Below are positions 1 through 64,000 of a stretch of 64,000 nt of DNA, piece after piece (position 1 is the first letter of the stretch; every line of letters starts with the position of its first letter). Source of the DNA: Fibrobacter sp. UWB11 (GTDB taxonomy: Bacteria; Fibrobacterota; Fibrobacteria; Fibrobacterales; Fibrobacteraceae); NCBI RefSeq assembly GCF_900143015.1, contig NZ_FSRT01000001.1, forward strand, positions 434,001-498,000. Reading direction: 5' to 3'. Position numbers and translations under genes: made by a program. The notes beneath the pieces were generated by a model that was not told the DNA's origin, did no database searches, and saw nothing but the letters and a program-made list of their open reading frames with translations.

Positions 1-131
1 TGCTTTTGACGTATGCGAAGGGCGTTTTCCACCCGACTGCTTGGGCTTTTGACGATTTTATGAGGAACCCCTACCAGCACGATTTGCAGTTAATTCGCGA
101 AAAATTCAAAAAAGCCCGAAAGGGTGGTTAG
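1..131 (+). CDS. C-terminal fragment of an unidentified protein
   Basis: The frame starting at base 3 is open from the window edge to a TAG at 129-131 and reads LLTYAKGVFHPTAWAFDD and so on, ending in a basic tail (FKKARKGG). The 5' part lies outside the window. I do not recognise the family from these 42 residues. The composition (aromatic residues, basic tail) looks like ordinary coding sequence, and the frame is followed directly by a TAG-rich intergenic repeat, as at other gene ends here. It could instead be a chance open frame, but its position at the end of a gene-dense stretch favours a real gene end. Confidence 0.5.
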   Translation, partial: LLTYAKGVFHPTAWAFDDFMRNPYQHDLQLIREKFKKARKGG

Positions 132-290
132 TTGTTAGTCGTTGTTCATTGGTAAATGGTCATTAGTTATTAACTAATAACTAGTAACTTAGAACTAGTA
201 ACTTGTAATTCCTAATTCCGACTTCCTAACTCCGAACTAATGAGTCAAAACCCATCTCTCAGCTCCCTGTTCTAACTTCTAAGTTCTTTT
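132..290. repeat. TAG/ACT-rich degenerate intergenic array
   Basis: The stretch is built from short recurring words such as TTAGTTATTA, CTAGTAACTT, CTAATTCC and GAACTAATGA, with no open frame. Similar word mixtures occur at 8379-8478, 31333-31366, 32338-32384 and 52079-52160, always between genes. There are no fixed repeat units or spacers, so it is not CRISPR. Function unknown. Confidence 0.6.
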
Positions 291-307
291 TCTTGTTATA
301 TTACAAG

Positions 308-1513
308 ATGATGAATAAGAAGTCTTTACTCCTTGGTCTTTCGACCTTTGCGCTTTTGGCGTGCTATAGTCCGGATCCGTTTGTTGCGGATTATTCCGAA
401 AATTCTGGTTCAGGCAGCGAAGAAACCGCAATCGGAAAATTATTTCCGGTAGATGGTGACGAAAATAATGCCCAGCAAACCTGCAATCCTTCGGTCTCGC
501 AAGATACCGTGAATTTCCCGGCATCGATGCTTTGGCTCAACTTTACCAAACTTAAGGTGAATAAGCATGATGCAGGCTATTCTGTGACTGACGTAAGGCA
601 GCATGACCGCTTGACGGTTTCGGATACCGCAAATAATGTAAAGTGGTATTTGATGATCGACGAAGATAAGGGAGAATGCCAGTTCCAGGATCCGGAATGG
701 AGTACGCATGCGGACTACATCGTGGCTTTGCGTGGCAAGCGCTTCGATAGCAATCAGTCTTGCGGCGATGCTCTAGACTTTGGTATTTTTGCCGTGCGCA
801 CCTCGGATAAGAAAAAGTTCTGGTTCAAAGAAGAGGGGATTATCGAAGAGGCTACTCCGCATGTGTGGGTTGACCCTGCGGTAAAATCGGAAGGCGATGG
901 CGATAATTCGTCTGTCGAGAGCTTCTTTGGAACGAAAAACGTACGCCTGACCTATATCGAGGGCGATAAGAATCCGCAAAGAAAAATCGTATTTGTGGAC
1001 TATGCGAATGACGCTAAGTCTATTCGTCTGAAAAAGCCTGCGGGCCGTGAAGACTGGAATATTGACAGTCCTTTAATTTCGCCGAATGGAAATTTTGTCG
1101 TTTACAATATGAAAGACGGGGAATCGACTTGGGAAGCCTATATCCAGGAGTTGTCCGAAAATTCTAAGGCCATCAAGATTGAACGTACAAAAGACATGAT
1201 GTCTGAACCGGCTCAACCGCATTGGTTTGCGTATAACGGTAGACTGTTTGTGCTGTGGACCGATTTCCCGGCCAATACATCCAAGATGCAGAACAAGGTT
1301 AAATTGCTTGAATCATCTGTTCAAGATGGTTCTGCTGGCCGTACATTGATGCGTGAAGTCCGCTTGACTGCGGGGGCCCCTTCGGATGTTGCTGTAGAAT
1401 GGGTCGGTGATAATCGTGTGGTAACGACTGTGCCTATGATGGGAGGCCGTTCTCCTGATGGCAAGTTCTTGGCAACTGGTACTGACAATGCTTATTTGCT
1501 TAAGCTCCCGTGA
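308..1513 (+). CDS. Lipoprotein of unknown function
   Basis: This 401-residue protein begins with a lipoprotein signal (MMNKKSLLLG..., lipobox LLAC, Cys19), so it should be lipid-anchored in the envelope. The mature region contains a stretch near residues 250-300 with WD-like or TolB-like wording (SPNGNFVVYNMKDGESTWEAY), and later SPDGKFLATGT, which suggests a beta-propeller resembling TolB/WD40 repeats. No catalytic motif is seen. A TTG at 293 would lengthen the frame, but ATG 308 sits at the correct place for the signal peptide and has a TATATTAC box (297-304) 3 bases upstream with no Shine-Dalgarno, fitting a leaderless transcript. Its stop overlaps the RBS region of the next gene, so the two are probably co-transcribed. 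Confidence 0.72.
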   Translation: MMNKKSLLLGLSTFALLACYSPDPFVADYSENSGSGSEETAIGKLFPVDGDENNAQQTCNPSVSQDTVNFPASMLWLNFTKLKVNKHDAGYSVTDVRQHDRLTVSDTANNVKWYLMIDEDKGECQFQDPEWSTHADYIVALRGKRFDSNQSCGDALDFGIFAVRTSDKKKFWFKEEGIIEEATPHVWVDPAVKSEGDGDNSSVESFFGTKNVRLTYIEGDKNPQRKIVFVDYANDAKSIRLKKPAGREDWNIDSPLISPNGNFVVYNMKDGESTWEAYIQELSENSKAIKIERTKDMMSEPAQPHWFAYNGRLFVLWTDFPANTSKMQNKVKLLESSVQDGSAGRTLMREVRLTAGAPSDVAVEWVGDNRVVTTVPMMGGRSPDGKFLATGTDNAYLLKLP

Positions 1514-1521
1514 GGTTCGAC

Positions 1522-2643
1522 ATGAAAAAGAATTTTTTGATTGAAGGTTGTTCTCTTGTCGCGCTTGCTGCGGTTGCTTTTTACGCCGGCTTTAATTCGC
1601 CTGTAACGCCAGCGACTCCGTGGGAATCTATTGGCGGTTGCGGTGCAGGCGGTTCCGGTGGCGGTTCTGGTGACGGCATCAAGTGGATTGGCCAGGGAGT
1701 TTCGGGAGGTTATCTCGAAACGGAAGTCTTTACGAAGTATAACGTGGGGCAGAATTTTTCTGCACTGACTGTGACTCCGCATTTCTCGATTAAGCCTACA
1801 TGGGATACCAAAGTTGGCGTTTCGATTCCGTTCATGAGCCATCAGGGCGAAGTTCAGTATCGTAGCAATCAACCTCCGACGGATCGCACGACGGGCGGCT
1901 TCGGTGATATTTCGTTCGATTTCTCGAAGACGATTGGCAGTGGCGGTGCGGCTTCGCTTTCGGCATCTCTCACAATCCCGACGGGGCAGTACGATATCAA
2001 GCGCGGAACGGATGGCGGAAAGGAAATCTTGCCGAGCAGTTTCCAGAAAGGTAGTGGGCTTTATTCGCTTACGCTTGGATGGGACTACAGCCGCGATACG
2101 GACAAGGGAATTTGGCTTTACAGTTTGAGCTATACTCATCCGTTTGCAATGCACCTTTTCTCGGGCGAAAATGAATTTAACGACAGCTACTGGAGTGAAC
2201 TCAATAAACATGGAGACCGCTTCAAGTACCGTTTCAAGCCGTATGGCGAGAACGACCTTGGTGCATTTACGCCTCCGTCCGTTGGCGGTTCTATCGCTTA
2301 CGGGTATCGTGGACGTTCTGGCATTGTGCAGTCGTTTGGCGTGAACTTCTCTATTCCGCTTGGCGTGGCTTGGATTTCTTCGGAAAAGGAAGGCTCTTAC
2401 GACCCGAAGCCGGATCCGGATCACCAGGCTTGGTCCATATCGCTTGTGTACGGTTTGGAATTCTCGAACCCGGATTTCCCGGTGTTCCTTGCGTTCTCGC
2501 TCCCGATTCACGACAAGGCGGGCGGTTCCGATCCTATGAACGAGTATAGCGAAAAGCCCATGAAAAAGTGGAACGCTCCGGACTGGGGTGACATTGGCCA
2601 GCAGTGGACCATCGCCGTCGGCGTTAAAGGAAGCTTCTTCTAG
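1522..2643 (+). CDS. Predicted outer-membrane beta-barrel protein
   Basis: The 373-residue protein has an N-terminal hydrophobic signal (residues 5-25), a Gly-rich stretch (GGCGAGGSGGGSGDG), then alternating polar/hydrophobic segments rich in Tyr, Trp and Phe, and a C-terminal Phe (KGSFF). This is the pattern of an outer-membrane barrel, similar in style to the 'phenol degradation MetA-like' barrels, but no specific substrate can be read. A GTG at 1510 lies in frame, but ATG 1522 has an AGG six bases upstream and directly starts the signal peptide. It follows the lipoprotein gene that ends at 1513, so the pair may form one envelope unit. Confidence 0.65.
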   Translation: MKKNFLIEGCSLVALAAVAFYAGFNSPVTPATPWESIGGCGAGGSGGGSGDGIKWIGQGVSGGYLETEVFTKYNVGQNFSALTVTPHFSIKPTWDTKVGVSIPFMSHQGEVQYRSNQPPTDRTTGGFGDISFDFSKTIGSGGAASLSASLTIPTGQYDIKRGTDGGKEILPSSFQKGSGLYSLTLGWDYSRDTDKGIWLYSLSYTHPFAMHLFSGENEFNDSYWSELNKHGDRFKYRFKPYGENDLGAFTPPSVGGSIAYGYRGRSGIVQSFGVNFSIPLGVAWISSEKEGSYDPKPDPDHQAWSISLVYGLEFSNPDFPVFLAFSLPIHDKAGGSDPMNEYSEKPMKKWNAPDWGDIGQQWTIAVGVKGSFF

Positions 2644-2650
2644 TAGTGTG

Positions 2651-3580
2651 CTAAGCGCGCGGGTGCGTTTTCTTGAATGCTTCGCGTAAGCGCTCGGCGT
2701 TCACGTGCGTGTAAATTTGCGTGGTCGAGATGTTCGAATGTCCGAGCATTTCCTTGACACTCATGATTTCGGCACCATTTTCGAGCAAGTGCGTGGCGAA
2801 ACTGTGGCGCAGCACGTGCGGGCTCGCTTTACCTTCCCAGCCGATTTCTCGTAACAAATTATGGATGTCATTTCGGAGAGTGCGGACATCGTAAGGCTTT
2901 CCGTTTTCGTTTAAGAATACGGGACTTGTGATGTTTGGAGCGTGCCCAGCTTCAATTTCTGCGGCCTTGAATTGCTCCAACCAAGTGATTAACGTGTCTG
3001 TAATCGGGACGATGCGTTCCTTGTTGCCCTTACCAATCACTCGGACTAGTCTTTCTTTTATCTGTAATTGATTCCAGCAGAGGTTTTGACATTCCGAAAT
3101 TCGCAGTCCAGAACCGTAAATGAGTTCGAGCAAAAGTCGTGCGCGGATTTGCTGTAATGACGGATTTTCGGGCAACTCCGGGAATTTTTCTTCGGCGAGG
3201 TCTTTCTGCCCGAGGAACGATACGAGCCGCTTGGGACGCTTGGGCATGGGAACCGCTTCGGCGGGATTCTTCTGCAAAATCTTGGAACGGACGAGGTATT
3301 TGCCAAAGCTTTTAAGAGCGGCGAGGTGTTCGCAGATGCTTGTAGGTGCGAGTTTCTGTTTGATTTTCAAATCCCACACAAAATTCTTGACGTTTGTTTC
3401 GGAAAAAGAGTCGAGCGTCACAACTTTTGAAGCCCCACTTTGGGCGGTGTGTCCATTGCTGGTAAGCATCGCGAGGTATTTTTCCAGCGATTTTCGGTAT
3501 GTTTCGACAGTTCTTTCGGAATACCTGCGCTGAGTTTGCAGATATATCAAAAAATTTTGGATGTATTCGTCTAAAAGCAT
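2651..3580 (-). CDS. Tyrosine recombinase of the XerC/XerD type
   Basis: Site-specific recombinase, probably one of the pair that resolves chromosome dimers at dif. The 309 residues match the usual Xer length. Residues 5-95 form the SAM-like core-binding domain and about 120-300 the catalytic domain. The active-site set is complete: Arg160 (GSGLRISE), Lys184 (GKGNKER), His255 and Arg258 (HVLRHSFATHLL), His281 (LGHSNISTT) and nucleophile Tyr290 (QIYTHV). A longer frame to 3631 exists, but ATG 3580 fits the family N terminus (MLLDEYIQNFL). It converges on the barrel gene at 2643 and is divergent from the PorV-like gene. XerC and XerD cannot be told apart here. No integron or phage genes are adjacent. 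Confidence 0.9.
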   Translation of the reverse strand: MLLDEYIQNFLIYLQTQRRYSERTVETYRKSLEKYLAMLTSNGHTAQSGASKVVTLDSFSETNVKNFVWDLKIKQKLAPTSICEHLAALKSFGKYLVRSKILQKNPAEAVPMPKRPKRLVSFLGQKDLAEEKFPELPENPSLQQIRARLLLELIYGSGLRISECQNLCWNQLQIKERLVRVIGKGNKERIVPITDTLITWLEQFKAAEIEAGHAPNITSPVFLNENGKPYDVRTLRNDIHNLLREIGWEGKASPHVLRHSFATHLLENGAEIMSVKEMLGHSNISTTQIYTHVNAERLREAFKKTHPRA

Positions 3581-3612
3581 TGTCGTCTGTTGTTTCCACA
3601 AGAAAAAATAGT

Positions 3613-3632
3613 CTATATTAGTTGTCACCAAA
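3613..3632 (+). promoter_or_regulatory. Promoter box of the PorV-like operon
   Basis: TATATTAG at 3614-3621 ends 10 bases before ATG 3632. The sequence between lacks a Shine-Dalgarno, so the transcript leader would be only a few bases long. Assigned by similarity to the same box upstream of other genes in the window. Confidence 0.45.
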
Positions 3633-4972
3633 TGTCTTTTTTGAAAAAATTTATTTCTTTGCGGATTTGTTTCGCTGCCAGTGCGATTGTGTCGACCGCT
3701 TATGCTGCCGACCGCGTTGTGGGGGCGAACGCAACTCTTGATATAGAACCGGGTGCGCGTTCTGCGGCCTTGGGTTCAGCGACTTTAGCTGTTGAAGGTG
3801 ATTATCTCGGACTTGGCACGAATGCGTACCAGCTTACGCAGGCGAAGTACATGTGGGCATCCTTCTCGCATACGGCCTATTACGAAGACACCAAGTATGA
3901 TTACGCGTCGATGGTGATCCCGCTCCCTAAAAATCAGGGCTTGGGGGTTTCGTTCTCACGTTTTGGCGCCGATGACATTCCTTACATCCGTGAAGGCGAT
4001 CCGCTGCCGGAAGGCTCGGACTACAACACGCTTTCTATTGCAGACTGGGTGTTTTCTGTCGCTTGGGGCCGTCGCATAATTGACCGATTGGACTTGGGCC
4101 TTGCGTTCCATGTGCTTTACCGCGATATGGACCAGAGCGGCTGGGGCTTCCGTGGCGATGCTAGTGCACGGTACCAGATTAAGGATGACTTTTACGTTGC
4201 TGGCCTTTTGAAAGGTTGGACTTCGTCGGCAACCTCCTGGGAGTCTGGCGAGTTTGAATATTCCTCTCCCGAATTTTACTTGGCCTTAAGCTATAGCTTG
4301 CCGGTACAATACCTCTATGGTAAGTTCAATTTCTACTGGCAGAGTGCAGGCTTTTTCCATCGTGAAGCTCGAGATTTGGATTTTGAAACCGATACTAACG
4401 GCAAACGTATTTGGGAAAATCCTCTGGATTGGCTGTCTGGCTGTCGTGGTGGTGTCGAATTTGCATTTGACTTTGGGCTTAAATTGCGTGCCGGTCTCAG
4501 CAGTTTTACGACTTTCAAGAGTGTAACGGCGGGTGCTGGTCTTACGATTGCTAAGTTCCTCGTTGTGGATTACGCATTTGAGTCGCATCCGGTGTTTTCT
4601 CCGGTGCATCGTGTGAGTGTTAGCTTTAGCCCGTACCTCTTTGGCCATAAGCCAAGAGAAGAAGGTCATTTGAGCAAAACTGCAGCTGCAAAGAAACTTG
4701 TAACCGAAGAAGAAGTACCTGCTGAAGATTTTGTGGAAGAACGTGTCCAGGAACCGGTTGCTCCGCAGGTAGAACCGGTTGTGGAAACTGTTGCTCCAGT
4801 AGATTCTGTTGTGCCTGCTGCGGATGTTCCTTTGGTGAATCCAGGTGTAAATGAGCCTAAAACATCGACGGAACCTACAACGTCGACTGTGCCACAAACG
4901 CCTGTTCAAGCGCCTGTAACTCCGGCATCCACAACTCCGATTATTGAAACGGACGACGAAATCTTGGAATAG
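3632..4972 (+). CDS. PorV/UPF0164-like outer-membrane protein
   Basis: The 446-residue protein has a signal peptide (cleavage near STAYA-ADR) followed by the motif typical of PorV/PorQ-type barrels: an N-terminal Gly/Ala segment (ARSAALGSATLAVEGD) and an Asn-x-Tyr site equivalent to the family's NPA motif. Residues 30-345 look like a 14-strand-type barrel, and 350-446 form a Pro/Val/Thr/Glu-rich tail, unusual for PorV. In the type IX secretion system PorV shuttles cargo with C-terminal sorting domains. The window also holds two enzymes with such domains (36431-37675 and 38623-41184). It is the first gene of a tight five-gene operon. Whether it is a true PorV or another UPF0164 paralogue cannot be decided here. 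Confidence 0.65.
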   Translation: MSFLKKFISLRICFAASAIVSTAYAADRVVGANATLDIEPGARSAALGSATLAVEGDYLGLGTNAYQLTQAKYMWASFSHTAYYEDTKYDYASMVIPLPKNQGLGVSFSRFGADDIPYIREGDPLPEGSDYNTLSIADWVFSVAWGRRIIDRLDLGLAFHVLYRDMDQSGWGFRGDASARYQIKDDFYVAGLLKGWTSSATSWESGEFEYSSPEFYLALSYSLPVQYLYGKFNFYWQSAGFFHREARDLDFETDTNGKRIWENPLDWLSGCRGGVEFAFDFGLKLRAGLSSFTTFKSVTAGAGLTIAKFLVVDYAFESHPVFSPVHRVSVSFSPYLFGHKPREEGHLSKTAAAKKLVTEEEVPAEDFVEERVQEPVAPQVEPVVETVAPVDSVVPAADVPLVNPGVNEPKTSTEPTTSTVPQTPVQAPVTPASTTPIIETDDEILE

Positions 4973-4980
4973 GAGACTGC

Positions 4981-5613
4981 ATGATGGCTGAAATAAGAAG
5001 TGTGGGTTTATTCCTTTTGCTTCCGGCTCCACTCAACCCGATTGGAGCTTTTGATGCAGAAGCGTTCAAGGCAAATTTCCGTTCCGTGCTGGAGGAAAAT
5101 CCTCAAGCCAAGTTTATCGGAGTCAACCTCTCCGGGCTTGATTTTGTCTATAGCGATGCCTACAATGCCTTTATGCAGTTCCATCAGGAACTTTCTAAGC
5201 GAAAGGGAACGTTCGCTGTGCTTGCGGATAAAGAGTCTCTTGCGAAAAGTCTTAAGAAGGTGGGACTTGAACGCTTTATTCGTATCTTCATGAACGAAGC
5301 GGACATGTATTCCTATAAGCCGGTCGATAAGAAAACATCGAACGCGCCTGCTTCTATTAAACCGATTGTAATTCTTTCGCAGCCAATTCCGCAACCTGCG
5401 CCTCAACCGGTGCAAAAAACAGAGCAAAAACCAGAACCTACGCCTGAACCGAAAAAAGAGACTGTGGAAGTTCCCCAACCGCAACCGGTTGAACCGAAAA
5501 TTATGGATAAGAATCCGTTGGTGGATGAAACCCCGTCGTCGAAGGGTTCTCTCGTTGCTGTATTTGTGCTCTTGCTGATTGTTGCTGCTGTTGTTTCTTA
5601 TCTTGTCTTGTAA
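4981..5613 (+). CDS. STAS-domain protein with C-terminal membrane anchor
   Basis: Residues 1-110 resemble a STAS domain, as in anti-sigma-factor antagonists (NLSGLDFVYSDAYNAFMQFH corresponds to the conserved Asp-Ser region, followed by the LADKESLAKSLKKVGL helix). Residues 120-180 are a Pro/Gln/Glu-rich linker, and 187-210 are a single hydrophobic membrane helix ending at the C terminus (LVAVFVLLLIVAAVVSYLVL). A tail-anchored STAS protein is unusual. Whether the Ser of FVYSDAYN is phosphorylated is unknown. No anti-sigma kinase or phosphatase lies nearby. GGAG (about 4974) precedes ATG 4981/4984. It sits 8 bases after the PorV-like gene and 3 bases before the next gene. Confidence 0.65.
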   Translation: MMAEIRSVGLFLLLPAPLNPIGAFDAEAFKANFRSVLEENPQAKFIGVNLSGLDFVYSDAYNAFMQFHQELSKRKGTFAVLADKESLAKSLKKVGLERFIRIFMNEADMYSYKPVDKKTSNAPASIKPIVILSQPIPQPAPQPVQKTEQKPEPTPEPKKETVEVPQPQPVEPKIMDKNPLVDETPSSKGSLVAVFVLLLIVAAVVSYLVL

Positions 5614-5616
5614 TCG

Positions 5617-6531
5617 ATGGCTGTAGAATTTTCAGAGTATCAAGGGAAAAAAAGAAGAAAGCGGGTCCGTCGCAAATTCCCGTTGATAAGGATCATTTTA
5701 GTTTTCTCCTTAATCATTGTGGCCTACACGAATGGCTGGTTCCACAAGTTGGTGGACAAACTTCCTCTGCCTGGAAATGAAGAACCGGTTCCTGTTGTTG
5801 TTGAAGAATGGATTGCCGGCTGCACGTCCTATGACGGGACCCCGTTTGAACTCCAGAAGGGCTATGCGCAGTGCTCGTGGATTGTGAACGATTCCCTCAC
5901 TCTTCCAAATTCATTCTTGCGCTACGTGAAAAATTTAGCAAGTGATGGTGCTAAGATTCACTGGGTTGCATCCAAGAAAGATTTTGGCGACGCACTCCTT
6001 GTTGTTCTTGAAGATACTACCCGCAACGTTTTTTTGCACATGACGCGCGAGGATTCTTCGAAGGTTTGGATTTCGAGCAAGACCGGTTGCCTTTTCCCGG
6101 GACCGTGCCCGCATGTTCCGCTCGGATGGTCTGCACTTGCAATTGTAGACAACTTTGACTTTGAAGGCTTGGAACAATTGCTCTCGGCGGATCTCTTTAA
6201 AGGTCTTGGCGAAGCCCCGATTTACCCTGTGCTTCCGGGAATTGTGCTAGAAGCGGGCCGTGATTCGCTTGGCATGTTCGTAGAACTCAATCACGGGAAT
6301 GGCATCACTTCGCGTATGTTTGGCATTGGCTCATGGAAAATGGCGCCTACAGTTGGCAAGACTCTTGGCTTTAATGATGCTGTCGGTCGCCTCTCGCCGC
6401 AGGACAGTTCCTCGTTCTTCTTGACGATTCGCCAAAATGGTTTGTTCGTGCGTTGGAAAGATTTCTACAAAGCGACCCATCCGGTAGATTCGGCCCAAAT
6501 TGCTATATTCAAAAAGAATTTGCCTTTTTGA
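5617..6531 (+). CDS. Degenerate LytM/M23-like membrane protein
   Basis: The 304-residue protein starts with a very basic segment (KKRRKRVRRKFP) and one membrane helix (about 24-41), so most of it should lie outside the inner membrane. The last 110 residues follow the layout of an M23/LytM peptidase domain (VLPGIVLEAGRDSLGMFVEL, then NHGNGITSRMFGIG, then VGKTLGFNDAVGRL). The two zinc-ligand motifs of active enzymes (HxxxD, and HxH near 'YxHL') are absent: the second is replaced by MFGIG. As in EnvC-type proteins, a catalytically dead LytM domain could activate an amidase, but that is inference. It is part of the PorV-like operon. Start ATG 5617 follows the previous stop by 3 bases. Confidence 0.6.
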   Translation: MAVEFSEYQGKKRRKRVRRKFPLIRIILVFSLIIVAYTNGWFHKLVDKLPLPGNEEPVPVVVEEWIAGCTSYDGTPFELQKGYAQCSWIVNDSLTLPNSFLRYVKNLASDGAKIHWVASKKDFGDALLVVLEDTTRNVFLHMTREDSSKVWISSKTGCLFPGPCPHVPLGWSALAIVDNFDFEGLEQLLSADLFKGLGEAPIYPVLPGIVLEAGRDSLGMFVELNHGNGITSRMFGIGSWKMAPTVGKTLGFNDAVGRLSPQDSSSFFLTIRQNGLFVRWKDFYKATHPVDSAQIAIFKKNLPF

Positions 6532-6541
6532 GTGAGTTTTT

Positions 6542-7657
6542 ATGAAGCGTAAAATCGCCGCATTTTTTCGAATTTGTTTGCTTTCCTTATTGATGGCTTT
6601 GTTTGCCTCTTGCGCACAAGATGGCGATGGCCCGCTTGATGTGATGCCGAATGGGGAACGCGTTGAAGGGGACGGATATTTTTTAGCGGCAACGCTTGAT
6701 TCTGGAAAAACGTTGCACTTGATATCGGATACGCTCTATGTAACGCTTTCTCAGATTTGGTCCTTTTCGAATTGTTCTCTTGCTTCGATTGACTTGAACG
6801 AAAGCGTGGAAGATTCGGTATTCGTTATTGCACCGAAAATTAGCATCAAGGTGAATACGGATGATTGCCCTGCTCCGATGTATCGCCCAGATACGACGTT
6901 CAAGATGGTAATCAAGGATTTGCCCTCGCAGGTGACAAATGTTATTGTCAAGAACGATGTGGATTCCTTGCTGGATTCAATCATGCTCCGACGTGGAGAA
7001 TTGAAACGCGATACGTTCCGCATATTTATCGATTCCGCTTTTGCCGTGCCTGATTCACTCCCGCTAAGAACAAAAGAATCTCCCTCAATTGTGCGCGTGC
7101 TTGATTCCATTACTCCGCAAAAATTTTTCTGGCGAACTCTTCGTGCAAATTGCACGATGCGTGTAGACAAGTGTAATGACGTTGTTGCCGATACGATTTA
7201 TCCTACAAGTTGGAGAGAAAGCGATACGGCACTTGTGCCAGTTCGTTATTCCTGTGCTTCGGCGGATTCCGTTTTCTGTTTGAATTCCAAGTGGGAATAT
7301 GATTCGACTGCACTTGGAAAAGTCAATGAACGATTGGATACGATTTGGCACATGAGCACATATTATGTCGAGAATATTCCTTCTTGCGCCATGATGAATG
7401 GTTTTGTTTATGGCGGCTTTGCGTATAACAGCAAGGCGACCTTTGTGCGTGAACTTTTTGTACCTGACGAAAATGAACGTTCTTGTGGTCCATCGACAAA
7501 GAAAGATTGGATAGCCTATCGCTTGGAGAGTAATAACATCTTGACGGAAAGCGATGATGGCGAAAATAAGACGCAAATAGATAGTTTGTATAAGGTTTGG
7601 AAATCGGCTACGGTAGCTCTCGATACACTCCGCACCGATTCCACGGAGTCAAAATGA
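6542..7657 (+). CDS. Lipoprotein of unknown function
   Basis: A lipoprotein signal with lipobox FASC (Cys24) opens this 371-residue protein. The mature part is rich in Asp, Ser and Thr and holds several Cys residues, but no domain that I recognise. It may be an envelope structural protein. It lies 10 bases after the LytM-like gene, and its stop overlaps the start of the Nudix gene (ATGA at 7654-7657), so it is translated within the same operon. Confidence 0.7.
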   Translation: MKRKIAAFFRICLLSLLMALFASCAQDGDGPLDVMPNGERVEGDGYFLAATLDSGKTLHLISDTLYVTLSQIWSFSNCSLASIDLNESVEDSVFVIAPKISIKVNTDDCPAPMYRPDTTFKMVIKDLPSQVTNVIVKNDVDSLLDSIMLRRGELKRDTFRIFIDSAFAVPDSLPLRTKESPSIVRVLDSITPQKFFWRTLRANCTMRVDKCNDVVADTIYPTSWRESDTALVPVRYSCASADSVFCLNSKWEYDSTALGKVNERLDTIWHMSTYYVENIPSCAMMNGFVYGGFAYNSKATFVRELFVPDENERSCGPSTKKDWIAYRLESNNILTESDDGENKTQIDSLYKVWKSATVALDTLRTDSTESK

Positions 7658-8376
7658 TTGAATATACCTTTGCTGCTGAAATTCCTGAAGAAGACAAACA
7701 GATAATTCTCGAAAGTAAAATTTATAAGCAATGGCTTGAAGCTTCTGAAAAAAAGTTCAAGATTACAAAAGTTCATTTTGCTTCGGTTGATTACTTTAGC
7801 AAAAAGCATGTGCCGCTGTTCATCAAGCTGAATGCGACGGCATTTTTGCCGGATGGTAAGCCCGTACATGGAATTGTGCTTGTTCGTGGCCATGCCGTGG
7901 GCGTGCTTGTAGTTCTCCATTGCGAAGGCAAACGCTATTTGCTCTTGGTGCGCCAACCGCGATTTGCTATCTCGGAAACGGCATCACTCGAAATTCCCGC
8001 GGGAATTCTCGACTGGTCGGGCGACTTCCGCAAGGTGGCTCTTTCGGAACTTGAAGAAGAAGCTCAAATCAAAGCAGACGATTCTGAACTGATTGACTTG
8101 ATGGACTTTTGGTACAAGGGTGCAAGTGATGGCTTTGCCGGAAGCTGTGGGCTTTTGGACGAGCGCATCCGCCTTTATGCGATTGAACGCAACGTGACGC
8201 GTGCTGAACTTGAAGCGATGGATGGCAAGAACCAGACTTATACTGACGAAAATGAATGGATACGCACGGAAGTCTTGCCTTACGAAGAGGCTGCACACAA
8301 GTTCATTGACGGAAAGAACTTTATTGCTCTGTTCTTGTACGAACGTTGGCTTCAAGCCCAGAAAGTGTACTATTAG
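7654..8376 (+). CDS. Nudix hydrolase, ADP-sugar diphosphatase-like
   Basis: Nudix enzymes hydrolyse nucleoside diphosphates linked to another group. The 240-residue protein has a Nudix box at residues 117-139 (GILDWSGDFRKVALSELEEE). It departs from the consensus (GX5EX7REUXEEXGU) by Ser in place of Arg before the first Glu and Gln in place of Gly at the end, but keeps the Glu cluster (ELEEE) that binds the metal. The form G-x-L-D-x-x-G-D-F with a preceding EIPA segment is like plant ADP-sugar/ADP-glucose diphosphatases, so the substrate may be a sugar nucleotide; this is inference. ATG 7654 overlaps the upstream stop by ATGA. It is the last gene of the operon, followed by a TAG-rich array. 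Confidence 0.75.
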   Translation: MIEYTFAAEIPEEDKQIILESKIYKQWLEASEKKFKITKVHFASVDYFSKKHVPLFIKLNATAFLPDGKPVHGIVLVRGHAVGVLVVLHCEGKRYLLLVRQPRFAISETASLEIPAGILDWSGDFRKVALSELEEEAQIKADDSELIDLMDFWYKGASDGFAGSCGLLDERIRLYAIERNVTRAELEAMDGKNQTYTDENEWIRTEVLPYEEAAHKFIDGKNFIALFLYERWLQAQKVYY

Positions 8377-8378
8377 TT

Positions 8379-8478
8379 TTTTTTAGTTACTAGTTCTAAG
8401 TTACTAGTTACTAGAGAAGAATTAGGACAACTGCGTCTTCTAACAACTACTGACTAACGACTATTGACCAACAACTAA
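8379..8478. repeat. TAG/ACT-rich degenerate intergenic array
   Basis: Runs of words such as TTAGTTACTAGTTC, AAGTTACTAG, ACTGACTAACGACTATTG and ACCAACAACT fill the gap between convergent genes. It is the same word family as at 132-290 and 52079-52160. No coding frame. Confidence 0.55.
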
Positions 8479-8684
8479 AAAATCAAATTATTGATTGTCA
8501 GTCCTGCAAAGAACAGGATCAAGTATCCGTACCAGAGACCTGTCGGAACGTAGTTCCAGATACGCTTGTATTTTTTCGGCTCATCCTTATTTTTATCCTT
8601 GATGCGGATAATGTTTTTCTTGAGATAAAAACCGCAGAGTGCAAGACCTGCGATGCTGATAAGAATGAGAAGTACGTATACCAT
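8475..8684 (-). CDS. Small membrane protein, 69 residues
   Basis: Two hydrophobic helices (about residues 2-21 and 49-67) flank a short, highly basic loop (LKKNIIRIKDKNKDEPKKYK). This suggests a two-pass inner-membrane protein. The family is not recognised. The TATATTTA box at 8689-8696 (minus strand) ends 4 bases before the ATG and there is no Shine-Dalgarno, so translation may be leaderless. The gene is isolated, with repeat DNA on both sides. Confidence 0.6.
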   Translation of the reverse strand: MVYVLLILISIAGLALCGFYLKKNIIRIKDKNKDEPKKYKRIWNYVPTGLWYGYLILFFAGLTINNLIF

Positions 8685-8703
8685 ATTTTAAATATAGCAT
8701 AAT

Positions 8704-8763
8704 GCGAGAGTCGCGACAATTTTGCTTGCAAAAATTGTCATGACCAAGCAGTGCAGTATGCAC
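8704..8763 (+). repeat. Three-hairpin dispersed element, copy A
   Basis: Order: GCGAGAGTCGC (8704-8714, a GCGA/TCGC mini-hairpin), arm GACAATTTT, loop GCTTGC (8724-8729), arm AAAAATTGTC, fixed block ATGACCAAGC (8740-8749), then a second hairpin GTGCA-GTA-TGCAC (8751-8763). The fixed blocks match copies B, C and D, while the arm sequences differ but still pair (one extra A in the 3' arm here). It lies in the intergenic region upstream of the fibro-slime gene. Confidence 0.75.
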
Positions 8764-8874
8764 TTTAGCGGAGTACCATATAGCATATTGGTAAAAAAAT
8801 TATATATTAAGTACAAACTTTTATTCAGTGCTAGAGCGAGTTTTTTTTCGCTGTGGCTATAATAAGGAGGAACA

Positions 8875-10485
8875 ATGAATAGGAATAAAAGAAATATGGC
8901 ACTAATAGTGCCAATTATGGTGTTTTTGGCCGCTTGTGCAGAAGATGATCCTGCGCCAGATGGTTTTGTTAATGGACCTCAGCAAAAAACGACCTGCCCT
9001 ACGGATGGTGCTAAACCTCTTGCGAAAGAGGGGGCTAATGTCGATGCGTCTTCGCTTAGTTTAGATGTCGTTATTCGCGATTTCCAGCAGAATCATCCAG
9101 ATTTTGAAAACTTCTCGGAAGAAGCGGTAGATCATTTGGATGATATCTATAACTATGAGACTGCGACCGGTGCAGCCATGAAAGCATTTGGTTTTGATGA
9201 AGATTGGTATGCGGCAACGTCTTACCACAATACATGCGGTAACATGTACACTTTCGAAAAATTTGGGGCGGGGATTCAAATAGGTGTTGATGGCCTGCCG
9301 ATGCAGGTGAATCCCTTTTTGCCATCGTATTTGCAGCAGGTTTCTACGGGCCCGGTCCTAGAATACGGGGAATGTGCTGAGACTGCGACTGCAATATCGG
9401 GGCCTAGGTTTTTGCGCGGCTACAAAAATGCTCTTGATAACGTGAATGGCACAAAGTGCCCTGGTGGGAAAAATAATTGGGCAAATCCGGTTGTTTACAC
9501 ACCTGGCATGGTGGATCCTTATTTGCTATTTACGAAGTTGGATAATAACGAGAGCCTTAATATGTATGAAGGGGTTGTCGTTCAAAAGTTGAATGAACGC
9601 TGTGACAACAGAAATTTTGATCAGTGGTTTGCTGATGTGCCTACTGTAAACAAGCGCATCAATATGGTCCTTGATCTTTCGAAGTCTTCAGACGAAAATA
9701 ATGACTTTGTTTACAATTTTAATTCCAACAATGGAGGGTTCTTCCCGCTAGATAGTGTGAATCCGGTGAATCGAGAATGGGTGATGGCAAAACCTTGTAA
9801 TCCGTCCATCCAGCCGACGGGTTCTTGTGAAATTTTTGAACCTCAATCGCTTTCCATATTCTGCCCACCTTACAAGTATCAGTATGCTCCAACTCAGCAG
9901 GATTTGTATGGTCAGAGTACCGCTAAGCTTTGTGCAGACTGGCTCAATGCGGGTGGTCCGCGTGCCGTAAATTCCGAAGGTACTGGACATAGTGCCGCTT
10001 TGCAGGCTGTTACAATGAACGGAGCTCTTGGCTTGCAACACTTCCGCAATTATGGCTTTACCATGATGGGGTATATGAATTTCCAGTACAAGGCATCAAA
10101 CCAGTTGCCTGAACCGGAAGTGCTGAAGTTTATTAGTAGTGGTGACTTGTGGGTGTTTGTTGATGGCGTTTTGGTTGTTGACTTGGGCGGTACACACTTA
10201 CCTGCTCCGGGTAGCGTGAACATTCAGACTCTTGCTCAAAATAATCATGGTTGCCATGTCGGAGAACCTTTGGCCGCGTATTCAAGTTGCAAAGGTGCAT
10301 CCGATGTAACGGGCTGGGCAGATGGATCCTCTCACCATTTGCATTTCTTTGTCGCTAACCGTCAGACCGAAATTTCTGATTTCTCGATGTCGCTCCCCTC
10401 GTCTTTTGTTGCAAGTGCCAGTGAAATTTCATATTCCGGCGAAGCGGAGAAGAAGGGTGAGGAAAGCGATGGTTGCGCATATTAA
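8875..10485 (+). CDS. Fibro-slime domain lipoprotein
   Basis: A surface lipoprotein of 536 residues (lipobox LAAC, Cys21). The C-terminal half carries the fibro-slime signature, with LWVFVDGVLVVDLGGTH at about residues 422-438, a PA14-like carbohydrate- or adhesion-related fold, and Asn/Gly-rich loops. In F. succinogenes such proteins are abundant outer-membrane proteins linked to contact with plant fibre; their exact role is not known. A strong AAGGAGG lies 6 bases before ATG 8875, and a GC-rich terminator follows at about 10506. It stands alone in its transcription unit, with copy A of the three-hairpin element upstream. Confidence 0.82.
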   Translation: MNRNKRNMALIVPIMVFLAACAEDDPAPDGFVNGPQQKTTCPTDGAKPLAKEGANVDASSLSLDVVIRDFQQNHPDFENFSEEAVDHLDDIYNYETATGAAMKAFGFDEDWYAATSYHNTCGNMYTFEKFGAGIQIGVDGLPMQVNPFLPSYLQQVSTGPVLEYGECAETATAISGPRFLRGYKNALDNVNGTKCPGGKNNWANPVVYTPGMVDPYLLFTKLDNNESLNMYEGVVVQKLNERCDNRNFDQWFADVPTVNKRINMVLDLSKSSDENNDFVYNFNSNNGGFFPLDSVNPVNREWVMAKPCNPSIQPTGSCEIFEPQSLSIFCPPYKYQYAPTQQDLYGQSTAKLCADWLNAGGPRAVNSEGTGHSAALQAVTMNGALGLQHFRNYGFTMMGYMNFQYKASNQLPEPEVLKFISSGDLWVFVDGVLVVDLGGTHLPAPGSVNIQTLAQNNHGCHVGEPLAAYSSCKGASDVTGWADGSSHHLHFFVANRQTEISDFSMSLPSSFVASASEISYSGEAEKKGEESDGCAY

Positions 10486-10505
10486 CTTTTAATGGTTATA
10501 GAAAA

Positions 10506-10541
10506 TAGGGGCCCTTTCGGGGGCCTTTATTGTTTTTTTCT
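10506..10541 (+). terminator. Rho-independent terminator after the fibro-slime gene
   Basis: GGCCC-TTTCGG-GGGCC with wobble pairs extending the stem, followed by a T-rich run (TTATTGTTTTTTT). It ends just before the next gene's start. Confidence 0.7.
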
Positions 10542-10553
10542 ATTTTTTTAATT

Positions 10554-11483
10554 ATGAAACAGTTATTTACTTTTTTGTCAATTTTGTTGATGCTTGCAAC
10601 AAGTTCGTTTGCAACTTATGTCGCAGTGCTTGAAACGGCGGCCGATGGCAGTGCCAAGGATAGTGTGCCATTTTTGGACCGCCAGTACCTTACTAACGTA
10701 TTGCGTGAGCAGGCTGTCAAGGAACTCCCTGCGGTGCAGAATTACACCATCATGACTCGCGAAAACATCCAGCAGATGTTGCCACCGAGTAAATCCATCG
10801 AGGACTGCGAAGGTAGCTGCCTTGTAGAAACGGGGAAGAATATTGCTGCCGATTATGTTTGCCAAGCTCGCGTGGGCCGCTTTGGAAATTCGCTTACGCT
10901 TTCGGCTGAACTTTACGAGACTGCGGGGAATAAGCTTATTGCAAGTTTCAACGGACGTGGTTCTGATGTGAATGAACTTCTGGCTGTTATTGAAGCGAAA
11001 TCTCCTGAATTTTTCCATAGCGTTAAAGAATTGGAAATGTTCAAAAGAGGTAAGGTCGATAATTCTGTAGTTAAAGAAACGGCTACTGTAGATTCGGCTG
11101 TTGCTCCATTGCCGGATCCGACACCTGCTAAAGTTCCTGTTGTTGAAACTCCGCTTGTTGCAAAAGAAGCGGTGAGTGAAAATAAAGTTGGTGCAAGTAT
11201 CCCCGCGAATGTTGGGGCGCAGGCTCCGGTGAAAGAACAGTCCGCAAAGAAAGGTATCCATTGGGTACCGCTAAGCATCAGCGCTGTTGCGACTGTAACA
11301 GGTGTTGTGCTTGCTGTGGTCGGAAACAGCAAGGCGAAGAATGCTTCCGAGAAAAAGTATTCTACAGAAACTGAATACAAGAAGAATCACGATGACGCTA
11401 AATCCGGGCAGACATTGCGTGGCGTGGGTATTGGTATTGCGATTGCCGGTGCTGTTGGTATTGGGCTTAGCTTTGCGTTCTAG
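10554..11483 (+). CDS. Secreted/envelope protein with C-terminal membrane pair
   Basis: The 309-residue protein begins with a signal peptide (cleavage near SSFA-TYV). Residues 20-170 form a domain with two close Cys (DCEGSC) that resembles the alpha/beta N-terminal domain seen in TolB- or CsgG-like outer-membrane-associated proteins (ITAADYV, then ELYETAGNKL style). Residues 180-240 are a Pro/Ala/Val linker. The C terminus has two hydrophobic helices (SISAVATVTGVVLAVVG and GVGIGIAIAGAVGIGLSF) with a charged loop between. Function unknown. ATG 10554 begins the signal peptide; an upstream in-frame start at 10530 lies inside the terminator tail and is unlikely. It precedes the FISUMP gene by 9 bases and is probably co-transcribed. 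Confidence 0.6.
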   Translation: MKQLFTFLSILLMLATSSFATYVAVLETAADGSAKDSVPFLDRQYLTNVLREQAVKELPAVQNYTIMTRENIQQMLPPSKSIEDCEGSCLVETGKNIAADYVCQARVGRFGNSLTLSAELYETAGNKLIASFNGRGSDVNELLAVIEAKSPEFFHSVKELEMFKRGKVDNSVVKETATVDSAVAPLPDPTPAKVPVVETPLVAKEAVSENKVGASIPANVGAQAPVKEQSAKKGIHWVPLSISAVATVTGVVLAVVGNSKAKNASEKKYSTETEYKKNHDDAKSGQTLRGVGIGIAIAGAVGIGLSFAF

Positions 11484-11492
11484 GAGGGAATG

Positions 11493-13421
11493 ATGTTAGA
11501 CGAGAGACGAAAGACTAGAGACGAGAGAACGGGTGAAACTTTACAGATGAAATACGAGAGAAAAAACGTCATTGCGAGCGTAGCGAAGCAATCTATAATT
11601 ATTTTATCCGTAGCGTTTTTCTTTTCTGCTTGTACGGATTACGTCTCGCAAATGGAAGATGATTTTGAGGGTTGGAAAAAGGCTCATTCAGAAATAGAAT
11701 CGGATGAATCCTCGTCTAGCGTTGCTGAATCCAGTAGTAGTGAACCAGTTTCATCGTCTAGTGTAAAATCGAATGGCTCTGATGGAGACTACGATTGTTC
11801 TGTGTCTGATGGCGTGAAAGTTGTTTATCCTGCCGGTGGCGAAAAATTCAAGGTTGGGCAAACGATTGATGTTGTGTTTGGAACATCTGTAGAAGATAAT
11901 GGCTACCGCATCATCTTCAAGAACGGAACTTCTGATCAGGGCTTTGATTTGCTCGATGTTACTTACGACGCTGTAATGGATGGCAAGACTTGTAACGAAG
12001 TGAAGGTCAAGCTCTCTGCCGACTTGGGTGTTGAACCGACTATGCACGGCATTATCCGCGTTGCTCCGTACAGTAGGCAGAACAAGGGCGCAAATTCGAA
12101 AGAATTTGTGGTTGAAAAAGGATTAAATGAAGAATCGTCATCGTCATCAATAGTGTCGTCTTCTTCTGCGGCTATTTCGTCGTCTTCAGTAAGTAGCTCT
12201 TCGATAATAACATTGGCATCTGGCGCAGTTGTCCAAAAAGATGTTTCGCTTTATTGGGATGATTATTCGGAATCATATGATATTGTAACGATTGGTTCTC
12301 AGACATGGATGGCAGAAAATCTTTATTCTCAATATATGTCTCCTTACTGTTTCCAGAACCGAACAGACTATTGCGAAATGTATGGTCGTCTTTATACGTT
12401 CAGTCTGACGGAGGATGCTTGCCCCGATGGATGGCATGTGCCGGATACGACGGACTGGAAAATTTTACTTGAAGTCGTTGGTAATAAATCTGCTAAAAAG
12501 CTCAAGTCTGAACAGTGGGCGGGTTCGGATGAATTCGGATTTGGAGTTCTTCCTGCTGGCTCTGGCAAAGTTAGTGATGATTGGAAACAGAGTTACGATG
12601 CCTCAGAATCATGTTTCTGGACTAGTAGCGAAACAGATGGAGAAAATGTGGCTGTTCTGTGTTTCTCTTCCGATGAAAACGAGGCTAAGTGGCAGAAAAG
12701 GTCAAAAACGTCCTTGTATTCTATTCGCTGCATTAAGGGCGAAAAAAAGACGGTTGCCAAGTCGTCAAGCAGCTCAGTGCAGTCCTCTTCGTCATTCTCT
12801 GTTTCGAAGCTGTCCGCAACGATTCTAGGCGATTCCTACTCGGTTGTTGATTTTAATGCCGAGGAAGGGAACATGAATCTTCATCAAAAATGGATGGCGG
12901 AAAACTTGCAGTATTGGGATGATAGCTTTACGTCAACAGAAAAAACGTGCTTTGATGATTATTATGCTTATGAACGAGATAATGGCGTTGATCTTTGCAA
13001 AAAATATGGGCGCTATTATAATACAGAGGAGGCTCTTTTCATCCATAGGCTGTCTACGGATCCGAATGATTGCTGGGTCTTGCCGGATTCGCAAGAAGTT
13101 AAGGAACTGATAGGTATCGTTGGTCATGATATAACAAAACTTTATTCTGAAGAAATGGGTGGGAACAACGAATCTAAGTTTAATCTTCTCCCAGCTGGTT
13201 ACTACGATCGTGATGCTTTGTTTTTGAGTTTGACGGGCAATAAAAGACTTAAAACTTGTTTTTGGATACGGTTAAATAGTCCGAGTAATCCAAGTAAATT
13301 GGCCGCTTACTGCTTCTATGAAAATGGCGAATCTTCAAAGTCTGAGATGACGGACGATGTTCGAAAAGCTCGTCTCCCCATCCGCCTTATATACGATCGG
13401 AATTATTGCCTCACGCATTGA
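11493..13421 (+). CDS. FISUMP-repeat lipoprotein with repeat-encoded N terminus
   Basis: 642 residues from ATG 11493, the start best placed behind AGGAGGG (11482-11488); ATG 11490 is too close. A second ATG at 11547 would start directly before the signal. The hydrophobic segment ends in lipobox FSAC. After Ser-rich linkers come a domain paralogous to the whole lipoprotein at 29107-29538 (DCSVSDGVKVVYP... GYRIIFKN), then a FISUMP repeat (IGSQTWMAENL, CPDGWHVPDTTDW, FWTSSE, SIRCIKG) and a second, degenerate one (KWMAENLQYW, CWVLPDSQEV). FISUMP proteins are a large Fibrobacter-specific family of secreted proteins of unknown function. The leader (11500-11535) and residues encoded at 11568-11594 come from dispersed repeats. 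Confidence 0.75.
   Translation: MLDERRKTRDERTGETLQMKYERKNVIASVAKQSIIILSVAFFFSACTDYVSQMEDDFEGWKKAHSEIESDESSSSVAESSSSEPVSSSSVKSNGSDGDYDCSVSDGVKVVYPAGGEKFKVGQTIDVVFGTSVEDNGYRIIFKNGTSDQGFDLLDVTYDAVMDGKTCNEVKVKLSADLGVEPTMHGIIRVAPYSRQNKGANSKEFVVEKGLNEESSSSSIVSSSSAAISSSSVSSSSIITLASGAVVQKDVSLYWDDYSESYDIVTIGSQTWMAENLYSQYMSPYCFQNRTDYCEMYGRLYTFSLTEDACPDGWHVPDTTDWKILLEVVGNKSAKKLKSEQWAGSDEFGFGVLPAGSGKVSDDWKQSYDASESCFWTSSETDGENVAVLCFSSDENEAKWQKRSKTSLYSIRCIKGEKKTVAKSSSSSVQSSSSFSVSKLSATILGDSYSVVDFNAEEGNMNLHQKWMAENLQYWDDSFTSTEKTCFDDYYAYERDNGVDLCKKYGRYYNTEEALFIHRLSTDPNDCWVLPDSQEVKELIGIVGHDITKLYSEEMGGNNESKFNLLPAGYYDRDALFLSLTGNKRLKTCFWIRLNSPSNPSKLAAYCFYENGESSKSEMTDDVRKARLPIRLIYDRNYCLTH
11500..11535 (+). repeat. 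GACGAGAG-type repeat module within a gene
   Basis: Reads AGACGAGAGACGAAAGAC then TAGAGACGAGAGAACGGG. The same wording is found in three-hairpin copies B (19173-19190) and D (minus strand near 53100-53117). It encodes the charged start of the FISUMP lipoprotein. Confidence 0.5.
11568..11594 (+). repeat. GTCAT hairpin, TTGC class, within coding sequence
   Basis: GTCATTGCGAGCG followed by TAGCGAAGCAATCT: the arms ATTGC and GCAAT pair. The minus-strand copy at 32309-32334 has the same class. Here it is read in frame as VIASVAKQS, part of the signal peptide of the FISUMP lipoprotein. Confidence 0.7.
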
Positions 13422-13614
13422 TAAATTTTATACTCTTGTCACTAATTAGCCCCTATTTTTATAATAGCGGTTGCCTGAGTGCGAAAAAATTTCTCTATTT
13501 GTATCGGTTTTTAGACTGTTCGTGGATTTTTTCCGTTGAAACCCCGGATTTTGGTCCAAAAGGTTTCTGGAGAAGGTCCGTAAGCGAACGTCTATTTTAA
13601 TATAAGAGGTTTAT
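13422..13614. other. Leader of the rimP operon
   Basis: 193 bases without a gene. AT-rich, with a TCTATTTTAATATAAG stretch just before the RBS (AAGAGGT, 13604-13610) that may hold the promoter. No tRNA and no clear conserved RNA structure is seen. Confidence 0.3.
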
Positions 13615-14067
13615 TTGGTCGCCCAAGAAAAACTGAATTCTCTCATTGCCGACGCCTGCAAGTCTGCATCTGTGACGCTTGTAGAAGCTGATGTATTCCG
13701 TGCCGGCAAGCGCAAGACATTGCGGATTTTTATCGACAAGCCCGAAGGTGTTACTATCGATGACTGCACGAACGTGAGTCATTTCCTTTCGGATGCGCTG
13801 GACCTGGATCCCGAGTTGATCGAAGGCGCTTATACGCTTGAGGTTTCTTCTCCGGGAATAGACCGCCCCCTCAAGTCTATGGCGGATTTTAACCGCAACA
13901 AGGGCCGTTTGCTCCGCGTGACCCGCTCGACGGGTAAGCCAGTGACGGGTGAACTTTTAGATGCCGACGAAGAAAATTTGAAGCTCAAGCTCAAGGGCAA
14001 TGCCGGCGAAATCGTCATACCGAGGTCCGAGGTGCTTTCAGCCAAGGTCGAAGTAGAAATTAAATAG
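13615..14067 (+). CDS. rimP: Ribosome maturation factor RimP
   Basis: RimP assists late assembly of the 30S subunit. The 150 residues have the usual N-terminal alpha/beta domain, with the hallmark ending LEVSSPGIDRPLKS (about residues 81-94), and a C-terminal SH3-like domain (GRLLRVTR...GELLDADEENLKLKL). The start is TTG 13615, with AAGAGGT 4 bases upstream; no ATG is available. The gene order rimP-nusA-infB-rbfA-truB-ribF is the classical translation/transcription operon. Confidence 0.92.
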   Translation: MVAQEKLNSLIADACKSASVTLVEADVFRAGKRKTLRIFIDKPEGVTIDDCTNVSHFLSDALDLDPELIEGAYTLEVSSPGIDRPLKSMADFNRNKGRLLRVTRSTGKPVTGELLDADEENLKLKLKGNAGEIVIPRSEVLSAKVEVEIK

Positions 14068-14079
14068 GAAGGTCAACTT

Positions 14080-15303
14080 ATGAAGAACGAACCGAAAGTT
14101 AACTTGCTCGACGTGCTCAAGGACGTCGTTGAAGACAAGAGTGTCGATGATTCCGTGATTTTGGATGCCCTCAAGAAGGCTCTTATTTCTGCGGCTCGCA
14201 AGTATTTGCACATCGAAAAGAAAATCAACGTCGATATCGACATGGAAACAAACGAAGTCCATGTGTTCTTGAACGTTGAAGTTGTGGACGACTATCCGGA
14301 CTACGACCCGAACATGACTGCCGAAGAAGTTGCTGAAATGGACGAAGGCTACATGCTCGTCGAAGAAGCTCGCGACTTTAACGAAGACGCTCAGGCAGGC
14401 GACAGCCTTTATATGGAACTCCCGACCTCCTCCTTCGGTCGTCAGGCAATCCAGACTGCAAAGCAGCTTTTGACCCAGCACATCCGTAGCGCTGAATGCC
14501 AGCGCATTATGGACATCTACCGCAGCCGCATCGGTACGATCATCAACGGTACGGTGCTTCGTTTAGAACAACGTAATGTTATCGTAGACCTTGGCAACAA
14601 GATTGAAGCAGAACTCCCGGCTCGCGAACAGATTCCGCACGAACGTTTGACTCAGGGCGCTTCTGTGAAGGCTGTGATTGCTCGCGTCGAAGAATCTACG
14701 AAGAGCGGTGCTCAGGTTATTTTGTCTAGATCTAATGCAGACTTCCTCAAGGCCTTGCTCCGTCAGGAAGTTCCGGAAATTTACGAAGGCACTGTCGAAA
14801 TCAAGGCTGTGGCTCGTGATTCCAAGAATCGTCGTGCAAAGATCGCTGTTTACTCTCGCGATGAAAAGATTGACCCGGTTGGCGCTTGCGTCGGCATGAA
14901 GGGTGCTCGCGTACAGACGATTGTCCGCGAACTCGGCAACGAACGTATCGACATCGTTCACTGGGACGAAAACTTCGACGTGTTCGTTCAGCGTTCCTTG
15001 GCTCCGGCATCTGTCCTCAAGATGTTCCCGGTTCCAGATACGGACCGTATCGTGATCATCGTGGATGACGAAAACCTCGCACAGGCTATCGGTAAGGGTG
15101 GCCAGAACGTGGAACTCGCCGGTCGCTTGGTGGATCGCAAGCTCGATGTTCATGGAGAACAGGAATGGTCTCAGATGGACGAAGAAGCCAAGAACAACAT
15201 CCTTGCTCCGAACTATGAGGATGAAAGAAGAATGAGAGCGAAGCGTATGGACGAAGACAGAAAGGCAAAGGCCGCTGCTGTCAAGAAGGACGTGAACGCT
15301 TAA
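14080..15303 (+). CDS. nusA: Transcription termination/antitermination factor NusA
   Basis: RNA polymerase-binding factor that controls pausing, termination and antitermination. The 407 residues contain the N-terminal RNAP-binding domain (1-130), an S1 domain (about 140-210, GTVLRLEQRNVIVDLG), and two KH domains (GMKGARVQTIVREL and AQAIGKGGQNVELAGRL). It lacks the C-terminal acidic repeats of the E. coli protein, as is common in other phyla. It has an acidic insertion at residues 65-90. GGAAGG precedes ATG 14080; the gap to rimP is 12 bases. Confidence 0.93.
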   Translation: MKNEPKVNLLDVLKDVVEDKSVDDSVILDALKKALISAARKYLHIEKKINVDIDMETNEVHVFLNVEVVDDYPDYDPNMTAEEVAEMDEGYMLVEEARDFNEDAQAGDSLYMELPTSSFGRQAIQTAKQLLTQHIRSAECQRIMDIYRSRIGTIINGTVLRLEQRNVIVDLGNKIEAELPAREQIPHERLTQGASVKAVIARVEESTKSGAQVILSRSNADFLKALLRQEVPEIYEGTVEIKAVARDSKNRRAKIAVYSRDEKIDPVGACVGMKGARVQTIVRELGNERIDIVHWDENFDVFVQRSLAPASVLKMFPVPDTDRIVIIVDDENLAQAIGKGGQNVELAGRLVDRKLDVHGEQEWSQMDEEAKNNILAPNYEDERRMRAKRMDEDRKAKAAAVKKDVNA

Positions 15304-15366
15304 AAACTTTTGCGCAGGGCAAATAGTTTAACGGAAGAATAAGAAAAGGAATTGAATAGGCTATTC

Positions 15367-18300
15367 ATGACGAATGAATCTCAAATGAAACCTAAGGATT
15401 GGGCTGATGCTCATGGATTGAAGGTTGATGTGGTGATGAAGCTGCTCCGCGATGCAGGTGTTGCAGTTCGTACCCATATGTCCAAATTGGATATGGCAGA
15501 CTTTGAAAAGATTGAGGAGGCTGCCGCTGCCGAAAAACAGAAGCAGGATGCCCGTAACAAGAATCTCAAGAGGCCGACCGCTTCTGAATCTGATTCTTCC
15601 GCTTCCGCTCCTGCAAAGAAGAAGGAAACGTCGGTTGCGACGAACAAGCTCGGTTTGAAGGTGAGCCTTAAGAAAGGCCCGGGTGCCCGCAAGGATGCTC
15701 CGAAGGCTGTCGCAAAACAGGATCCGAAGTCCCCGATAGCAAAGCCTGCTGCACCGGCTGCTGTAAAGCCCGCTGCTCCCGCTCCGGCTGCTGCTCCAGC
15801 CGCACCTGCTGTCGCTCCGAAGCCTGCTCCTGCACCGGTCGCAAAACCGGCTGCACCTGCAACACCGGCAACTGCCGCAGCTCCCGCTCCGGCAGCAAAT
15901 CCGGCCCCGGCTCAATCCGCTCCGGCGCCGAAGCCTGCAGCTCCCGCGCCTGCTCAAACAGCCCCGGCAAAGCCTGCCGCACCGGTTGCTCCGAAGCCAG
16001 CTGCACCTGCTCCGGCCGCTGCAAAGCCCGCTGCTCCGCAGCCGACTATGATGTCTGCTTCTACAGAACTCAAGCAGCCGCCGATGAAGGCTCAGGTCTT
16101 CAAGCCCGATGCCGCAATCCTCGCTCGTATCGAAAAGTCTCGCCAGCAGGCTCAGGCCGCTCGCAACAACCATCGTCCGAATGGCGGCAACCGCAATGGC
16201 GGCAACGGTCAGGGTTACACGGGTACGTTTGGCCGTCTTTCTAACAACGGCAACGGCGGTAACGACAACCGCAACAATAACAACAATAATCGTCGCCCGA
16301 ACGGCGGTAACGCTAGCAGCAGTAGCCGCGGCTATACCGGACGCAACGGCGGATTCTCCAGCGGTTCCATGCAGGAAGCTTTCAATGCTTCCAACAGCAA
16401 TAACCAGGCTCTTGGCCAGAATCAGAACGGCAAGGGCAATGGCAAGGGCCAGAACGGCCGCCATGGCAACGACAAGAACCGTCGCAGCAATACTAAAGAC
16501 CGTCAGGAAATGCAGAGAGAACAGCAGCAGGAAGCCGTACGTCAGAACGTTTCCCGCGTGATGGCCTCCCTCTCCAAGAACCCGGTCAAGAAAGTTTATC
16601 ACAAGGATCACTCCGAAAACAATACGGGTGAAGAAAAGAAGATCCTCAAGACTTCTGACTTCATTACCGTGGGCGAACTCGCTGGTCTTATGGACCAGAT
16701 GCCGGCACGCGTCATTGCAAAGTGCATGGAAATGGGCATGATGGTGACCATCAATGCTCGCCTTGATTTCGAAACGATCCAGATTTTGGCTGATGAATTC
16801 GGTTACGAAGCTCAGCTGATGGAAGAATACGAAGAAGAAGCTCTCGGCATCGAGGAAGAATCTCAGGAAAATCTCCAGCCGCGTCATCCGGTGGTTACTG
16901 TTATGGGCCACGTTGACCACGGTAAGACTTCTCTCCTCGACTGGATTCGTAAGACCCACGTGGTGTCCGGCGAATCGGGTGGCATTACGCAGCACATCGG
17001 TGCATACGAAGTCACCACCAAGCAGGGTAAGGTTACCTTCCTCGATACTCCGGGTCACGAAGCCTTCAGTGCTATGCGTGCTCGCGGTTCCCAGGTGACC
17101 GACGTTATCGTTCTCGTCGTGGCAGCTGACTCCATGGTCATGCCGCAGACGGTTGAATGTATTGAACTTGCAAAGCGCGAAAACGTCCCGATGGTCGTCG
17201 CCATTACAAAGATGGACCTCCCGACCGCAAACCCGGACAAGATTCGCGCCCAGCTCGCAGAACGCGGTGTGGAAGTCGAACAGTGGGGTGGTCAGACCAG
17301 CTGTATCGAAGTTTCTGCACGTACGGGTCAGGGCATGGATGTCCTCCTCGAAACGCTTGCTCTCGAAGCTGAAATTCTTGAACTTAAGGCCAATCCGGAT
17401 ACGCACGCCCGTGGCGCTGTCGTTGAATCCAAGCTTGACGTGGGTAAGGGTTCTATGGCAACGATCCTCGTGCAGAACGGTACACTCCATGTGGGTGACC
17501 CGTTTGTTTGCGGTATCTACGCTGGTCGTGTCCGTGCCATGTTCAATGAACGTGGTGTCCAGTTGAAGGAAGTTCCGCCTTCTGCTCCGTGCCAGGTGCT
17601 CGGCTTTGACGGTACTCCGCAGGCTGGTGACGAACTTGTCGTGGTGGAAGACGAAAAGACCGCACGTGAAATTGCTTCCAAGCGCCGTATGGCTGCTCGT
17701 GAACGCGATCTCCGCGCCCGTAAGACGGTCTCTCTCGAAAACTCCTTCAACGCAAAGAAGGAAGGTACGCTCTCCGAACTCAACCTCATCGTCAAGGCCG
17801 ACGTGGGTGGTTCTGCAGAAGCTTTGGCCGCTTCCCTCGAAAAGCTTACCAACAAGGAAGTCCGCGTCAACATCATCCGCAAGGGTGTGGGTACGATTAC
17901 GGAATCCGATATCCTGTTTGCAACGACCGCACAGGCAATCATTATTTCCTTCCACCTTATGCCGTCTCTCGCTGTCCGCGAAATGGCTCAGAAGGAAGGC
18001 ATCGAAATCCGCAACTACCGCGTGATTTACGACTGCATTGAAGATATCAAGAACGCTGTGGAAGGCCTCCTCAAGCCGATTATGCGCGAAGAACTCGTTG
18101 GCGAAGCCGAAATCCGTCAGGTGTTCAAGGTCCCGAAGGTTGGTCTCATCGCTGGCTGTATGGTTACCGACGGCGAAGTCGACCGCACAAGCCATGTCCG
18201 CGTTTACCGCAATGGTATCGAACTCGGTACGACTGTGGTCCAGTCCTTGAAGCGCATGAAGGACGACGTCAAGTCTGTCGCTCGTGGCTTCGAGTGCGGT

Positions 18301-18459
18301 ATCGGCCTCAAGGGTTACGACGATATCAAGGAAGGCGATAGCCTCATCTTCTTCAAGGAAGTCAAGGTCGCCCGTACGTTGGAAGACGTTGCCCGCGAAG
18401 AAGCTGAAGAAAAGCTCAAGGCTGCAGCAGCCACTGAAGCAAAGAAGGAAGACGCTTAA
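15367..18459 (+). CDS. infB: Translation initiation factor IF-2
   Basis: GTPase that delivers initiator tRNA to the ribosome. From ATG 15367 the product has 1030 residues. Its N terminus has an IF2_N-type helix domain (about 10-60), then a long Ala/Pro/Lys-rich linker (about 110-240) and an Asn/Gly/Arg-rich one (about 270-390). A second IF2_N (TVGELAGLMDQMP) is followed by the G domain with GHVDHGKTS, DTPGH and TKMD, and domains II-IV. A TTG at 15352 is in frame, but the Shine-Dalgarno-like AAUAGG at 15355-15360 sits 6 bases before ATG 15367. The linkers are far longer than in E. coli. Its last base overlaps the rbfA start. Confidence 0.95.
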   Translation: MTNESQMKPKDWADAHGLKVDVVMKLLRDAGVAVRTHMSKLDMADFEKIEEAAAAEKQKQDARNKNLKRPTASESDSSASAPAKKKETSVATNKLGLKVSLKKGPGARKDAPKAVAKQDPKSPIAKPAAPAAVKPAAPAPAAAPAAPAVAPKPAPAPVAKPAAPATPATAAAPAPAANPAPAQSAPAPKPAAPAPAQTAPAKPAAPVAPKPAAPAPAAAKPAAPQPTMMSASTELKQPPMKAQVFKPDAAILARIEKSRQQAQAARNNHRPNGGNRNGGNGQGYTGTFGRLSNNGNGGNDNRNNNNNNRRPNGGNASSSSRGYTGRNGGFSSGSMQEAFNASNSNNQALGQNQNGKGNGKGQNGRHGNDKNRRSNTKDRQEMQREQQQEAVRQNVSRVMASLSKNPVKKVYHKDHSENNTGEEKKILKTSDFITVGELAGLMDQMPARVIAKCMEMGMMVTINARLDFETIQILADEFGYEAQLMEEYEEEALGIEEESQENLQPRHPVVTVMGHVDHGKTSLLDWIRKTHVVSGESGGITQHIGAYEVTTKQGKVTFLDTPGHEAFSAMRARGSQVTDVIVLVVAADSMVMPQTVECIELAKRENVPMVVAITKMDLPTANPDKIRAQLAERGVEVEQWGGQTSCIEVSARTGQGMDVLLETLALEAEILELKANPDTHARGAVVESKLDVGKGSMATILVQNGTLHVGDPFVCGIYAGRVRAMFNERGVQLKEVPPSAPCQVLGFDGTPQAGDELVVVEDEKTAREIASKRRMAARERDLRARKTVSLENSFNAKKEGTLSELNLIVKADVGGSAEALAASLEKLTNKEVRVNIIRKGVGTITESDILFATTAQAIIISFHLMPSLAVREMAQKEGIEIRNYRVIYDCIEDIKNAVEGLLKPIMREELVGEAEIRQVFKVPKVGLIAGCMVTDGEVDRTSHVRVYRNGIELGTTVVQSLKRMKDDVKSVARGFECGIGLKGYDDIKEGDSLIFFKEVKVARTLEDVAREEAEEKLKAAAATEAKKEDA

Positions 18460-18812
18460 TGACTCGTAGAACCGATAGATTGGGCGAGCAGTTCCGTGAA
18501 GAAATCTCCAAGCTCATTCAAAAGGGCTTGAAGGATCCGCGCGTGAGCACTCTCGCGAGCATTACCCGTGTGGACATTACCGAAGACTTGAGCTATGCAA
18601 AGGCCCTCGTTTCGGTGATGGGTTCCGATAAAGAAAAGCGTGATACGCTTGTCGGACTCAACAATTCCGCCGGCTTTATCCGTGGCGTCTTGGGCAAGGC
18701 TTTGAAGATTTTCAAGGTTCCGGAGCTCAAGTTCGTTCTTGACGAAAATCTCGAACATGCCATGCACATTGAAGAAATCCTTGCAGAACTGAAGCAGAAA
18801 GGGGAACTTTAA
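18459..18812 (+). CDS. rbfA: Ribosome-binding factor A
   Basis: Small 30S maturation and cold-adaptation protein; 117 residues, normal length. It shows the KH-type fold with the typical start (RTDRLGEQFREEISKLI), GLKDPRV and the DITEDLSYAKALVSV strand region. ATG 18459 overlaps the infB stop by one base, so its translation is coupled. Confidence 0.93.
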   Translation: MTRRTDRLGEQFREEISKLIQKGLKDPRVSTLASITRVDITEDLSYAKALVSVMGSDKEKRDTLVGLNNSAGFIRGVLGKALKIFKVPELKFVLDENLEHAMHIEEILAELKQKGEL

Positions 18813-19868
18813 TTGTCCTCTTCCGGCTTCGTCCTCTTGGACAAAATTGCAGGTGAAACATCTTTTAAGGCCCTTTTCCCTCTGAAAAGGGTCTTTTGTA
18901 CTAAACGCGTGGGCCATGCAGGTACGCTCGATTTGCGTGCAAGCGGGCTCATTATTGCCGCTACGGGTCGTGCAACGCGCCTTTTGCCTTACATTGAGGC
19001 GAAGGACAAGTGCTATACGTTCAGGCTCCACCTTGGCTATGAAACCGACACCCTGGAATGGGACGGGGAAGTGGTTAAGGTAGACGACAAATGCGTGGGG
19101 CGAGAGTCGCAGCCATGCTTGCATGGATATGACCGAGCCCAGCATTTGGGACTTGAGCAAAGCGAAAGTCCAAAGACGAGAGACGAGAGTAGTTGTCATC
19201 CTGGAGCCGAAGGCGATAGGATCCAGTGCGGAGTGCCATCGGTGACGCGTGCGGACCTCGAAGCGGTTTTGCCGCAGTTCATTGGCGACATTGACCAGGT
19301 TCCGCCGAATTACAGTGCTGTGAAAATCGACGGCCATCGCGCAAGCGACTTGGCGAATCGCGGTCGTGAAATTGAACTTAAGCCTCGCCGCATCCATATC
19401 GAATCGCTCAAAGTTGTGGGCGAGGGCAAGGTTACGGAAGGCTGTACCGGTAAGAGCTTTGCCACGTTTGATTTGGAATGCAACTGTAGCAAGGGAACGT
19501 ACATCCGCTCGCTCGGTCGTGATTTGGCTCGTGCGCTCGGAACGTGCGGCTGTGTCTCAATGATCCGCCGCCATCGCATTGGTAATGTGACTGTGGATCG
19601 CGCTGTTCGCGGGGACGCTCTTACGCCGGAACATTTGCTCCCTGTGGACCAGGTGCTTGATTTTCCGGTGGTCCGTTTGAATGACGACCAGGTGAAAGCG
19701 ATTCGTTTAGGAAATTGGGTGCCGTGGCGCACTCCTGTTGAAAATTTAAGCACGACGCCTGGGTCGGAAAAGTTTGTCTTTACCGCCGATAAAGATGGCG
19801 CTGTGATTGGGCTTGGCGTTTATGACCCGGGCCGCATTTGCCCCAAGTTCTTTTTAGGTGATGATTAA
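18813..19868 (+). CDS. truB: tRNA pseudouridine(55) synthase TruB with in-frame insertion
   Basis: Makes pseudouridine 55 in the T-loop of tRNAs. The catalytic Asp is Asp40 (GHAGTLDLRASGL), and the family motifs KCYTFRLHLG, QVPPNYSAVKIDG and CSKGTYIRSLGRDL are present. The 351 residues exceed the usual ~300 because residues about 91-140, between DGEVVKV and VTRADLE, are encoded by copy B of the three-hairpin repeat (19083-19226). The insertion keeps the frame and falls in a variable loop of the family, away from the active site, so the enzyme is probably functional. The start is TTG 18813, directly after the rbfA stop, with AGGGGAA just upstream. It abuts ribF. Confidence 0.92.
   Translation: MSSSGFVLLDKIAGETSFKALFPLKRVFCTKRVGHAGTLDLRASGLIIAATGRATRLLPYIEAKDKCYTFRLHLGYETDTLEWDGEVVKVDDKCVGRESQPCLHGYDRAQHLGLEQSESPKTRDESSCHPGAEGDRIQCGVPSVTRADLEAVLPQFIGDIDQVPPNYSAVKIDGHRASDLANRGREIELKPRRIHIESLKVVGEGKVTEGCTGKSFATFDLECNCSKGTYIRSLGRDLARALGTCGCVSMIRRHRIGNVTVDRAVRGDALTPEHLLPVDQVLDFPVVRLNDDQVKAIRLGNWVPWRTPVENLSTTPGSEKFVFTADKDGAVIGLGVYDPGRICPKFFLGDD
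19083..19226 (+). repeat. Three-hairpin dispersed element, copy B (inside truB)
   Basis: 144 bases homologous to intergenic copy D over its length. Order: GACGACAAATGC, GCGAGAGTCGC (19100-19110), H1 arms CCAT/ATGG around GCTTGC (19117-19122), ATGACCGAGC (19129-19138), H2 arms GGACTT (19149-19154) and AAGTCC (19166-19171), GACGAGAG words, and a terminal GTCAT hairpin (19195-19226). Its length is divisible by three and the truB frame has no stop in it. Confidence 0.85.
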
Positions 19869-20762
19869 ATGAAACGCGCTGTGACAATGGGTAATTTTGA
19901 CGGATGCCATTTGGGACACCAGGCGCTTTTCCGCACGCTGAAAGCGGTTGCGGAAGTGAACCATTTGCAGCCGACGGTCATCAGCTTTGAACCGCATTCC
20001 AATTACGTTTTGCGAGGACCGGGCGATCCGTTGCTCCTCACGACGACCGAAGAAAAACGCGAGTTCGTCGAGAGCCTTGGCATTGAATTTTTGGTATTGC
20101 CGTTCACGCATGAATTGGCAAAACTCCCGTTTGATAAATTTGTCCGCACGGAATTGATTGAAAAGCGCGAAGTTGTCTCGATGTTCTTTGGACATGACCA
20201 TTGCTTTGGCGCAGGCGGCAAGGGCAATTATGAGACGATTACCGCTGCGTTCCCGGAACTCTCGACGCAGATGCTTTCGATGGTGTTGCACAAGGGCGAA
20301 CGCGTGAGCTCTTCTGCCGTGCGCAATGCACTTTTGAATGGCGATGTGGACCGTGCGCAGACTTATCTTGGCCGCCCGTATCGCTTGTCTGGAACGGTCG
20401 TGGTCGGCAAACGCCTTGGTCATACGATCGGATTCCCGACAGCCAATGTGCAGATGGAACAGTACAAGTTTTTGCCGAAAGGTGGCGTATATGTCGCAAG
20501 CGCAAGGCTTTCGGACGGTCGCATTTTCCGCTCTGTCGTGAACATCGGAACGCAACCGACAACGCCCGGAACGCATAACCTTGCGGTCGAAGCGTATCTG
20601 CTTGACTTTAACGAAGACATTTACGGCCAGCACTTAGCGCTGGACTTGCTCGCCTTCTTGCGCCCTGAAAAGAAATTCGCAAGCATCGAAGATTTAGTGC
20701 GCCAGATTGGCATGGACGCGGACACCGCCAAGAATTACAACGGAAATCACTGGGCGGAGTAG
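19869..20762 (+). CDS. ribF: Bifunctional riboflavin kinase / FAD synthetase
   Basis: Converts riboflavin to FMN and FMN to FAD. The 297 residues hold the N-terminal adenylyltransferase domain with GNFDGCHLGHQ (residues 8-18) and SSAVRNAL (about 142-149), and the C-terminal flavokinase domain (GRPYRLSGTVVVGKRLG... GFPTANV, about 171-198, and NIGTQPT). ATG 19869 follows the truB stop with no gap. It is the last gene of the translation operon. Confidence 0.93.
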   Translation: MKRAVTMGNFDGCHLGHQALFRTLKAVAEVNHLQPTVISFEPHSNYVLRGPGDPLLLTTTEEKREFVESLGIEFLVLPFTHELAKLPFDKFVRTELIEKREVVSMFFGHDHCFGAGGKGNYETITAAFPELSTQMLSMVLHKGERVSSSAVRNALLNGDVDRAQTYLGRPYRLSGTVVVGKRLGHTIGFPTANVQMEQYKFLPKGGVYVASARLSDGRIFRSVVNIGTQPTTPGTHNLAVEAYLLDFNEDIYGQHLALDLLAFLRPEKKFASIEDLVRQIGMDADTAKNYNGNHWAE

Positions 20763-20766
20763 AGAA

Positions 20767-21339
20767 CTAGCACTTTTGTGCATGCTCGTTTTTTGCTTTC
20801 CCGGTGAAATTTGTGCTCGTTATCTTGAATACTGTTACGGTGGCGGCTTGTTCGGGAGTGAATTCGAACTTGTGCGGGATCGCGGATTGCGTGGAATGCG
20901 CGGAACTTGTGGATTGCGAATACTGCGCGGAATCTGGGTGGTGCGGCGCAGCGGCTTGCCGTTCCATCAGGAGTGAGAGGCCGCGGCATTTTTCGGCGAT
21001 ATCCTCGACGATTTCGGCTTTGCCTTGCCCGACAACGCTTGCGTAAAAGCGCCCGCTTTTGCAATAGGCTTCTTCGTGAATCTCGATGCGGTTTTCGACG
21101 CACATGCTGAATGCAACATTTGGATTTTTGCGAATGCAGTCGAGTTTTTTGCCGACATGCGCACAATGGAAATACAGTTCTAGAACGCCGCTGTTTAGAT
21201 TATATCCGAACGACAGCGGAATCACGTAAGGCATGCTTGCATCTGCATCATCCGTCATTGCTACATGACAAGTCGTGCATTGCTCGATGATCTTTGCGAT
21301 GTTTTCGTCGCCTAAAACTTCTCTGTCCTTGCGCCGCAT
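20767..21339 (-). CDS. NimA-like flavin-binding protein (PNPOx superfamily)
   Basis: The 190 residues show the pyridoxamine-phosphate-oxidase-like split barrel typical of NimA-family proteins: MRRKDREV start, then a CHVAM segment, MPYVIPLSFGY (about 36-46), HCAHVGKKLD (59-68) and NPNVAFSM. These usually bind FMN or haem, and some reduce nitroimidazoles. Near the end, between the MER helix and EFTPEQAATVTVFKI, a stretch of about 20 residues rich in Ser, His and Gln (SAQYSQSTSSAHSTQS) is encoded by degenerate repeats (20860-20945) and looks inserted. ATG 21339 has a GAGGT RBS. It converges with ribF, the ends only 4 bases apart. Confidence 0.72.
   Translation of the reverse strand: MRRKDREVLGDENIAKIIEQCTTCHVAMTDDADASMPYVIPLSFGYNLNSGVLELYFHCAHVGKKLDCIRKNPNVAFSMCVENRIEIHEEAYCKSGRFYASVVGQGKAEIVEDIAEKCRGLSLLMERQAAAPHHPDSAQYSQSTSSAHSTQSAIPHKFEFTPEQAATVTVFKITSTNFTGKAKNEHAQKC
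20860..20945. repeat. Degenerate short repeat inside the NimA-like gene
   Basis: Imperfect copies of a GCGGATTGCGTGGAAT-like word (GCGCGGAACTTGTGGATTGC, then GCGCGGAATCTGG) follow one another. On the gene strand they encode the Ser/Gln/His-rich stretch. Confidence 0.4.
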
Positions 21340-21450
21340 TTTACCTCAACTTTTTTACGCTGTTTGTATTTTAAATATAATCATTCAAAGGTGTTATAAT
21401 TCGTGAGGTCGCAATTTGCGACTTTACGGATTTTTAAAAGTCTAAAAAAA
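21340..21450. promoter_or_regulatory. Gap with near-perfect palindrome
   Basis: GTCGCAA-T-TTGCGAC at 21408-21422 is a 7-bp palindrome with a one-base centre, 29 bases beyond the SNF2 stop. It could be a protein-binding site or part of a terminator. A TATATTTA box at about 21371-21378 (minus strand) probably serves the NimA-like gene. Confidence 0.35.
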
Positions 21451-24400
21451 TTACACAATTGTGTTGTCCAGGCAGAAGACTTCGGCGAGTTGCTTGTCGT
21501 CCATATCGGCGAGCCATGTTTCGCCGGCGTTCACGGTCAAGTTGGCGATGGCTTTTTTGGTTTCGAGGAGGGAGTTGATTTTCTCTTCGAAGGTGCCTTT
21601 GGTGATAAAACGATGAACTTGGACGTTGCGCTTTTGGCCGATACGGAAGGCGCGGTCGGTGGCTTGCGCTTCGATGGCGGGGTTCCACCACAAATCGTAA
21701 TGGATAACTTGCGAGGCGGCGACGAGGTTGAGGCCGGTGCCTCCTGCCTTGAGCGAGAGAATGAGCACTTTGCAGTCCGGATTTTCCTGGAAATCCTGGA
21801 TCATTTCGGAGCGCTGCGTTTGTGTGCAACCGCCGTGATAGAAATGTGTGCGGAGGCCGAGTTCGCTTTCGATGGTGGATTTTAGCAGGTGCCCCATTTC
21901 GGCAAATTGCGTGAAGATGAGCGTCTTTTCGCCTTGCTCTTGGATAGATGTGAGGAGATCCAGGAGCATTTGCATCTTGCCGGATTCGAGCTTGCTGGAC
22001 TTTGGGGACGCGGCGTTGTCGTCTAACCCTTTCAGGAATGTGGCGGGGTGGTTGCAGATTTGCTTGAGGGCAAGAATCATCTGCAAGATTATGCCTTTGC
22101 GTTTGAACAAGGCGTGGGCATCGTTTGCCTTTTCGCTGAGGGCTTGCTCCATCTCGAGTTCTTGCATAAAGTGCTCAAGCGTTTTTTGATAAAGGGCTGC
22201 TTGTGAGCGAGTGAGTTCGGCGTATTCGTCTTGGATGATCTTATCGGGCAAGTCGCTGATGATGCTCTTGTCGGTCTTGAGACGGCGCAGCATGAATGGT
22301 GCTGTAATTTTGCGGAATGTTTCGGCGACGATTTGGTTGCCGTTCTTTTGAATCGGCGTTTCGAACTTTTCTCGGAATTCGCTTGCACTCGGGAAGAACC
22401 CGTGGTTCGCAAAATCCATGATGGTCCAGAATTCCATAAGGCGGTTTTCGACCGGGGTGCCACTCATCGCGATTTTCATTGGGGCGCGCATGCGACGGAG
22501 CAATTTACTCTGTTCGCTATCGGCGTTCTTGATATTTTGAGCTTCGTCGATGATAATCGTTTGCCATTCGTGCTTGTCGAGTTCAGCAAAGTCCTTGCGG
22601 AACGTAGCGTAAGTCGTGAGCAATACGTCGGCGCTGAACTTTTGCAAGTTGCGGCGGCCTCCGTGGTACGCAAAGAACGTGAGTTCCGGGGCGAACTTCT
22701 TGATTTCGACTTGCCAGTTGCAAAGGAGGCCGGCGGGCATCACGACAATGGCTTTTTTCTCCGCAAATTTGCCTTCCTGTTTCATCTTGAGGAGGAACGT
22801 AATGACTTGCAGCGTCTTGCCAAGGCCCATGTCATCGGCGAGAATGCAACCGAATCCGATTTCCAGATTCTTGTACATCCAGGAGTAGCCGCGCATTTGG
22901 TAAGGGCGGAGAGTTGCGTTCAGATTCTCGGGCAACGGAATGTCTGTTTCGGCACGCCAGGCGTCGAACTGTTGCTTGAAATCGCTCGCCATTTCAACCG
23001 GGATGTTGTCGCATTCGCCGGTGAAGCATGCTTGTACGAGTTTGGCTTGCGTGATTTCTGGAACGGAATCTTCTTCGAGGATTTCGTCGGCGTTTTCCGC
23101 GGCATTTTCAGAAGACTTTCCCGCATCATCCGCAGCAATTTTTTTGCCTTTGCCGTCTTTGACGTTCCCGCCAGACTTGCCTTCAATTTTATCGCGGATG
23201 GATTGCAAATCCTGTTCGGTAATTTGCACGTAACTAGACTTGTATTTTAAAAGTCCGTCCGCTTGTTCGGCGAGTTCCAAGAATTCTTTTGCTGAAATGT
23301 TTTCATCGCCGATGGCGATTTCCCAATCAAAGTCGAGCAGGTCTCCGGCAGTGAATGCACCAAAGCTCATGCTTCCTTGCAAGCGCATCTTGGGTTTCGG
23401 TTTTCCGATGTTCAAAAGGTTCTTTGGAATTTCTGTCTGGATGCCAAACAGTTGTAGTTTTTTGAGGCAATCCTGCAAAAATTCGAGGAGTTCGGCGCCT
23501 CGCATCAAAATCGGTTCGCTTGCACGGCGTTCCAAATAGGCGTCGAGCGGCTTGAATCCGTCGGCGATGCCGTTCAGAACACTCATGATCGAGAGTAGTC
23601 GCGAGTCGTTGTTTTCGAATAATTCCGAAAGCGGCGTGCGTCTTGCGGCATTTAGCATTCCCGCCGCATTCCCGGCAGCACTTGTTGCGGTTCCATCTTC
23701 GTCAAGTACAAAAACGTCCAGCGCTACATCTTCGTCCATTTCGCTACAGACAAAGAGAATCTGCGTGCGGCAACCGAGGCAAGAATACACCGAGAGCCAT
23801 TGCTGGATTTTCCCAGGAATGGCGTGTGCATTGTTCGCGAGCTTTCCAGAAACGCTATCGAAAAAGAACGAGAGTAAATTGCCGTGATTCGTCTTGAGTG
23901 GTGTTTTGTACTTGCGCGCGAATTTCAGAAGCTGCGAGATGAACAGCGAAAGAATATGTTCGGCGGGTTCCGCGATTTCGAAGAAGGATTCTTCTTTGCT
24001 TGTCCACGCGAGTTCTCGCGGGGCGGTGACTTCGAGGTCTGCGACAATGTACAGAATCTCGGGGAGCATTTCGGCGGGGAGCCAGCGCATCTGCGCTACG
24101 TCTTTCCCGATCCAAAAAACTTGCGGATAAATCGCTCCGGTGCGCACAAGGTAAAACGCCACTTGCAACATCAAGTGCAAGTAACGCACGGAGTAATGGT
24201 GCCACGAAAAATTCCCAGCGCTCAGGCAGCAAAGTGCGCCCATCACGTTTGTGACTGTGAGATTGCTATTGATGACTTTGTCGGCCATGGACTGCTCGAA
24301 ATTCCAATGCCATCCGGGCTTGTGGAACAGTCGCAGTTGCTCGTTTTCCATCAAGAACGTCTTTGCGTTATTCACGCGGAATTGTTCTGAGAAAGCGTCA

Positions 24401-25308
24401 AAATTTTCGAAGTCGGTAAAGAACTTGTGGCACGATTCTAGTTCGTCGGTAAAACTCTTGCGGAAATTCCCGGCGGGGCAGAACTTCGGGAAGTTTTGCA
24501 ACATCGCGGGCAGAATATGTGAGTAGTCTTTCCAGCTCTTGAAATCGAATGTCGGCAGTTGCTTGGGCGGAATGCTGTTTTGCGATTCGCGGCCCGAGCC
24601 TTTATACCCACCAAATAAACTAGCGCTCGCATCTTCTGCGTGAGAAAGTTCGGCGGCGTTTTGTGCTTCGTGTTCGTCACTATCCCCGGCGGCAGTTTCG
24701 ATAGCAGATGCGTTTTCGGCGCTTGAGCCTACAAGTCTTGTCGCCTTGCTGAACGACCTCACGAGATTAGTTTCGCTGGGCGCTTCCATTTCCATCGCAT
24801 CCGGCTTGTAGTCCTTGATAAATTCCAGGTCGAGCCCGTGAATTTTGAAAAGGATGTTCGGTTCCTTGTCCGCCTGTTCTGCGATTTTCAAAAATGTGGC
24901 AACGAGGTATTTGCACGGGCGTTCATCGCGACAATCGCAACCCATGTTGACCTTGGCCGGATCGTCAAAAAGTTGGAGCCCGCTTTTGCTCATCAAAAGC
25001 TCGAGCGACGGGCTTAACGCCTTGTTGTTTAAAGCCAAAAGTTCCGCAGGCTGCTGCTTCAAAAAGCTCACGAAGATTTCGGAAGATTCTTTAGAAAATT
25101 TCGGGAAGACGATGTAGTTGTTATGGAGCCCGCCATTCGGGCCTTTCACCACGGAAATCACGCGGTTATCGACGATGTCGATGCTTGTGACCTGGCCACG
25201 TGCGGCAAACTTGAGCCCCTGCAAAACAGCCTGCTCGCTTGCGGTTGCGAGAATTGAACTCAACCACTTGTTTGCCCACCAAGTCTTTTCATAACTTCCA
25301 AAATCCAT
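21451..25308 (-). CDS. SWIM/SNF2 family DNA-dependent ATPase
   Basis: The 1285-residue protein belongs to the SWI2/SNF2 (RapA/HepA-like) group that remodels nucleic acid-protein complexes using ATP. The N-terminal region has a SWIM-like zinc site (CDCRDERPCKY, residues 124-134) in which the final His of CxCx(n)CxH is Tyr. Motif I (ADDMGLGKT) lies near residue 820, motif II is DEAQ (near 920), motif III SGTPVENR (about 950), and the C-terminal helicase half has FTQFAEM, LKAGGTGLNLV (about 1190) and DRAFRIGQ. No methylase, nuclease or defence gene is adjacent. ATG 25308 has a TATATTTG box 5 bases upstream and no RBS; a longer frame to 25335 is less likely. Confidence 0.85.
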   Translation of the reverse strand: MDFGSYEKTWWANKWLSSILATASEQAVLQGLKFAARGQVTSIDIVDNRVISVVKGPNGGLHNNYIVFPKFSKESSEIFVSFLKQQPAELLALNNKALSPSLELLMSKSGLQLFDDPAKVNMGCDCRDERPCKYLVATFLKIAEQADKEPNILFKIHGLDLEFIKDYKPDAMEMEAPSETNLVRSFSKATRLVGSSAENASAIETAAGDSDEHEAQNAAELSHAEDASASLFGGYKGSGRESQNSIPPKQLPTFDFKSWKDYSHILPAMLQNFPKFCPAGNFRKSFTDELESCHKFFTDFENFDAFSEQFRVNNAKTFLMENEQLRLFHKPGWHWNFEQSMADKVINSNLTVTNVMGALCCLSAGNFSWHHYSVRYLHLMLQVAFYLVRTGAIYPQVFWIGKDVAQMRWLPAEMLPEILYIVADLEVTAPRELAWTSKEESFFEIAEPAEHILSLFISQLLKFARKYKTPLKTNHGNLLSFFFDSVSGKLANNAHAIPGKIQQWLSVYSCLGCRTQILFVCSEMDEDVALDVFVLDEDGTATSAAGNAAGMLNAARRTPLSELFENNDSRLLSIMSVLNGIADGFKPLDAYLERRASEPILMRGAELLEFLQDCLKKLQLFGIQTEIPKNLLNIGKPKPKMRLQGSMSFGAFTAGDLLDFDWEIAIGDENISAKEFLELAEQADGLLKYKSSYVQITEQDLQSIRDKIEGKSGGNVKDGKGKKIAADDAGKSSENAAENADEILEEDSVPEITQAKLVQACFTGECDNIPVEMASDFKQQFDAWRAETDIPLPENLNATLRPYQMRGYSWMYKNLEIGFGCILADDMGLGKTLQVITFLLKMKQEGKFAEKKAIVVMPAGLLCNWQVEIKKFAPELTFFAYHGGRRNLQKFSADVLLTTYATFRKDFAELDKHEWQTIIIDEAQNIKNADSEQSKLLRRMRAPMKIAMSGTPVENRLMEFWTIMDFANHGFFPSASEFREKFETPIQKNGNQIVAETFRKITAPFMLRRLKTDKSIISDLPDKIIQDEYAELTRSQAALYQKTLEHFMQELEMEQALSEKANDAHALFKRKGIILQMILALKQICNHPATFLKGLDDNAASPKSSKLESGKMQMLLDLLTSIQEQGEKTLIFTQFAEMGHLLKSTIESELGLRTHFYHGGCTQTQRSEMIQDFQENPDCKVLILSLKAGGTGLNLVAASQVIHYDLWWNPAIEAQATDRAFRIGQKRNVQVHRFITKGTFEEKINSLLETKKAIANLTVNAGETWLADMDDKQLAEVFCLDNTIV

Positions 25309-25313
25309 GGGCA

Positions 25314-25321
25314 CAAATATA
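25314..25321 (-). promoter_or_regulatory. TATATTTG box, likely leaderless start
   Basis: On the minus strand it reads TATATTTG-TGCCC-ATG. The box ends 5 bases before the start codon of the SNF2 gene, and no Shine-Dalgarno is present. Confidence 0.55.
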
Positions 25322-25399
25322 ATAAAAGTGCTCAAATGAACAAATGAACGGCGAGCCTAGTCATGAGGATAAATAGAATATTAAGCATCATTTGTTTTT

Positions 25400-25407
25400 T
25401 ATATTTG
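25400..25407 (+). promoter_or_regulatory. TATATTTG box, likely leaderless start
   Basis: Reads TATATTTG-AAAT-ATG; the box ends 4 bases before the start codon of the FISUMP gene at 25412. Confidence 0.55.
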
Positions 25408-25411
25408 AAAT

Positions 25412-33648: not shown

Positions 33649-35708
33649 TGAACTTCCGTGAAATTTGCAAGACGGTTTTCTTTTGCATTGTCTCTGTGAA
33701 TTTGGGCGTTTCGAGTGGTCTAGAAATTCTTGGATTTCTTTTTGCTGCTTTGTTTGTGGCGATGCATATAAAGCAATATGTGCTTTTAAAGTCTACGACG
33801 AACCAAAGAAAAATCCCGCGATATAGAAAATTATTTGCTTATGGTGCAATCGTTCCGTTCGCTTTGTGGTGGCTGCTGACTCCTAGTGTCGAAAATGGGG
33901 TTTCACCTTATTTGGTCTTTATTCCAGCGTGGTATTTACTTTATCTAGCGTTGCTGCAAAAGCGCAGTTTGGGTAATGGCGGTTACGAAGTCTTTGTCGT
34001 ATTCAATGGTGTCGCAGCCCTTTTTATGGGACTCTTTCAAGCGCCCCGCGCTGTTGTGGTGAGTGCGACTGTCGCGTTACTGCTTGCGGTGTATGCGTTT
34101 GGACGCCCCCGTGTTGCGCTTTATAAAAGACTTCTCTTTGTTTTAATGTATGCAAGTTTATGCGGCTCATCATATCTTGGTTTCAAGTATTGGAAAAGTA
34201 ATCACTATTACAGTGGTCGCTGGGCCGAAGATTATTACTTGAAAAATCGTGTCATGGGATTTGATCCGGTGGCCGCGCTGGGTTCATTTTCGAGTAATTA
34301 CAATTCGAAGTACAATAACGAAATTATCTTGAGAATTTGGGATACGCTTGCACCGCAATATTTGCGTGCCGCGGCTTATGAAAAGTATGTGGCGGGCATT
34401 TGGAAACTCCCGACTACAGCAGAAAAGAAACTTTATCCCGCCCGTTATCGCGTGGATTATGCAATCTTTGAAACAGAAGATTCTATAACGATGACGCCGA
34501 ATGTCAAGACGGTTTGGGTTCAAGCGACTCTCGATAATTTTGGATTTATGTTTGCAGCACCCAATGCGGTGGGTGTTGCTAGTAAAAATGCGGACTCGCT
34601 CGATTACTATTCGACGAATGTCTTTGCAGGTGCAAACGGAATGCGTAGCGATTGGTTCTATTATGTACCTGATACAGCTGCAACGCTTGCTATAACCACG
34701 GCGCTCTCGGATGAGATTGATTCAGCATTCTTGCAAATTCCAGAAAAAGATTTGAATTTGTTGGATACCATCGCCTCGGCAATGGCTCTCCCTGTTCGGG
34801 ACTCTGTAATAGCGGATTCTGCATCCTTGGATAAATCTGAATTAGAAACGCAATTCGCTGTCAAAAATCTAAAAGCTATTGAAAATTATTTTATTAAGAA
34901 TTTTAAGTATTCGTATGTAGTGTCTTGGCGCAAAAGTTATGCAGGAATGTCGATGAACACTGGTGTGTCGAATATGAAGGACATGCTTGCGCTTTTCTGG
35001 AAAAATAAAGAAGGCTATTGCGAATATTATGCGACTCTGGCGACGCTCTTGCTCCGCCATCAAGGGATTCCTGCGCGTTATGTGACGGGATTTGCGCATC
35101 CGGAACATGTCGAGGGGCGCCCTTATGTGACGTTCCGACGTCGTCATAGTCACGCTTGGGTTGAAGTTTATATAGACCACAAATGGTATATTTTTGACCC
35201 GACCCCGCCGGTTCTTGTGAACGCATTTGCGGAATCATCTTGGTTTTCGAAAAAAATCGAAGGCTTGAAAGGCCGCGTTTCGTATGTGCTTCATTTGCTT
35301 AAAGATGGTGAGTGGCGCCGTGTCGTTGACAGTTGGCAGAATGTTTCGGAACGTTTCGTGGCAAACCCGGTACTCTATGGCGTTTTGATTTTGCTGGTGG
35401 TTGTTTTTGCGGGAATCAGGTTCCGTAAATATCGTCGCAATAGAATTTCACATTCGGTTTCGAAAGATGCCGAACGCTGGATTTCTTTGCTTGAATCCGC
35501 TGAAAAGCGTCTTGCACGAATGGGCTTTGTTCGTGCTTCTGGTGAAACGGTTTCTGCGTTTATGGTGCGCATAAAGCAAACTATGATGGCGCAGCAATCT
35601 GCTCGACAAACAATAAAAAAGGCGAGCCCTAAGGACTCGCGCTTTGAAAAAGATTGTCTTTCTTTGCTGAAACAGCTCGAAGATTACGAAAATAATCGTT
35701 GGCGTTAA
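33645..35708 (+). CDS. Membrane transglutaminase-like protease (TgpA-like)
   Basis: 687 residues: about six N-terminal membrane helices (residues 7-190), then an extracytoplasmic domain with the transglutaminase core (GYCEYYATLATLLLRHQGIP about 452-471, YVTFRRRHSHAWVEVYI about 485-500, DPTPP), giving the Cys-His-Asp triad. Another membrane helix (about 575-592) and a C-terminal DUF4129-like segment follow. TgpA-type proteins are paired with MoxR and DUF58 genes. Substrate unknown. It overlaps the DUF58 gene by four bases. Confidence 0.85.
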   Translation: MMNFREICKTVFFCIVSVNLGVSSGLEILGFLFAALFVAMHIKQYVLLKSTTNQRKIPRYRKLFAYGAIVPFALWWLLTPSVENGVSPYLVFIPAWYLLYLALLQKRSLGNGGYEVFVVFNGVAALFMGLFQAPRAVVVSATVALLLAVYAFGRPRVALYKRLLFVLMYASLCGSSYLGFKYWKSNHYYSGRWAEDYYLKNRVMGFDPVAALGSFSSNYNSKYNNEIILRIWDTLAPQYLRAAAYEKYVAGIWKLPTTAEKKLYPARYRVDYAIFETEDSITMTPNVKTVWVQATLDNFGFMFAAPNAVGVASKNADSLDYYSTNVFAGANGMRSDWFYYVPDTAATLAITTALSDEIDSAFLQIPEKDLNLLDTIASAMALPVRDSVIADSASLDKSELETQFAVKNLKAIENYFIKNFKYSYVVSWRKSYAGMSMNTGVSNMKDMLALFWKNKEGYCEYYATLATLLLRHQGIPARYVTGFAHPEHVEGRPYVTFRRRHSHAWVEVYIDHKWYIFDPTPPVLVNAFAESSWFSKKIEGLKGRVSYVLHLLKDGEWRRVVDSWQNVSERFVANPVLYGVLILLVVVFAGIRFRKYRRNRISHSVSKDAERWISLLESAEKRLARMGFVRASGETVSAFMVRIKQTMMAQQSARQTIKKASPKDSRFEKDCLSLLKQLEDYENNRWR

Positions 35709-35720
35709 ACGCTTAGAGCG

Positions 35721-36278
35721 TTAGTTAGCCGTCACGAAGGTGTAAACTTCAGTAGCCGTGTTCTTTTCTACGGCGTCAGACTGCTTCATTTCCGGTTCCA
35801 TGAAGAAAATCTGCTTTAGAGTCATGGTGACTTGTCCACCGACTACCGATATTTCGACCGGGATTGTGGCTTCGTTTACGGCCATGCAATCGTTTCCGGT
35901 TCTTGCACGAAGGTGAAGAGATGTTCCTACAACGTCCCAGAGACCATAGGTCTTGCCCGTGGCTGTCTTGCAATCGGCCTTGCCCAAAGGAGAGTTTGCA
36001 AATTCAAATGTATTCGTTTGATTTTCGTCAACATAGAATTTAAGCGTTGCCGGGCTTGCTTCTAAATTATGACTCGGATCGATAATGTATACGACATCTG
36101 TTCCAACGGTTCTCATAACGGTCGGGCCGCCGATGCTCCAGGTGCCTAAAACGCAGTCGTTAGAAAGACCGGCCGCGCATTGTTCGGCTTTGGAGGGCGG
36201 GGGAGTAGTTGCGTTGTCGCTGCAGGCGGAAAACAATGTTGCTGCCATAGCAAGGGAAGCCAAAATCTTGATTGTCAT
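35721..36278 (-). CDS. Small lipoprotein of unknown function
   Basis: 185 residues with lipobox FSAC (Cys19), a short Thr/Pro spacer and a compact domain with two pairs of Cys (QCAAGLSNDC, ADCKT...NDCMA). The wording (CVLGTWSIGG) suggests a lipocalin-like beta-barrel seen in 'lipocalin-like domain' lipoproteins. GAGGACATTT precedes ATG 36278. It converges with the transglutaminase gene. Confidence 0.65.
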   Translation of the reverse strand: MTIKILASLAMAATLFSACSDNATTPPPSKAEQCAAGLSNDCVLGTWSIGGPTVMRTVGTDVVYIIDPSHNLEASPATLKFYVDENQTNTFEFANSPLGKADCKTATGKTYGLWDVVGTSLHLRARTGNDCMAVNEATIPVEISVVGGQVTMTLKQIFFMEPEMKQSDAVEKNTATEVYTFVTAN

Positions 36279-36399
36279 AAATGTCCTCTTTTAGTTGGAA
36301 TATAAATAAAAATTTTGATGTTGCAGAACACTACAACGCGTTTTTCCAAAGATTTAACATAAGCTATTTAATTGGAAATATATTAAGAATAGTTGTTGG

Positions 36400-36424
36400 G
36401 GGGCATTTTCCATGCCCCAAGGAG
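36400..36424 (+). promoter_or_regulatory. Hairpin adjacent to the RBS of the esterase gene
   Basis: GGGGCAT (36400-36406), loop TTTCC, ATGCCCC (36412-36418), directly followed by AAGGAG (36419-36424) and ATG 36431. The stem would sit just before the RBS and could affect ribosome access or mRNA stability. Confidence 0.45.
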
Positions 36425-36430
36425 TGTTAG

Positions 36431-37675
36431 ATGAAAGTCTCGCGTTTCGTGGGCTTGTTTTTCGGTTTGGGTTTTGCGGCATCGGTTTTTGCAGCCCCAG
36501 ACCCAAATTTCCACATATATCTTGCTTTTGGCCAATCCAATATGGAAGGCCAGGGGGACGTCGGTAGTCAGGATAAGACCGTTGACGAACGTTTCCAGGT
36601 GCTCTGGGCGGCAAATAATGGTTCTTGTTCAGGGAAAACCAAGGGAAAATGGGCTACGGCAGTGCCTCCGTTGGCGCATTGTCAGGGCGCAAAGCTTGGA
36701 CCTACGGACTATTTTGGCCGCACGATGGTCGAAAAGACGGATTCTAAAATTAAGGTGGGTGTTATCGTCGTGGCTGTTGCCGGGTGCAGCATCCAGCTGT
36801 TCGACAAGGATGGCTATGCCAATTATGCTAGGTCCCAGCAGAGCTGGATGACGCAGCGCATTAATGAATATGGTGGAAATCCTTACGGTCGCTTGATTGA
36901 AATGGCTAAGAAGGCTCAAGAAGATGGTGTCATCAAGGGAATCATCTTCCACCAGGGTGAAACGGATGCTGGTGACGGTCAATGGCCCTCCAAGGTCAAA
37001 AAGGTTTACGATAACATTATTAAGGATTTGGGTCTTGGCAATGATGTGCCGTTCCTTGCGGGCGAAGTGTTGCGCAGCGGCTCTAGCAAGGGCGCGAACA
37101 ACAATATCGCTAAACTCCCGCAACAGTCAAAAAACTTTTATGTAGTTTCATCCGAAGGATTTAATCAGGCTCTTGGCGATGGACAGAATGTCCACTTTAC
37201 CTCGCAGGAATACCGCGATTTTGGCAAGCGCTATGCCGAAAAGATGATTGAAGTGCTTGGCGACAAGATTAAACCTGTTGCCGCCGAGGAATCCAGTAGC
37301 AGTGCTGCTCCGGAAAGTTCATCAGAGGCAGCGTCCAGTTCTTCTGCGGCTTCGAGTTCTTCGAGAAAAGTGAAATCCTCGAGTTCTACGACGGGTGTTA
37401 TCATTATCGGAAATGCCACACCGTCATTGAGTGTGGGCAAGGTCTCATTCGATAATGGAAGCATCATGGTGCCGGTGACGCTGGCTCGCAATGGCAATGT
37501 GAAAGTTAGGCTTTATTCTGTGCTTGGAAGCGAGGTTGCGAGTGTTAGCGAGTTGATGAAACCGGGTACGAATAGCGTGCATTTTGTAAGGAAAAATGTT
37601 CCGCCGGGCGTTTACATGTTGAGTGTTCAGACAGCTTCTTCTCGCGTTACAAAGCGATTAGATTTGTCTAAATAA
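36431..37675 (+). CDS. Acetylxylan esterase-like SASA hydrolase with C-terminal sorting domain
   Basis: A secreted enzyme of 414 residues likely removing acetyl groups from xylan (carbohydrate-esterase 6-like). It has a signal peptide (cleavage near VFAA-PDP) and the SGNH/SASA catalytic start AFGQSNMEGQGD (Ser36). GIIFHQGETDAG (about 175-186) gives the second motif, and a His in VHFTSQEY (about 255) completes the triad. A Ser-rich linker (about 285-320) leads to a C-terminal domain ending GVYMLSVQTASSRVTKRLDLSK-like, the T9SS-type sorting pattern. F. succinogenes has CE6 esterases of this layout. An RBS AAGGAG is next to a hairpin. Confidence 0.78.
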   Translation: MKVSRFVGLFFGLGFAASVFAAPDPNFHIYLAFGQSNMEGQGDVGSQDKTVDERFQVLWAANNGSCSGKTKGKWATAVPPLAHCQGAKLGPTDYFGRTMVEKTDSKIKVGVIVVAVAGCSIQLFDKDGYANYARSQQSWMTQRINEYGGNPYGRLIEMAKKAQEDGVIKGIIFHQGETDAGDGQWPSKVKKVYDNIIKDLGLGNDVPFLAGEVLRSGSSKGANNNIAKLPQQSKNFYVVSSEGFNQALGDGQNVHFTSQEYRDFGKRYAEKMIEVLGDKIKPVAAEESSSSAAPESSSEAASSSSAASSSSRKVKSSSSTTGVIIIGNATPSLSVGKVSFDNGSIMVPVTLARNGNVKVRLYSVLGSEVASVSELMKPGTNSVHFVRKNVPPGVYMLSVQTASSRVTKRLDLSK

Positions 37676-37692
37676 AAGTTCTCCTCACTGCT

Positions 37693-37728
37693 AAGGGCTC
37701 CGTGTTTTTACGCGGGGCTCTTTTTGTA
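37693..37728 (+). terminator. Terminator after the esterase gene
   Basis: AGGGCTCCGTG, loop TTTTTA, CGCGGGGCTCT then TTTTTGT. The stem has two G-T wobbles. Confidence 0.7.
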
Positions 37729-37747
37729 TGCGTGAACCCGCCATCTA

Positions 37748-38425
37748 TTATGCAATGCTCACGATTTCCAGCTCGTCGCCAACAACTTTAAACTTGACTT
37801 CAAATTCGGCGAAGTTGAATCCGTAAACGCGTTCGGGATCGTTTTGGTAGGCGGGTCGCGGATCTTGCTCTAAGACTTCAATGAGCGCGCCGCGTTTTTC
37901 TGATGGCAATTTGTTCAATTGCTCGGATGGCTTTACATGCACTTTGATTTGGCGGACGGCCTCGGCGAAGCCGCCTGTGGCTTCGGGGTGGGCGTCCGTG
38001 TAAGGCAGGTACGGTTTGATATCGACGATGGGCGTTCCGTCCATCAAATCGGCGCCGGAGACGACGATTTCGGGCCCTTCCGGACCGTCGAGATTAATTT
38101 GCTCGATTTTTACGCAAGAAAGTGCGACCGGGTTCGGGCGGAAGCTCGAACGCGTGGCGAAAACGCCCAAGCGCTTGTTGCCGCCCAGTCTCGGCGGGCG
38201 CACGGTCGGGCTCCAGGTGCTACGGATGTTTTCCGAGAAAATCCACATAATCCACAAGTGGCTAAAACCCTCAAGACCGCGGAGTGCATCGGCATTGCGG
38301 AACTCCGGCTCAAATCGAATTGTGGAACGCAAATTCTGCACAATGCCACTCTGACGCGGAATCCCGAACTTTTCCGGAAAGTCGCTCTTGATTCGTGCGA
38401 TGATTTTAAACGTCAGTTCTTGCAT
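37748..38425 (-). CDS. trmO: tRNA m6t6A37 methyltransferase TrmO
   Basis: SAM-dependent enzyme that methylates t6A37 in tRNAs reading ACY codons. 225 residues, with the family signature region FRPNPVALSCVKI (about 99-111), SHLWIMWIF (about 52-60), VSGADLMDGTPIVDIKPYL (about 125-145) and FAEFEVKF near the end. The N-terminal TsaA/YaeB-like barrel is typical. ATG 38425 has no strong RBS. It reads toward the esterase terminator. Confidence 0.85.
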   Translation of the reverse strand: MQELTFKIIARIKSDFPEKFGIPRQSGIVQNLRSTIRFEPEFRNADALRGLEGFSHLWIMWIFSENIRSTWSPTVRPPRLGGNKRLGVFATRSSFRPNPVALSCVKIEQINLDGPEGPEIVVSGADLMDGTPIVDIKPYLPYTDAHPEATGGFAEAVRQIKVHVKPSEQLNKLPSEKRGALIEVLEQDPRPAYQNDPERVYGFNFAEFEVKFKVVGDELEIVSIA

Positions 38426-38452
38426 CGGAAATTGCCAAGCTTTAAATACTTT

Positions 38453-38481
38453 GTCATGCCCGCCACTGAGCGGGCATCTCC
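38453..38481 (+). repeat. GTCAT hairpin, GCCCGC class
   Basis: GTCATGCCCGCCACT followed by GAGCGGGCATCTCC; arms ATGCCCGC/GCGGGCAT. A second copy lies at 38584-38611 on the other side of a terminator. Confidence 0.7.
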
Positions 38482-38494
38482 TTTATAACATAGC

Positions 38495-38545
38495 AAAAAA
38501 GAAAGGCTAGAGTTTGCAAGCATTCGCTTTGGACTCTAGCCTTTT
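38495..38545 (-). terminator. Terminator after the GH74 gene
   Basis: On the minus strand AAAAGGCTAGAGT and ACTCTAGCCTTTC enclose a 19-base loop, ending in TTTTTT. The loop holds GAATGCTTGC. Confidence 0.7.
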
Positions 38546-38583
38546 GAAGTATGGGATTGATGATTATTGAAACTTTTGTTGTT

Positions 38584-38611
38584 GTCATGCCCGCCTTGAG
38601 CGGGCATCTCC
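38584..38611 (+). repeat. GTCAT hairpin, GCCCGC class
   Basis: GTCATGCCCGCCTT followed by GAGCGGGCATCTCC; differs from the 38453 copy only in the loop. Confidence 0.7.
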
Positions 38612-38622
38612 TTTAATGCGTT

Positions 38623-41184
38623 TTATTTAATCGCAATCGCTTTTTTCAAGAGCAGCTTGCCGTTAGCACCGGTGACCTTTGCGATGTACTTTCCGGTTGG
38701 AATCTTCTTGAGGCTAATGCTCTTGTTGCCGTTCACGTCGGTGGAAAGGAGCGTTTTGCCGTTCAACGCAATAACATCAAGCTTGCTGTCGCTCGGGACG
38801 TTCACTTGCAAAGTGCGGTTCTGCTGGACAAGCGTTGCCTTGCCAATGTTGAGTGCTACCTTGTTGAGGCCGGTGGGCGGAACTTCGACAAACTTTGTGC
38901 CTTCCGGAGCGCCCACGATGGTGCCACGGCCCACGGTGCTCATGTAAACAACGCCGAAGGTGTTCATGTCGCCTTGTACAAAATTTCCGTTACCCGGACC
39001 GCCGAACTGGTGCATGTCGTCATTGACGCGTTCAAAAGTTTTGCACTTGTCGGTGCTGCGGTAAATGCCAATCGGATCGCCAGACTTTGCTGCTCCCCAG
39101 ATAAAGATGGTTTCGTAGTCGCTGCCTTCTTTGGCCTTGCCGATGCCCACGGCGATTGCGGTTGAAGCGCCTTCACAGCGATTCCAGCTCTTGCCGCCGT
39201 CTTCAGTGTAGGCGAGGCCGTATTCCGTGAAGCCCTTGGGCTGCCAAACTTGAGCCTGGTCCATCGGAACCCAAAGATGTCCTTCTCTCTTGGGAACGGT
39301 GCGGATGAGGCCGCCACCGTTGTAGTATTCGCCAGCCTGTTCGTTCTGCAAACGGGCTTCGGATTCAGCAAAAGTCTTGCCTCCGTCGGTAGATCTGTAA
39401 AGCGAGCCCATGCCGCCCATGACGTAGAACGTTTTGGGGTCCACCGGGTCAGCAACAATGCGGGAATAGTTTGTCTGCGTGCCCGTTTCAACAGCGGTCC
39501 AAGAGGCGCCATTGTCGTCGGATCGGTAAACGGTGGCGCCCTGGTCTGGACGGTGCAACATGATTTTGCCGTCAGCAGAAAGTACCACCAAGCCCTTCGG
39601 GCCCTTGAGTGTGGTCTTTACGCTGTCCCATGTCTTGCCCATGTCATCGCTGCGGTACATCACGTTGAAATTCTGAGAATCGTACTTGCCGTAAACGGTA
39701 ATCACACCTGTGCGAACCAAGCTTCCGGTGAGCGGGGCGTAACCCATGCTTTCGGTGGTGCCGATGGTTGGCTTGTGGCGCTGTGCGCTCTGCTTGATGT
39801 CTGTATAAACGGCGCCGTCGTAGTCGCCAATAGCGGTGACCAGCGGGCCTTCCGGAATGCTCACGATGTCGAGCGGCACTGTCTCTTCGATGCCTTTGGA
39901 CATAAACTTCCAAAGGGGAACCTTTGCGGAGACGTCTTCGGTCATGAAGATGCCGTTACCGCTTGTGACCCAAGCTTCCTTGTTGTTGAACGGGTTAATT
40001 TCGAGGGAACCCGCCCAGTGGATGGCGTTGCCCGGGATCCAGTCGGTGCCGTTGGCGTCGATGTTCGGAATGTCGTTGTAATGCTGTCCGTGATTCCAGG
40101 TCTTGCCGCCGTCAGTGGTGGCGTAGATGCGGTCGCCGTAATTCTCTTTTTCGTCTTTGGTCACGTGGCGGCCGGTGTACTTGCCCAATGTCGAAATCAC
40201 AATGTGGTTCTTGTCCTTGGGGTCAATGGCGACGCCGCCGTAAGAGCTCTTGTCCTTTTCGTAGCTCTTGGTGGTGCTGCCTTCGTGTTCCACAGAGTCA
40301 CTCGGGGTAAGGTCGGTCCACGTGCCGCCAGCGATATTGTACTTGTAAAAACCACCACTTGCGATGTTATACGGACCGGGGCCGTCAGCAAATGTCACGT
40401 ACATGTCGCCGTCGACAATCTTTGCACGGTGCGGCATGAGTCCAGTGGGGACGCCCTTGATGGCTTCCCAAGTAGCGCCGCCGTCGTGGCTGACCTGCAA
40501 ATTATCCTTGGTTTCGGAAATGCCGATGTAGATGGTCTTGGTGGAACCGTCGGCGTTCTTGCCCTGCGATTCGTCGAACATCACAAAGCTGATGCCGTTC
40601 ACGCCGTTCAGGCTGGATTCTGTGGCGGTAGAAAGGGCGACCTTGTAGGCGCTTGTCCAGGTCTTGCCGTAGTCGGTACTCTTGTAAAGTCCCTTGGTGC
40701 GGCTACCGCAGAAGATGATGTTTCCCTTGTTGGGGTCCACGGCGAGCTTTTCGCCGGTCTGGCGGCCCATGCCGTTACCGTGGGCGAGCATTTCCACATA
40801 GCTAGTGTCCCAGGTGGCGCCGAAGTCTTCACTGCGGAGCACGGCCGTGCGGCCCTTGCTGAAATAGCCGGTACCTGCGAGCACGTAAATGCGCTTGGGA
40901 TCGTTGGGGTCGAGAGCAAAGGCTTCGGTACCGTAAAGGCCCTTGTCGTTTTCCGAGATGAAGTCCATCAGCGGAATCCAAGTCTTATTTTGAAAATCGA
41001 AGCGATAGATACCGCCCACGTCAGTGCGGGCGTAAAGCAAATTCTCGGCCTTGGGGTGGAACATCACGGCAGAAACGAATCCGCCACCATCGAAGCGGAC
41101 GTTGCCCCATTCGTACTTTTCGGCGCTTGCGCTTGTGGCGAGGGCGAGTGCGGCGATGCCGATCATTGAAATTTTACCAAACAT
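38623..41184 (-). CDS. GH74-family xyloglucanase with C-terminal sorting domain
   Basis: A secreted endo-xyloglucanase of 853 residues. After the signal peptide (ASA-EKY) come two seven-bladed propeller domains with recurring Asp-box-like motifs (STDYGKTW, SHDGGATW, TTDGGKTW, SDDMGKTW, SDDNGASW, STDGGKTF). Candidate catalytic Asp sit in ARTDVGGIYR (about 52-61) and IGDYDGAVYTD (about 457-467). The C terminus (about 780-853) is a sorting-type domain ending PTGKYIAKVTGANGK. A GGAGACG is before ATG 41184. Family assignment is firm; substrate is from family knowledge. Together with the nearby esterase it suggests hemicellulose attack. Confidence 0.88.
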   Translation of the reverse strand: MFGKISMIGIAALALATSASAEKYEWGNVRFDGGGFVSAVMFHPKAENLLYARTDVGGIYRFDFQNKTWIPLMDFISENDKGLYGTEAFALDPNDPKRIYVLAGTGYFSKGRTAVLRSEDFGATWDTSYVEMLAHGNGMGRQTGEKLAVDPNKGNIIFCGSRTKGLYKSTDYGKTWTSAYKVALSTATESSLNGVNGISFVMFDESQGKNADGSTKTIYIGISETKDNLQVSHDGGATWEAIKGVPTGLMPHRAKIVDGDMYVTFADGPGPYNIASGGFYKYNIAGGTWTDLTPSDSVEHEGSTTKSYEKDKSSYGGVAIDPKDKNHIVISTLGKYTGRHVTKDEKENYGDRIYATTDGGKTWNHGQHYNDIPNIDANGTDWIPGNAIHWAGSLEINPFNNKEAWVTSGNGIFMTEDVSAKVPLWKFMSKGIEETVPLDIVSIPEGPLVTAIGDYDGAVYTDIKQSAQRHKPTIGTTESMGYAPLTGSLVRTGVITVYGKYDSQNFNVMYRSDDMGKTWDSVKTTLKGPKGLVVLSADGKIMLHRPDQGATVYRSDDNGASWTAVETGTQTNYSRIVADPVDPKTFYVMGGMGSLYRSTDGGKTFAESEARLQNEQAGEYYNGGGLIRTVPKREGHLWVPMDQAQVWQPKGFTEYGLAYTEDGGKSWNRCEGASTAIAVGIGKAKEGSDYETIFIWGAAKSGDPIGIYRSTDKCKTFERVNDDMHQFGGPGNGNFVQGDMNTFGVVYMSTVGRGTIVGAPEGTKFVEVPPTGLNKVALNIGKATLVQQNRTLQVNVPSDSKLDVIALNGKTLLSTDVNGNKSISLKKIPTGKYIAKVTGANGKLLLKKAIAIK

Positions 41185-41412
41185 ATCGTCTCCGTTGAGA
41201 ATTTTGAGAACAATTAAAACCCTTACAACTATAGTTAATATATATAAATATTTGAAAAAGAGGTTCTTATATAAACCTTAATTTGAGAAAAATTTTGAGA
41301 ACATTTGGAAGAGATTGTTTTAAAAACATTTTGACCATTTTTGCCGTGTTTAAATCATTTTACGCGAATTTCAAGAAAAAATTAGTCCGAACGCCTCTTA
41401 AAAGCGTGCAAA

Positions 41413-41479
41413 ACGAGTGTCGCAGAAAAATGCTTGCATTTTTCTATGACCGAGTGCAGCCGCGGACGCCGTAGGCGTC
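41413..41479 (+). repeat. Three-hairpin dispersed element, copy C
   Basis: ACGAGTGTCGC (41413-41423), H1 arms AGAAAAAT and ATTTTTCT (8 perfect pairs) around GCTTGC (41432-41437), ATGACCGAGT (41446-41455), then H2 GACGCC-GTA-GGCGTC (41465-41479). Confidence 0.75.
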
Positions 41480-41492
41480 AAAAGCGTGTTAA

Positions 41493-41524
41493 TATAACGG
41501 TAGGGGATGTTCCTTACCGTTATA
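41493..41524. repeat. Perfect 10-bp inverted repeat before the Rpn gene
   Basis: TATAACGGTA (41493-41502) and TACCGTTATA (41515-41524) with a 12-base spacer. It ends where the RBS AAGGA (41524-41528) begins, so it could be an operator or an RNA hairpin. Confidence 0.6.
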
Positions 41525-41535
41525 AGGACATGCTG

Positions 41536-42495
41536 ATGGCAAATGAAAATAATACGACAAAACCGTATATTGTGAAAAATGCAGATGGCGTAGAATACTT
41601 GCTTCCGTATTATCCGGCGACGTTTCGAGCATTGCTGGATGACAAGGACACGATTCGTGACCTGCTGAACAGTATTCTTGAACTCGATACCGAACACGAA
41701 ATAGTCGACCTCAGCTACGCATTTGAAAAATATATCGATGTGTTCATGCCGGGCGATGAGCCCATGCGGCTTGACGTGTGGGTGGCGACGCGTGACAACC
41801 GCTTCATGAATATTGAGTTGCAAAACCGCGAACATCCGTTCTTCTTGGACCGTATGCAGCTTTACAACGCTTATCTAACGATACGTGGCAAGCATGACTA
41901 CAATCGTTCGGAACAGTTCCTTGCCATGTCCGAAAAGGAAAAGATGGCTCATTATTATGAGGTTCCTGAAACCGTTTCCATTTGGCTTTGCAGGTTCCCG
42001 ATTTTGGAGCCGAGAGAAATCTATAAGGATACATGGACGCTGTATAGCAAACACGATGTAAAGACGGGGGAGGCCTTGCCTCTGTTTCCGAAAAATAAAT
42101 ATATTATAGTCGATTTGGTTAAGTTCCTAAAGCTTCGCAAGGGCGTAAACTCCCGTGAAGATTTTTGGCTTAGGCTTATTTCTAGAGGTCCGCTTGAAGT
42201 CCCTGAATCGGAAGATCCACTTCTTAAGAATGCTTTGGCCCGCTTGCGAGTAAGCAATGCAGATCCTGAACTTTTGAAAAAAATGGAGCAATTCATGTTC
42301 GATGAAATGCATGCATACGATGCCGTTATAGCCGAGAATTTCCTCAAGGGTAAGACTGAAGGTGAAGCTAAGGGTAAAGCCGAAGGCAAAACTGAAGGCC
42401 ATGCCGATGCGATAAGCGTTATGCAGGCTATGGGCTTACCTCCTGAGCAAATCGCCGAGGCGAAGGCTCGGCTTGATGCTTTGAAAACGAAGTAA
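41536..42495 (+). CDS. Rpn family PD-(D/E)XK nuclease/transposase-like protein
   Basis: 319 residues, similar to the Rpn/TIGR01784 group once called 'transposases': small recombination-promoting nucleases found in many copies. The core has MRLDVWVATRDNRFMNIELQNRE (about 80-100), matching the D...ExQ nuclease motif. The middle contains the family's helical part, and the C terminus has the characteristic KGKTEGEAKGKAEGKTEGH repeat. ATG 41536 has AAGGA 7 bases upstream; ATG 41530 is too close. No terminal repeats or target duplication delimit a mobile element. Confidence 0.82.
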   Translation: MANENNTTKPYIVKNADGVEYLLPYYPATFRALLDDKDTIRDLLNSILELDTEHEIVDLSYAFEKYIDVFMPGDEPMRLDVWVATRDNRFMNIELQNREHPFFLDRMQLYNAYLTIRGKHDYNRSEQFLAMSEKEKMAHYYEVPETVSIWLCRFPILEPREIYKDTWTLYSKHDVKTGEALPLFPKNKYIIVDLVKFLKLRKGVNSREDFWLRLISRGPLEVPESEDPLLKNALARLRVSNADPELLKKMEQFMFDEMHAYDAVIAENFLKGKTEGEAKGKAEGKTEGHADAISVMQAMGLPPEQIAEAKARLDALKTK

Positions 42496-42515
42496 TAGCT
42501 TCTTTGTTTGATTAC

Positions 42516-42555
42516 AAAAAATCCCCGAAATCAGTCAATTTTCGGGGATTTTTTG
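42516..42555. terminator. Bidirectional terminator
   Basis: AAAAAATCCCCGAAA and TTTTCGGGGATTTTTT flank a 9-base loop between two convergent genes. Confidence 0.8.
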
Positions 42556-42603
42556 CTAAAAACGTTAAATTGGGCGCTTTTATTGCAAAAAGTCGAGCGT
42601 TTG

Positions 42604-43659
42604 TTATTCCGCGCCGATGCCAAGACCTTTGAACGGCACGTATCTGATTTGGTTCTTGTCGTCGATAATCACGGCAACGCCGGTGAGGAAGTACGGCCAG
42701 TGTCTGGAAGCCGGGTCATGGAATCTGTAATTGACCTTTCCGTTTGAGGCAAAAACGGAGAGCGGGAGAATAAAGTCATCGTGGGAGCAAATCACACGGA
42801 ACTTGTTCATGGAAGCGTAGTCCGGTGCAATGTGCGTCTTGACTATTTCTTCGGATTTTTCCTTGAGGTCGTAGAAGGCATCGGCATAAAGGTTGTCGTA
42901 GGCCCATCCGGAAATGACGAGACGGACGTTTCCAGTAGAGTCATCATAGAAACTATAACGTTCCTTGTCTTTCTTGTACCAACTGATGGAATAAATTTCA
43001 GATGAATCGTGCGGGAATGTGGTTTGACCGCGACCCACGGCGATGTTCAGACATGTCTGTTCTGTGCGAACATACTTGGTGTGCGTGAACACGAATTCGT
43101 CGGCGCTGATGAGTTTTTTGCCGACGGCTCTTGCCTGACGAACACCGTCTGCGGGTTCACCGTTGACCGTATCCGGTTCGTTTTCCCAATAGGTGAGCGG
43201 AGTTTCTTTACCGGTTTGTGCGTCGTCGCGTTCGCCGTGGCGGATTACGAAAACGGCCTTTTCATTGCAGCGCACGCTCTTGAAAACGTCTGCAATGTCG
43301 GCAAGACCGATAGAATCGAGTGCGATAACGGCAACAGGCGTTTCAACGCAGTTCGGGTCGGTCTGCTGTGCGACCGAAGAACTGGATGGCGGCGGCAACA
43401 ATGTTTCGGAGGAACTGCTGGACTCACCGATTGGTGCAATTGCGGAGCTAGAGCTTGCAACGTCGGCAGAACTTGCCGGGAGCTGTTCCGTGGATGAACT
43501 TGAAAGTTGTCCTTGCTGTTGTGCCTGGTCGCTGGAACTTTGTGTTGCCGGACCATAATTGCTGAAAGTAGGCGAAACGTCATCGCCGCAGGCTGCCAAA
43601 AGGGCTGCCGACAGGAGTGCACCGCTAAAAGCTAGAGAAATACGTGAAATTTTGTGCAT
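42604..43659 (-). CDS. Histidine-phosphatase-like lipoprotein with Ser-rich linker
   Basis: 351 residues: lipobox LAAC (Cys24), then a Ser/Gln/Pro-rich linker (about 35-100) and a C-terminal histidine phosphatase domain. The catalytic RHG motif is VIRHGERDD (about 138-146), and the second His is in ICSHDDFILP (about 288-297). Two Cys pairs may form disulfides. Histidine phosphatases of this kind hydrolyse phosphoesters; being anchored at the surface, it may release phosphate from external substrates, which is inference. An AAGGAAA precedes ATG 43659. Confidence 0.72.
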   Translation of the reverse strand: MHKISRISLAFSGALLSAALLAACGDDVSPTFSNYGPATQSSSDQAQQQGQLSSSSTEQLPASSADVASSSSAIAPIGESSSSSETLLPPPSSSSVAQQTDPNCVETPVAVIALDSIGLADIADVFKSVRCNEKAVFVIRHGERDDAQTGKETPLTYWENEPDTVNGEPADGVRQARAVGKKLISADEFVFTHTKYVRTEQTCLNIAVGRGQTTFPHDSSEIYSISWYKKDKERYSFYDDSTGNVRLVISGWAYDNLYADAFYDLKEKSEEIVKTHIAPDYASMNKFRVICSHDDFILPLSVFASNGKVNYRFHDPASRHWPYFLTGVAVIIDDKNQIRYVPFKGLGIGAE

Positions 43660-43753
43660 TTCGAAAAATTTCCTTGTTTTATCTCTCTAAATCTATTTAT
43701 GTTGAGGGATTTCTTCAAGTAAATTTTTCCAAAACCCGTGAATTATACGTTTT

Positions 43754-44542
43754 TTAGGCTTTTGCTTCGGCAGGCATGTTGGAATTGTAGTTGATTTCGT
43801 TACGGTGCTTCAGTTCTTTGTTCAGTGGCCAATAAATGAGGGCAAAAACGATGTACCCGATGAACAGCACAATCCAGTGGTTGAGCCCGAAGCCGATTTC
43901 TACGTAGCGCATCGTTGCGAACATGAACGGCCCTGCAATAAGGAATAACGGAAGCTGCCTGCACTGGTCTCCAAGTGAAAAACGGCTCTCGTAGCTCACG
44001 ATGGAATTCATCATCGGGAAACTGGTGCAAAAACCGCCCATTAGGCGCTTGATAAGCATAAGTCCCGAAACAACACCAGCAATGGCGGGGGCCTTGATGT
44101 AAATCGGGAGAGGAGTCTTGTAACGCACACCGGACTTGTATTTTTGCTTTTGGAAAAAGATGACTCCAATAACAAAGTCAAAAACGCAGGCTCCGATAAA
44201 GTAAGCTTCGCCTTGGGGGATACGTGAGTGCAGGAATGTTCCGAGCGCCACAAAAAAGGCAAGCCCTGCAATGATGGATGGAACGATAGGAACTTTGACT
44301 TTATAGTGTAAAATGCGTACGATATGTACATATAACATGCACATAAATCCGGAAACGGCGTTCTCTGTACCCATCGGGAGTCCTACGGCGATGTAGGCAA
44401 ATCCGCAAGGAATGGGGATGGTGGCGGTAACGGCCTTAAGCTGCGGGTCCTTGAGGTAGGCGCTTAACGTCCCGAGGGCGGTCACCATAAAGACTAAAAG
44501 CCAGTCGTAGAGCGAAAAATGAAAATTTAACGATTCTAACAT
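43754..44542 (-). CDS. Multi-pass membrane protein of unknown function
   Basis: 262 residues with about eight hydrophobic segments (residues 13-30, 40-60, 62-80, 86-105, 112-130, 150-168, 195-212, 222-240). The central part includes SYESRFSLGDQCRQLP and GFCTSFPMMNS. I do not recognise the family. No transport motif is evident. ATG 44542 is preceded by CCCG and a TATTTTTTTG box, without RBS, the spacing seen at other leaderless starts. It is divergent from hppA. Confidence 0.6.
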   Translation of the reverse strand: MLESLNFHFSLYDWLLVFMVTALGTLSAYLKDPQLKAVTATIPIPCGFAYIAVGLPMGTENAVSGFMCMLYVHIVRILHYKVKVPIVPSIIAGLAFFVALGTFLHSRIPQGEAYFIGACVFDFVIGVIFFQKQKYKSGVRYKTPLPIYIKAPAIAGVVSGLMLIKRLMGGFCTSFPMMNSIVSYESRFSLGDQCRQLPLFLIAGPFMFATMRYVEIGFGLNHWIVLFIGYIVFALIYWPLNKELKHRNEINYNSNMPAEAKA

Positions 44543-44643
44543 CGGGCAAAAAAATAGAAAAGTAAGACCCTTTTTGACATTTCCATTATAGATTTATTTT
44601 TGATACTACCCATGCCGATAGATATCTGAAAAGCGAGGTCCTT

Positions 44644-47010
44644 ATGCTTTCGATTCCGTCTTATTGGTATTTTATCCCGGTTGCAGCCCTTGTTGCTCTG
44701 GGAATGGCCCTGTTCTTCTATCGCTTTATGAAGCGTGCCCCTGAGGGCAATGAGAAGATGAAGGAAATCGCCCATTATGTGCGAGTGGGGGCTTACGCTT
44801 ACCTCAAAAAGCAATACCGGACGATATCGGTGGTGTTTATTGTTCTTTTCGTTATTTTTGTCGTTTTGGCGATTCTTAGAATCCAGAACCCATTTGTGCC
44901 AATTGCGTTTTTGACCGGCGGCTTTTTCAGTGGACTTTGCGGCTTTTTGGGCATGAAGACTGCAACGTATGCCAGTTCACGAACGGCAAATGGAGCTATT
45001 TCGAGTTTGAATCGCGGGTTGGTCATCGCTTTTAGAAGTGGTGCTGTGATGGGGCTTGTCGTGGTGGGCTTTGGTCTTTTGGACATCTCGGCCTGGTTCT
45101 TCTTGCTCAATTACATTTACGATAACAATGTTTGGGGATTTGGTGCCGATATTGCGTCTAAACTATCGCTTGGCGCTTGGAATGTGAATTTGGTCGGTAA
45201 CGCCGAATGGGCTCATGCAAAAATGGTCGAAATTACGACGACCATGCTTACTTTTGGCATGGGTGCTTCGTTACAGGCGCTGTTTGCACGCGTGGGTGGC
45301 GGTATCTATACAAAGGCGGCTGATGTCGGTGCAGACCTTGTGGGTAAAGTCGAGGCGGGGATTCCTGAAGACGATCCGCGTAATCCGGCGACAATTGCAG
45401 ATAATGTTGGCGACAACGTAGGCGATGTGGCTGGCATGGGTGCAGACCTTTATGAATCCTATTGCGGTTCCATTCTTTCGACCGCGGCACTCGGGGCGGC
45501 ACTCCCGATGGGCGGACTGAAACTAGTGATTGCACCGATGGTGGTTGCTGCAATTGGAATTGTTCTTTCTATCGTGGGTATCTTTGCAGTGCGTACGCGC
45601 GAAGACGCTTCGACAAAGTCGTTGTTGCGTTCGCTCTTGACGGGAACGCTAGGCTCGTCGGTGCTTATTCTTATGGCGCTCCTAGTGCTTGTTAAAATGG
45701 ATTTTATTTCGATGGGAATATTTGGATCCGTGCTCTCGGGTCTTGCGGCGGGGATTCTCATTGGGCAGTTTACCGAGTATTTTACATCTGATGCTTATGC
45801 GCCTACGCGCGGAATAGCAAACCAGGCGAGGCTTGGTGCTGCAACGACGATTATTGATGGAATTTCGGTTGGCATGTTTTCGACGGGACTTCCGGTGGTA
45901 ACTATCGTGATTGGAATTGTTAGCGCGTTTGGTTGTGCTGGCGGTTTCAGCGATATGGCTATGGGGCTTTATGGTGTTGGCTTTGCTGCAGTGGGTATGC
46001 TAAGTACGCTTGGCATAACGCTTGCGACAGATGCTTTTGGGCCGATTGCCGATAATGCGGGTGGAAACGCCGAGATGGCGGGGCTTGCTCCCGAAGTGCG
46101 CGAACGCACCGATGAACTGGATATGCTCGGAAATACGACCGCTGCGACAGGCAAGGGCTTTGCCATTGGTTCTGCGGCTCTTACGGCAATGGCGCTTTTG
46201 GCATCGTATGTCGAAGAAGTGAAGTTTTGGCTTGGGCATTTGGCATCTTCTGCGGAAGGAATTTGGAAGGTGGGAACGGTTGTTTTTGCGAACAGCGTAA
46301 ATGATCTTGCGAATGCTGTTTCAGGAGTGGCTGGTGTAAGGTTCCTTGATGGGGGTACTCGAGCCATTGCAGAAAATGGTGACCTTATCGGTATGGTTGC
46401 AAGTAAAGTAAACTATGCAGACTTTATGCAAATTTATAACTTGAATTTGATGAACCCGATGCTTTTGGGTGGGCTGTTTATCGGTGCAATGATGACGTTT
46501 GTGTTCTGTGCTTTGACTATCAAGGCTGTGGGACGTGCCGCAAGTGCTATGGTTGAAGAAGTGCGCCGCCAGTTCCGCGAAATTCCTGGAATCATGTTTG
46601 GAACGGGGAAACCGGATTATGCCCGTTGTGTTGAAATCTCGACGATGGGGGCACAACATGAGATGGTGCTTCCGTCGATTCTAGCTGTTGTCGTGCCTGT
46701 GATTGTTGGGCTTACGATGGGTGTTGCAGGTGTGTTTGGACTTTTGGCCGGTGGTCTTGCATGTGGCTTTGCGCTTGCGACAATGCTCAATAATGCTGGT
46801 GGCGCCTGGGATAATGCTAAAAAGTTTGTCGAAAAAGGCAATTATGGTGGTAAGGGGTCTGATACGCACAAGTCTGCCGTTGTGGGCGATACCGTAGGCG
46901 ATCCGTTCAAGGATACTGCTGGTCCTTCGCTTAACATTCTCATTAAACTCATGACCATGGTGAGCGTCGTATTTGCTGGCGTTATCGTTGGATTTGGAAA
47001 TATGTTTTAG
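44644..47010 (+). CDS. hppA: K+-dependent membrane-bound pyrophosphatase
   Basis: Ion-pumping pyrophosphatase that uses PPi hydrolysis to move Na+ or H+ across the inner membrane. 788 residues, about 16 helices. The PPi-binding loop is GADLVGKVEAGIPEDDPRN (about 229-247) followed by DNVGDNVGDVAGMGADL. Motif GNTTAATGKG (about 496-505) has Ala where K+-independent enzymes have Lys, which places it in the K+-dependent group; that group includes the Na+ pumps. C-terminal signature GDTVGDPFKDTAGPSLNI is intact. ATG 44644 has GAGG upstream. Confidence 0.94.
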   Translation: MLSIPSYWYFIPVAALVALGMALFFYRFMKRAPEGNEKMKEIAHYVRVGAYAYLKKQYRTISVVFIVLFVIFVVLAILRIQNPFVPIAFLTGGFFSGLCGFLGMKTATYASSRTANGAISSLNRGLVIAFRSGAVMGLVVVGFGLLDISAWFFLLNYIYDNNVWGFGADIASKLSLGAWNVNLVGNAEWAHAKMVEITTTMLTFGMGASLQALFARVGGGIYTKAADVGADLVGKVEAGIPEDDPRNPATIADNVGDNVGDVAGMGADLYESYCGSILSTAALGAALPMGGLKLVIAPMVVAAIGIVLSIVGIFAVRTREDASTKSLLRSLLTGTLGSSVLILMALLVLVKMDFISMGIFGSVLSGLAAGILIGQFTEYFTSDAYAPTRGIANQARLGAATTIIDGISVGMFSTGLPVVTIVIGIVSAFGCAGGFSDMAMGLYGVGFAAVGMLSTLGITLATDAFGPIADNAGGNAEMAGLAPEVRERTDELDMLGNTTAATGKGFAIGSAALTAMALLASYVEEVKFWLGHLASSAEGIWKVGTVVFANSVNDLANAVSGVAGVRFLDGGTRAIAENGDLIGMVASKVNYADFMQIYNLNLMNPMLLGGLFIGAMMTFVFCALTIKAVGRAASAMVEEVRRQFREIPGIMFGTGKPDYARCVEISTMGAQHEMVLPSILAVVVPVIVGLTMGVAGVFGLLAGGLACGFALATMLNNAGGAWDNAKKFVEKGNYGGKGSDTHKSAVVGDTVGDPFKDTAGPSLNILIKLMTMVSVVFAGVIVGFGNMF

Positions 47011-47058
47011 CTTGGAATAACGAGCTAATTACTATATTCTCTCACAAGAGGTATTATC

Positions 47059-47979
47059 ATGAAAGTTTTAGTGACGGGTGTTGGTGGCCAGTTAGGTCAC
47101 GATGTAATGAATGAACTTGCAAAGCGTGGTTATGAAGGTGTCGGTAGTGATATTGCTCCTGCTTATTCTGGAGTTGCCGATGGAAGTGCTGTTACGACTA
47201 TGCCGTATGTGTCGATGGATATTACGAATGCTGCCGCCGTTGCTGAAACCATCAAGAGCGTGAATCCGGATGTGATTGTTCACTGTGCCGCTTGGACTGC
47301 AGTGGACTTGGCTGAAGATGAAGACAAAAAGGCGAAGGTCTTTGCGATTAACGCCGAAGGTACCGAAAATATTGCTCTTGTCGCTAAAGAAATTGATGCG
47401 AAGATGGTCTACATCAGCACGGACTATGTGTTTAACGGTCGTGGTACTGCGCCGTGGAAACCGGATTGTAAGGATTACGAACCGCTCAACGTCTATGGTG
47501 AATCCAAGCTCAAGGGTGAACTTGCTGTAAGTGGAATTCTCGAAAAGTATTTCATTGTGCGTATCGCTTGGGTGTTCGGTCTCAATGGCAAGAACTTCAT
47601 TAAGACGATGTTGAATGTGGGGCAGTCGCACGATACGGTCCGCGTCGTTTACGATCAGATTGGTACGCCGACTTACACGCTCGATTTGAGCCGCCTCCTC
47701 GTCGATATGGTCGAAACGGACAAGTACGGTTACTATCACGCTACGAATGAAGGCGGGTTCATCAGCTGGTACGAATTCACCAAGGAAATCTACAAGCAGG
47801 CTGGGCTCCCGACAAAAGTGTTGCCGGTGACAACTGCAGAATACGGACTTTCAAAAGCCGCACGTCCGTTCAATAGCCGTTTGGATAAGAGCAAACTTGT
47901 GGAAGCTGGCTTTAAGCCGCTCCCCACATGGCAAGATGCGCTTGGCCGTTACCTCAAGGAAATCGGCGTGATCGCTTAA
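47059..47979 (+). CDS. rfbD: dTDP-4-dehydrorhamnose reductase
   Basis: Last step of dTDP-L-rhamnose synthesis, supplying surface polysaccharide. The 306 residues show the NAD(P)-binding GVGGQLGHDV (7-16), the Asn/Ala CAAWTAVDLAEDE (about 77-89), the catalytic Thr/Tyr/Lys in STDYVFNG and YGESKLKGE, and the C-terminal AARPFNSRLDKSKL (about 270-285). AGAGGT precedes ATG 47059. The other rfb genes are not in the window. Confidence 0.9.
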   Translation: MKVLVTGVGGQLGHDVMNELAKRGYEGVGSDIAPAYSGVADGSAVTTMPYVSMDITNAAAVAETIKSVNPDVIVHCAAWTAVDLAEDEDKKAKVFAINAEGTENIALVAKEIDAKMVYISTDYVFNGRGTAPWKPDCKDYEPLNVYGESKLKGELAVSGILEKYFIVRIAWVFGLNGKNFIKTMLNVGQSHDTVRVVYDQIGTPTYTLDLSRLLVDMVETDKYGYYHATNEGGFISWYEFTKEIYKQAGLPTKVLPVTTAEYGLSKAARPFNSRLDKSKLVEAGFKPLPTWQDALGRYLKEIGVIA

Positions 47980-47982
47980 GAC

Positions 47983-49023
47983 TTAAGAAAATCTTTCGTA
48001 CAAGGCGTCTCGTTCCACTGGAACGAGGCCTTCTTTTTTGATGAGGTCTTGCATGCGTTCCGGGCTCATGCCAACGGGGACTGTGGCGCCTGCGGCATGC
48101 GTAATCTTCTCTTCGATAATTGTGCCGTCCAAATCCGATGCACCGGCGTGTAGCGCCTTCATGGCGGTCTCGATTCCCATTTGAATCCAGTAAGCCTTGA
48201 TGTGCGGGAAATTGTCTAAGAACAAACGAGAAACGGCGACTGTGCGCAAGATGTCTTCTTCACTTGTGATGTTTGGGACAATCTGGTGAAGCGCGTTGTG
48301 TTCCGGATGGTACACGAGCGGAATGAACGCAAAGAATCCCGGCGCCTCGTCTTGCAAGTCGCGGAGCATCTTCATGTGTGCGATGCGGTCTTCAATTTTT
48401 TCGATGTGCCCGAAAAGCATTGTCGCATTCGTCGGAATGCCGAGCTTGTGCGCTGCACGATGAACATCGAGCCATTCTTCGCCAGTCTCTTTGCCTGGAC
48501 AAATCTTGTCGCGTACACTTTGTACTAAAATTTCGGCACCGCCACCCGGGAGCGCATCGAGGCCTGCATCCTTGAGCGTTGCCATAATCTGCTCGGGCGT
48601 CTGGCCAGAAATCTTTGCAAAGTGGCAAATTTCAACGGCGGTAAAAGCCTTCAGATTTGCAGACGGAAATTCCTTGCGGAGCTTGCGCAACATTTCGATG
48701 TAGTAATCGAATGGATGGTCGGGATGGAGTCCGCCAACAATGTGCAATTCACGGGCGCCTTTACTAATCGCTTCGGCGGCCTTGTCGCGGATGGTTTCGT
48801 AATTCCAGTCGTAAGCGGTCGGGCTATCTTTTTTGATGCGGCTAAAAGCGCAGAATTTGCAGTGTAGCACGCACACGTTCGTGTAGTTGATTTGGCGGTT
48901 GTTCACCCAGTAAACGGACTTGCCGTGGCGCGCTTCCTTTTCGGCATTGGCGCGTGCGCAAAGTTCATCGAGCGGTGCGTTCAAAAATAAATCGAGAGCT
49001 TCTTGTTCTGAAATGCGAGACAT
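47983..49023 (-). CDS. mqnE: Aminofutalosine synthase MqnE (radical SAM)
   Basis: Radical SAM enzyme of the futalosine route to menaquinone. 346 residues with the cluster motif CVLHCKFC (Cys51, 55, 58), GGLHPDHPFDYY (about 100-111), FTAVEICHFAKISG, GGGAEIL, TNATMLFGHIE (about 198-208) and the ending LDGTIIEEKITHAAGA. The wording matches MqnE rather than MqnC. ATG 49023 has TATATTTG 4 bases upstream and no RBS. The terminator at 49042 ends the tRNA before it. Confidence 0.9.
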   Translation of the reverse strand: MSRISEQEALDLFLNAPLDELCARANAEKEARHGKSVYWVNNRQINYTNVCVLHCKFCAFSRIKKDSPTAYDWNYETIRDKAAEAISKGARELHIVGGLHPDHPFDYYIEMLRKLRKEFPSANLKAFTAVEICHFAKISGQTPEQIMATLKDAGLDALPGGGAEILVQSVRDKICPGKETGEEWLDVHRAAHKLGIPTNATMLFGHIEKIEDRIAHMKMLRDLQDEAPGFFAFIPLVYHPEHNALHQIVPNITSEEDILRTVAVSRLFLDNFPHIKAYWIQMGIETAMKALHAGASDLDGTIIEEKITHAAGATVPVGMSPERMQDLIKKEGLVPVERDALYERFS

Positions 49024-49027
49024 GTTG

Positions 49028-49035
49028 CAAATATA
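49028..49035 (-). promoter_or_regulatory. TATATTTG box of mqnE, likely leaderless
   Basis: On the minus strand TATATTTG-CAAC-ATG, with the box 4 bases before the ATG. Confidence 0.55.
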
Positions 49036-49041
49036 AAAAAG

Positions 49042-49072
49042 AAAAGACCTAGAGTGAATCTAGGTCTTTTTA
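49042..49072 (-). terminator. Terminator of the tRNA gene
   Basis: AAAAGACCTAGA and TCTAGGTCTTTT with loop GTGAA, directly 3' of the tRNA on the minus strand. Confidence 0.75.
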
Positions 49073-49073
49073 G

Positions 49074-49147
<74 letters not shown>

Positions 49148-49262
49148 TCGAGGTTGTCCCATATATAGAAAATATTAATGAATTTGGCAAGAGTAAAGAG
49201 CGGTGCAAAAGGCAGAATAAGTTTTTTTTATGCTTTTTCCGCCATTTTTGCTCGATTTCTTG

Positions 49263-50423
49263 CTATACGAATTTTTTCAAAATGTGCTTGCTGGCGTAGA
49301 AATAATCAATTCCGCTGATGAGTGTAATGGCCGTTATGATACTCATCACAATAATGGGGAACTGATGCCAAATGCTTTCAAATCCAGGAATCAAAGCACG
49401 TACAGGTTCGATTGCTCCAAGGAGAATTGCGACAATGCCAATACCTTGCAATGCAGTTTTCCATTTGCCACTGCGGCGTGCCGGCATAATGAGACCTTCA
49501 CTTGCGGCGAGTGTTCGGAGTGTTTCCACGCTCGATTCACGGAAGTAAATCAAGGCAACCATCCAAACAGAAGCGTAACCCGTTGCGATAAAGCACATGA
49601 AAATTGTCATGTTCGAAATCTTGTCGCTGAATGGATCGAGGTACTTGCCGAGCGTGCTCACTTCACCCATCGAGCGGGCGAGCTTGCCATCCAAAAAGTC
49701 CGTGAGCATAAATCCAAGCACCATCACAAGCGCAAGAACTTTAAAGACGATGTTGTTGTTACTGTAATCCAAATCGTTATCGTAGAAGAACACCCAAAGG
49801 AAAAATGGCGTGAGCACAATGCGGCTCATGGTGAGCTGGCTTGCAATTGAAAGTGGCTTGCGGTGTGCAGGGTCGCGGTAATACCAATAGGCGTAAGCAG
49901 CGGTGGAGGCTGCGATGAGCAATATGGAAACGACCATCATAATTTGTTGGAAATTTTCCAAGTTCAACAAATACACGCCCATCGTAATTGTGACAGAGAG
50001 ATTTGCGAGCTTGCTCCAACGTCGTTTGCGGGGGAGTTGCTTACCCTCGCGTAACACACCAAGCGAGAACAGCGTGTGCGCTATAAGTCGAGCGAGCAAA
50101 ACAGCGCAACCAACGCCCAAGATTTTTTCGGCACTTTCGTTTTGAATCAAGTCGCGAACAAAAATGCTAGTCATCACGATAAACTGTAAAAAACCGTCAA
50201 TCGTGTTAAGCCAAAGTCTGTAATAGGGCTTTTCAATCTCCTGACTCTTGAGCTGGAATAGGTTCACCCATCCCATGATTAGTGCTATACCTACGAAAGA
50301 ACACGCCATCGTAGTCCAACCTTCCCAAATGAAGATTATGACGCAGACAAACACGAGTGCGCGCAAGACACTCCATACGCGCGTGCGTAAACGAACATCA
50401 GACGTATTTTCTTGTTCTGTCAT
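49263..50423 (-). CDS. CDP-alcohol phosphatidyltransferase with N-terminal extension
   Basis: Phospholipid head-group enzyme, probably phosphatidylglycerophosphate synthase-like. The motif DFLDGKLAR-x8-G-x3-D-x3-D is complete near residues 242-268 (DFLDGKLAR, then GKYLDPFSDK). At 386 residues it is about twice the usual 180-200. Residues 1-190 add about five extra membrane segments whose family I do not recognise; they include PYYRLWLNTIDGFLQF. The start ATG 50423 overlaps the recN stop by four bases. Confidence 0.78.
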   Translation of the reverse strand: MTEQENTSDVRLRTRVWSVLRALVFVCVIIFIWEGWTTMACSFVGIALIMGWVNLFQLKSQEIEKPYYRLWLNTIDGFLQFIVMTSIFVRDLIQNESAEKILGVGCAVLLARLIAHTLFSLGVLREGKQLPRKRRWSKLANLSVTITMGVYLLNLENFQQIMMVVSILLIAASTAAYAYWYYRDPAHRKPLSIASQLTMSRIVLTPFFLWVFFYDNDLDYSNNNIVFKVLALVMVLGFMLTDFLDGKLARSMGEVSTLGKYLDPFSDKISNMTIFMCFIATGYASVWMVALIYFRESSVETLRTLAASEGLIMPARRSGKWKTALQGIGIVAILLGAIEPVRALIPGFESIWHQFPIIVMSIITAITLISGIDYFYASKHILKKFV

Positions 50424-52069
50424 AGGTTATTCTCCAACAACTGCTTGGCGTGGGTACGGACTGTTTCCGACGAACCACCTAACATTCTAGCAATTTCTTC
50501 AATGCGACCGTTCTTGTCAAGATCAATAATGGACGTAAAAGTCCTTCCGTCAATCTCTTTCTTGCTTACGGCAAGCTGGTTTTGAGCTCGACTAGCCACC
50601 TGGTGCAGGTGGGTAATGGTAAGCACCTGGTGGTGCTTACCCAAGTTCCGCAAGGCTTCTCCAATGCTGTTGCCCGTTTCTCCCGAGATTCCAGAGTCCA
50701 CTTCGTCGAATATCAATAGCGGAACTTTGTCGAGCTCGGCCATGACACTCTTGATGGCGAGCAGCACTCGGCTAAGTTCACCGCCAGAGACTGCTTTCTG
50801 CAAAGATTTTTCGCCTTCGCCCGGGTTCGGGGCGAGCAAAAATTCAATGCGGTCTGCACCGTTTGCGGTGGGAGCCTGTTCAGTAATGCTCGTAAAGAAT
50901 TTTGCCTTGGGCATGCCGAGGCTGTGCAAAATTTCTTGCACGGCCGAGTCAAAGCGCAGGGCCGCTTCGCGGCGTTTTTCGGTGAGAATGCCAGCGAGGC
51001 GGCAAGTTTCTGCTTTGTGCGCATCGGCCTTACGTTTGAGTTCTTCAAGGTCAGCGTCAAGATTTTCGAGGCTGTCGAGTTCTTGCTTGCGCTGTTCCGT
51101 AAGCGCGATAAGCCCGGCAACATCGGTGCGATACTTGCGCTTGAGTTTTTGAATCGTTGCAATTCGAGAATTGGCCCGGTCGATTTCGACGGGGCTCATG
51201 GACTTTGCCGGGCGGAGTCTCTGCAAGTCCTTGCAAATTCCCTCGAACGGGTCTGCCACTTCGACGAGTGCATTCAAATCTTCTTCGTAATGCGGAATCT
51301 TTTGTGCGAGGGAACGCAACTTGTACTGAAGGTTCTGGACCTGTTCGAGAATGCCGTTATCGCAACCAATGAGCGCTTGGATTTCGTTCAACAGATTGTG
51401 TTCTGCTTCACTCTTGCTTGCAACGTTGACCTTTTCTTCAAGTTCTTCTTCTTCGCCATCGCGAAGCGCTGCCTTTGAAAGCTCATCGTACTGGAACTTC
51501 AAAAAGTCTTTTTGCTGGGCGAGATCTTTGGCTCGATTTTCTGTTTGCTGAATTTCGGCAAGGACGTTGTTCCAAGCGTTGTAACTCTTGGTGTAGTTTA
51601 TTAGTAATTCGCTGTTGCCCGCATATTCGTCGAGCATCTTGGCGTGCGTGCGGATGTCGCGCAATAAAAGCTGTTCGCTTTGCCCATGCATCTGGATGAG
51701 CGATTCACCGAGTTCCTGCAAGTCCGAGAGGCTTACAACGGAACCGTTCACGCGGGCACGTCCTTTCCCGTTTTCTAGAATTTCACGGCGGATAATGAGC
51801 TCATCATCGTCATCGAGTTCGAGCTTTGCTAGAATTTGTTTGACTTCGGGTTCATTCTTGATGTCGAACGTTCCTTCGACAACAGCTTTTTCTTCGCCCG
51901 TGCGCACCATGGATGCTTGCGATTTGTCTCCGCAGACCATGCGGAGTGCTTTCATAAGGACGGACTTGCCTGCACCAGTTTCACCGGTAATAGCAGTAAA
52001 TCCCTCGTGGAAAGGGACTTCTGCCTCCGCTATCAATGTGAAACCATTAATTGTCAGTTGCTTTAACAT
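50420..52069 (-). CDS. recN: DNA repair protein RecN
   Basis: SMC-like protein that holds broken DNA ends together for recombinational repair. 549 residues: Walker A GETGAGKS (29-36), coiled-coil arms (about 150-220 and 270-360), ABC signature SGGELSRVLLAIK (about 425-437), Walker B PLLIFDEVDSGISG (about 450-463) and THLHQVAS. The length fits the family. It is followed with a 4-base overlap by the phosphatidyltransferase gene. Confidence 0.93.
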   Translation of the reverse strand: MLKQLTINGFTLIAEAEVPFHEGFTAITGETGAGKSVLMKALRMVCGDKSQASMVRTGEEKAVVEGTFDIKNEPEVKQILAKLELDDDDELIIRREILENGKGRARVNGSVVSLSDLQELGESLIQMHGQSEQLLLRDIRTHAKMLDEYAGNSELLINYTKSYNAWNNVLAEIQQTENRAKDLAQQKDFLKFQYDELSKAALRDGEEEELEEKVNVASKSEAEHNLLNEIQALIGCDNGILEQVQNLQYKLRSLAQKIPHYEEDLNALVEVADPFEGICKDLQRLRPAKSMSPVEIDRANSRIATIQKLKRKYRTDVAGLIALTEQRKQELDSLENLDADLEELKRKADAHKAETCRLAGILTEKRREAALRFDSAVQEILHSLGMPKAKFFTSITEQAPTANGADRIEFLLAPNPGEGEKSLQKAVSGGELSRVLLAIKSVMAELDKVPLLIFDEVDSGISGETGNSIGEALRNLGKHHQVLTITHLHQVASRAQNQLAVSKKEIDGRTFTSIIDLDKNGRIEEIARMLGGSSETVRTHAKQLLENNL

Positions 52070-52078
52070 GATTATTTC

Positions 52079-52160
52079 TAGTTATTAGTCATTAGTTATT
52101 AGTTGCTAGTTGCTAGTTGCTGCTATTGACTACTGACTAATGACCATTGACTAATTCCTA
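52079..52160. repeat. TAG/ACT-rich degenerate intergenic array
   Basis: TTAGTCATTAGTTATTAG, TTGCTAGTTGCTAGTTGC and GACTAATGACCATTGACTAA; the same word family as at 132-290 and 8379-8478. Confidence 0.6.
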
Positions 52161-52913
52161 TTTTTCAAACTCTATAATACTTCTGTAAATCGGGCGGCCT
52201 TCTTTGCGGTACTTGCGTTCGAATCCTGTCGTAATTCCTTCGGTGGGTTCTGCCGTATTGCGGACAAGCACCTTGCAAGTCGGGTAGGCATCGAATGTTT
52301 CAAGAGCGATTTCGTTGTATTCCTTGTGGTCGGTGCCCCAGTAGAAAATGCGTTTGCCCGGCTTAAGGCAACGGGCGACTTCATCGAGAAAGTCGGGGCG
52401 CAACAAACGGTTCTTGTGGTGGCGTTCCTTTGGCCACGGATCCGGGAAATACATGTGGAATGCATCGACTGTGTTGTCCTTCACGGCGTCACGCAAGAAG
52501 TAGAACACGTCACCGCGCAACATGGCAGCATTGCCTTGAGCAACGATACCGCGCTTTTCCATACGTTCGTGAGCGAAGGCAGCCCAAGTGTAATCCCATT
52601 CACTACCCATGATAAAGTAGTCCGGATGTCTCTCGGCATAGTCCGTCATGAAGTTGCCCTTGCCACTTCCAATTTCAACTTCGATATGACCGTTTTCGTT
52701 CGGGAACATATCTTTCCAGTTGAAGTCGAGCTTGTGCGGTAATCCGTCCGGCGTCTTGATCGGCTTGCGGTCGCCATTCGTGCGGAATATGTAATGCCAC
52801 AGCGCCTTCATTTGCGGATCTTGGTTCAAGTCGCGATAAAACTCCGGAATTACAACTTCCTTAGGAGCCTTTTCTTCTTCGTTCAATACTTCGTTGTTGT
52901 TTTCGTCTGCCAT
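52158..52913 (-). CDS. trmB: tRNA (guanine-N7)-methyltransferase
   Basis: Makes m7G46 in tRNA with SAM as methyl donor. 251 residues: an N-terminal acidic extension (about 1-20), then the Rossmann core with VEIGSGKGNF (about 77-86), FHMYFPDPWPKERHHKNR (about 145-162, the TrmB signature), TDHKEY and the ending FERKYRKEGRPIYR. AGGAAAG precedes ATG 52913. Confidence 0.93.
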   Translation of the reverse strand: MADENNNEVLNEEEKAPKEVVIPEFYRDLNQDPQMKALWHYIFRTNGDRKPIKTPDGLPHKLDFNWKDMFPNENGHIEVEIGSGKGNFMTDYAERHPDYFIMGSEWDYTWAAFAHERMEKRGIVAQGNAAMLRGDVFYFLRDAVKDNTVDAFHMYFPDPWPKERHHKNRLLRPDFLDEVARCLKPGKRIFYWGTDHKEYNEIALETFDAYPTCKVLVRNTAEPTEGITTGFERKYRKEGRPIYRSIIEFEK

Positions 52914-52935
52914 GATTCTTTCCTATAAAACTTTA

Positions 52936-53120
52936 CTGGATCCTTCGTCCCTGCGGTCCTCAGGATGACGCTGTCCGCGCATTTCGCTCACTCTCGTCTT
53001 TGAACATTCGCTTCGCTTATGTCCCAAATGCTAGGCTCGGTCATATCCATGCAAGCATGTCTGCGACTCTCGCTTTATGCATTTGTCGTCTGTAGGCGCT
53101 TGCGCCGTTCTCTCGTCTAA
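52936..53120 (-). repeat. Three-hairpin dispersed element, copy D
   Basis: On the minus strand: GACGACAAATGC (53079-53090), GCGAGAGTCGC (53063-53073), H1 arms ACAT/ATGG around GCTTGC (53051-53056), ATGACCGAGC (53035-53044), H2 GGACAT (53019-53024) with ATGTTC (53002-53007), GACGAGAG words, then a GTCAT hairpin (52938-52969). It fills the gap between trmB and the RNase Z-like gene, and aligns with copy B inside truB. A further palindrome GGCGC-AA-GCGCC lies at about 53094-53105. Confidence 0.85.
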
Positions 53121-54004
53121 ATAAACGCTACAATTCTCTCCTTGAATTTTTCCGGGATGCTCTTGTCAAGCATTTCGCGAATATGCCTTTCGGAATACTT
53201 CATCGAAAAGTGGCTCAAGATTATTTTTTCACACTTGATTTCATCGTCGAGTTCGTTGAGTGCGTTGACGATATCTTTCAAGTGGCTATGCCCTTTTTTC
53301 TTGCTCATCGCTTCTTCGCCATCGTCGAGGAAGGTGCATTCCGTAATCAGCACCTTCGACTGGAAAACGCGACTGTTGTCGAGCAAACTTTCGCCAAGGC
53401 AATCGCCCATAAAGCTCACGAGCGGTTCGTAAACTTCGCGCGTGATTTCGACTCCGTTCTTGCGGAGCTCGATGATTTCTGTAGCGCTTTTCCCGAGGTA
53501 TTCTTCCTTGAGTTTTTTCTTGTAGAAATACAGCGTAGCACCCATGGTCGGGATAGAATGTTTGACTTCGAATGCTTCGATTGCGAGGTCCTTGCGGTAG
53601 CGCAAAAATTGCAATTCGCCTGCGGTGACAGGTTCAATTTCCGGATAGCGGAATTTTGTTTCTCCGACACCTTCGAACAAAGCTTCGGCCTTGATCCATG
53701 TTTTTGCGTTTTCGCTGATAAAATCCGGCATGTAATAAACGCTGTCGCGTTCGACTCCCATCATTTTTCGCAGGCTGTGGTGACGCATCAAGCAACGGGC
53801 GTGGTCGCCATGAGCGTGCGTCAGGAATACGTGGTCGAGGGGAATCGCCGAAAGCGGACATTCGCCCATGTCGATGCAAAAATCCAGTTCAGGAATTTGA
53901 ATATATGTAGCCAGTCCGGAAATTGAGAATCCGGATATGGGCGAGCAGGGCGTATCGACGTGGATTTGCCTTAGAGCGTTGTGTATGTACTTATTTTCGT
54001 TCAC
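53117..54004 (-). CDS. Metallo-beta-lactamase-fold hydrolase, RNase Z-like
   Basis: 295 residues from GTG 54004. The MBL motif is HAHGDH (residues about 63-68), with GDCLGES and LSHFS for the other metal ligands. The layout resembles RNase Z/tRNA 3'-endonuclease-like proteins, but the flexible arm is not clear, so the substrate is uncertain. The frame stays open to TTG 54043. GTG 54004 was chosen because it is close to the first conserved residues, with GGGCGGT upstream; this choice is weak. Confidence 0.68.
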   Translation of the reverse strand: MNENKYIHNALRQIHVDTPCSPISGFSISGLATYIQIPELDFCIDMGECPLSAIPLDHVFLTHAHGDHARCLMRHHSLRKMMGVERDSVYYMPDFISENAKTWIKAEALFEGVGETKFRYPEIEPVTAGELQFLRYRKDLAIEAFEVKHSIPTMGATLYFYKKKLKEEYLGKSATEIIELRKNGVEITREVYEPLVSFMGDCLGESLLDNSRVFQSKVLITECTFLDDGEEAMSKKKGHSHLKDIVNALNELDDEIKCEKIILSHFSMKYSERHIREMLDKSIPEKFKERIVAFI

Positions 54005-54060
54005 TTTTTTACCGCCCGATAATTTAGCAAAAAAGCAAATCAAAAAATTGACACTTTTCT

Positions 54061-54089
54061 GTCATGCCCGTCGCGGAACGGACATCTCC
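54061..54089 (+). repeat. GTCAT hairpin, GCCCGT variant
   Basis: GTCATGCCCGTCGCG followed by GAACGGACATCTCC: arms ATGCCCGT/ACGGACAT with one mismatch. Related to the pair at 38453 and 38584. Confidence 0.6.
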
Positions 54090-54094
54090 CTCTC

Positions 54095-54127
54095 GAAAAA
54101 AAAGCAGCTCGGTGAGAGCTGCTCTTT
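54095..54127 (-). terminator. Terminator after a lipoprotein gene
   Basis: On the minus strand AGCAGCTC and GAGCTGCT with TTTTTTTTCG after. It follows the gene ending at 54143. Confidence 0.75.
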
Positions 54128-54142
54128 GAATAATAAAGTTTG

Positions 54143-54724
54143 TTACTTACCCGAAGTGATTCTGTCGAATTCGGTGCAGGACATGGTTTCGATGTTCACA
54201 CCCATTGCCCTGCTGCGGGTCCTGTCGTTACCCTTTCTTTCGGGGATACGGAAACAGAAGTCATACTTGTGGCCTTTTTCGGTCGGAATGCCCATCTTGA
54301 AAATGCGGAGGCGTTCGGAACCGGGCTTTGTAATTTCGTGGTAGTCGTAAGTGTTCTTGACGCGTTCGAGGCGCTTTTCCTGGCTAAATTCAAGCTCGCT
54401 TGTGATTGGGCCTTCGAGATTAATCGGGAGCGAGTTCTGGAAGCGGAGCTCGAGCTTTCCGTTAGTCTTCACGATAGAAGTTTCGGAAGGCTTAATCAGG
54501 TAGCGCTGTTGAGGAATGTTCTTATAAGCAATATTGTGTCTGCTTGCCGTGCGCACTCCGCAAACCTCGCGCATGTCAGGGTTTGCGACAAAGTCGATAT
54601 CGCGACAGATTGGTGGAAGGTCGGTAGGTATTTCGAGGTCTTCACCTTTTTGGGAAGATCCTCCACAGCCGGCCAGGAGTGAAATCGCAAGGATGCAAGA
54701 TGACAACAAATATTTTTTATTCAT
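54143..54724 (-). CDS. Lipoprotein of unknown function
   Basis: 193 residues with lipobox LAGC (Cys20). The mature region holds several Cys and conserved-looking strands (CRDIDFVANPDMREVCG, then KLELRFQNSLPINLEGPITS), without a recognised family. The start is ATG 54724: a TATATTTG box (54730-54737) lies 5 bases upstream and there is no RBS. A longer frame to 54808 is not supported. Confidence 0.68.
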   Translation of the reverse strand: MNKKYLLSSCILAISLLAGCGGSSQKGEDLEIPTDLPPICRDIDFVANPDMREVCGVRTASRHNIAYKNIPQQRYLIKPSETSIVKTNGKLELRFQNSLPINLEGPITSELEFSQEKRLERVKNTYDYHEITKPGSERLRIFKMGIPTEKGHKYDFCFRIPERKGNDRTRSRAMGVNIETMSCTEFDRITSGK

Positions 54725-54729
54725 GTCAT

Positions 54730-54737
54730 CAAATATA
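54730..54737 (-). promoter_or_regulatory. TATATTTG box, likely leaderless start
   Basis: Minus strand reads TATATTTG-ATGAC-ATG, with the box 5 bases before the start of the lipoprotein gene. Confidence 0.55.
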
Positions 54738-54917
54738 AGATTATTATACATCAATGAGAATTTTTTTTTGAAAATCGATAAAAAAGGTGATTTTTTCTGC
54801 GCAAACATAAAGTTTTGTAAAGAAATGTTAACTTTTAAATGCCGTAGAAGGCTTTTACCCTTTGGAGTTTGAAAAAATATTCTATCTTTGGCGTGGAAAA
54901 AATGAGATTGGTGTAAA

Positions 54918-55724
54918 ATGAAAATCTACAGCTGGAATGTCAACGGTATTCGTTCCGTCCTGAAAAAAGGCTTTGAAGATTGGTTCACTGCGACCGATCC
55001 CGATGTACTTTGTCTTCAGGAAGTCCGGGCCGAAAAAAGCCAGGTTTCCGAAATTGTAAACCGCGAAGGCTATTATACTTACTGGAATGCTTGCAAACGC
55101 AAGAAGGGGTATAGTGGTGTAGCTGTTTATTCCAAGATTGAACCCGATGCCGTCAATTATGGCTTTGACATCGAAGAATTTGATGAAGAAGGCCGCGTGC
55201 TCCAGCTGGTGTTCCCGGACTGGGTTCTCAATAGTATTTACTTCCCGAATGGCGGACAGGGTGATGACCGCCTGGACTATAAGCTCCGTTTTTACGATGC
55301 CTTCCTTGAAAACAGCAAGCAATGGTTGCGCGATGGCAAGCATGTGGTGACCGTAGGTGACTACAATACTTGCCACAAGGAAATCGATATCGCTCGCCCT
55401 AAAGAAAACGAGAACGTGAGCGGATTCTTGCCGATTGAACGTGCTTGGATGGACAAGTATGTGGAAGATGGCTTTGTCGACACGTTCCGCAAATTGCACC
55501 CCGATACACGTGATGCCTATTCTTGGTGGTCGAACCGCTTTGGCGCTCGTGAACGCAATGTGGGGTGGCGTTTGGACTATGGCTTTGTTGATGCTGCCTT
55601 GATGCCGAACGTGGTCAGTGCTGAAATCCATAACACTGTAATGGGTTCGGACCATTGCCCGATTTCTTTGGAACTGGAACCGCCGTTTGCTCCGCTCCCG
55701 ATAAAGAAATCTGAAGAAATTTAA
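54918..55724 (+). CDS. xth: Exodeoxyribonuclease III
   Basis: AP endonuclease/3'-5' exonuclease in base-excision repair; 268 residues. The EEP-fold motifs are SWNVNGIRS (5-13), LQEVRAEK (about 34-41), GDYNTCHKEIDIARP (about 147-161), WWSNR and GSDHCPISLEL at the end, giving the Glu, Asp, Asn and His of the active site. A TATCTTTG box at about 54883 is the likely promoter. A terminator follows at 55758. Confidence 0.92.
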   Translation: MKIYSWNVNGIRSVLKKGFEDWFTATDPDVLCLQEVRAEKSQVSEIVNREGYYTYWNACKRKKGYSGVAVYSKIEPDAVNYGFDIEEFDEEGRVLQLVFPDWVLNSIYFPNGGQGDDRLDYKLRFYDAFLENSKQWLRDGKHVVTVGDYNTCHKEIDIARPKENENVSGFLPIERAWMDKYVEDGFVDTFRKLHPDTRDAYSWWSNRFGARERNVGWRLDYGFVDAALMPNVVSAEIHNTVMGSDHCPISLELEPPFAPLPIKKSEEI

Positions 55725-55757
55725 AATAAAAATACGATTTTCTGTTATTTTTATGCC

Positions 55758-55785
55758 GAAGTCCTGCGAGTCAGGACTTTTTTGT
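55758..55785 (+). terminator. Terminator of xth
   Basis: AAGTCCTG-CGAGT-CAGGACTT and TTTTTTG. Confidence 0.8.
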
Positions 55786-55845
55786 TGTTTGTGAAATTTA
55801 AAACATATTAAACTAACAAAAAGTTGAAAATTGTATGTAAAAAAC

Positions 55846-55875
55846 TTGTTTTTAAAAATAATTTATGCTATATTG
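55846..55875 (+). promoter_or_regulatory. Promoter of the first tandem outer-membrane gene
   Basis: TTGTTT (55846-55851), 17 bases, TATATTG (55869-55875). The RBS AAGGAG follows about 15 bases later, so this gene has an ordinary leader. Confidence 0.55.
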
Positions 55876-55904
55876 CCCTTAAATTCTAATAAGGAGATGA
55901 TAAT

Positions 55905-56504
55905 ATGTTCAAAAAAATTATTCTTGCTGCAGCCCTCGTCGTTAGCGCAGCTTTCGCTCAATCCCCGGTCAATGTTGGTGGTCGCGCCGCTGTTGATATG
56001 GGTACCTTGTGGGGTGATAAGAACGATGCTGAATGGGGTGTAGGCTTTAATGCTGGCATCAATGCAAAAATCGGCATTAATGAAATGTTGGCTTTTGTTC
56101 CGGGTTTGGAAATTGATCTTCGCAGAATTACGGGTGAACAGACTGGTTACGATGGCTATCGTTCTGTAACGGTTGATGAAACTCTTACCATGTGGTATTT
56201 GGACATCCCGATGGTGCTTCGTATCAATGCTAATCCGCAGTTCTTTATTGACGCCGGTCTCTATTTGGGCTTCAACCTGAGCGCTGAAGCAAAGTTGGAA
56301 GCCGCAGGCGAATCTGTGACTCAGGATATCGGCGAAACGATGGAAACGCTTGACATCGGCCTTATCGCTGGCGTTGGCTACAATGTTATGCCGAACCTCG
56401 ACGTGAACTTCCGCCTTGCTCTTGGCCTTACTGAAATGGGCAAGAATGGCAAGGGCAGCAAGAATATGCGCTTGCAGCTCGGTGCAACCTACTGGTTCAT
56501 GTAA
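55905..56504 (+). CDS. Outer-membrane beta-barrel protein, tandem copy 1
   Basis: 199 residues: signal peptide (SAAFA-QSP) and an OmpA/OmpX-like eight-strand barrel pattern with alternating aromatics. The start MFKKIILAA..., the FIDAGLYLGFNLSAE segment, the GVGYNVMPNLDVNFRLALGL segment and the ending KNMRLQLGATYWFM are all shared with the next gene, so it is a tandem duplicate. AAGGAG lies 7 bases before ATG 55905. Function unknown. Confidence 0.72.
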   Translation: MFKKIILAAALVVSAAFAQSPVNVGGRAAVDMGTLWGDKNDAEWGVGFNAGINAKIGINEMLAFVPGLEIDLRRITGEQTGYDGYRSVTVDETLTMWYLDIPMVLRINANPQFFIDAGLYLGFNLSAEAKLEAAGESVTQDIGETMETLDIGLIAGVGYNVMPNLDVNFRLALGLTEMGKNGKGSKNMRLQLGATYWFM

Positions 56505-56518
56505 TCTTTAGATTCTTG

Positions 56519-56553
56519 AAAAAAGCTCACGCTGAAAAGTGTGAGCTTTTTTT
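56519..56553 (+). terminator. Terminator after outer-membrane gene copy 1
   Basis: AAGCTCAC, loop GCTGAAAAGT, GTGAGCTT then TTTTTT. Confidence 0.8.
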
Positions 56554-56590
56554 ATAAGAACTCAATATATTTATAAAAAAGGAGATGAAT

Positions 56591-57313
56591 ATGTTCAAGA
56601 AAATTATTCTTGCAGCTCTTGTTGTAACGAGTGCTGTGTTTGCACAATCAAAGTCCCCCATAGATGTAAAGGTTGGCGCCCGTGCCGCATTTAACTATGG
56701 TACCGCTTGGGGTGAAAATTCTGATACGTTTGGCTTGGAATGGGGCCCCGGTTTTACTGGAGGTGTCGATGCCAAGTTTGCTGTTTCTCCGAATCTTTCT
56801 ATCGTTGCGGGCTTGGAATTTGATTATCGCATGCTGGATTGGAATTTTGGAAAACTTGCTTCTGCTTATGAAAATGAATTGTCTAGTTCTGGTATGAGTT
56901 CATCGCAACGTGAACTTATTTCAGAAGTAAAATTCTCGTTTGGTATGGGTTATTTAAATATTCCTGTTTTGGCTCGCTATAATCCAGTACCCCAGTTCTT
57001 TATTGATGCTGGTGCCTATGTTGGATTTAACGTAAGTTCTTCTATAGAAGTTTCTTACAAAGGTCTGAGCAGGTCTATGGATACTCCCAAACAAATGCAA
57101 GAGGATATTGATTATGGTATCGTCGCCGGACTTGGTTATTCTATAATGCCTAAATTCGATGTGTTTTTCCGTTATACAATGGGCTTTGCCAAAATGGTTG
57201 ATGTTACCAAAATTGCATCTTTGAGTGGCGAAGACGTTGATTATAGCGATGCTCCGAATGTTGGCTGCAAGAACATGCGTTTCCAGATTGGCGCTACGCT
57301 CTGGTTCAACTAA
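56591..57313 (+). CDS. Outer-membrane beta-barrel protein, tandem copy 2
   Basis: 240 residues, paralogous to the upstream gene: signal MFKKIILAAL to FA-QSK, barrel, FIDAGAYVGFNVSSS, GLGYSIMPKFDVFFRYTMGF and KNMRFQIGATLWFN. It has longer loops, hence about 40 more residues. ATG 56591 has AAGGAG 7 bases upstream, the same spacing as the other copy; ATG 56585 is too close. A terminator on either side suggests separate transcription. Confidence 0.72.
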   Translation: MFKKIILAALVVTSAVFAQSKSPIDVKVGARAAFNYGTAWGENSDTFGLEWGPGFTGGVDAKFAVSPNLSIVAGLEFDYRMLDWNFGKLASAYENELSSSGMSSSQRELISEVKFSFGMGYLNIPVLARYNPVPQFFIDAGAYVGFNVSSSIEVSYKGLSRSMDTPKQMQEDIDYGIVAGLGYSIMPKFDVFFRYTMGFAKMVDVTKIASLSGEDVDYSDAPNVGCKNMRFQIGATLWFN

Positions 57314-57335
57314 AACAAGTTTGAATGTATAAATA

Positions 57336-57369
57336 AACCCACACTTGATTGAGTGTGGGCTTTTTTTTG
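57336..57369 (+). terminator. Terminator after outer-membrane gene copy 2
   Basis: CCCACACT and AGTGTGGG with a TTTTTTTTG tail. Confidence 0.8.
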
Positions 57370-57381
57370 TATGTAATTTTT

Positions 57382-58443
57382 TTATTGGTTCTTCACGATC
57401 ATCCAGGCTTCGTCATAAAGCTTTTCGGATTCGCCCAAATCGGTGAGAAATACCATGCGGTTGATTTCTTGCTTGTTGGGGTTGATTACTCGATTGTTCT
57501 TGAATTTTTCGTCGATGATTTCGAGGCTTGCCTTGTTGGGGGTTGCAAAGTTCATCGATGTTGCAAGTTCTGCACCGATTTTTGCATCCAAGATGTAGTT
57601 CATGAAGGCATAGGCACCTTCGACATTCGAAGCTTTTGAACTTAATAGCATGGCGTCGACCCACATGAAAGAACCTTCTTTGGGAATCACGAATTGTAGC
57701 GTGGAATCTTCGTTGATTGCCGTTTGTGCTTCGCCGTTAAAGACGATTGCGGCTCCGTTTATGCGTGAAAGAACTTTGTCGGTTCCTTCGACGGAGTTTT
57801 CGAAGCCGGCAAAGTGGTTGTCTTTCTTGGCCTGTATGATGTATTCTACGGCTTTGTTGATTTCGGATTGCTTCGTGGTGTTTGCGTTGTTGCCTGTGGC
57901 GAGGAGTGCCATACTGAGCATGGAACGGCTTTCGTCGAGCAGGCTAAAACTGCCTTTGGAAATTTGTTCGTTAAAGAGCATGGAATAGCTTACGCTATCC
58001 GGGTGGACTTTCTCACCGCGAAAGAGAATGCCTGTGGTTCCCCAAAGGTAGGGAAGGCTATAGGAATTTGTGGGGTCGTAGCTTTGACTTTGAAATTGCG
58101 GATCGACGTTTATGCGATTAGGAATTTTATCAGTGTCCAGTTTCGCGACAAGTTTTAGTTGGATCATCTGCTGGATGACAACGTCCGATGCAATGATGAC
58201 GTCGTATTTGCCGGAGTCCGCGGTAATGAGCTTTGCAAGCATTTCTTCCTGGGCTTCGTAGAGCTCCAGTTTCACTTTATAACCTGTCTTTTTCTTGAAA
58301 TCATCTAGCAATTTTGGAGTGATGTATTCGCTATAAAGCATCACGGTAATCGTCTTGGATGCTGCGTAATCCCCCTGCTTTTGTAAGCAGGCCGTTATCG
58401 CAAAAGCTGCGAAAATTGCAAGAACTAGAACAACCCTTTTCAA
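57382..58443 (-). CDS. PotD-like polyamine-binding lipoprotein
   Basis: 353 residues. The lipobox is ITAC (Cys19), followed by a type-2 periplasmic binding fold: ITVMLYSEYITPKLLDDFKKKTG, KYDVIIASDVVIQQM, and LPYLWGTTGILFRGE are as in spermidine/putrescine-binding PotD. No PotA, PotB or PotC genes are adjacent, so its transporter would be elsewhere, or it may sense a ligand. Gene faces the tandem barrel genes, and a terminator of its neighbour is near 58524. Confidence 0.8.
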   Translation of the reverse strand: MKRVVLVLAIFAAFAITACLQKQGDYAASKTITVMLYSEYITPKLLDDFKKKTGYKVKLELYEAQEEMLAKLITADSGKYDVIIASDVVIQQMIQLKLVAKLDTDKIPNRINVDPQFQSQSYDPTNSYSLPYLWGTTGILFRGEKVHPDSVSYSMLFNEQISKGSFSLLDESRSMLSMALLATGNNANTTKQSEINKAVEYIIQAKKDNHFAGFENSVEGTDKVLSRINGAAIVFNGEAQTAINEDSTLQFVIPKEGSFMWVDAMLLSSKASNVEGAYAFMNYILDAKIGAELATSMNFATPNKASLEIIDEKFKNNRVINPNKQEINRMVFLTDLGESEKLYDEAWMIVKNQ

Positions 58444-58523
58444 TTTTTATCCCTTAACCCTGGAAAATTCCATATATAAAACATAAATAATATTCTTTGT
58501 ATTGTTCGGAATTTTTTTCAGAT

Positions 58524-58555
58524 ATAAAAAAGAACCCGACATTCTTGTCGGGTTC
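58524..58555 (-). terminator. Terminator after the barrel gene
   Basis: GAACCCGAC and GTCGGGTTC in the minus orientation, ending in TTTTTTATATC. Confidence 0.75.
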
Positions 58556-58571
58556 ATGCGTAAAATACTTG

Positions 58572-59315
58572 TTAGAAGTTGTAGAAGAGTGCTGCGCTAA
58601 GTCCGTACGGTTCGCCAAGGTCGTTCTTTGTGAATCGACTGCCTGAGCCAAGTTCGGCGCTGATATCCAAGGTCAGTTCGTCAGTCAAGTCAATCTTGAA
58701 TCCAAGTGCAAAAATAAAACCGTTATCGCCGCCTACATCGCTACATTGATAACCGGAGCAGCCGCTGGAGTTTTCTTCACCGATGTATATGCGGAGTTCG
58801 CTATAAATGATAAAATGGTTCAGCAATATTTGAAGTTCGGTACCGAAGAAAATATATTGATTTGTCCATGGATCACCCAGCATGTAGCCGATGTACTTAG
58901 CCCATGTAACGTGTGTGAAAAGGTTAGAATGTTGCAAACCAAAATCGACTGCAAAATTGTCGTCCCCTAAATCGCTGCTTGCAGGCAAGAAACCGTCGAT
59001 GAAGGCGCTGAAGCCTTTTGAAATTTGGAAACGTACCCCGAGTTGAGAGTTCATAAGGCCGCTTTCATCTAAATCGCCTTCTTTTGTTTCTAAGGTGTAA
59101 AATCCGAAAGGCACGATGGCAGAAAGTTCAAGCCAGCTAAGTACAGAATAACGAACTCCTGCGGCGATTTGTACGCCCGACAACGGATCTTGTGATGTAT
59201 AGCCCAATTTACCTGCGACCTGGCCAGAACCTTCCTTGAGTATTGGTACGTTATCCCAGGCTGCAAAAGACATTGTTGCAAATAATGCAAAGCAAGTAAT
59301 GAGTTTTTTGAACAT
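58572..59315 (-). CDS. Predicted outer-membrane beta-barrel protein
   Basis: 247 residues: signal peptide (cleavage near MSFA-AWD), then amphipathic strands (GYTSQDPLSGVQIAAGVRYS, WLELSAIVPFGFY, NSQLGVRFQISKGFSAFIDGFLP). One loop has a Cys pair (SSGCSGYQCSD). The C terminus ends in Phe (FYNF), as usual for barrels. AAGGACGAC precedes ATG 59315; a further ATG at 59339 is out of position. No function known. Confidence 0.65.
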   Translation of the reverse strand: MFKKLITCFALFATMSFAAWDNVPILKEGSGQVAGKLGYTSQDPLSGVQIAAGVRYSVLSWLELSAIVPFGFYTLETKEGDLDESGLMNSQLGVRFQISKGFSAFIDGFLPASSDLGDDNFAVDFGLQHSNLFTHVTWAKYIGYMLGDPWTNQYIFFGTELQILLNHFIIYSELRIYIGEENSSGCSGYQCSDVGGDNGFIFALGFKIDLTDELTLDISAELGSGSRFTKNDLGEPYGLSAALFYNF

Positions 59316-59354
59316 GTCGTCCTTCTTTTGTTGGTTCAAACTAAAATATACAAA

Positions 59355-59390
59355 ATAAAAGAAAGCCTCGCAATATCATGCGAGGCCCTT
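59355..59390 (-). terminator. Terminator after the aminotransferase gene
   Basis: GCCTCGCA and TGCGAGGC with a T-rich run (TTTCTTTTATTTTG) on the minus strand. Confidence 0.7.
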
Positions 59391-59418
59391 GAACTCTTGT
59401 AACTACAAGTTAATAAGA

Positions 59419-60720
59419 CTAACTATGCAAGTATTCGATAATCGCATCGTGAATCGTGGTGAACACGCTGCGGAGTTCGTCTTCGTCTTCTTCCAAGAGC
59501 GTCACGCGGAAACCCTTGAGATCTGTGCAGAAACTTGTACTCGGCACGACGCAGATTCCCTTTGCGCCCAAGAGGTAGTACACAAAGCGGTAGTCAAGAT
59601 TTGTTGTCTTGCTGCACCATTCTTCGACTTTCTTCTTGATAATCGGATTGTCAATCTTGAGCGTCTGGTGGTTGTTCAGCGTACCTTCGCGGAAGATGAT
59701 TGTGTTATAGAATGCGCCGTAAGTTGGGTTGAAATACAGCTCTGGAATGTCGGAGAGAATTTCATTGATGATGGCGCTTCTGCGTCCAATCTTTTCGTTG
59801 AGCGCATCGCGGTGTTCCTTGAAACGCGGATCGCCAAGCACGCGCGGAATTGTCATCTGCGGGAGTGTGGTCGAGCAAACTTCCACCATCTTTGCGTTGT
59901 CGAGAGCGCGGCAGAATGCGTCGAACTGTTCGTCCTTGTCGCGGTTGTAGTATTCAGCCCAGCCGCAGCGTGCGCCCGGCCACGGGTATTCCTTAGAAAT
60001 GCCCTTGAGCGCAATACCCGGGACATCGCCGATGTATTCGGCGAGCGCGTAAGCGTGGGCGCCGTTGTAGACGATCTTGTTGTAGATTTCGTCGCAGATG
60101 ATGAACAGGTTGTAGCGCTTGGCGATATCGACCATCTTCTGGAGAATTTCAAGCGGGTAGACCATACCGGTCGGATTGTCCGGGTTCAAAATCAAGATGC
60201 CTGCAATGCTCGGATTGTACTTCACCTTGTTTTCGAGTTCTTCCAAGTCCGGGTACCAGTGGTTTTCCGGCTGCAAGCGGTAAGTAATCGGCGAAGTGTG
60301 AGCGTGAGCGGCTTCGGCAGAGCTGTGCGTGGAATAAGCCGGTGCAGGTCCGATAATGCGGGTGGTCATCGACAAAAGACCGTAAATCGTGGCGATGGCG
60401 TCACCGAGGCCGTTGAAGAATAGAATGTCGTCGACGTTAATCTGGGCACCGCCGAGCTTGTTGTTTTCCTTCACCAAGAATTCGCGGGTTTCGAGCATGC
60501 CCTTGGAAGGGCAATAACCGTAACTGCGGTTTGTCTTGACCAAATCAACGACAATGTCCTTGATCCATTCTGGAATCTGGCACTTCTTTTCAATCGGGTC
60601 ACCGATGTTTTCCCAGTGAATGGGGAGGCCAAGCGCCTTGAGCTGATTTGCCTTTTTCACAATTTCACGGATTTCGTAAGAAAGTTCCTTGGCACCTTCG
60701 CTCAATAATCTTCTACGCAT
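59419..60720 (-). CDS. Class I/II PLP-dependent aminotransferase
   Basis: 433 residues. The PLP Lys lies in LKGISKEYPWPGARCGW (about 238-254), with NPDNPTGMVY (about 180-189) and FIICDEIYNKIVY (about 207-219) supplying the cofactor-binding Asn, Asp and Tyr. This matches the aspartate/alanine aminotransferase fold type I; N-terminal GLPIHWENIGDP is typical of the alanine/aspartate-like group. Amino-acid specificity cannot be stated. GGAG precedes ATG 60720. Confidence 0.85.
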   Translation of the reverse strand: MRRRLLSEGAKELSYEIREIVKKANQLKALGLPIHWENIGDPIEKKCQIPEWIKDIVVDLVKTNRSYGYCPSKGMLETREFLVKENNKLGGAQINVDDILFFNGLGDAIATIYGLLSMTTRIIGPAPAYSTHSSAEAAHAHTSPITYRLQPENHWYPDLEELENKVKYNPSIAGILILNPDNPTGMVYPLEILQKMVDIAKRYNLFIICDEIYNKIVYNGAHAYALAEYIGDVPGIALKGISKEYPWPGARCGWAEYYNRDKDEQFDAFCRALDNAKMVEVCSTTLPQMTIPRVLGDPRFKEHRDALNEKIGRRSAIINEILSDIPELYFNPTYGAFYNTIIFREGTLNNHQTLKIDNPIIKKKVEEWCSKTTNLDYRFVYYLLGAKGICVVPSTSFCTDLKGFRVTLLEEDEDELRSVFTTIHDAIIEYLHS

Positions 60721-60837
60721 TTTAGACTCCTATAAAAGTATCGAAAATTCACAATTTTACTGCGTAATTATAGAATAATATTTTCGTGAATTTTCGGGTT
60801 TCCTTTTGTTTATGGTTAAAGTTTAGGGGAAATTTTT

Positions 60838-60872
60838 TAGAAAAAAATAAGGCAGCCTTTTACGGGGCTGCC
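60838..60872 (-). terminator. Terminator of the 37-codon gene
   Basis: GGCAGCC (60851-60857) and GGCTGCC (60866-60872); on the minus strand it is followed by TTATTTTTTTC. Confidence 0.75.
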
Positions 60873-60901
60873 CTTGAAACTTTTGATCTGAGTTTTTCGC
60901 G

Positions 60902-61015
60902 TTAAGCTTTACAGATTTTGGTTTCTTTGGACAGCCCCACAATAGCTCGGGCTGCTGCCGGGCTTGCTGCGATTGCTGCTTTCGCTGCGATGTTCTGTCC
61001 AAAGATTTTATTCAT
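60902..61015 (-). CDS. Small protein of 37 residues
   Basis: The frame begins MNKIFGQNIAAKAAIAASPA and ends with TKICKA before TAA. It is Ala-rich with spaced Lys and Arg and could form an amphipathic helix; it contains one Cys (residue 35). Support for being real: a TATATTTTG box (61020-61028) ends 4 bases before the ATG, the layout of the other likely leaderless genes, and a strong terminator follows at 60838-60872. The homologous family is unknown. It lies 63 bases from the cyclase stop on the same strand. Confidence 0.6.
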   Translation of the reverse strand: MNKIFGQNIAAKAAIAASPAAARAIVGLSKETKICKA

Positions 61016-61019
61016 GTGT

Positions 61020-61028
61020 CAAAATATA
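61020..61028 (-). promoter_or_regulatory. TATATTTTG box of the 37-codon gene
   Basis: On the minus strand TATATTTTG-ACAC-ATG, with the box 4 bases before the start. Confidence 0.5.
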
Positions 61029-61078
61029 GCTCAACAAAAGATATGTGTCAAGATAGAACGATTAGGTCAAAGAATCTC

Positions 61079-62491
61079 CTAGAATCTTCTTCGATGTCCC
61101 GGAAAACGCTCATAGTAACGATTCTTGTCTTCGTACATGAGTGTGTCTGCTTCGTGCAATGCCTTACGGATTTTGCCTCCGTTTTCATCGTAGCTTAAGC
61201 CGATGGCAAAACTGATATGTCCCGGAATCATGGAATCCTGGCGGATTTTTTCGACCTTGGCCTCAAGTTCCTCTTTAGGCTGATCAATTGCAATAACGAG
61301 GAATTCGTCACCACCGGCACGGTAACATTCGCTGTCTTTAAAGGTTGTTCTTAAAACTTGTGCAGCTTGTTTTAAAAGATTGTCACCGGCATCGTGACCT
61401 TGATTGTCGTTGACCGGCTTGAGCCCGTTCAAGTCAGCAAAAATAACGGCTAGGGATTTATATGAAATCTCTCCGTTCACGAACTGCGAAATTCTGTTGT
61501 TCATGGAATTGCGGTTCAAAAGACCTGTCAAAAGGTCCTGGTTGCTGAGAATTTCGAGCCTGTTCAAAAGCTGGTAATTTGCAATTTCGGATGCGACAAA
61601 GAATGCCGAAAGCTCAAGCGTTTCTCTGATGTAGACCGTATTGGATGTGTCAAAGTTTGTGACCCAAATAAATCCAATGTTGGTTCCGGAATACTGTAGT
61701 GGCAAAAGAACGAGGGATTCGACATTTGCATTGACGAGTGAATTGTACCAAGTAAGGTCTGCTTGGTGGATCAGTTCAAGGTCTGCATCATTTTTTATCA
61801 TCAGGCAGAGACTTCCATCAAGGAACTTTAACCATGTTTTGGCGTATTCGGTAAAGTTTTGGTCTTTATATTCTCGAATAGAATGTTGATTTGAACCAGC
61901 TTTTACAGAATCGCTAAATACCGACCATGTGTTTTCGTTGAAGTCTGTGAGCAATACGCAGCAGTAGCTAGCATCGCAAATCTTGCGGATATCCTCGATA
62001 ACTTCGTCCATGGTTTCTTGCAGATTTTTTGCTCCACGGAGTTTAATGCAGGTCTGCAATACAGTAGATGATGTTTTTGCCGAAATGTTCGACATAGCAT
62101 CAAGGTCTTCTTCGAACGTTATTTCTTGAGAATATGTGCAATACGCCTTGTTCGGGTCTTTGATGTCTAAGGGCATCATTATCAAGTTGATGCTAAAATT
62201 ATAGCGCTCTGGACGAATGTAGGCGTGAACGGGCTTTTTCTTGATGGCACATTCATAGCATAAATTTTCAAAATACAATTCCTTCTTCATGTAGCGTTCA
62301 TAACTGCTACCGGGAACAAATTTTTGCTTGAAAACGACATTGCCGTCTTCATCAACTTTTTCCATGGAACGGATGTACAAGTCATTACCGACCTCGATGC
62401 GGATGGTGCCGATTTTATCATCGTTGCGTTTTTCGACCGATAGGATGCTTGTCATCGTATGGAACCTGTTGACAATATCTTGTAGATTCAT
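61079..62491 (-). CDS. Diguanylate cyclase with GAF-like domain, tandem copy 1
   Basis: 470 residues. The first 145 form a domain shared by the neighbouring paralogue (SYERYMKKELYFENLCYECA, HAYIRPER, with Cys pairs). About 150-300 is GAF-like (SYCCVLLTDF..., LVLLPLQYSGTNIGFIWV). The C terminus is a GGDEF domain with intact YRAGGDEFLVI near residue 395, so it should make c-di-GMP. The residues before GGDEF lack an RxxD inhibitory site. Function as a signalling enzyme with an unknown ligand. 15 bases separate it from the next gene. Confidence 0.85.
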   Translation of the reverse strand: MNLQDIVNRFHTMTSILSVEKRNDDKIGTIRIEVGNDLYIRSMEKVDEDGNVVFKQKFVPGSSYERYMKKELYFENLCYECAIKKKPVHAYIRPERYNFSINLIMMPLDIKDPNKAYCTYSQEITFEEDLDAMSNISAKTSSTVLQTCIKLRGAKNLQETMDEVIEDIRKICDASYCCVLLTDFNENTWSVFSDSVKAGSNQHSIREYKDQNFTEYAKTWLKFLDGSLCLMIKNDADLELIHQADLTWYNSLVNANVESLVLLPLQYSGTNIGFIWVTNFDTSNTVYIRETLELSAFFVASEIANYQLLNRLEILSNQDLLTGLLNRNSMNNRISQFVNGEISYKSLAVIFADLNGLKPVNDNQGHDAGDNLLKQAAQVLRTTFKDSECYRAGGDEFLVIAIDQPKEELEAKVEKIRQDSMIPGHISFAIGLSYDENGGKIRKALHEADTLMYEDKNRYYERFPGHRRRF

Positions 62492-62506
62492 CAGTTCCTC
62501 CGTCTA

Positions 62507-63916
62507 TTATCTTTTTTTTAGTTCCGGATGCATGGCGTAGAATTGTTTTTTGTCTTCGTACATTTGAACGTCAGCTTCTTGCATCGCTTTTCGAATACTG
62601 CCGCCCTCTTCGTTATAGTAAAAACCCAATGAAAAACTCACGTTGTTCAAGTCCATGGATTTTTCATGGATTTTTTTGACCTTAGCTTCGATTATGTCTT
62701 TAGGCTGGTCTGTGATGATTACCAAAAATTCATCTCCGCCTGCACGGTACACTTCTCCTTCCGTAAATGTTTCGGTCAAAATGCAAGATGCTTTTTTCAA
62801 CAGTTGGTCACCAGCATCATGCCCTTGAATATCGTTGACGGGCTTGAGTCCATTGAGGTCAGCGAATATAACAGCCAATGATTTGTATGTAATCTCTCCG
62901 TTCACGAACTGCGAAATCCTGTTGTTCATGGAATTGCGGTTCAAAAGACCTGTCAGCAAATCCGTGTTGCTGAGCTCTTCAAGCTTGTTCACTAACTGGT
63001 AGTTTGCAATTTCCGAAGCTATAAAGAACGTCGAAGTTTCGAGAATTTCTTTTATTTGTAGTGCTTTGGATGTGTCGAAATTGGCAACCCAGAAAAAGCC
63101 TATGATTCTGTTATTCGCTTCAATCGGTAACAAAATAAGGCTGTCAACATCATGCTGTTGAAGAGATGCGTACCATTTTGGATTCCGTTTTTTGACGATT
63201 TCAAAATCGTCTTCGTTCTCTAGCATTAAACAGTTGCTATTGGCGAGAATATCAATCCATGTTTTGGCAAAATCGATAAAATCATGGGTCAGGTCTTCTC
63301 TAAGAGAGCGTTGGTTTGAACTATTTTTAACCGAGTCGCTAAATACGGAACAAGTATGCTCGCTAAAGTCGGTTAGCAAAATGCAACAGTAGCTTGCGTT
63401 ACAGATTTCACGAATGTCTTTAATGACTTCATCCATGGTCTTTTGCAGATTTTGTGCACCACGGAGCTTAATACATGTCTTGAGGACCGTCGATGATGTT
63501 TCTGCAGAAAGCTTAGACATGGCATCGTAGTCCACCTCGGGCGAAATACATTGTGAGTAAGAACAATATGCCTTTTTCGGGTCGTCAATATTCAGGGGCA
63601 GCATGACTAGGTTGATACAAAAGTCGAAGTGCTCCGGGCGGATGTAGGCATGAATAGGTTCTTTTTTGATGGCGCACTGGTAGCAGAAGTGTTCGAAGTT
63701 CAGTTCCTTCTTCATGTACCGTTCGTAACTGGAACCGGGTTTAAAGGGCTCGTTTGTTATGGCATACCCATCACGAACGGCTTGTTCTGTTGCTTCAATG
63801 AACGGTTTGTTGGCTACTTCATAAAGAATGCGACCAAGTCTACCGTCTTCTCGCTTTTCGACTGAAACAACACAAGTCATTGTGTTAAAGGAATCCACAA
63901 ACTTTTGCAAGTCCAT
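62507..63916 (-). CDS. Diguanylate cyclase with GAF-like domain, tandem copy 2
   Basis: 469 residues, closely related to the copy at 61079-62491 along its whole length. Shared pieces include SYERYMKKELNFEHFCYQCA, HAYIRPEHFDF, and the nearly identical stretch DLLTGLLNRNSMNNRISQF (about 317-335). GGDEF is intact (YRAGGDEFLVI). No RxxD inhibitory site is seen. The three genes in a row look like a recent local expansion, and their sensing domains may have drifted apart. Confidence 0.85.
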   Translation of the reverse strand: MDLQKFVDSFNTMTCVVSVEKREDGRLGRILYEVANKPFIEATEQAVRDGYAITNEPFKPGSSYERYMKKELNFEHFCYQCAIKKEPIHAYIRPEHFDFCINLVMLPLNIDDPKKAYCSYSQCISPEVDYDAMSKLSAETSSTVLKTCIKLRGAQNLQKTMDEVIKDIREICNASYCCILLTDFSEHTCSVFSDSVKNSSNQRSLREDLTHDFIDFAKTWIDILANSNCLMLENEDDFEIVKKRNPKWYASLQQHDVDSLILLPIEANNRIIGFFWVANFDTSKALQIKEILETSTFFIASEIANYQLVNKLEELSNTDLLTGLLNRNSMNNRISQFVNGEITYKSLAVIFADLNGLKPVNDIQGHDAGDQLLKKASCILTETFTEGEVYRAGGDEFLVIITDQPKDIIEAKVKKIHEKSMDLNNVSFSLGFYYNEEGGSIRKAMQEADVQMYEDKKQFYAMHPELKKR

Positions 63917-63918
63917 AT

Positions 63919-64000
63919 TTAACGCTTCCTGTTTTCTGGATATTTTTCATAAAAGCGCTTTTTATCTTCGTACATGCGGGCGTCTGCTTCTCGCATGGCT
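63919..64000 (-). CDS. Third tandem GGDEF protein, C-terminal part only
   Basis: The minus strand is open from the window edge to TAA (63919-63921) and reads AMREADARMYEDKKRFYEKY and then PENRKR, matching the end of the two preceding cyclases (EADVQMYEDKKQFYAMHPEL). The 5' part is outside the window. It ends 2 bases before the start of copy 2. Confidence 0.8.
   Translation of the reverse strand, partial: AMREADARMYEDKKRFYEKYPENRKR

Follow-up and report, generated by a model that had tools for sequence, protein, structure and literature searches.

In Fibrobacter sp. UWB11, a loop of the tRNA pseudouridine-55 synthase TruB is enlarged by 144 bases that do not form one element: they comprise two unrelated ones, a structured repeat, here called unit A, and a CGTC-type REP hairpin. 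Unit A and the REP are both dispersed repeats with hairpin structure. It is highly probable that two kinds of non-autonomous palindromic repeats landed in the TruB loop and are translated there, adding 47-48 disordered residues to the protein. The truB site is a recurrent hotspot, and not every species' loop represents an insertion event of its own. The window analysed is a stretch of 64,000 nucleotides (contig 1, positions 434001-498000) from a genome of 3.76 Mb; its relevant features are listed in Table 1.

Table 1. Features of truB, of its insert and of the intergenic relative (window coordinates)
Feature	Position	Strand	Description
truB (tRNA pseudouridine-55 synthase)	18813..19868	+	351 aa, TTG start
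Composite in-frame insert	19083..19226	+	TruB residues 91-138
Unit A	19083..19179	+	97 nt; GACGA ends 19083-19087 and 19175-19179
Unit A core	19085..19155	+	covariance model R1, 94.3 bits
Unit A core helices	19088-19094/19142-19148, 19098-19101/19137-19140, 19106-19117/19122-19133	+	
Unit A second hairpin	19149..19171	+	GGACTT...AAGTCC
Link	19172..19189	+	AAAGACGAGAGACGAGAG; 7-nt periodicity
CGTC-type REP hairpin	19194..19225	+	32 nt; TGTC tag, CCA tail
Intergenic relative	52936..53091	-	unit A (53018-53088), GACGAGAG, different REP (52937-52969)

Composition of the TruB insert

The host ORF is TruB. It scores 210 bits against TIGR00431 (cut-off 151), and the best Foldseek match of its AlphaFold2 model is E. 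coli TruB in complex with a T stem-loop (1k8w, E 8e-27). The TruB_N profile matches the protein in two stretches, the better of which starts at residue 132. The gene is preceded by ORFs that we take to be infB-like and rbfA-like and followed by one that we take to be ribF-like. The initial annotation had described the 144 bases as in frame and free of stops inside truB, and both the sequence and the ORF translation bear this out; the gain of about 48 residues that it proposed amounts to a net 47 codons when the gene is set against the empty loop of the related genome G014 (351 versus 304 aa). The model has a mean pLDDT of 81 and falls below 50 only over residues 97-141, which take in most of the insert. 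The insert would be translated as a segment predicted to be disordered, and the intact frame and this predicted disorder suggest that TruB tolerates it.

The whole insert had also been considered homologous to an intergenic copy near 53 kb. This holds only up to position 19182: bases 19082-19182 are 89% identical over 101 nt to the reverse complement of 52991-53091, and the match of the insert to the 53-kb copy has an E value of 6.6e-32 in a search of the whole genome, so it is not due to chance. Bases 19194-19225 are instead a separate REP hairpin, which reads TGTCATCC...GGATCCA and carries the tag and the tail of CGTC REPs. Between unit A and this REP lies the link GACGAGAG, also written GACGAGAGACGAGAG. 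The order of the modules is the same in the 53-kb copy, and the REP subtype differs. That copy is indeed intergenic, lying between the ORFs 52158-52913 and 53117-54043. Elsewhere in the window, direct repeats at 61097-64000 (spacing 1,425 bases, 71-75% identity) and the pair 11790-12123/29203-29539 (17.4 kb apart, 74%) are probably paralogous genes.

The two repeat families in Fibrobacter

Unit A gives 76-77 covariance-model matches in this genome, the best-scoring of which for R1 is the core in truB, itself a member of the alignment of R1. Under strict filters the model finds unit A in all 25 Fibrobacter genomes (7-100 matches each) and in none of the 16 genomes searched from outside Fibrobacter; so far this structured repeat family has been seen only in that genus. 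Across 29 copies, standard pairs fill 90.5% of the cells belonging to 21 pairs, and changes on both sides occur in 17 of the 21. In four of five measures of pairing none of 500 shuffles scored as high; the fifth, the number of further pair types, was reached by 16 of 500. By eye, GACGA stands just before the first helix in 11 of the 29 copies, and in nine of these 11 also after the second hairpin. Rfam holds no family for the unit A copies of the window at gathering score, and for the truB copy, one of seven unit A loci searched, no match appeared even to E 5. A weak match to RF02634 over another copy, L013, scores 29 bits (gathering score 100; E 0.0034) and extends over a terminator-like hairpin as well; it was taken as chance.

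The structure raises the question of whether the hairpins are kept for a role in RNA, a folded mRNA in the infB-rbfA-truB-ribF run tuning stability or expression. The RNA of the 144-nt insert folds better than all of 200 shuffles (z -4.66), unit A combines covarying pairs with invariant internal-loop bases, and a same-strand gene lies upstream of 16 of the 21 intergenic copies whose 5' neighbour was scored (the ORFs were called crudely). However, four further unit A stretches have z values from -4.15 to -0.17, relatives exist whose truB loops of 20-21 residues are free of any repeats, and the sequence, type and number of the repeats vary by species. We therefore consider an RNA role improbable.

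Most of the best 30 unit A copies of the genome lie between predicted ORFs (22 copies). Of the eight that overlap an ORF, all inspected, only two, in TruB and in an RlmL-like gene, seem to be true in-gene copies. In other genomes unit A occurs in frame in MnmE (G006), in CoaBC (G020) and at another place in the RlmL-like gene (G001), and the frame read in these three gives DDKC..R.S.P...HDR..HLG. An apparent insertion in ValS of the present genome was rejected, the copy sitting just after the gene; ValS-like copies of G020 and G012 adjoin odd or masked sequence and were left uncounted. Weaker unit A matches occur in the window at 8689-8766 (41.9 bits, upstream of ORF 8875-10485) and at 41400-41471 (30.5 bits, overlapping the listed ORF 41434-42495 at its 5' end).

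The exact REP pattern, which itself required an AT/AT stem start and a CCA or CTA tail, has 80 copies in the genome and none in the reversed control. All 25 Fibrobacter genomes contain it (4-184 copies), as do two of 16 others (three copies and one). The copies of this genome share the GTC tag and an outer stem ATCCT/AGGAT, and the inner stem is variable; the truB REP likewise has the AT/AT stem start. GTC is preceded by C or T in 76 of the 80 copies, and in all 33 REP starts of truB loops, one of which is a scar. Many copies have five to six outer pairs, a GA/GA internal loop and then the inner stem (the CGTC criterion being a stem of 8-9 bp and a loop of 4-5 nt). With DNA parameters, the 73 distinct sequences yield 69 single hairpins, 42 with a 3-nt and 15 with a 4-nt loop; the 3-4 nt loop has the form G..A in 32 of the 69. 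Kept inner-stem pairing, G..A loops and GA/GA internal loops resemble very stable hairpins of single-stranded DNA, and these features perhaps suggest a part for single-stranded DNA in mobility. REP starts of the GTCATTGCGAG type occur in the window at 11568-11578 (+) and 32324-32334 (-), each preceded by C.

Dispersed, diverged copies and empty sites suggest that some machinery would copy the elements into new sites. A tyrosine transposase (RAYT/IS200) was set aside as the mover: this genome has no match to Y1_Tnp (PF01797), for which five of 14 control genomes match. Nor did GACGAGA hold as a general REP target, since it lies within 25 nt upstream of only two of the 80 REPs; this exceeds the background of 0.0029 per stretch, or about 0.2 expected in 80, and GACGAGA-type sequence goes with unit A rather than with REPs. 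The REP at 30575-30600 of the window is missing from G014, where the preceding GGATCC is kept at the empty site; comparison of the two revealed no clear target duplication. No insertion in progress was seen.

Turnover of the truB loop among relatives

A protein search recovered 24 truB loci from the 25 genomes of the genus, the present one included, and a second search 43 named loci, a 44th (L193, Cloacimonetes) being left out. The relatives are recorded as Fibrobacter succinogenes, Fibrobacter sp. and, in two cases, Fibrobacteraceae or Fibrobacterales. The two sets overlap; none of the 67 loci was dropped, and they represent 54 distinct truB genes, with the loci outside the genus (L055-L060) not among them. 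An apparent loss of truB in G008 is probably an assembly gap, as rbfA was also not found there. All 54 genes read through the loop in frame (a search by protein match disfavours broken genes), and the loop ranges from 21 to 109 aa. A REP start is found in 31 of the 54 loops (6,627 nt), always on the sense strand and never antisense. By comparison, the flanking parts of rbfA, truB and ribF, 113,231 nt and thus 17 times more sequence, contain four REP starts on both strands together.

Close relatives differ at this site. G014 is 98-99% identical to the present genome in rbfA and the 5' part of truB and has an empty loop of 21 residues, the loop of G001 holds a different REP, and G004 has the same insert (loop 99.0% identical). 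The initial annotation had set against its own reading a conserved domain carried by all close relatives, which the loops of G014 and G001 contradict; its proposal that the repeat was moved or copied into truB is supported by the lack of the insert in G014, the homologous intergenic DNA and the in-frame unit A copies of other genes. Vertical inheritance of the insert as a TruB domain, or an artefact of assembly, has practically no probability left: nothing was found in its favour, a second genome (G004) has the insert, other near and far relatives are without it, and homologous DNA is intergenic. A clear target duplication at the ends of the insert, which the initial annotation suggested looking for, did not emerge from the comparison with G014, and the alignment with G001 was uninterpretable.

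In a tree built without the loop, G014 and G001 fall inside the clade of the present genome and G004 (support 100/99), the inner branch joining them to G004 having a support of only 88/51. This tree requires at least 27 changes for twelve loop states (some of the calls were made by hand), 15 for presence or absence of a repeat and three for unit A, which occurs in two non-sister groups only. Since loops also travel between species, these changes do not count insertions, and recombination inflates their number. Loop alleles are exchanged between species by recombination: the loops of L038 and L039 are 97.5% identical and their flanks 80-86%, while L036 and L168 show no difference in ribF or in the distal part of truB (100% identity), have different loops and are 94-96% identical beside the loop. 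The allele L155 (RUG12208) has the link and the REP without unit A, and the unit A of L152 differs from that of the present genome at one of 100 bases despite flanks that differ by 7-13%; consequently, unit A probably came second in the truB loop and may have been passed on by recombination. The likely order of events would be link and REP first, as in L155, and unit A later beside GACGA. Afterwards, turnover would have proceeded through losses and through interspecies homologous recombination.

The single orientation of all 31 REP-bearing loops counts against free insertion, as insertion in either orientation does not predict it; a directional target would account for it, and so would a single ancestral insertion that was overwritten later. 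A single ancestral entry of a REP into truB, afterwards only overwritten by REP conversion, lost or swapped, would also fit left junctions that are often close together, the demonstrated exchange of loops between species and the inserts that R. japonica orthologs carry at the same locus (in the sections of PMC3767692 drawn on here). We nevertheless regard it as unlikely. The 33 REP starts of the loops, scored with a looser motif (one is a deletion scar and two share a loop), fall into three frames (15, 17 and 1), the types GTCATCC, GTCATTC and GTCATTGCGAG coexist, most empty alleles are without a scar, and unit A is confined to its two groups.

Selection of the insert for TruB function has very little to recommend it. 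REP-derived sequence is indeed present in more than half of the distinct alleles, but sequences and frames vary by species, empty loops are common and disorder is predicted. In the favoured reading, insertions that break needed genes would be purged, and those in the truB loop would survive as the loop tolerates in-frame sequence.

Other host genes and comparison with known systems

Stop-to-stop frames of 100 codons or more enclose 47 of the 80 exact REPs, but many such frames appear spurious or have the REP at one end. At least eight lie inside recognised genes: the gene for HrpA carries two, and those for TruB, HemD, TilS, LigA, a glycosyltransferase and an HrpB-like helicase carry one each. 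A ninth falls within the C-terminal part of a DusB-like protein. In the HrpA helicase (1404 aa, L142:126-4337) the two REPs are near residues 98 and 863. For the TilS loop before AIVTAHHA (L218-L241), probably a second hotspot, 13 distinct alleles could be delimited, and in 10 of them a loose 7-base motif, used without a control, marks REP starts; each of these ten has one on the antisense strand, and two have one on the sense strand as well. In ligA, where eight of 23 scanned loci were delimited, the loop before the adenylation domain (loci L194, L195, L197 and L207) is short in G001, holds a REP in G000 and has other sequence in G014 and G006. Among close species, one and the same site may lack a repeat, hold one or hold a different one; this is clear for truB and probable for tilS and ligA.

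A more specific reading, which we offer tentatively and hold to be possible rather than probable, is that the truB loop, and with it that of tilS, is a docking site at which repeats would be acquired repeatedly, with one orientation preferred, and would be replaced, lost and handed from species to species as small cassettes, unit A being a genus-wide structured element with a mobilising factor of its own. If so, non-coding repeats keep becoming protein in essential-type genes.

Palindromic repeats in truB are already known. CGTC REPs were published in five phyla (Di Nocera et al. 2013, PMC3733652); according to the sections of that paper considered here, they are mostly intergenic, often near gene 3' ends, and have no dedicated transposase, and they sometimes lie in coding regions, including genes for DNA repair, RNA helicases and tRNA synthetases. 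REPs are reported there in truB of S. maltophilia, E. lithoralis and S. alaskensis, along with an RPE-1 in truB of R. conorii. A search of the open-licence literature for truB palindromic inserts yielded, by titles, only this paper as relevant, and one for Fibrobacter interspersed or palindromic repeats or literal REP motifs yielded none in print. The Fibrobacter REPs share with these CGTC REPs the CGTC/TGTC tag, the AT-led stem and the CCA tail; they differ in that the inner stem of many copies is variable and their loops, in the folds computed here, measure 3 nt, and Fibrobacter is not named in the main text of PMC3733652. That paper describes one case, recB of two Xanthomonas species, of different REPs at about the same site, whereas in Fibrobacter one truB site turns over through a genus. 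With GTAG REPs and their RAYTs the common feature is short hairpin repeats spread through the genome, but the truB copy begins with TGTC, not GTAG, and the genome gave no Y1_Tnp match.

Rickettsial RPEs are repeats of 100-150 bp, some of them inside ORFs, where they keep the frame and lie in solvent-exposed parts of the protein; the motif ATGAC of RPE-4/6/7 is the complement of GTCAT (PMC3767692, PMC10969869). Unit A resembles RPEs in behaviour, being both intergenic and in frame in TruB, an RlmL-like protein, MnmE and CoaBC. It belongs to another phylum, and, going by the parts of these papers used here, Rickettsia orthologs share the locus of the insert while close Fibrobacter relatives differ. 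What is new is the lineage, the unit A repeat family and the visible turnover and exchange at one site. Rickettsia are intracellular parasites, and Fibrobacter lies outside such a lifestyle. The relevant sections of PMC3767692 do not decide whether the in-gene repeats of Rickettsia mark hotspots or old single insertions; Fibrobacter offers a tractable case for this question outside intracellular parasites, and its loops can show how new protein segments originate from mobile non-coding DNA.
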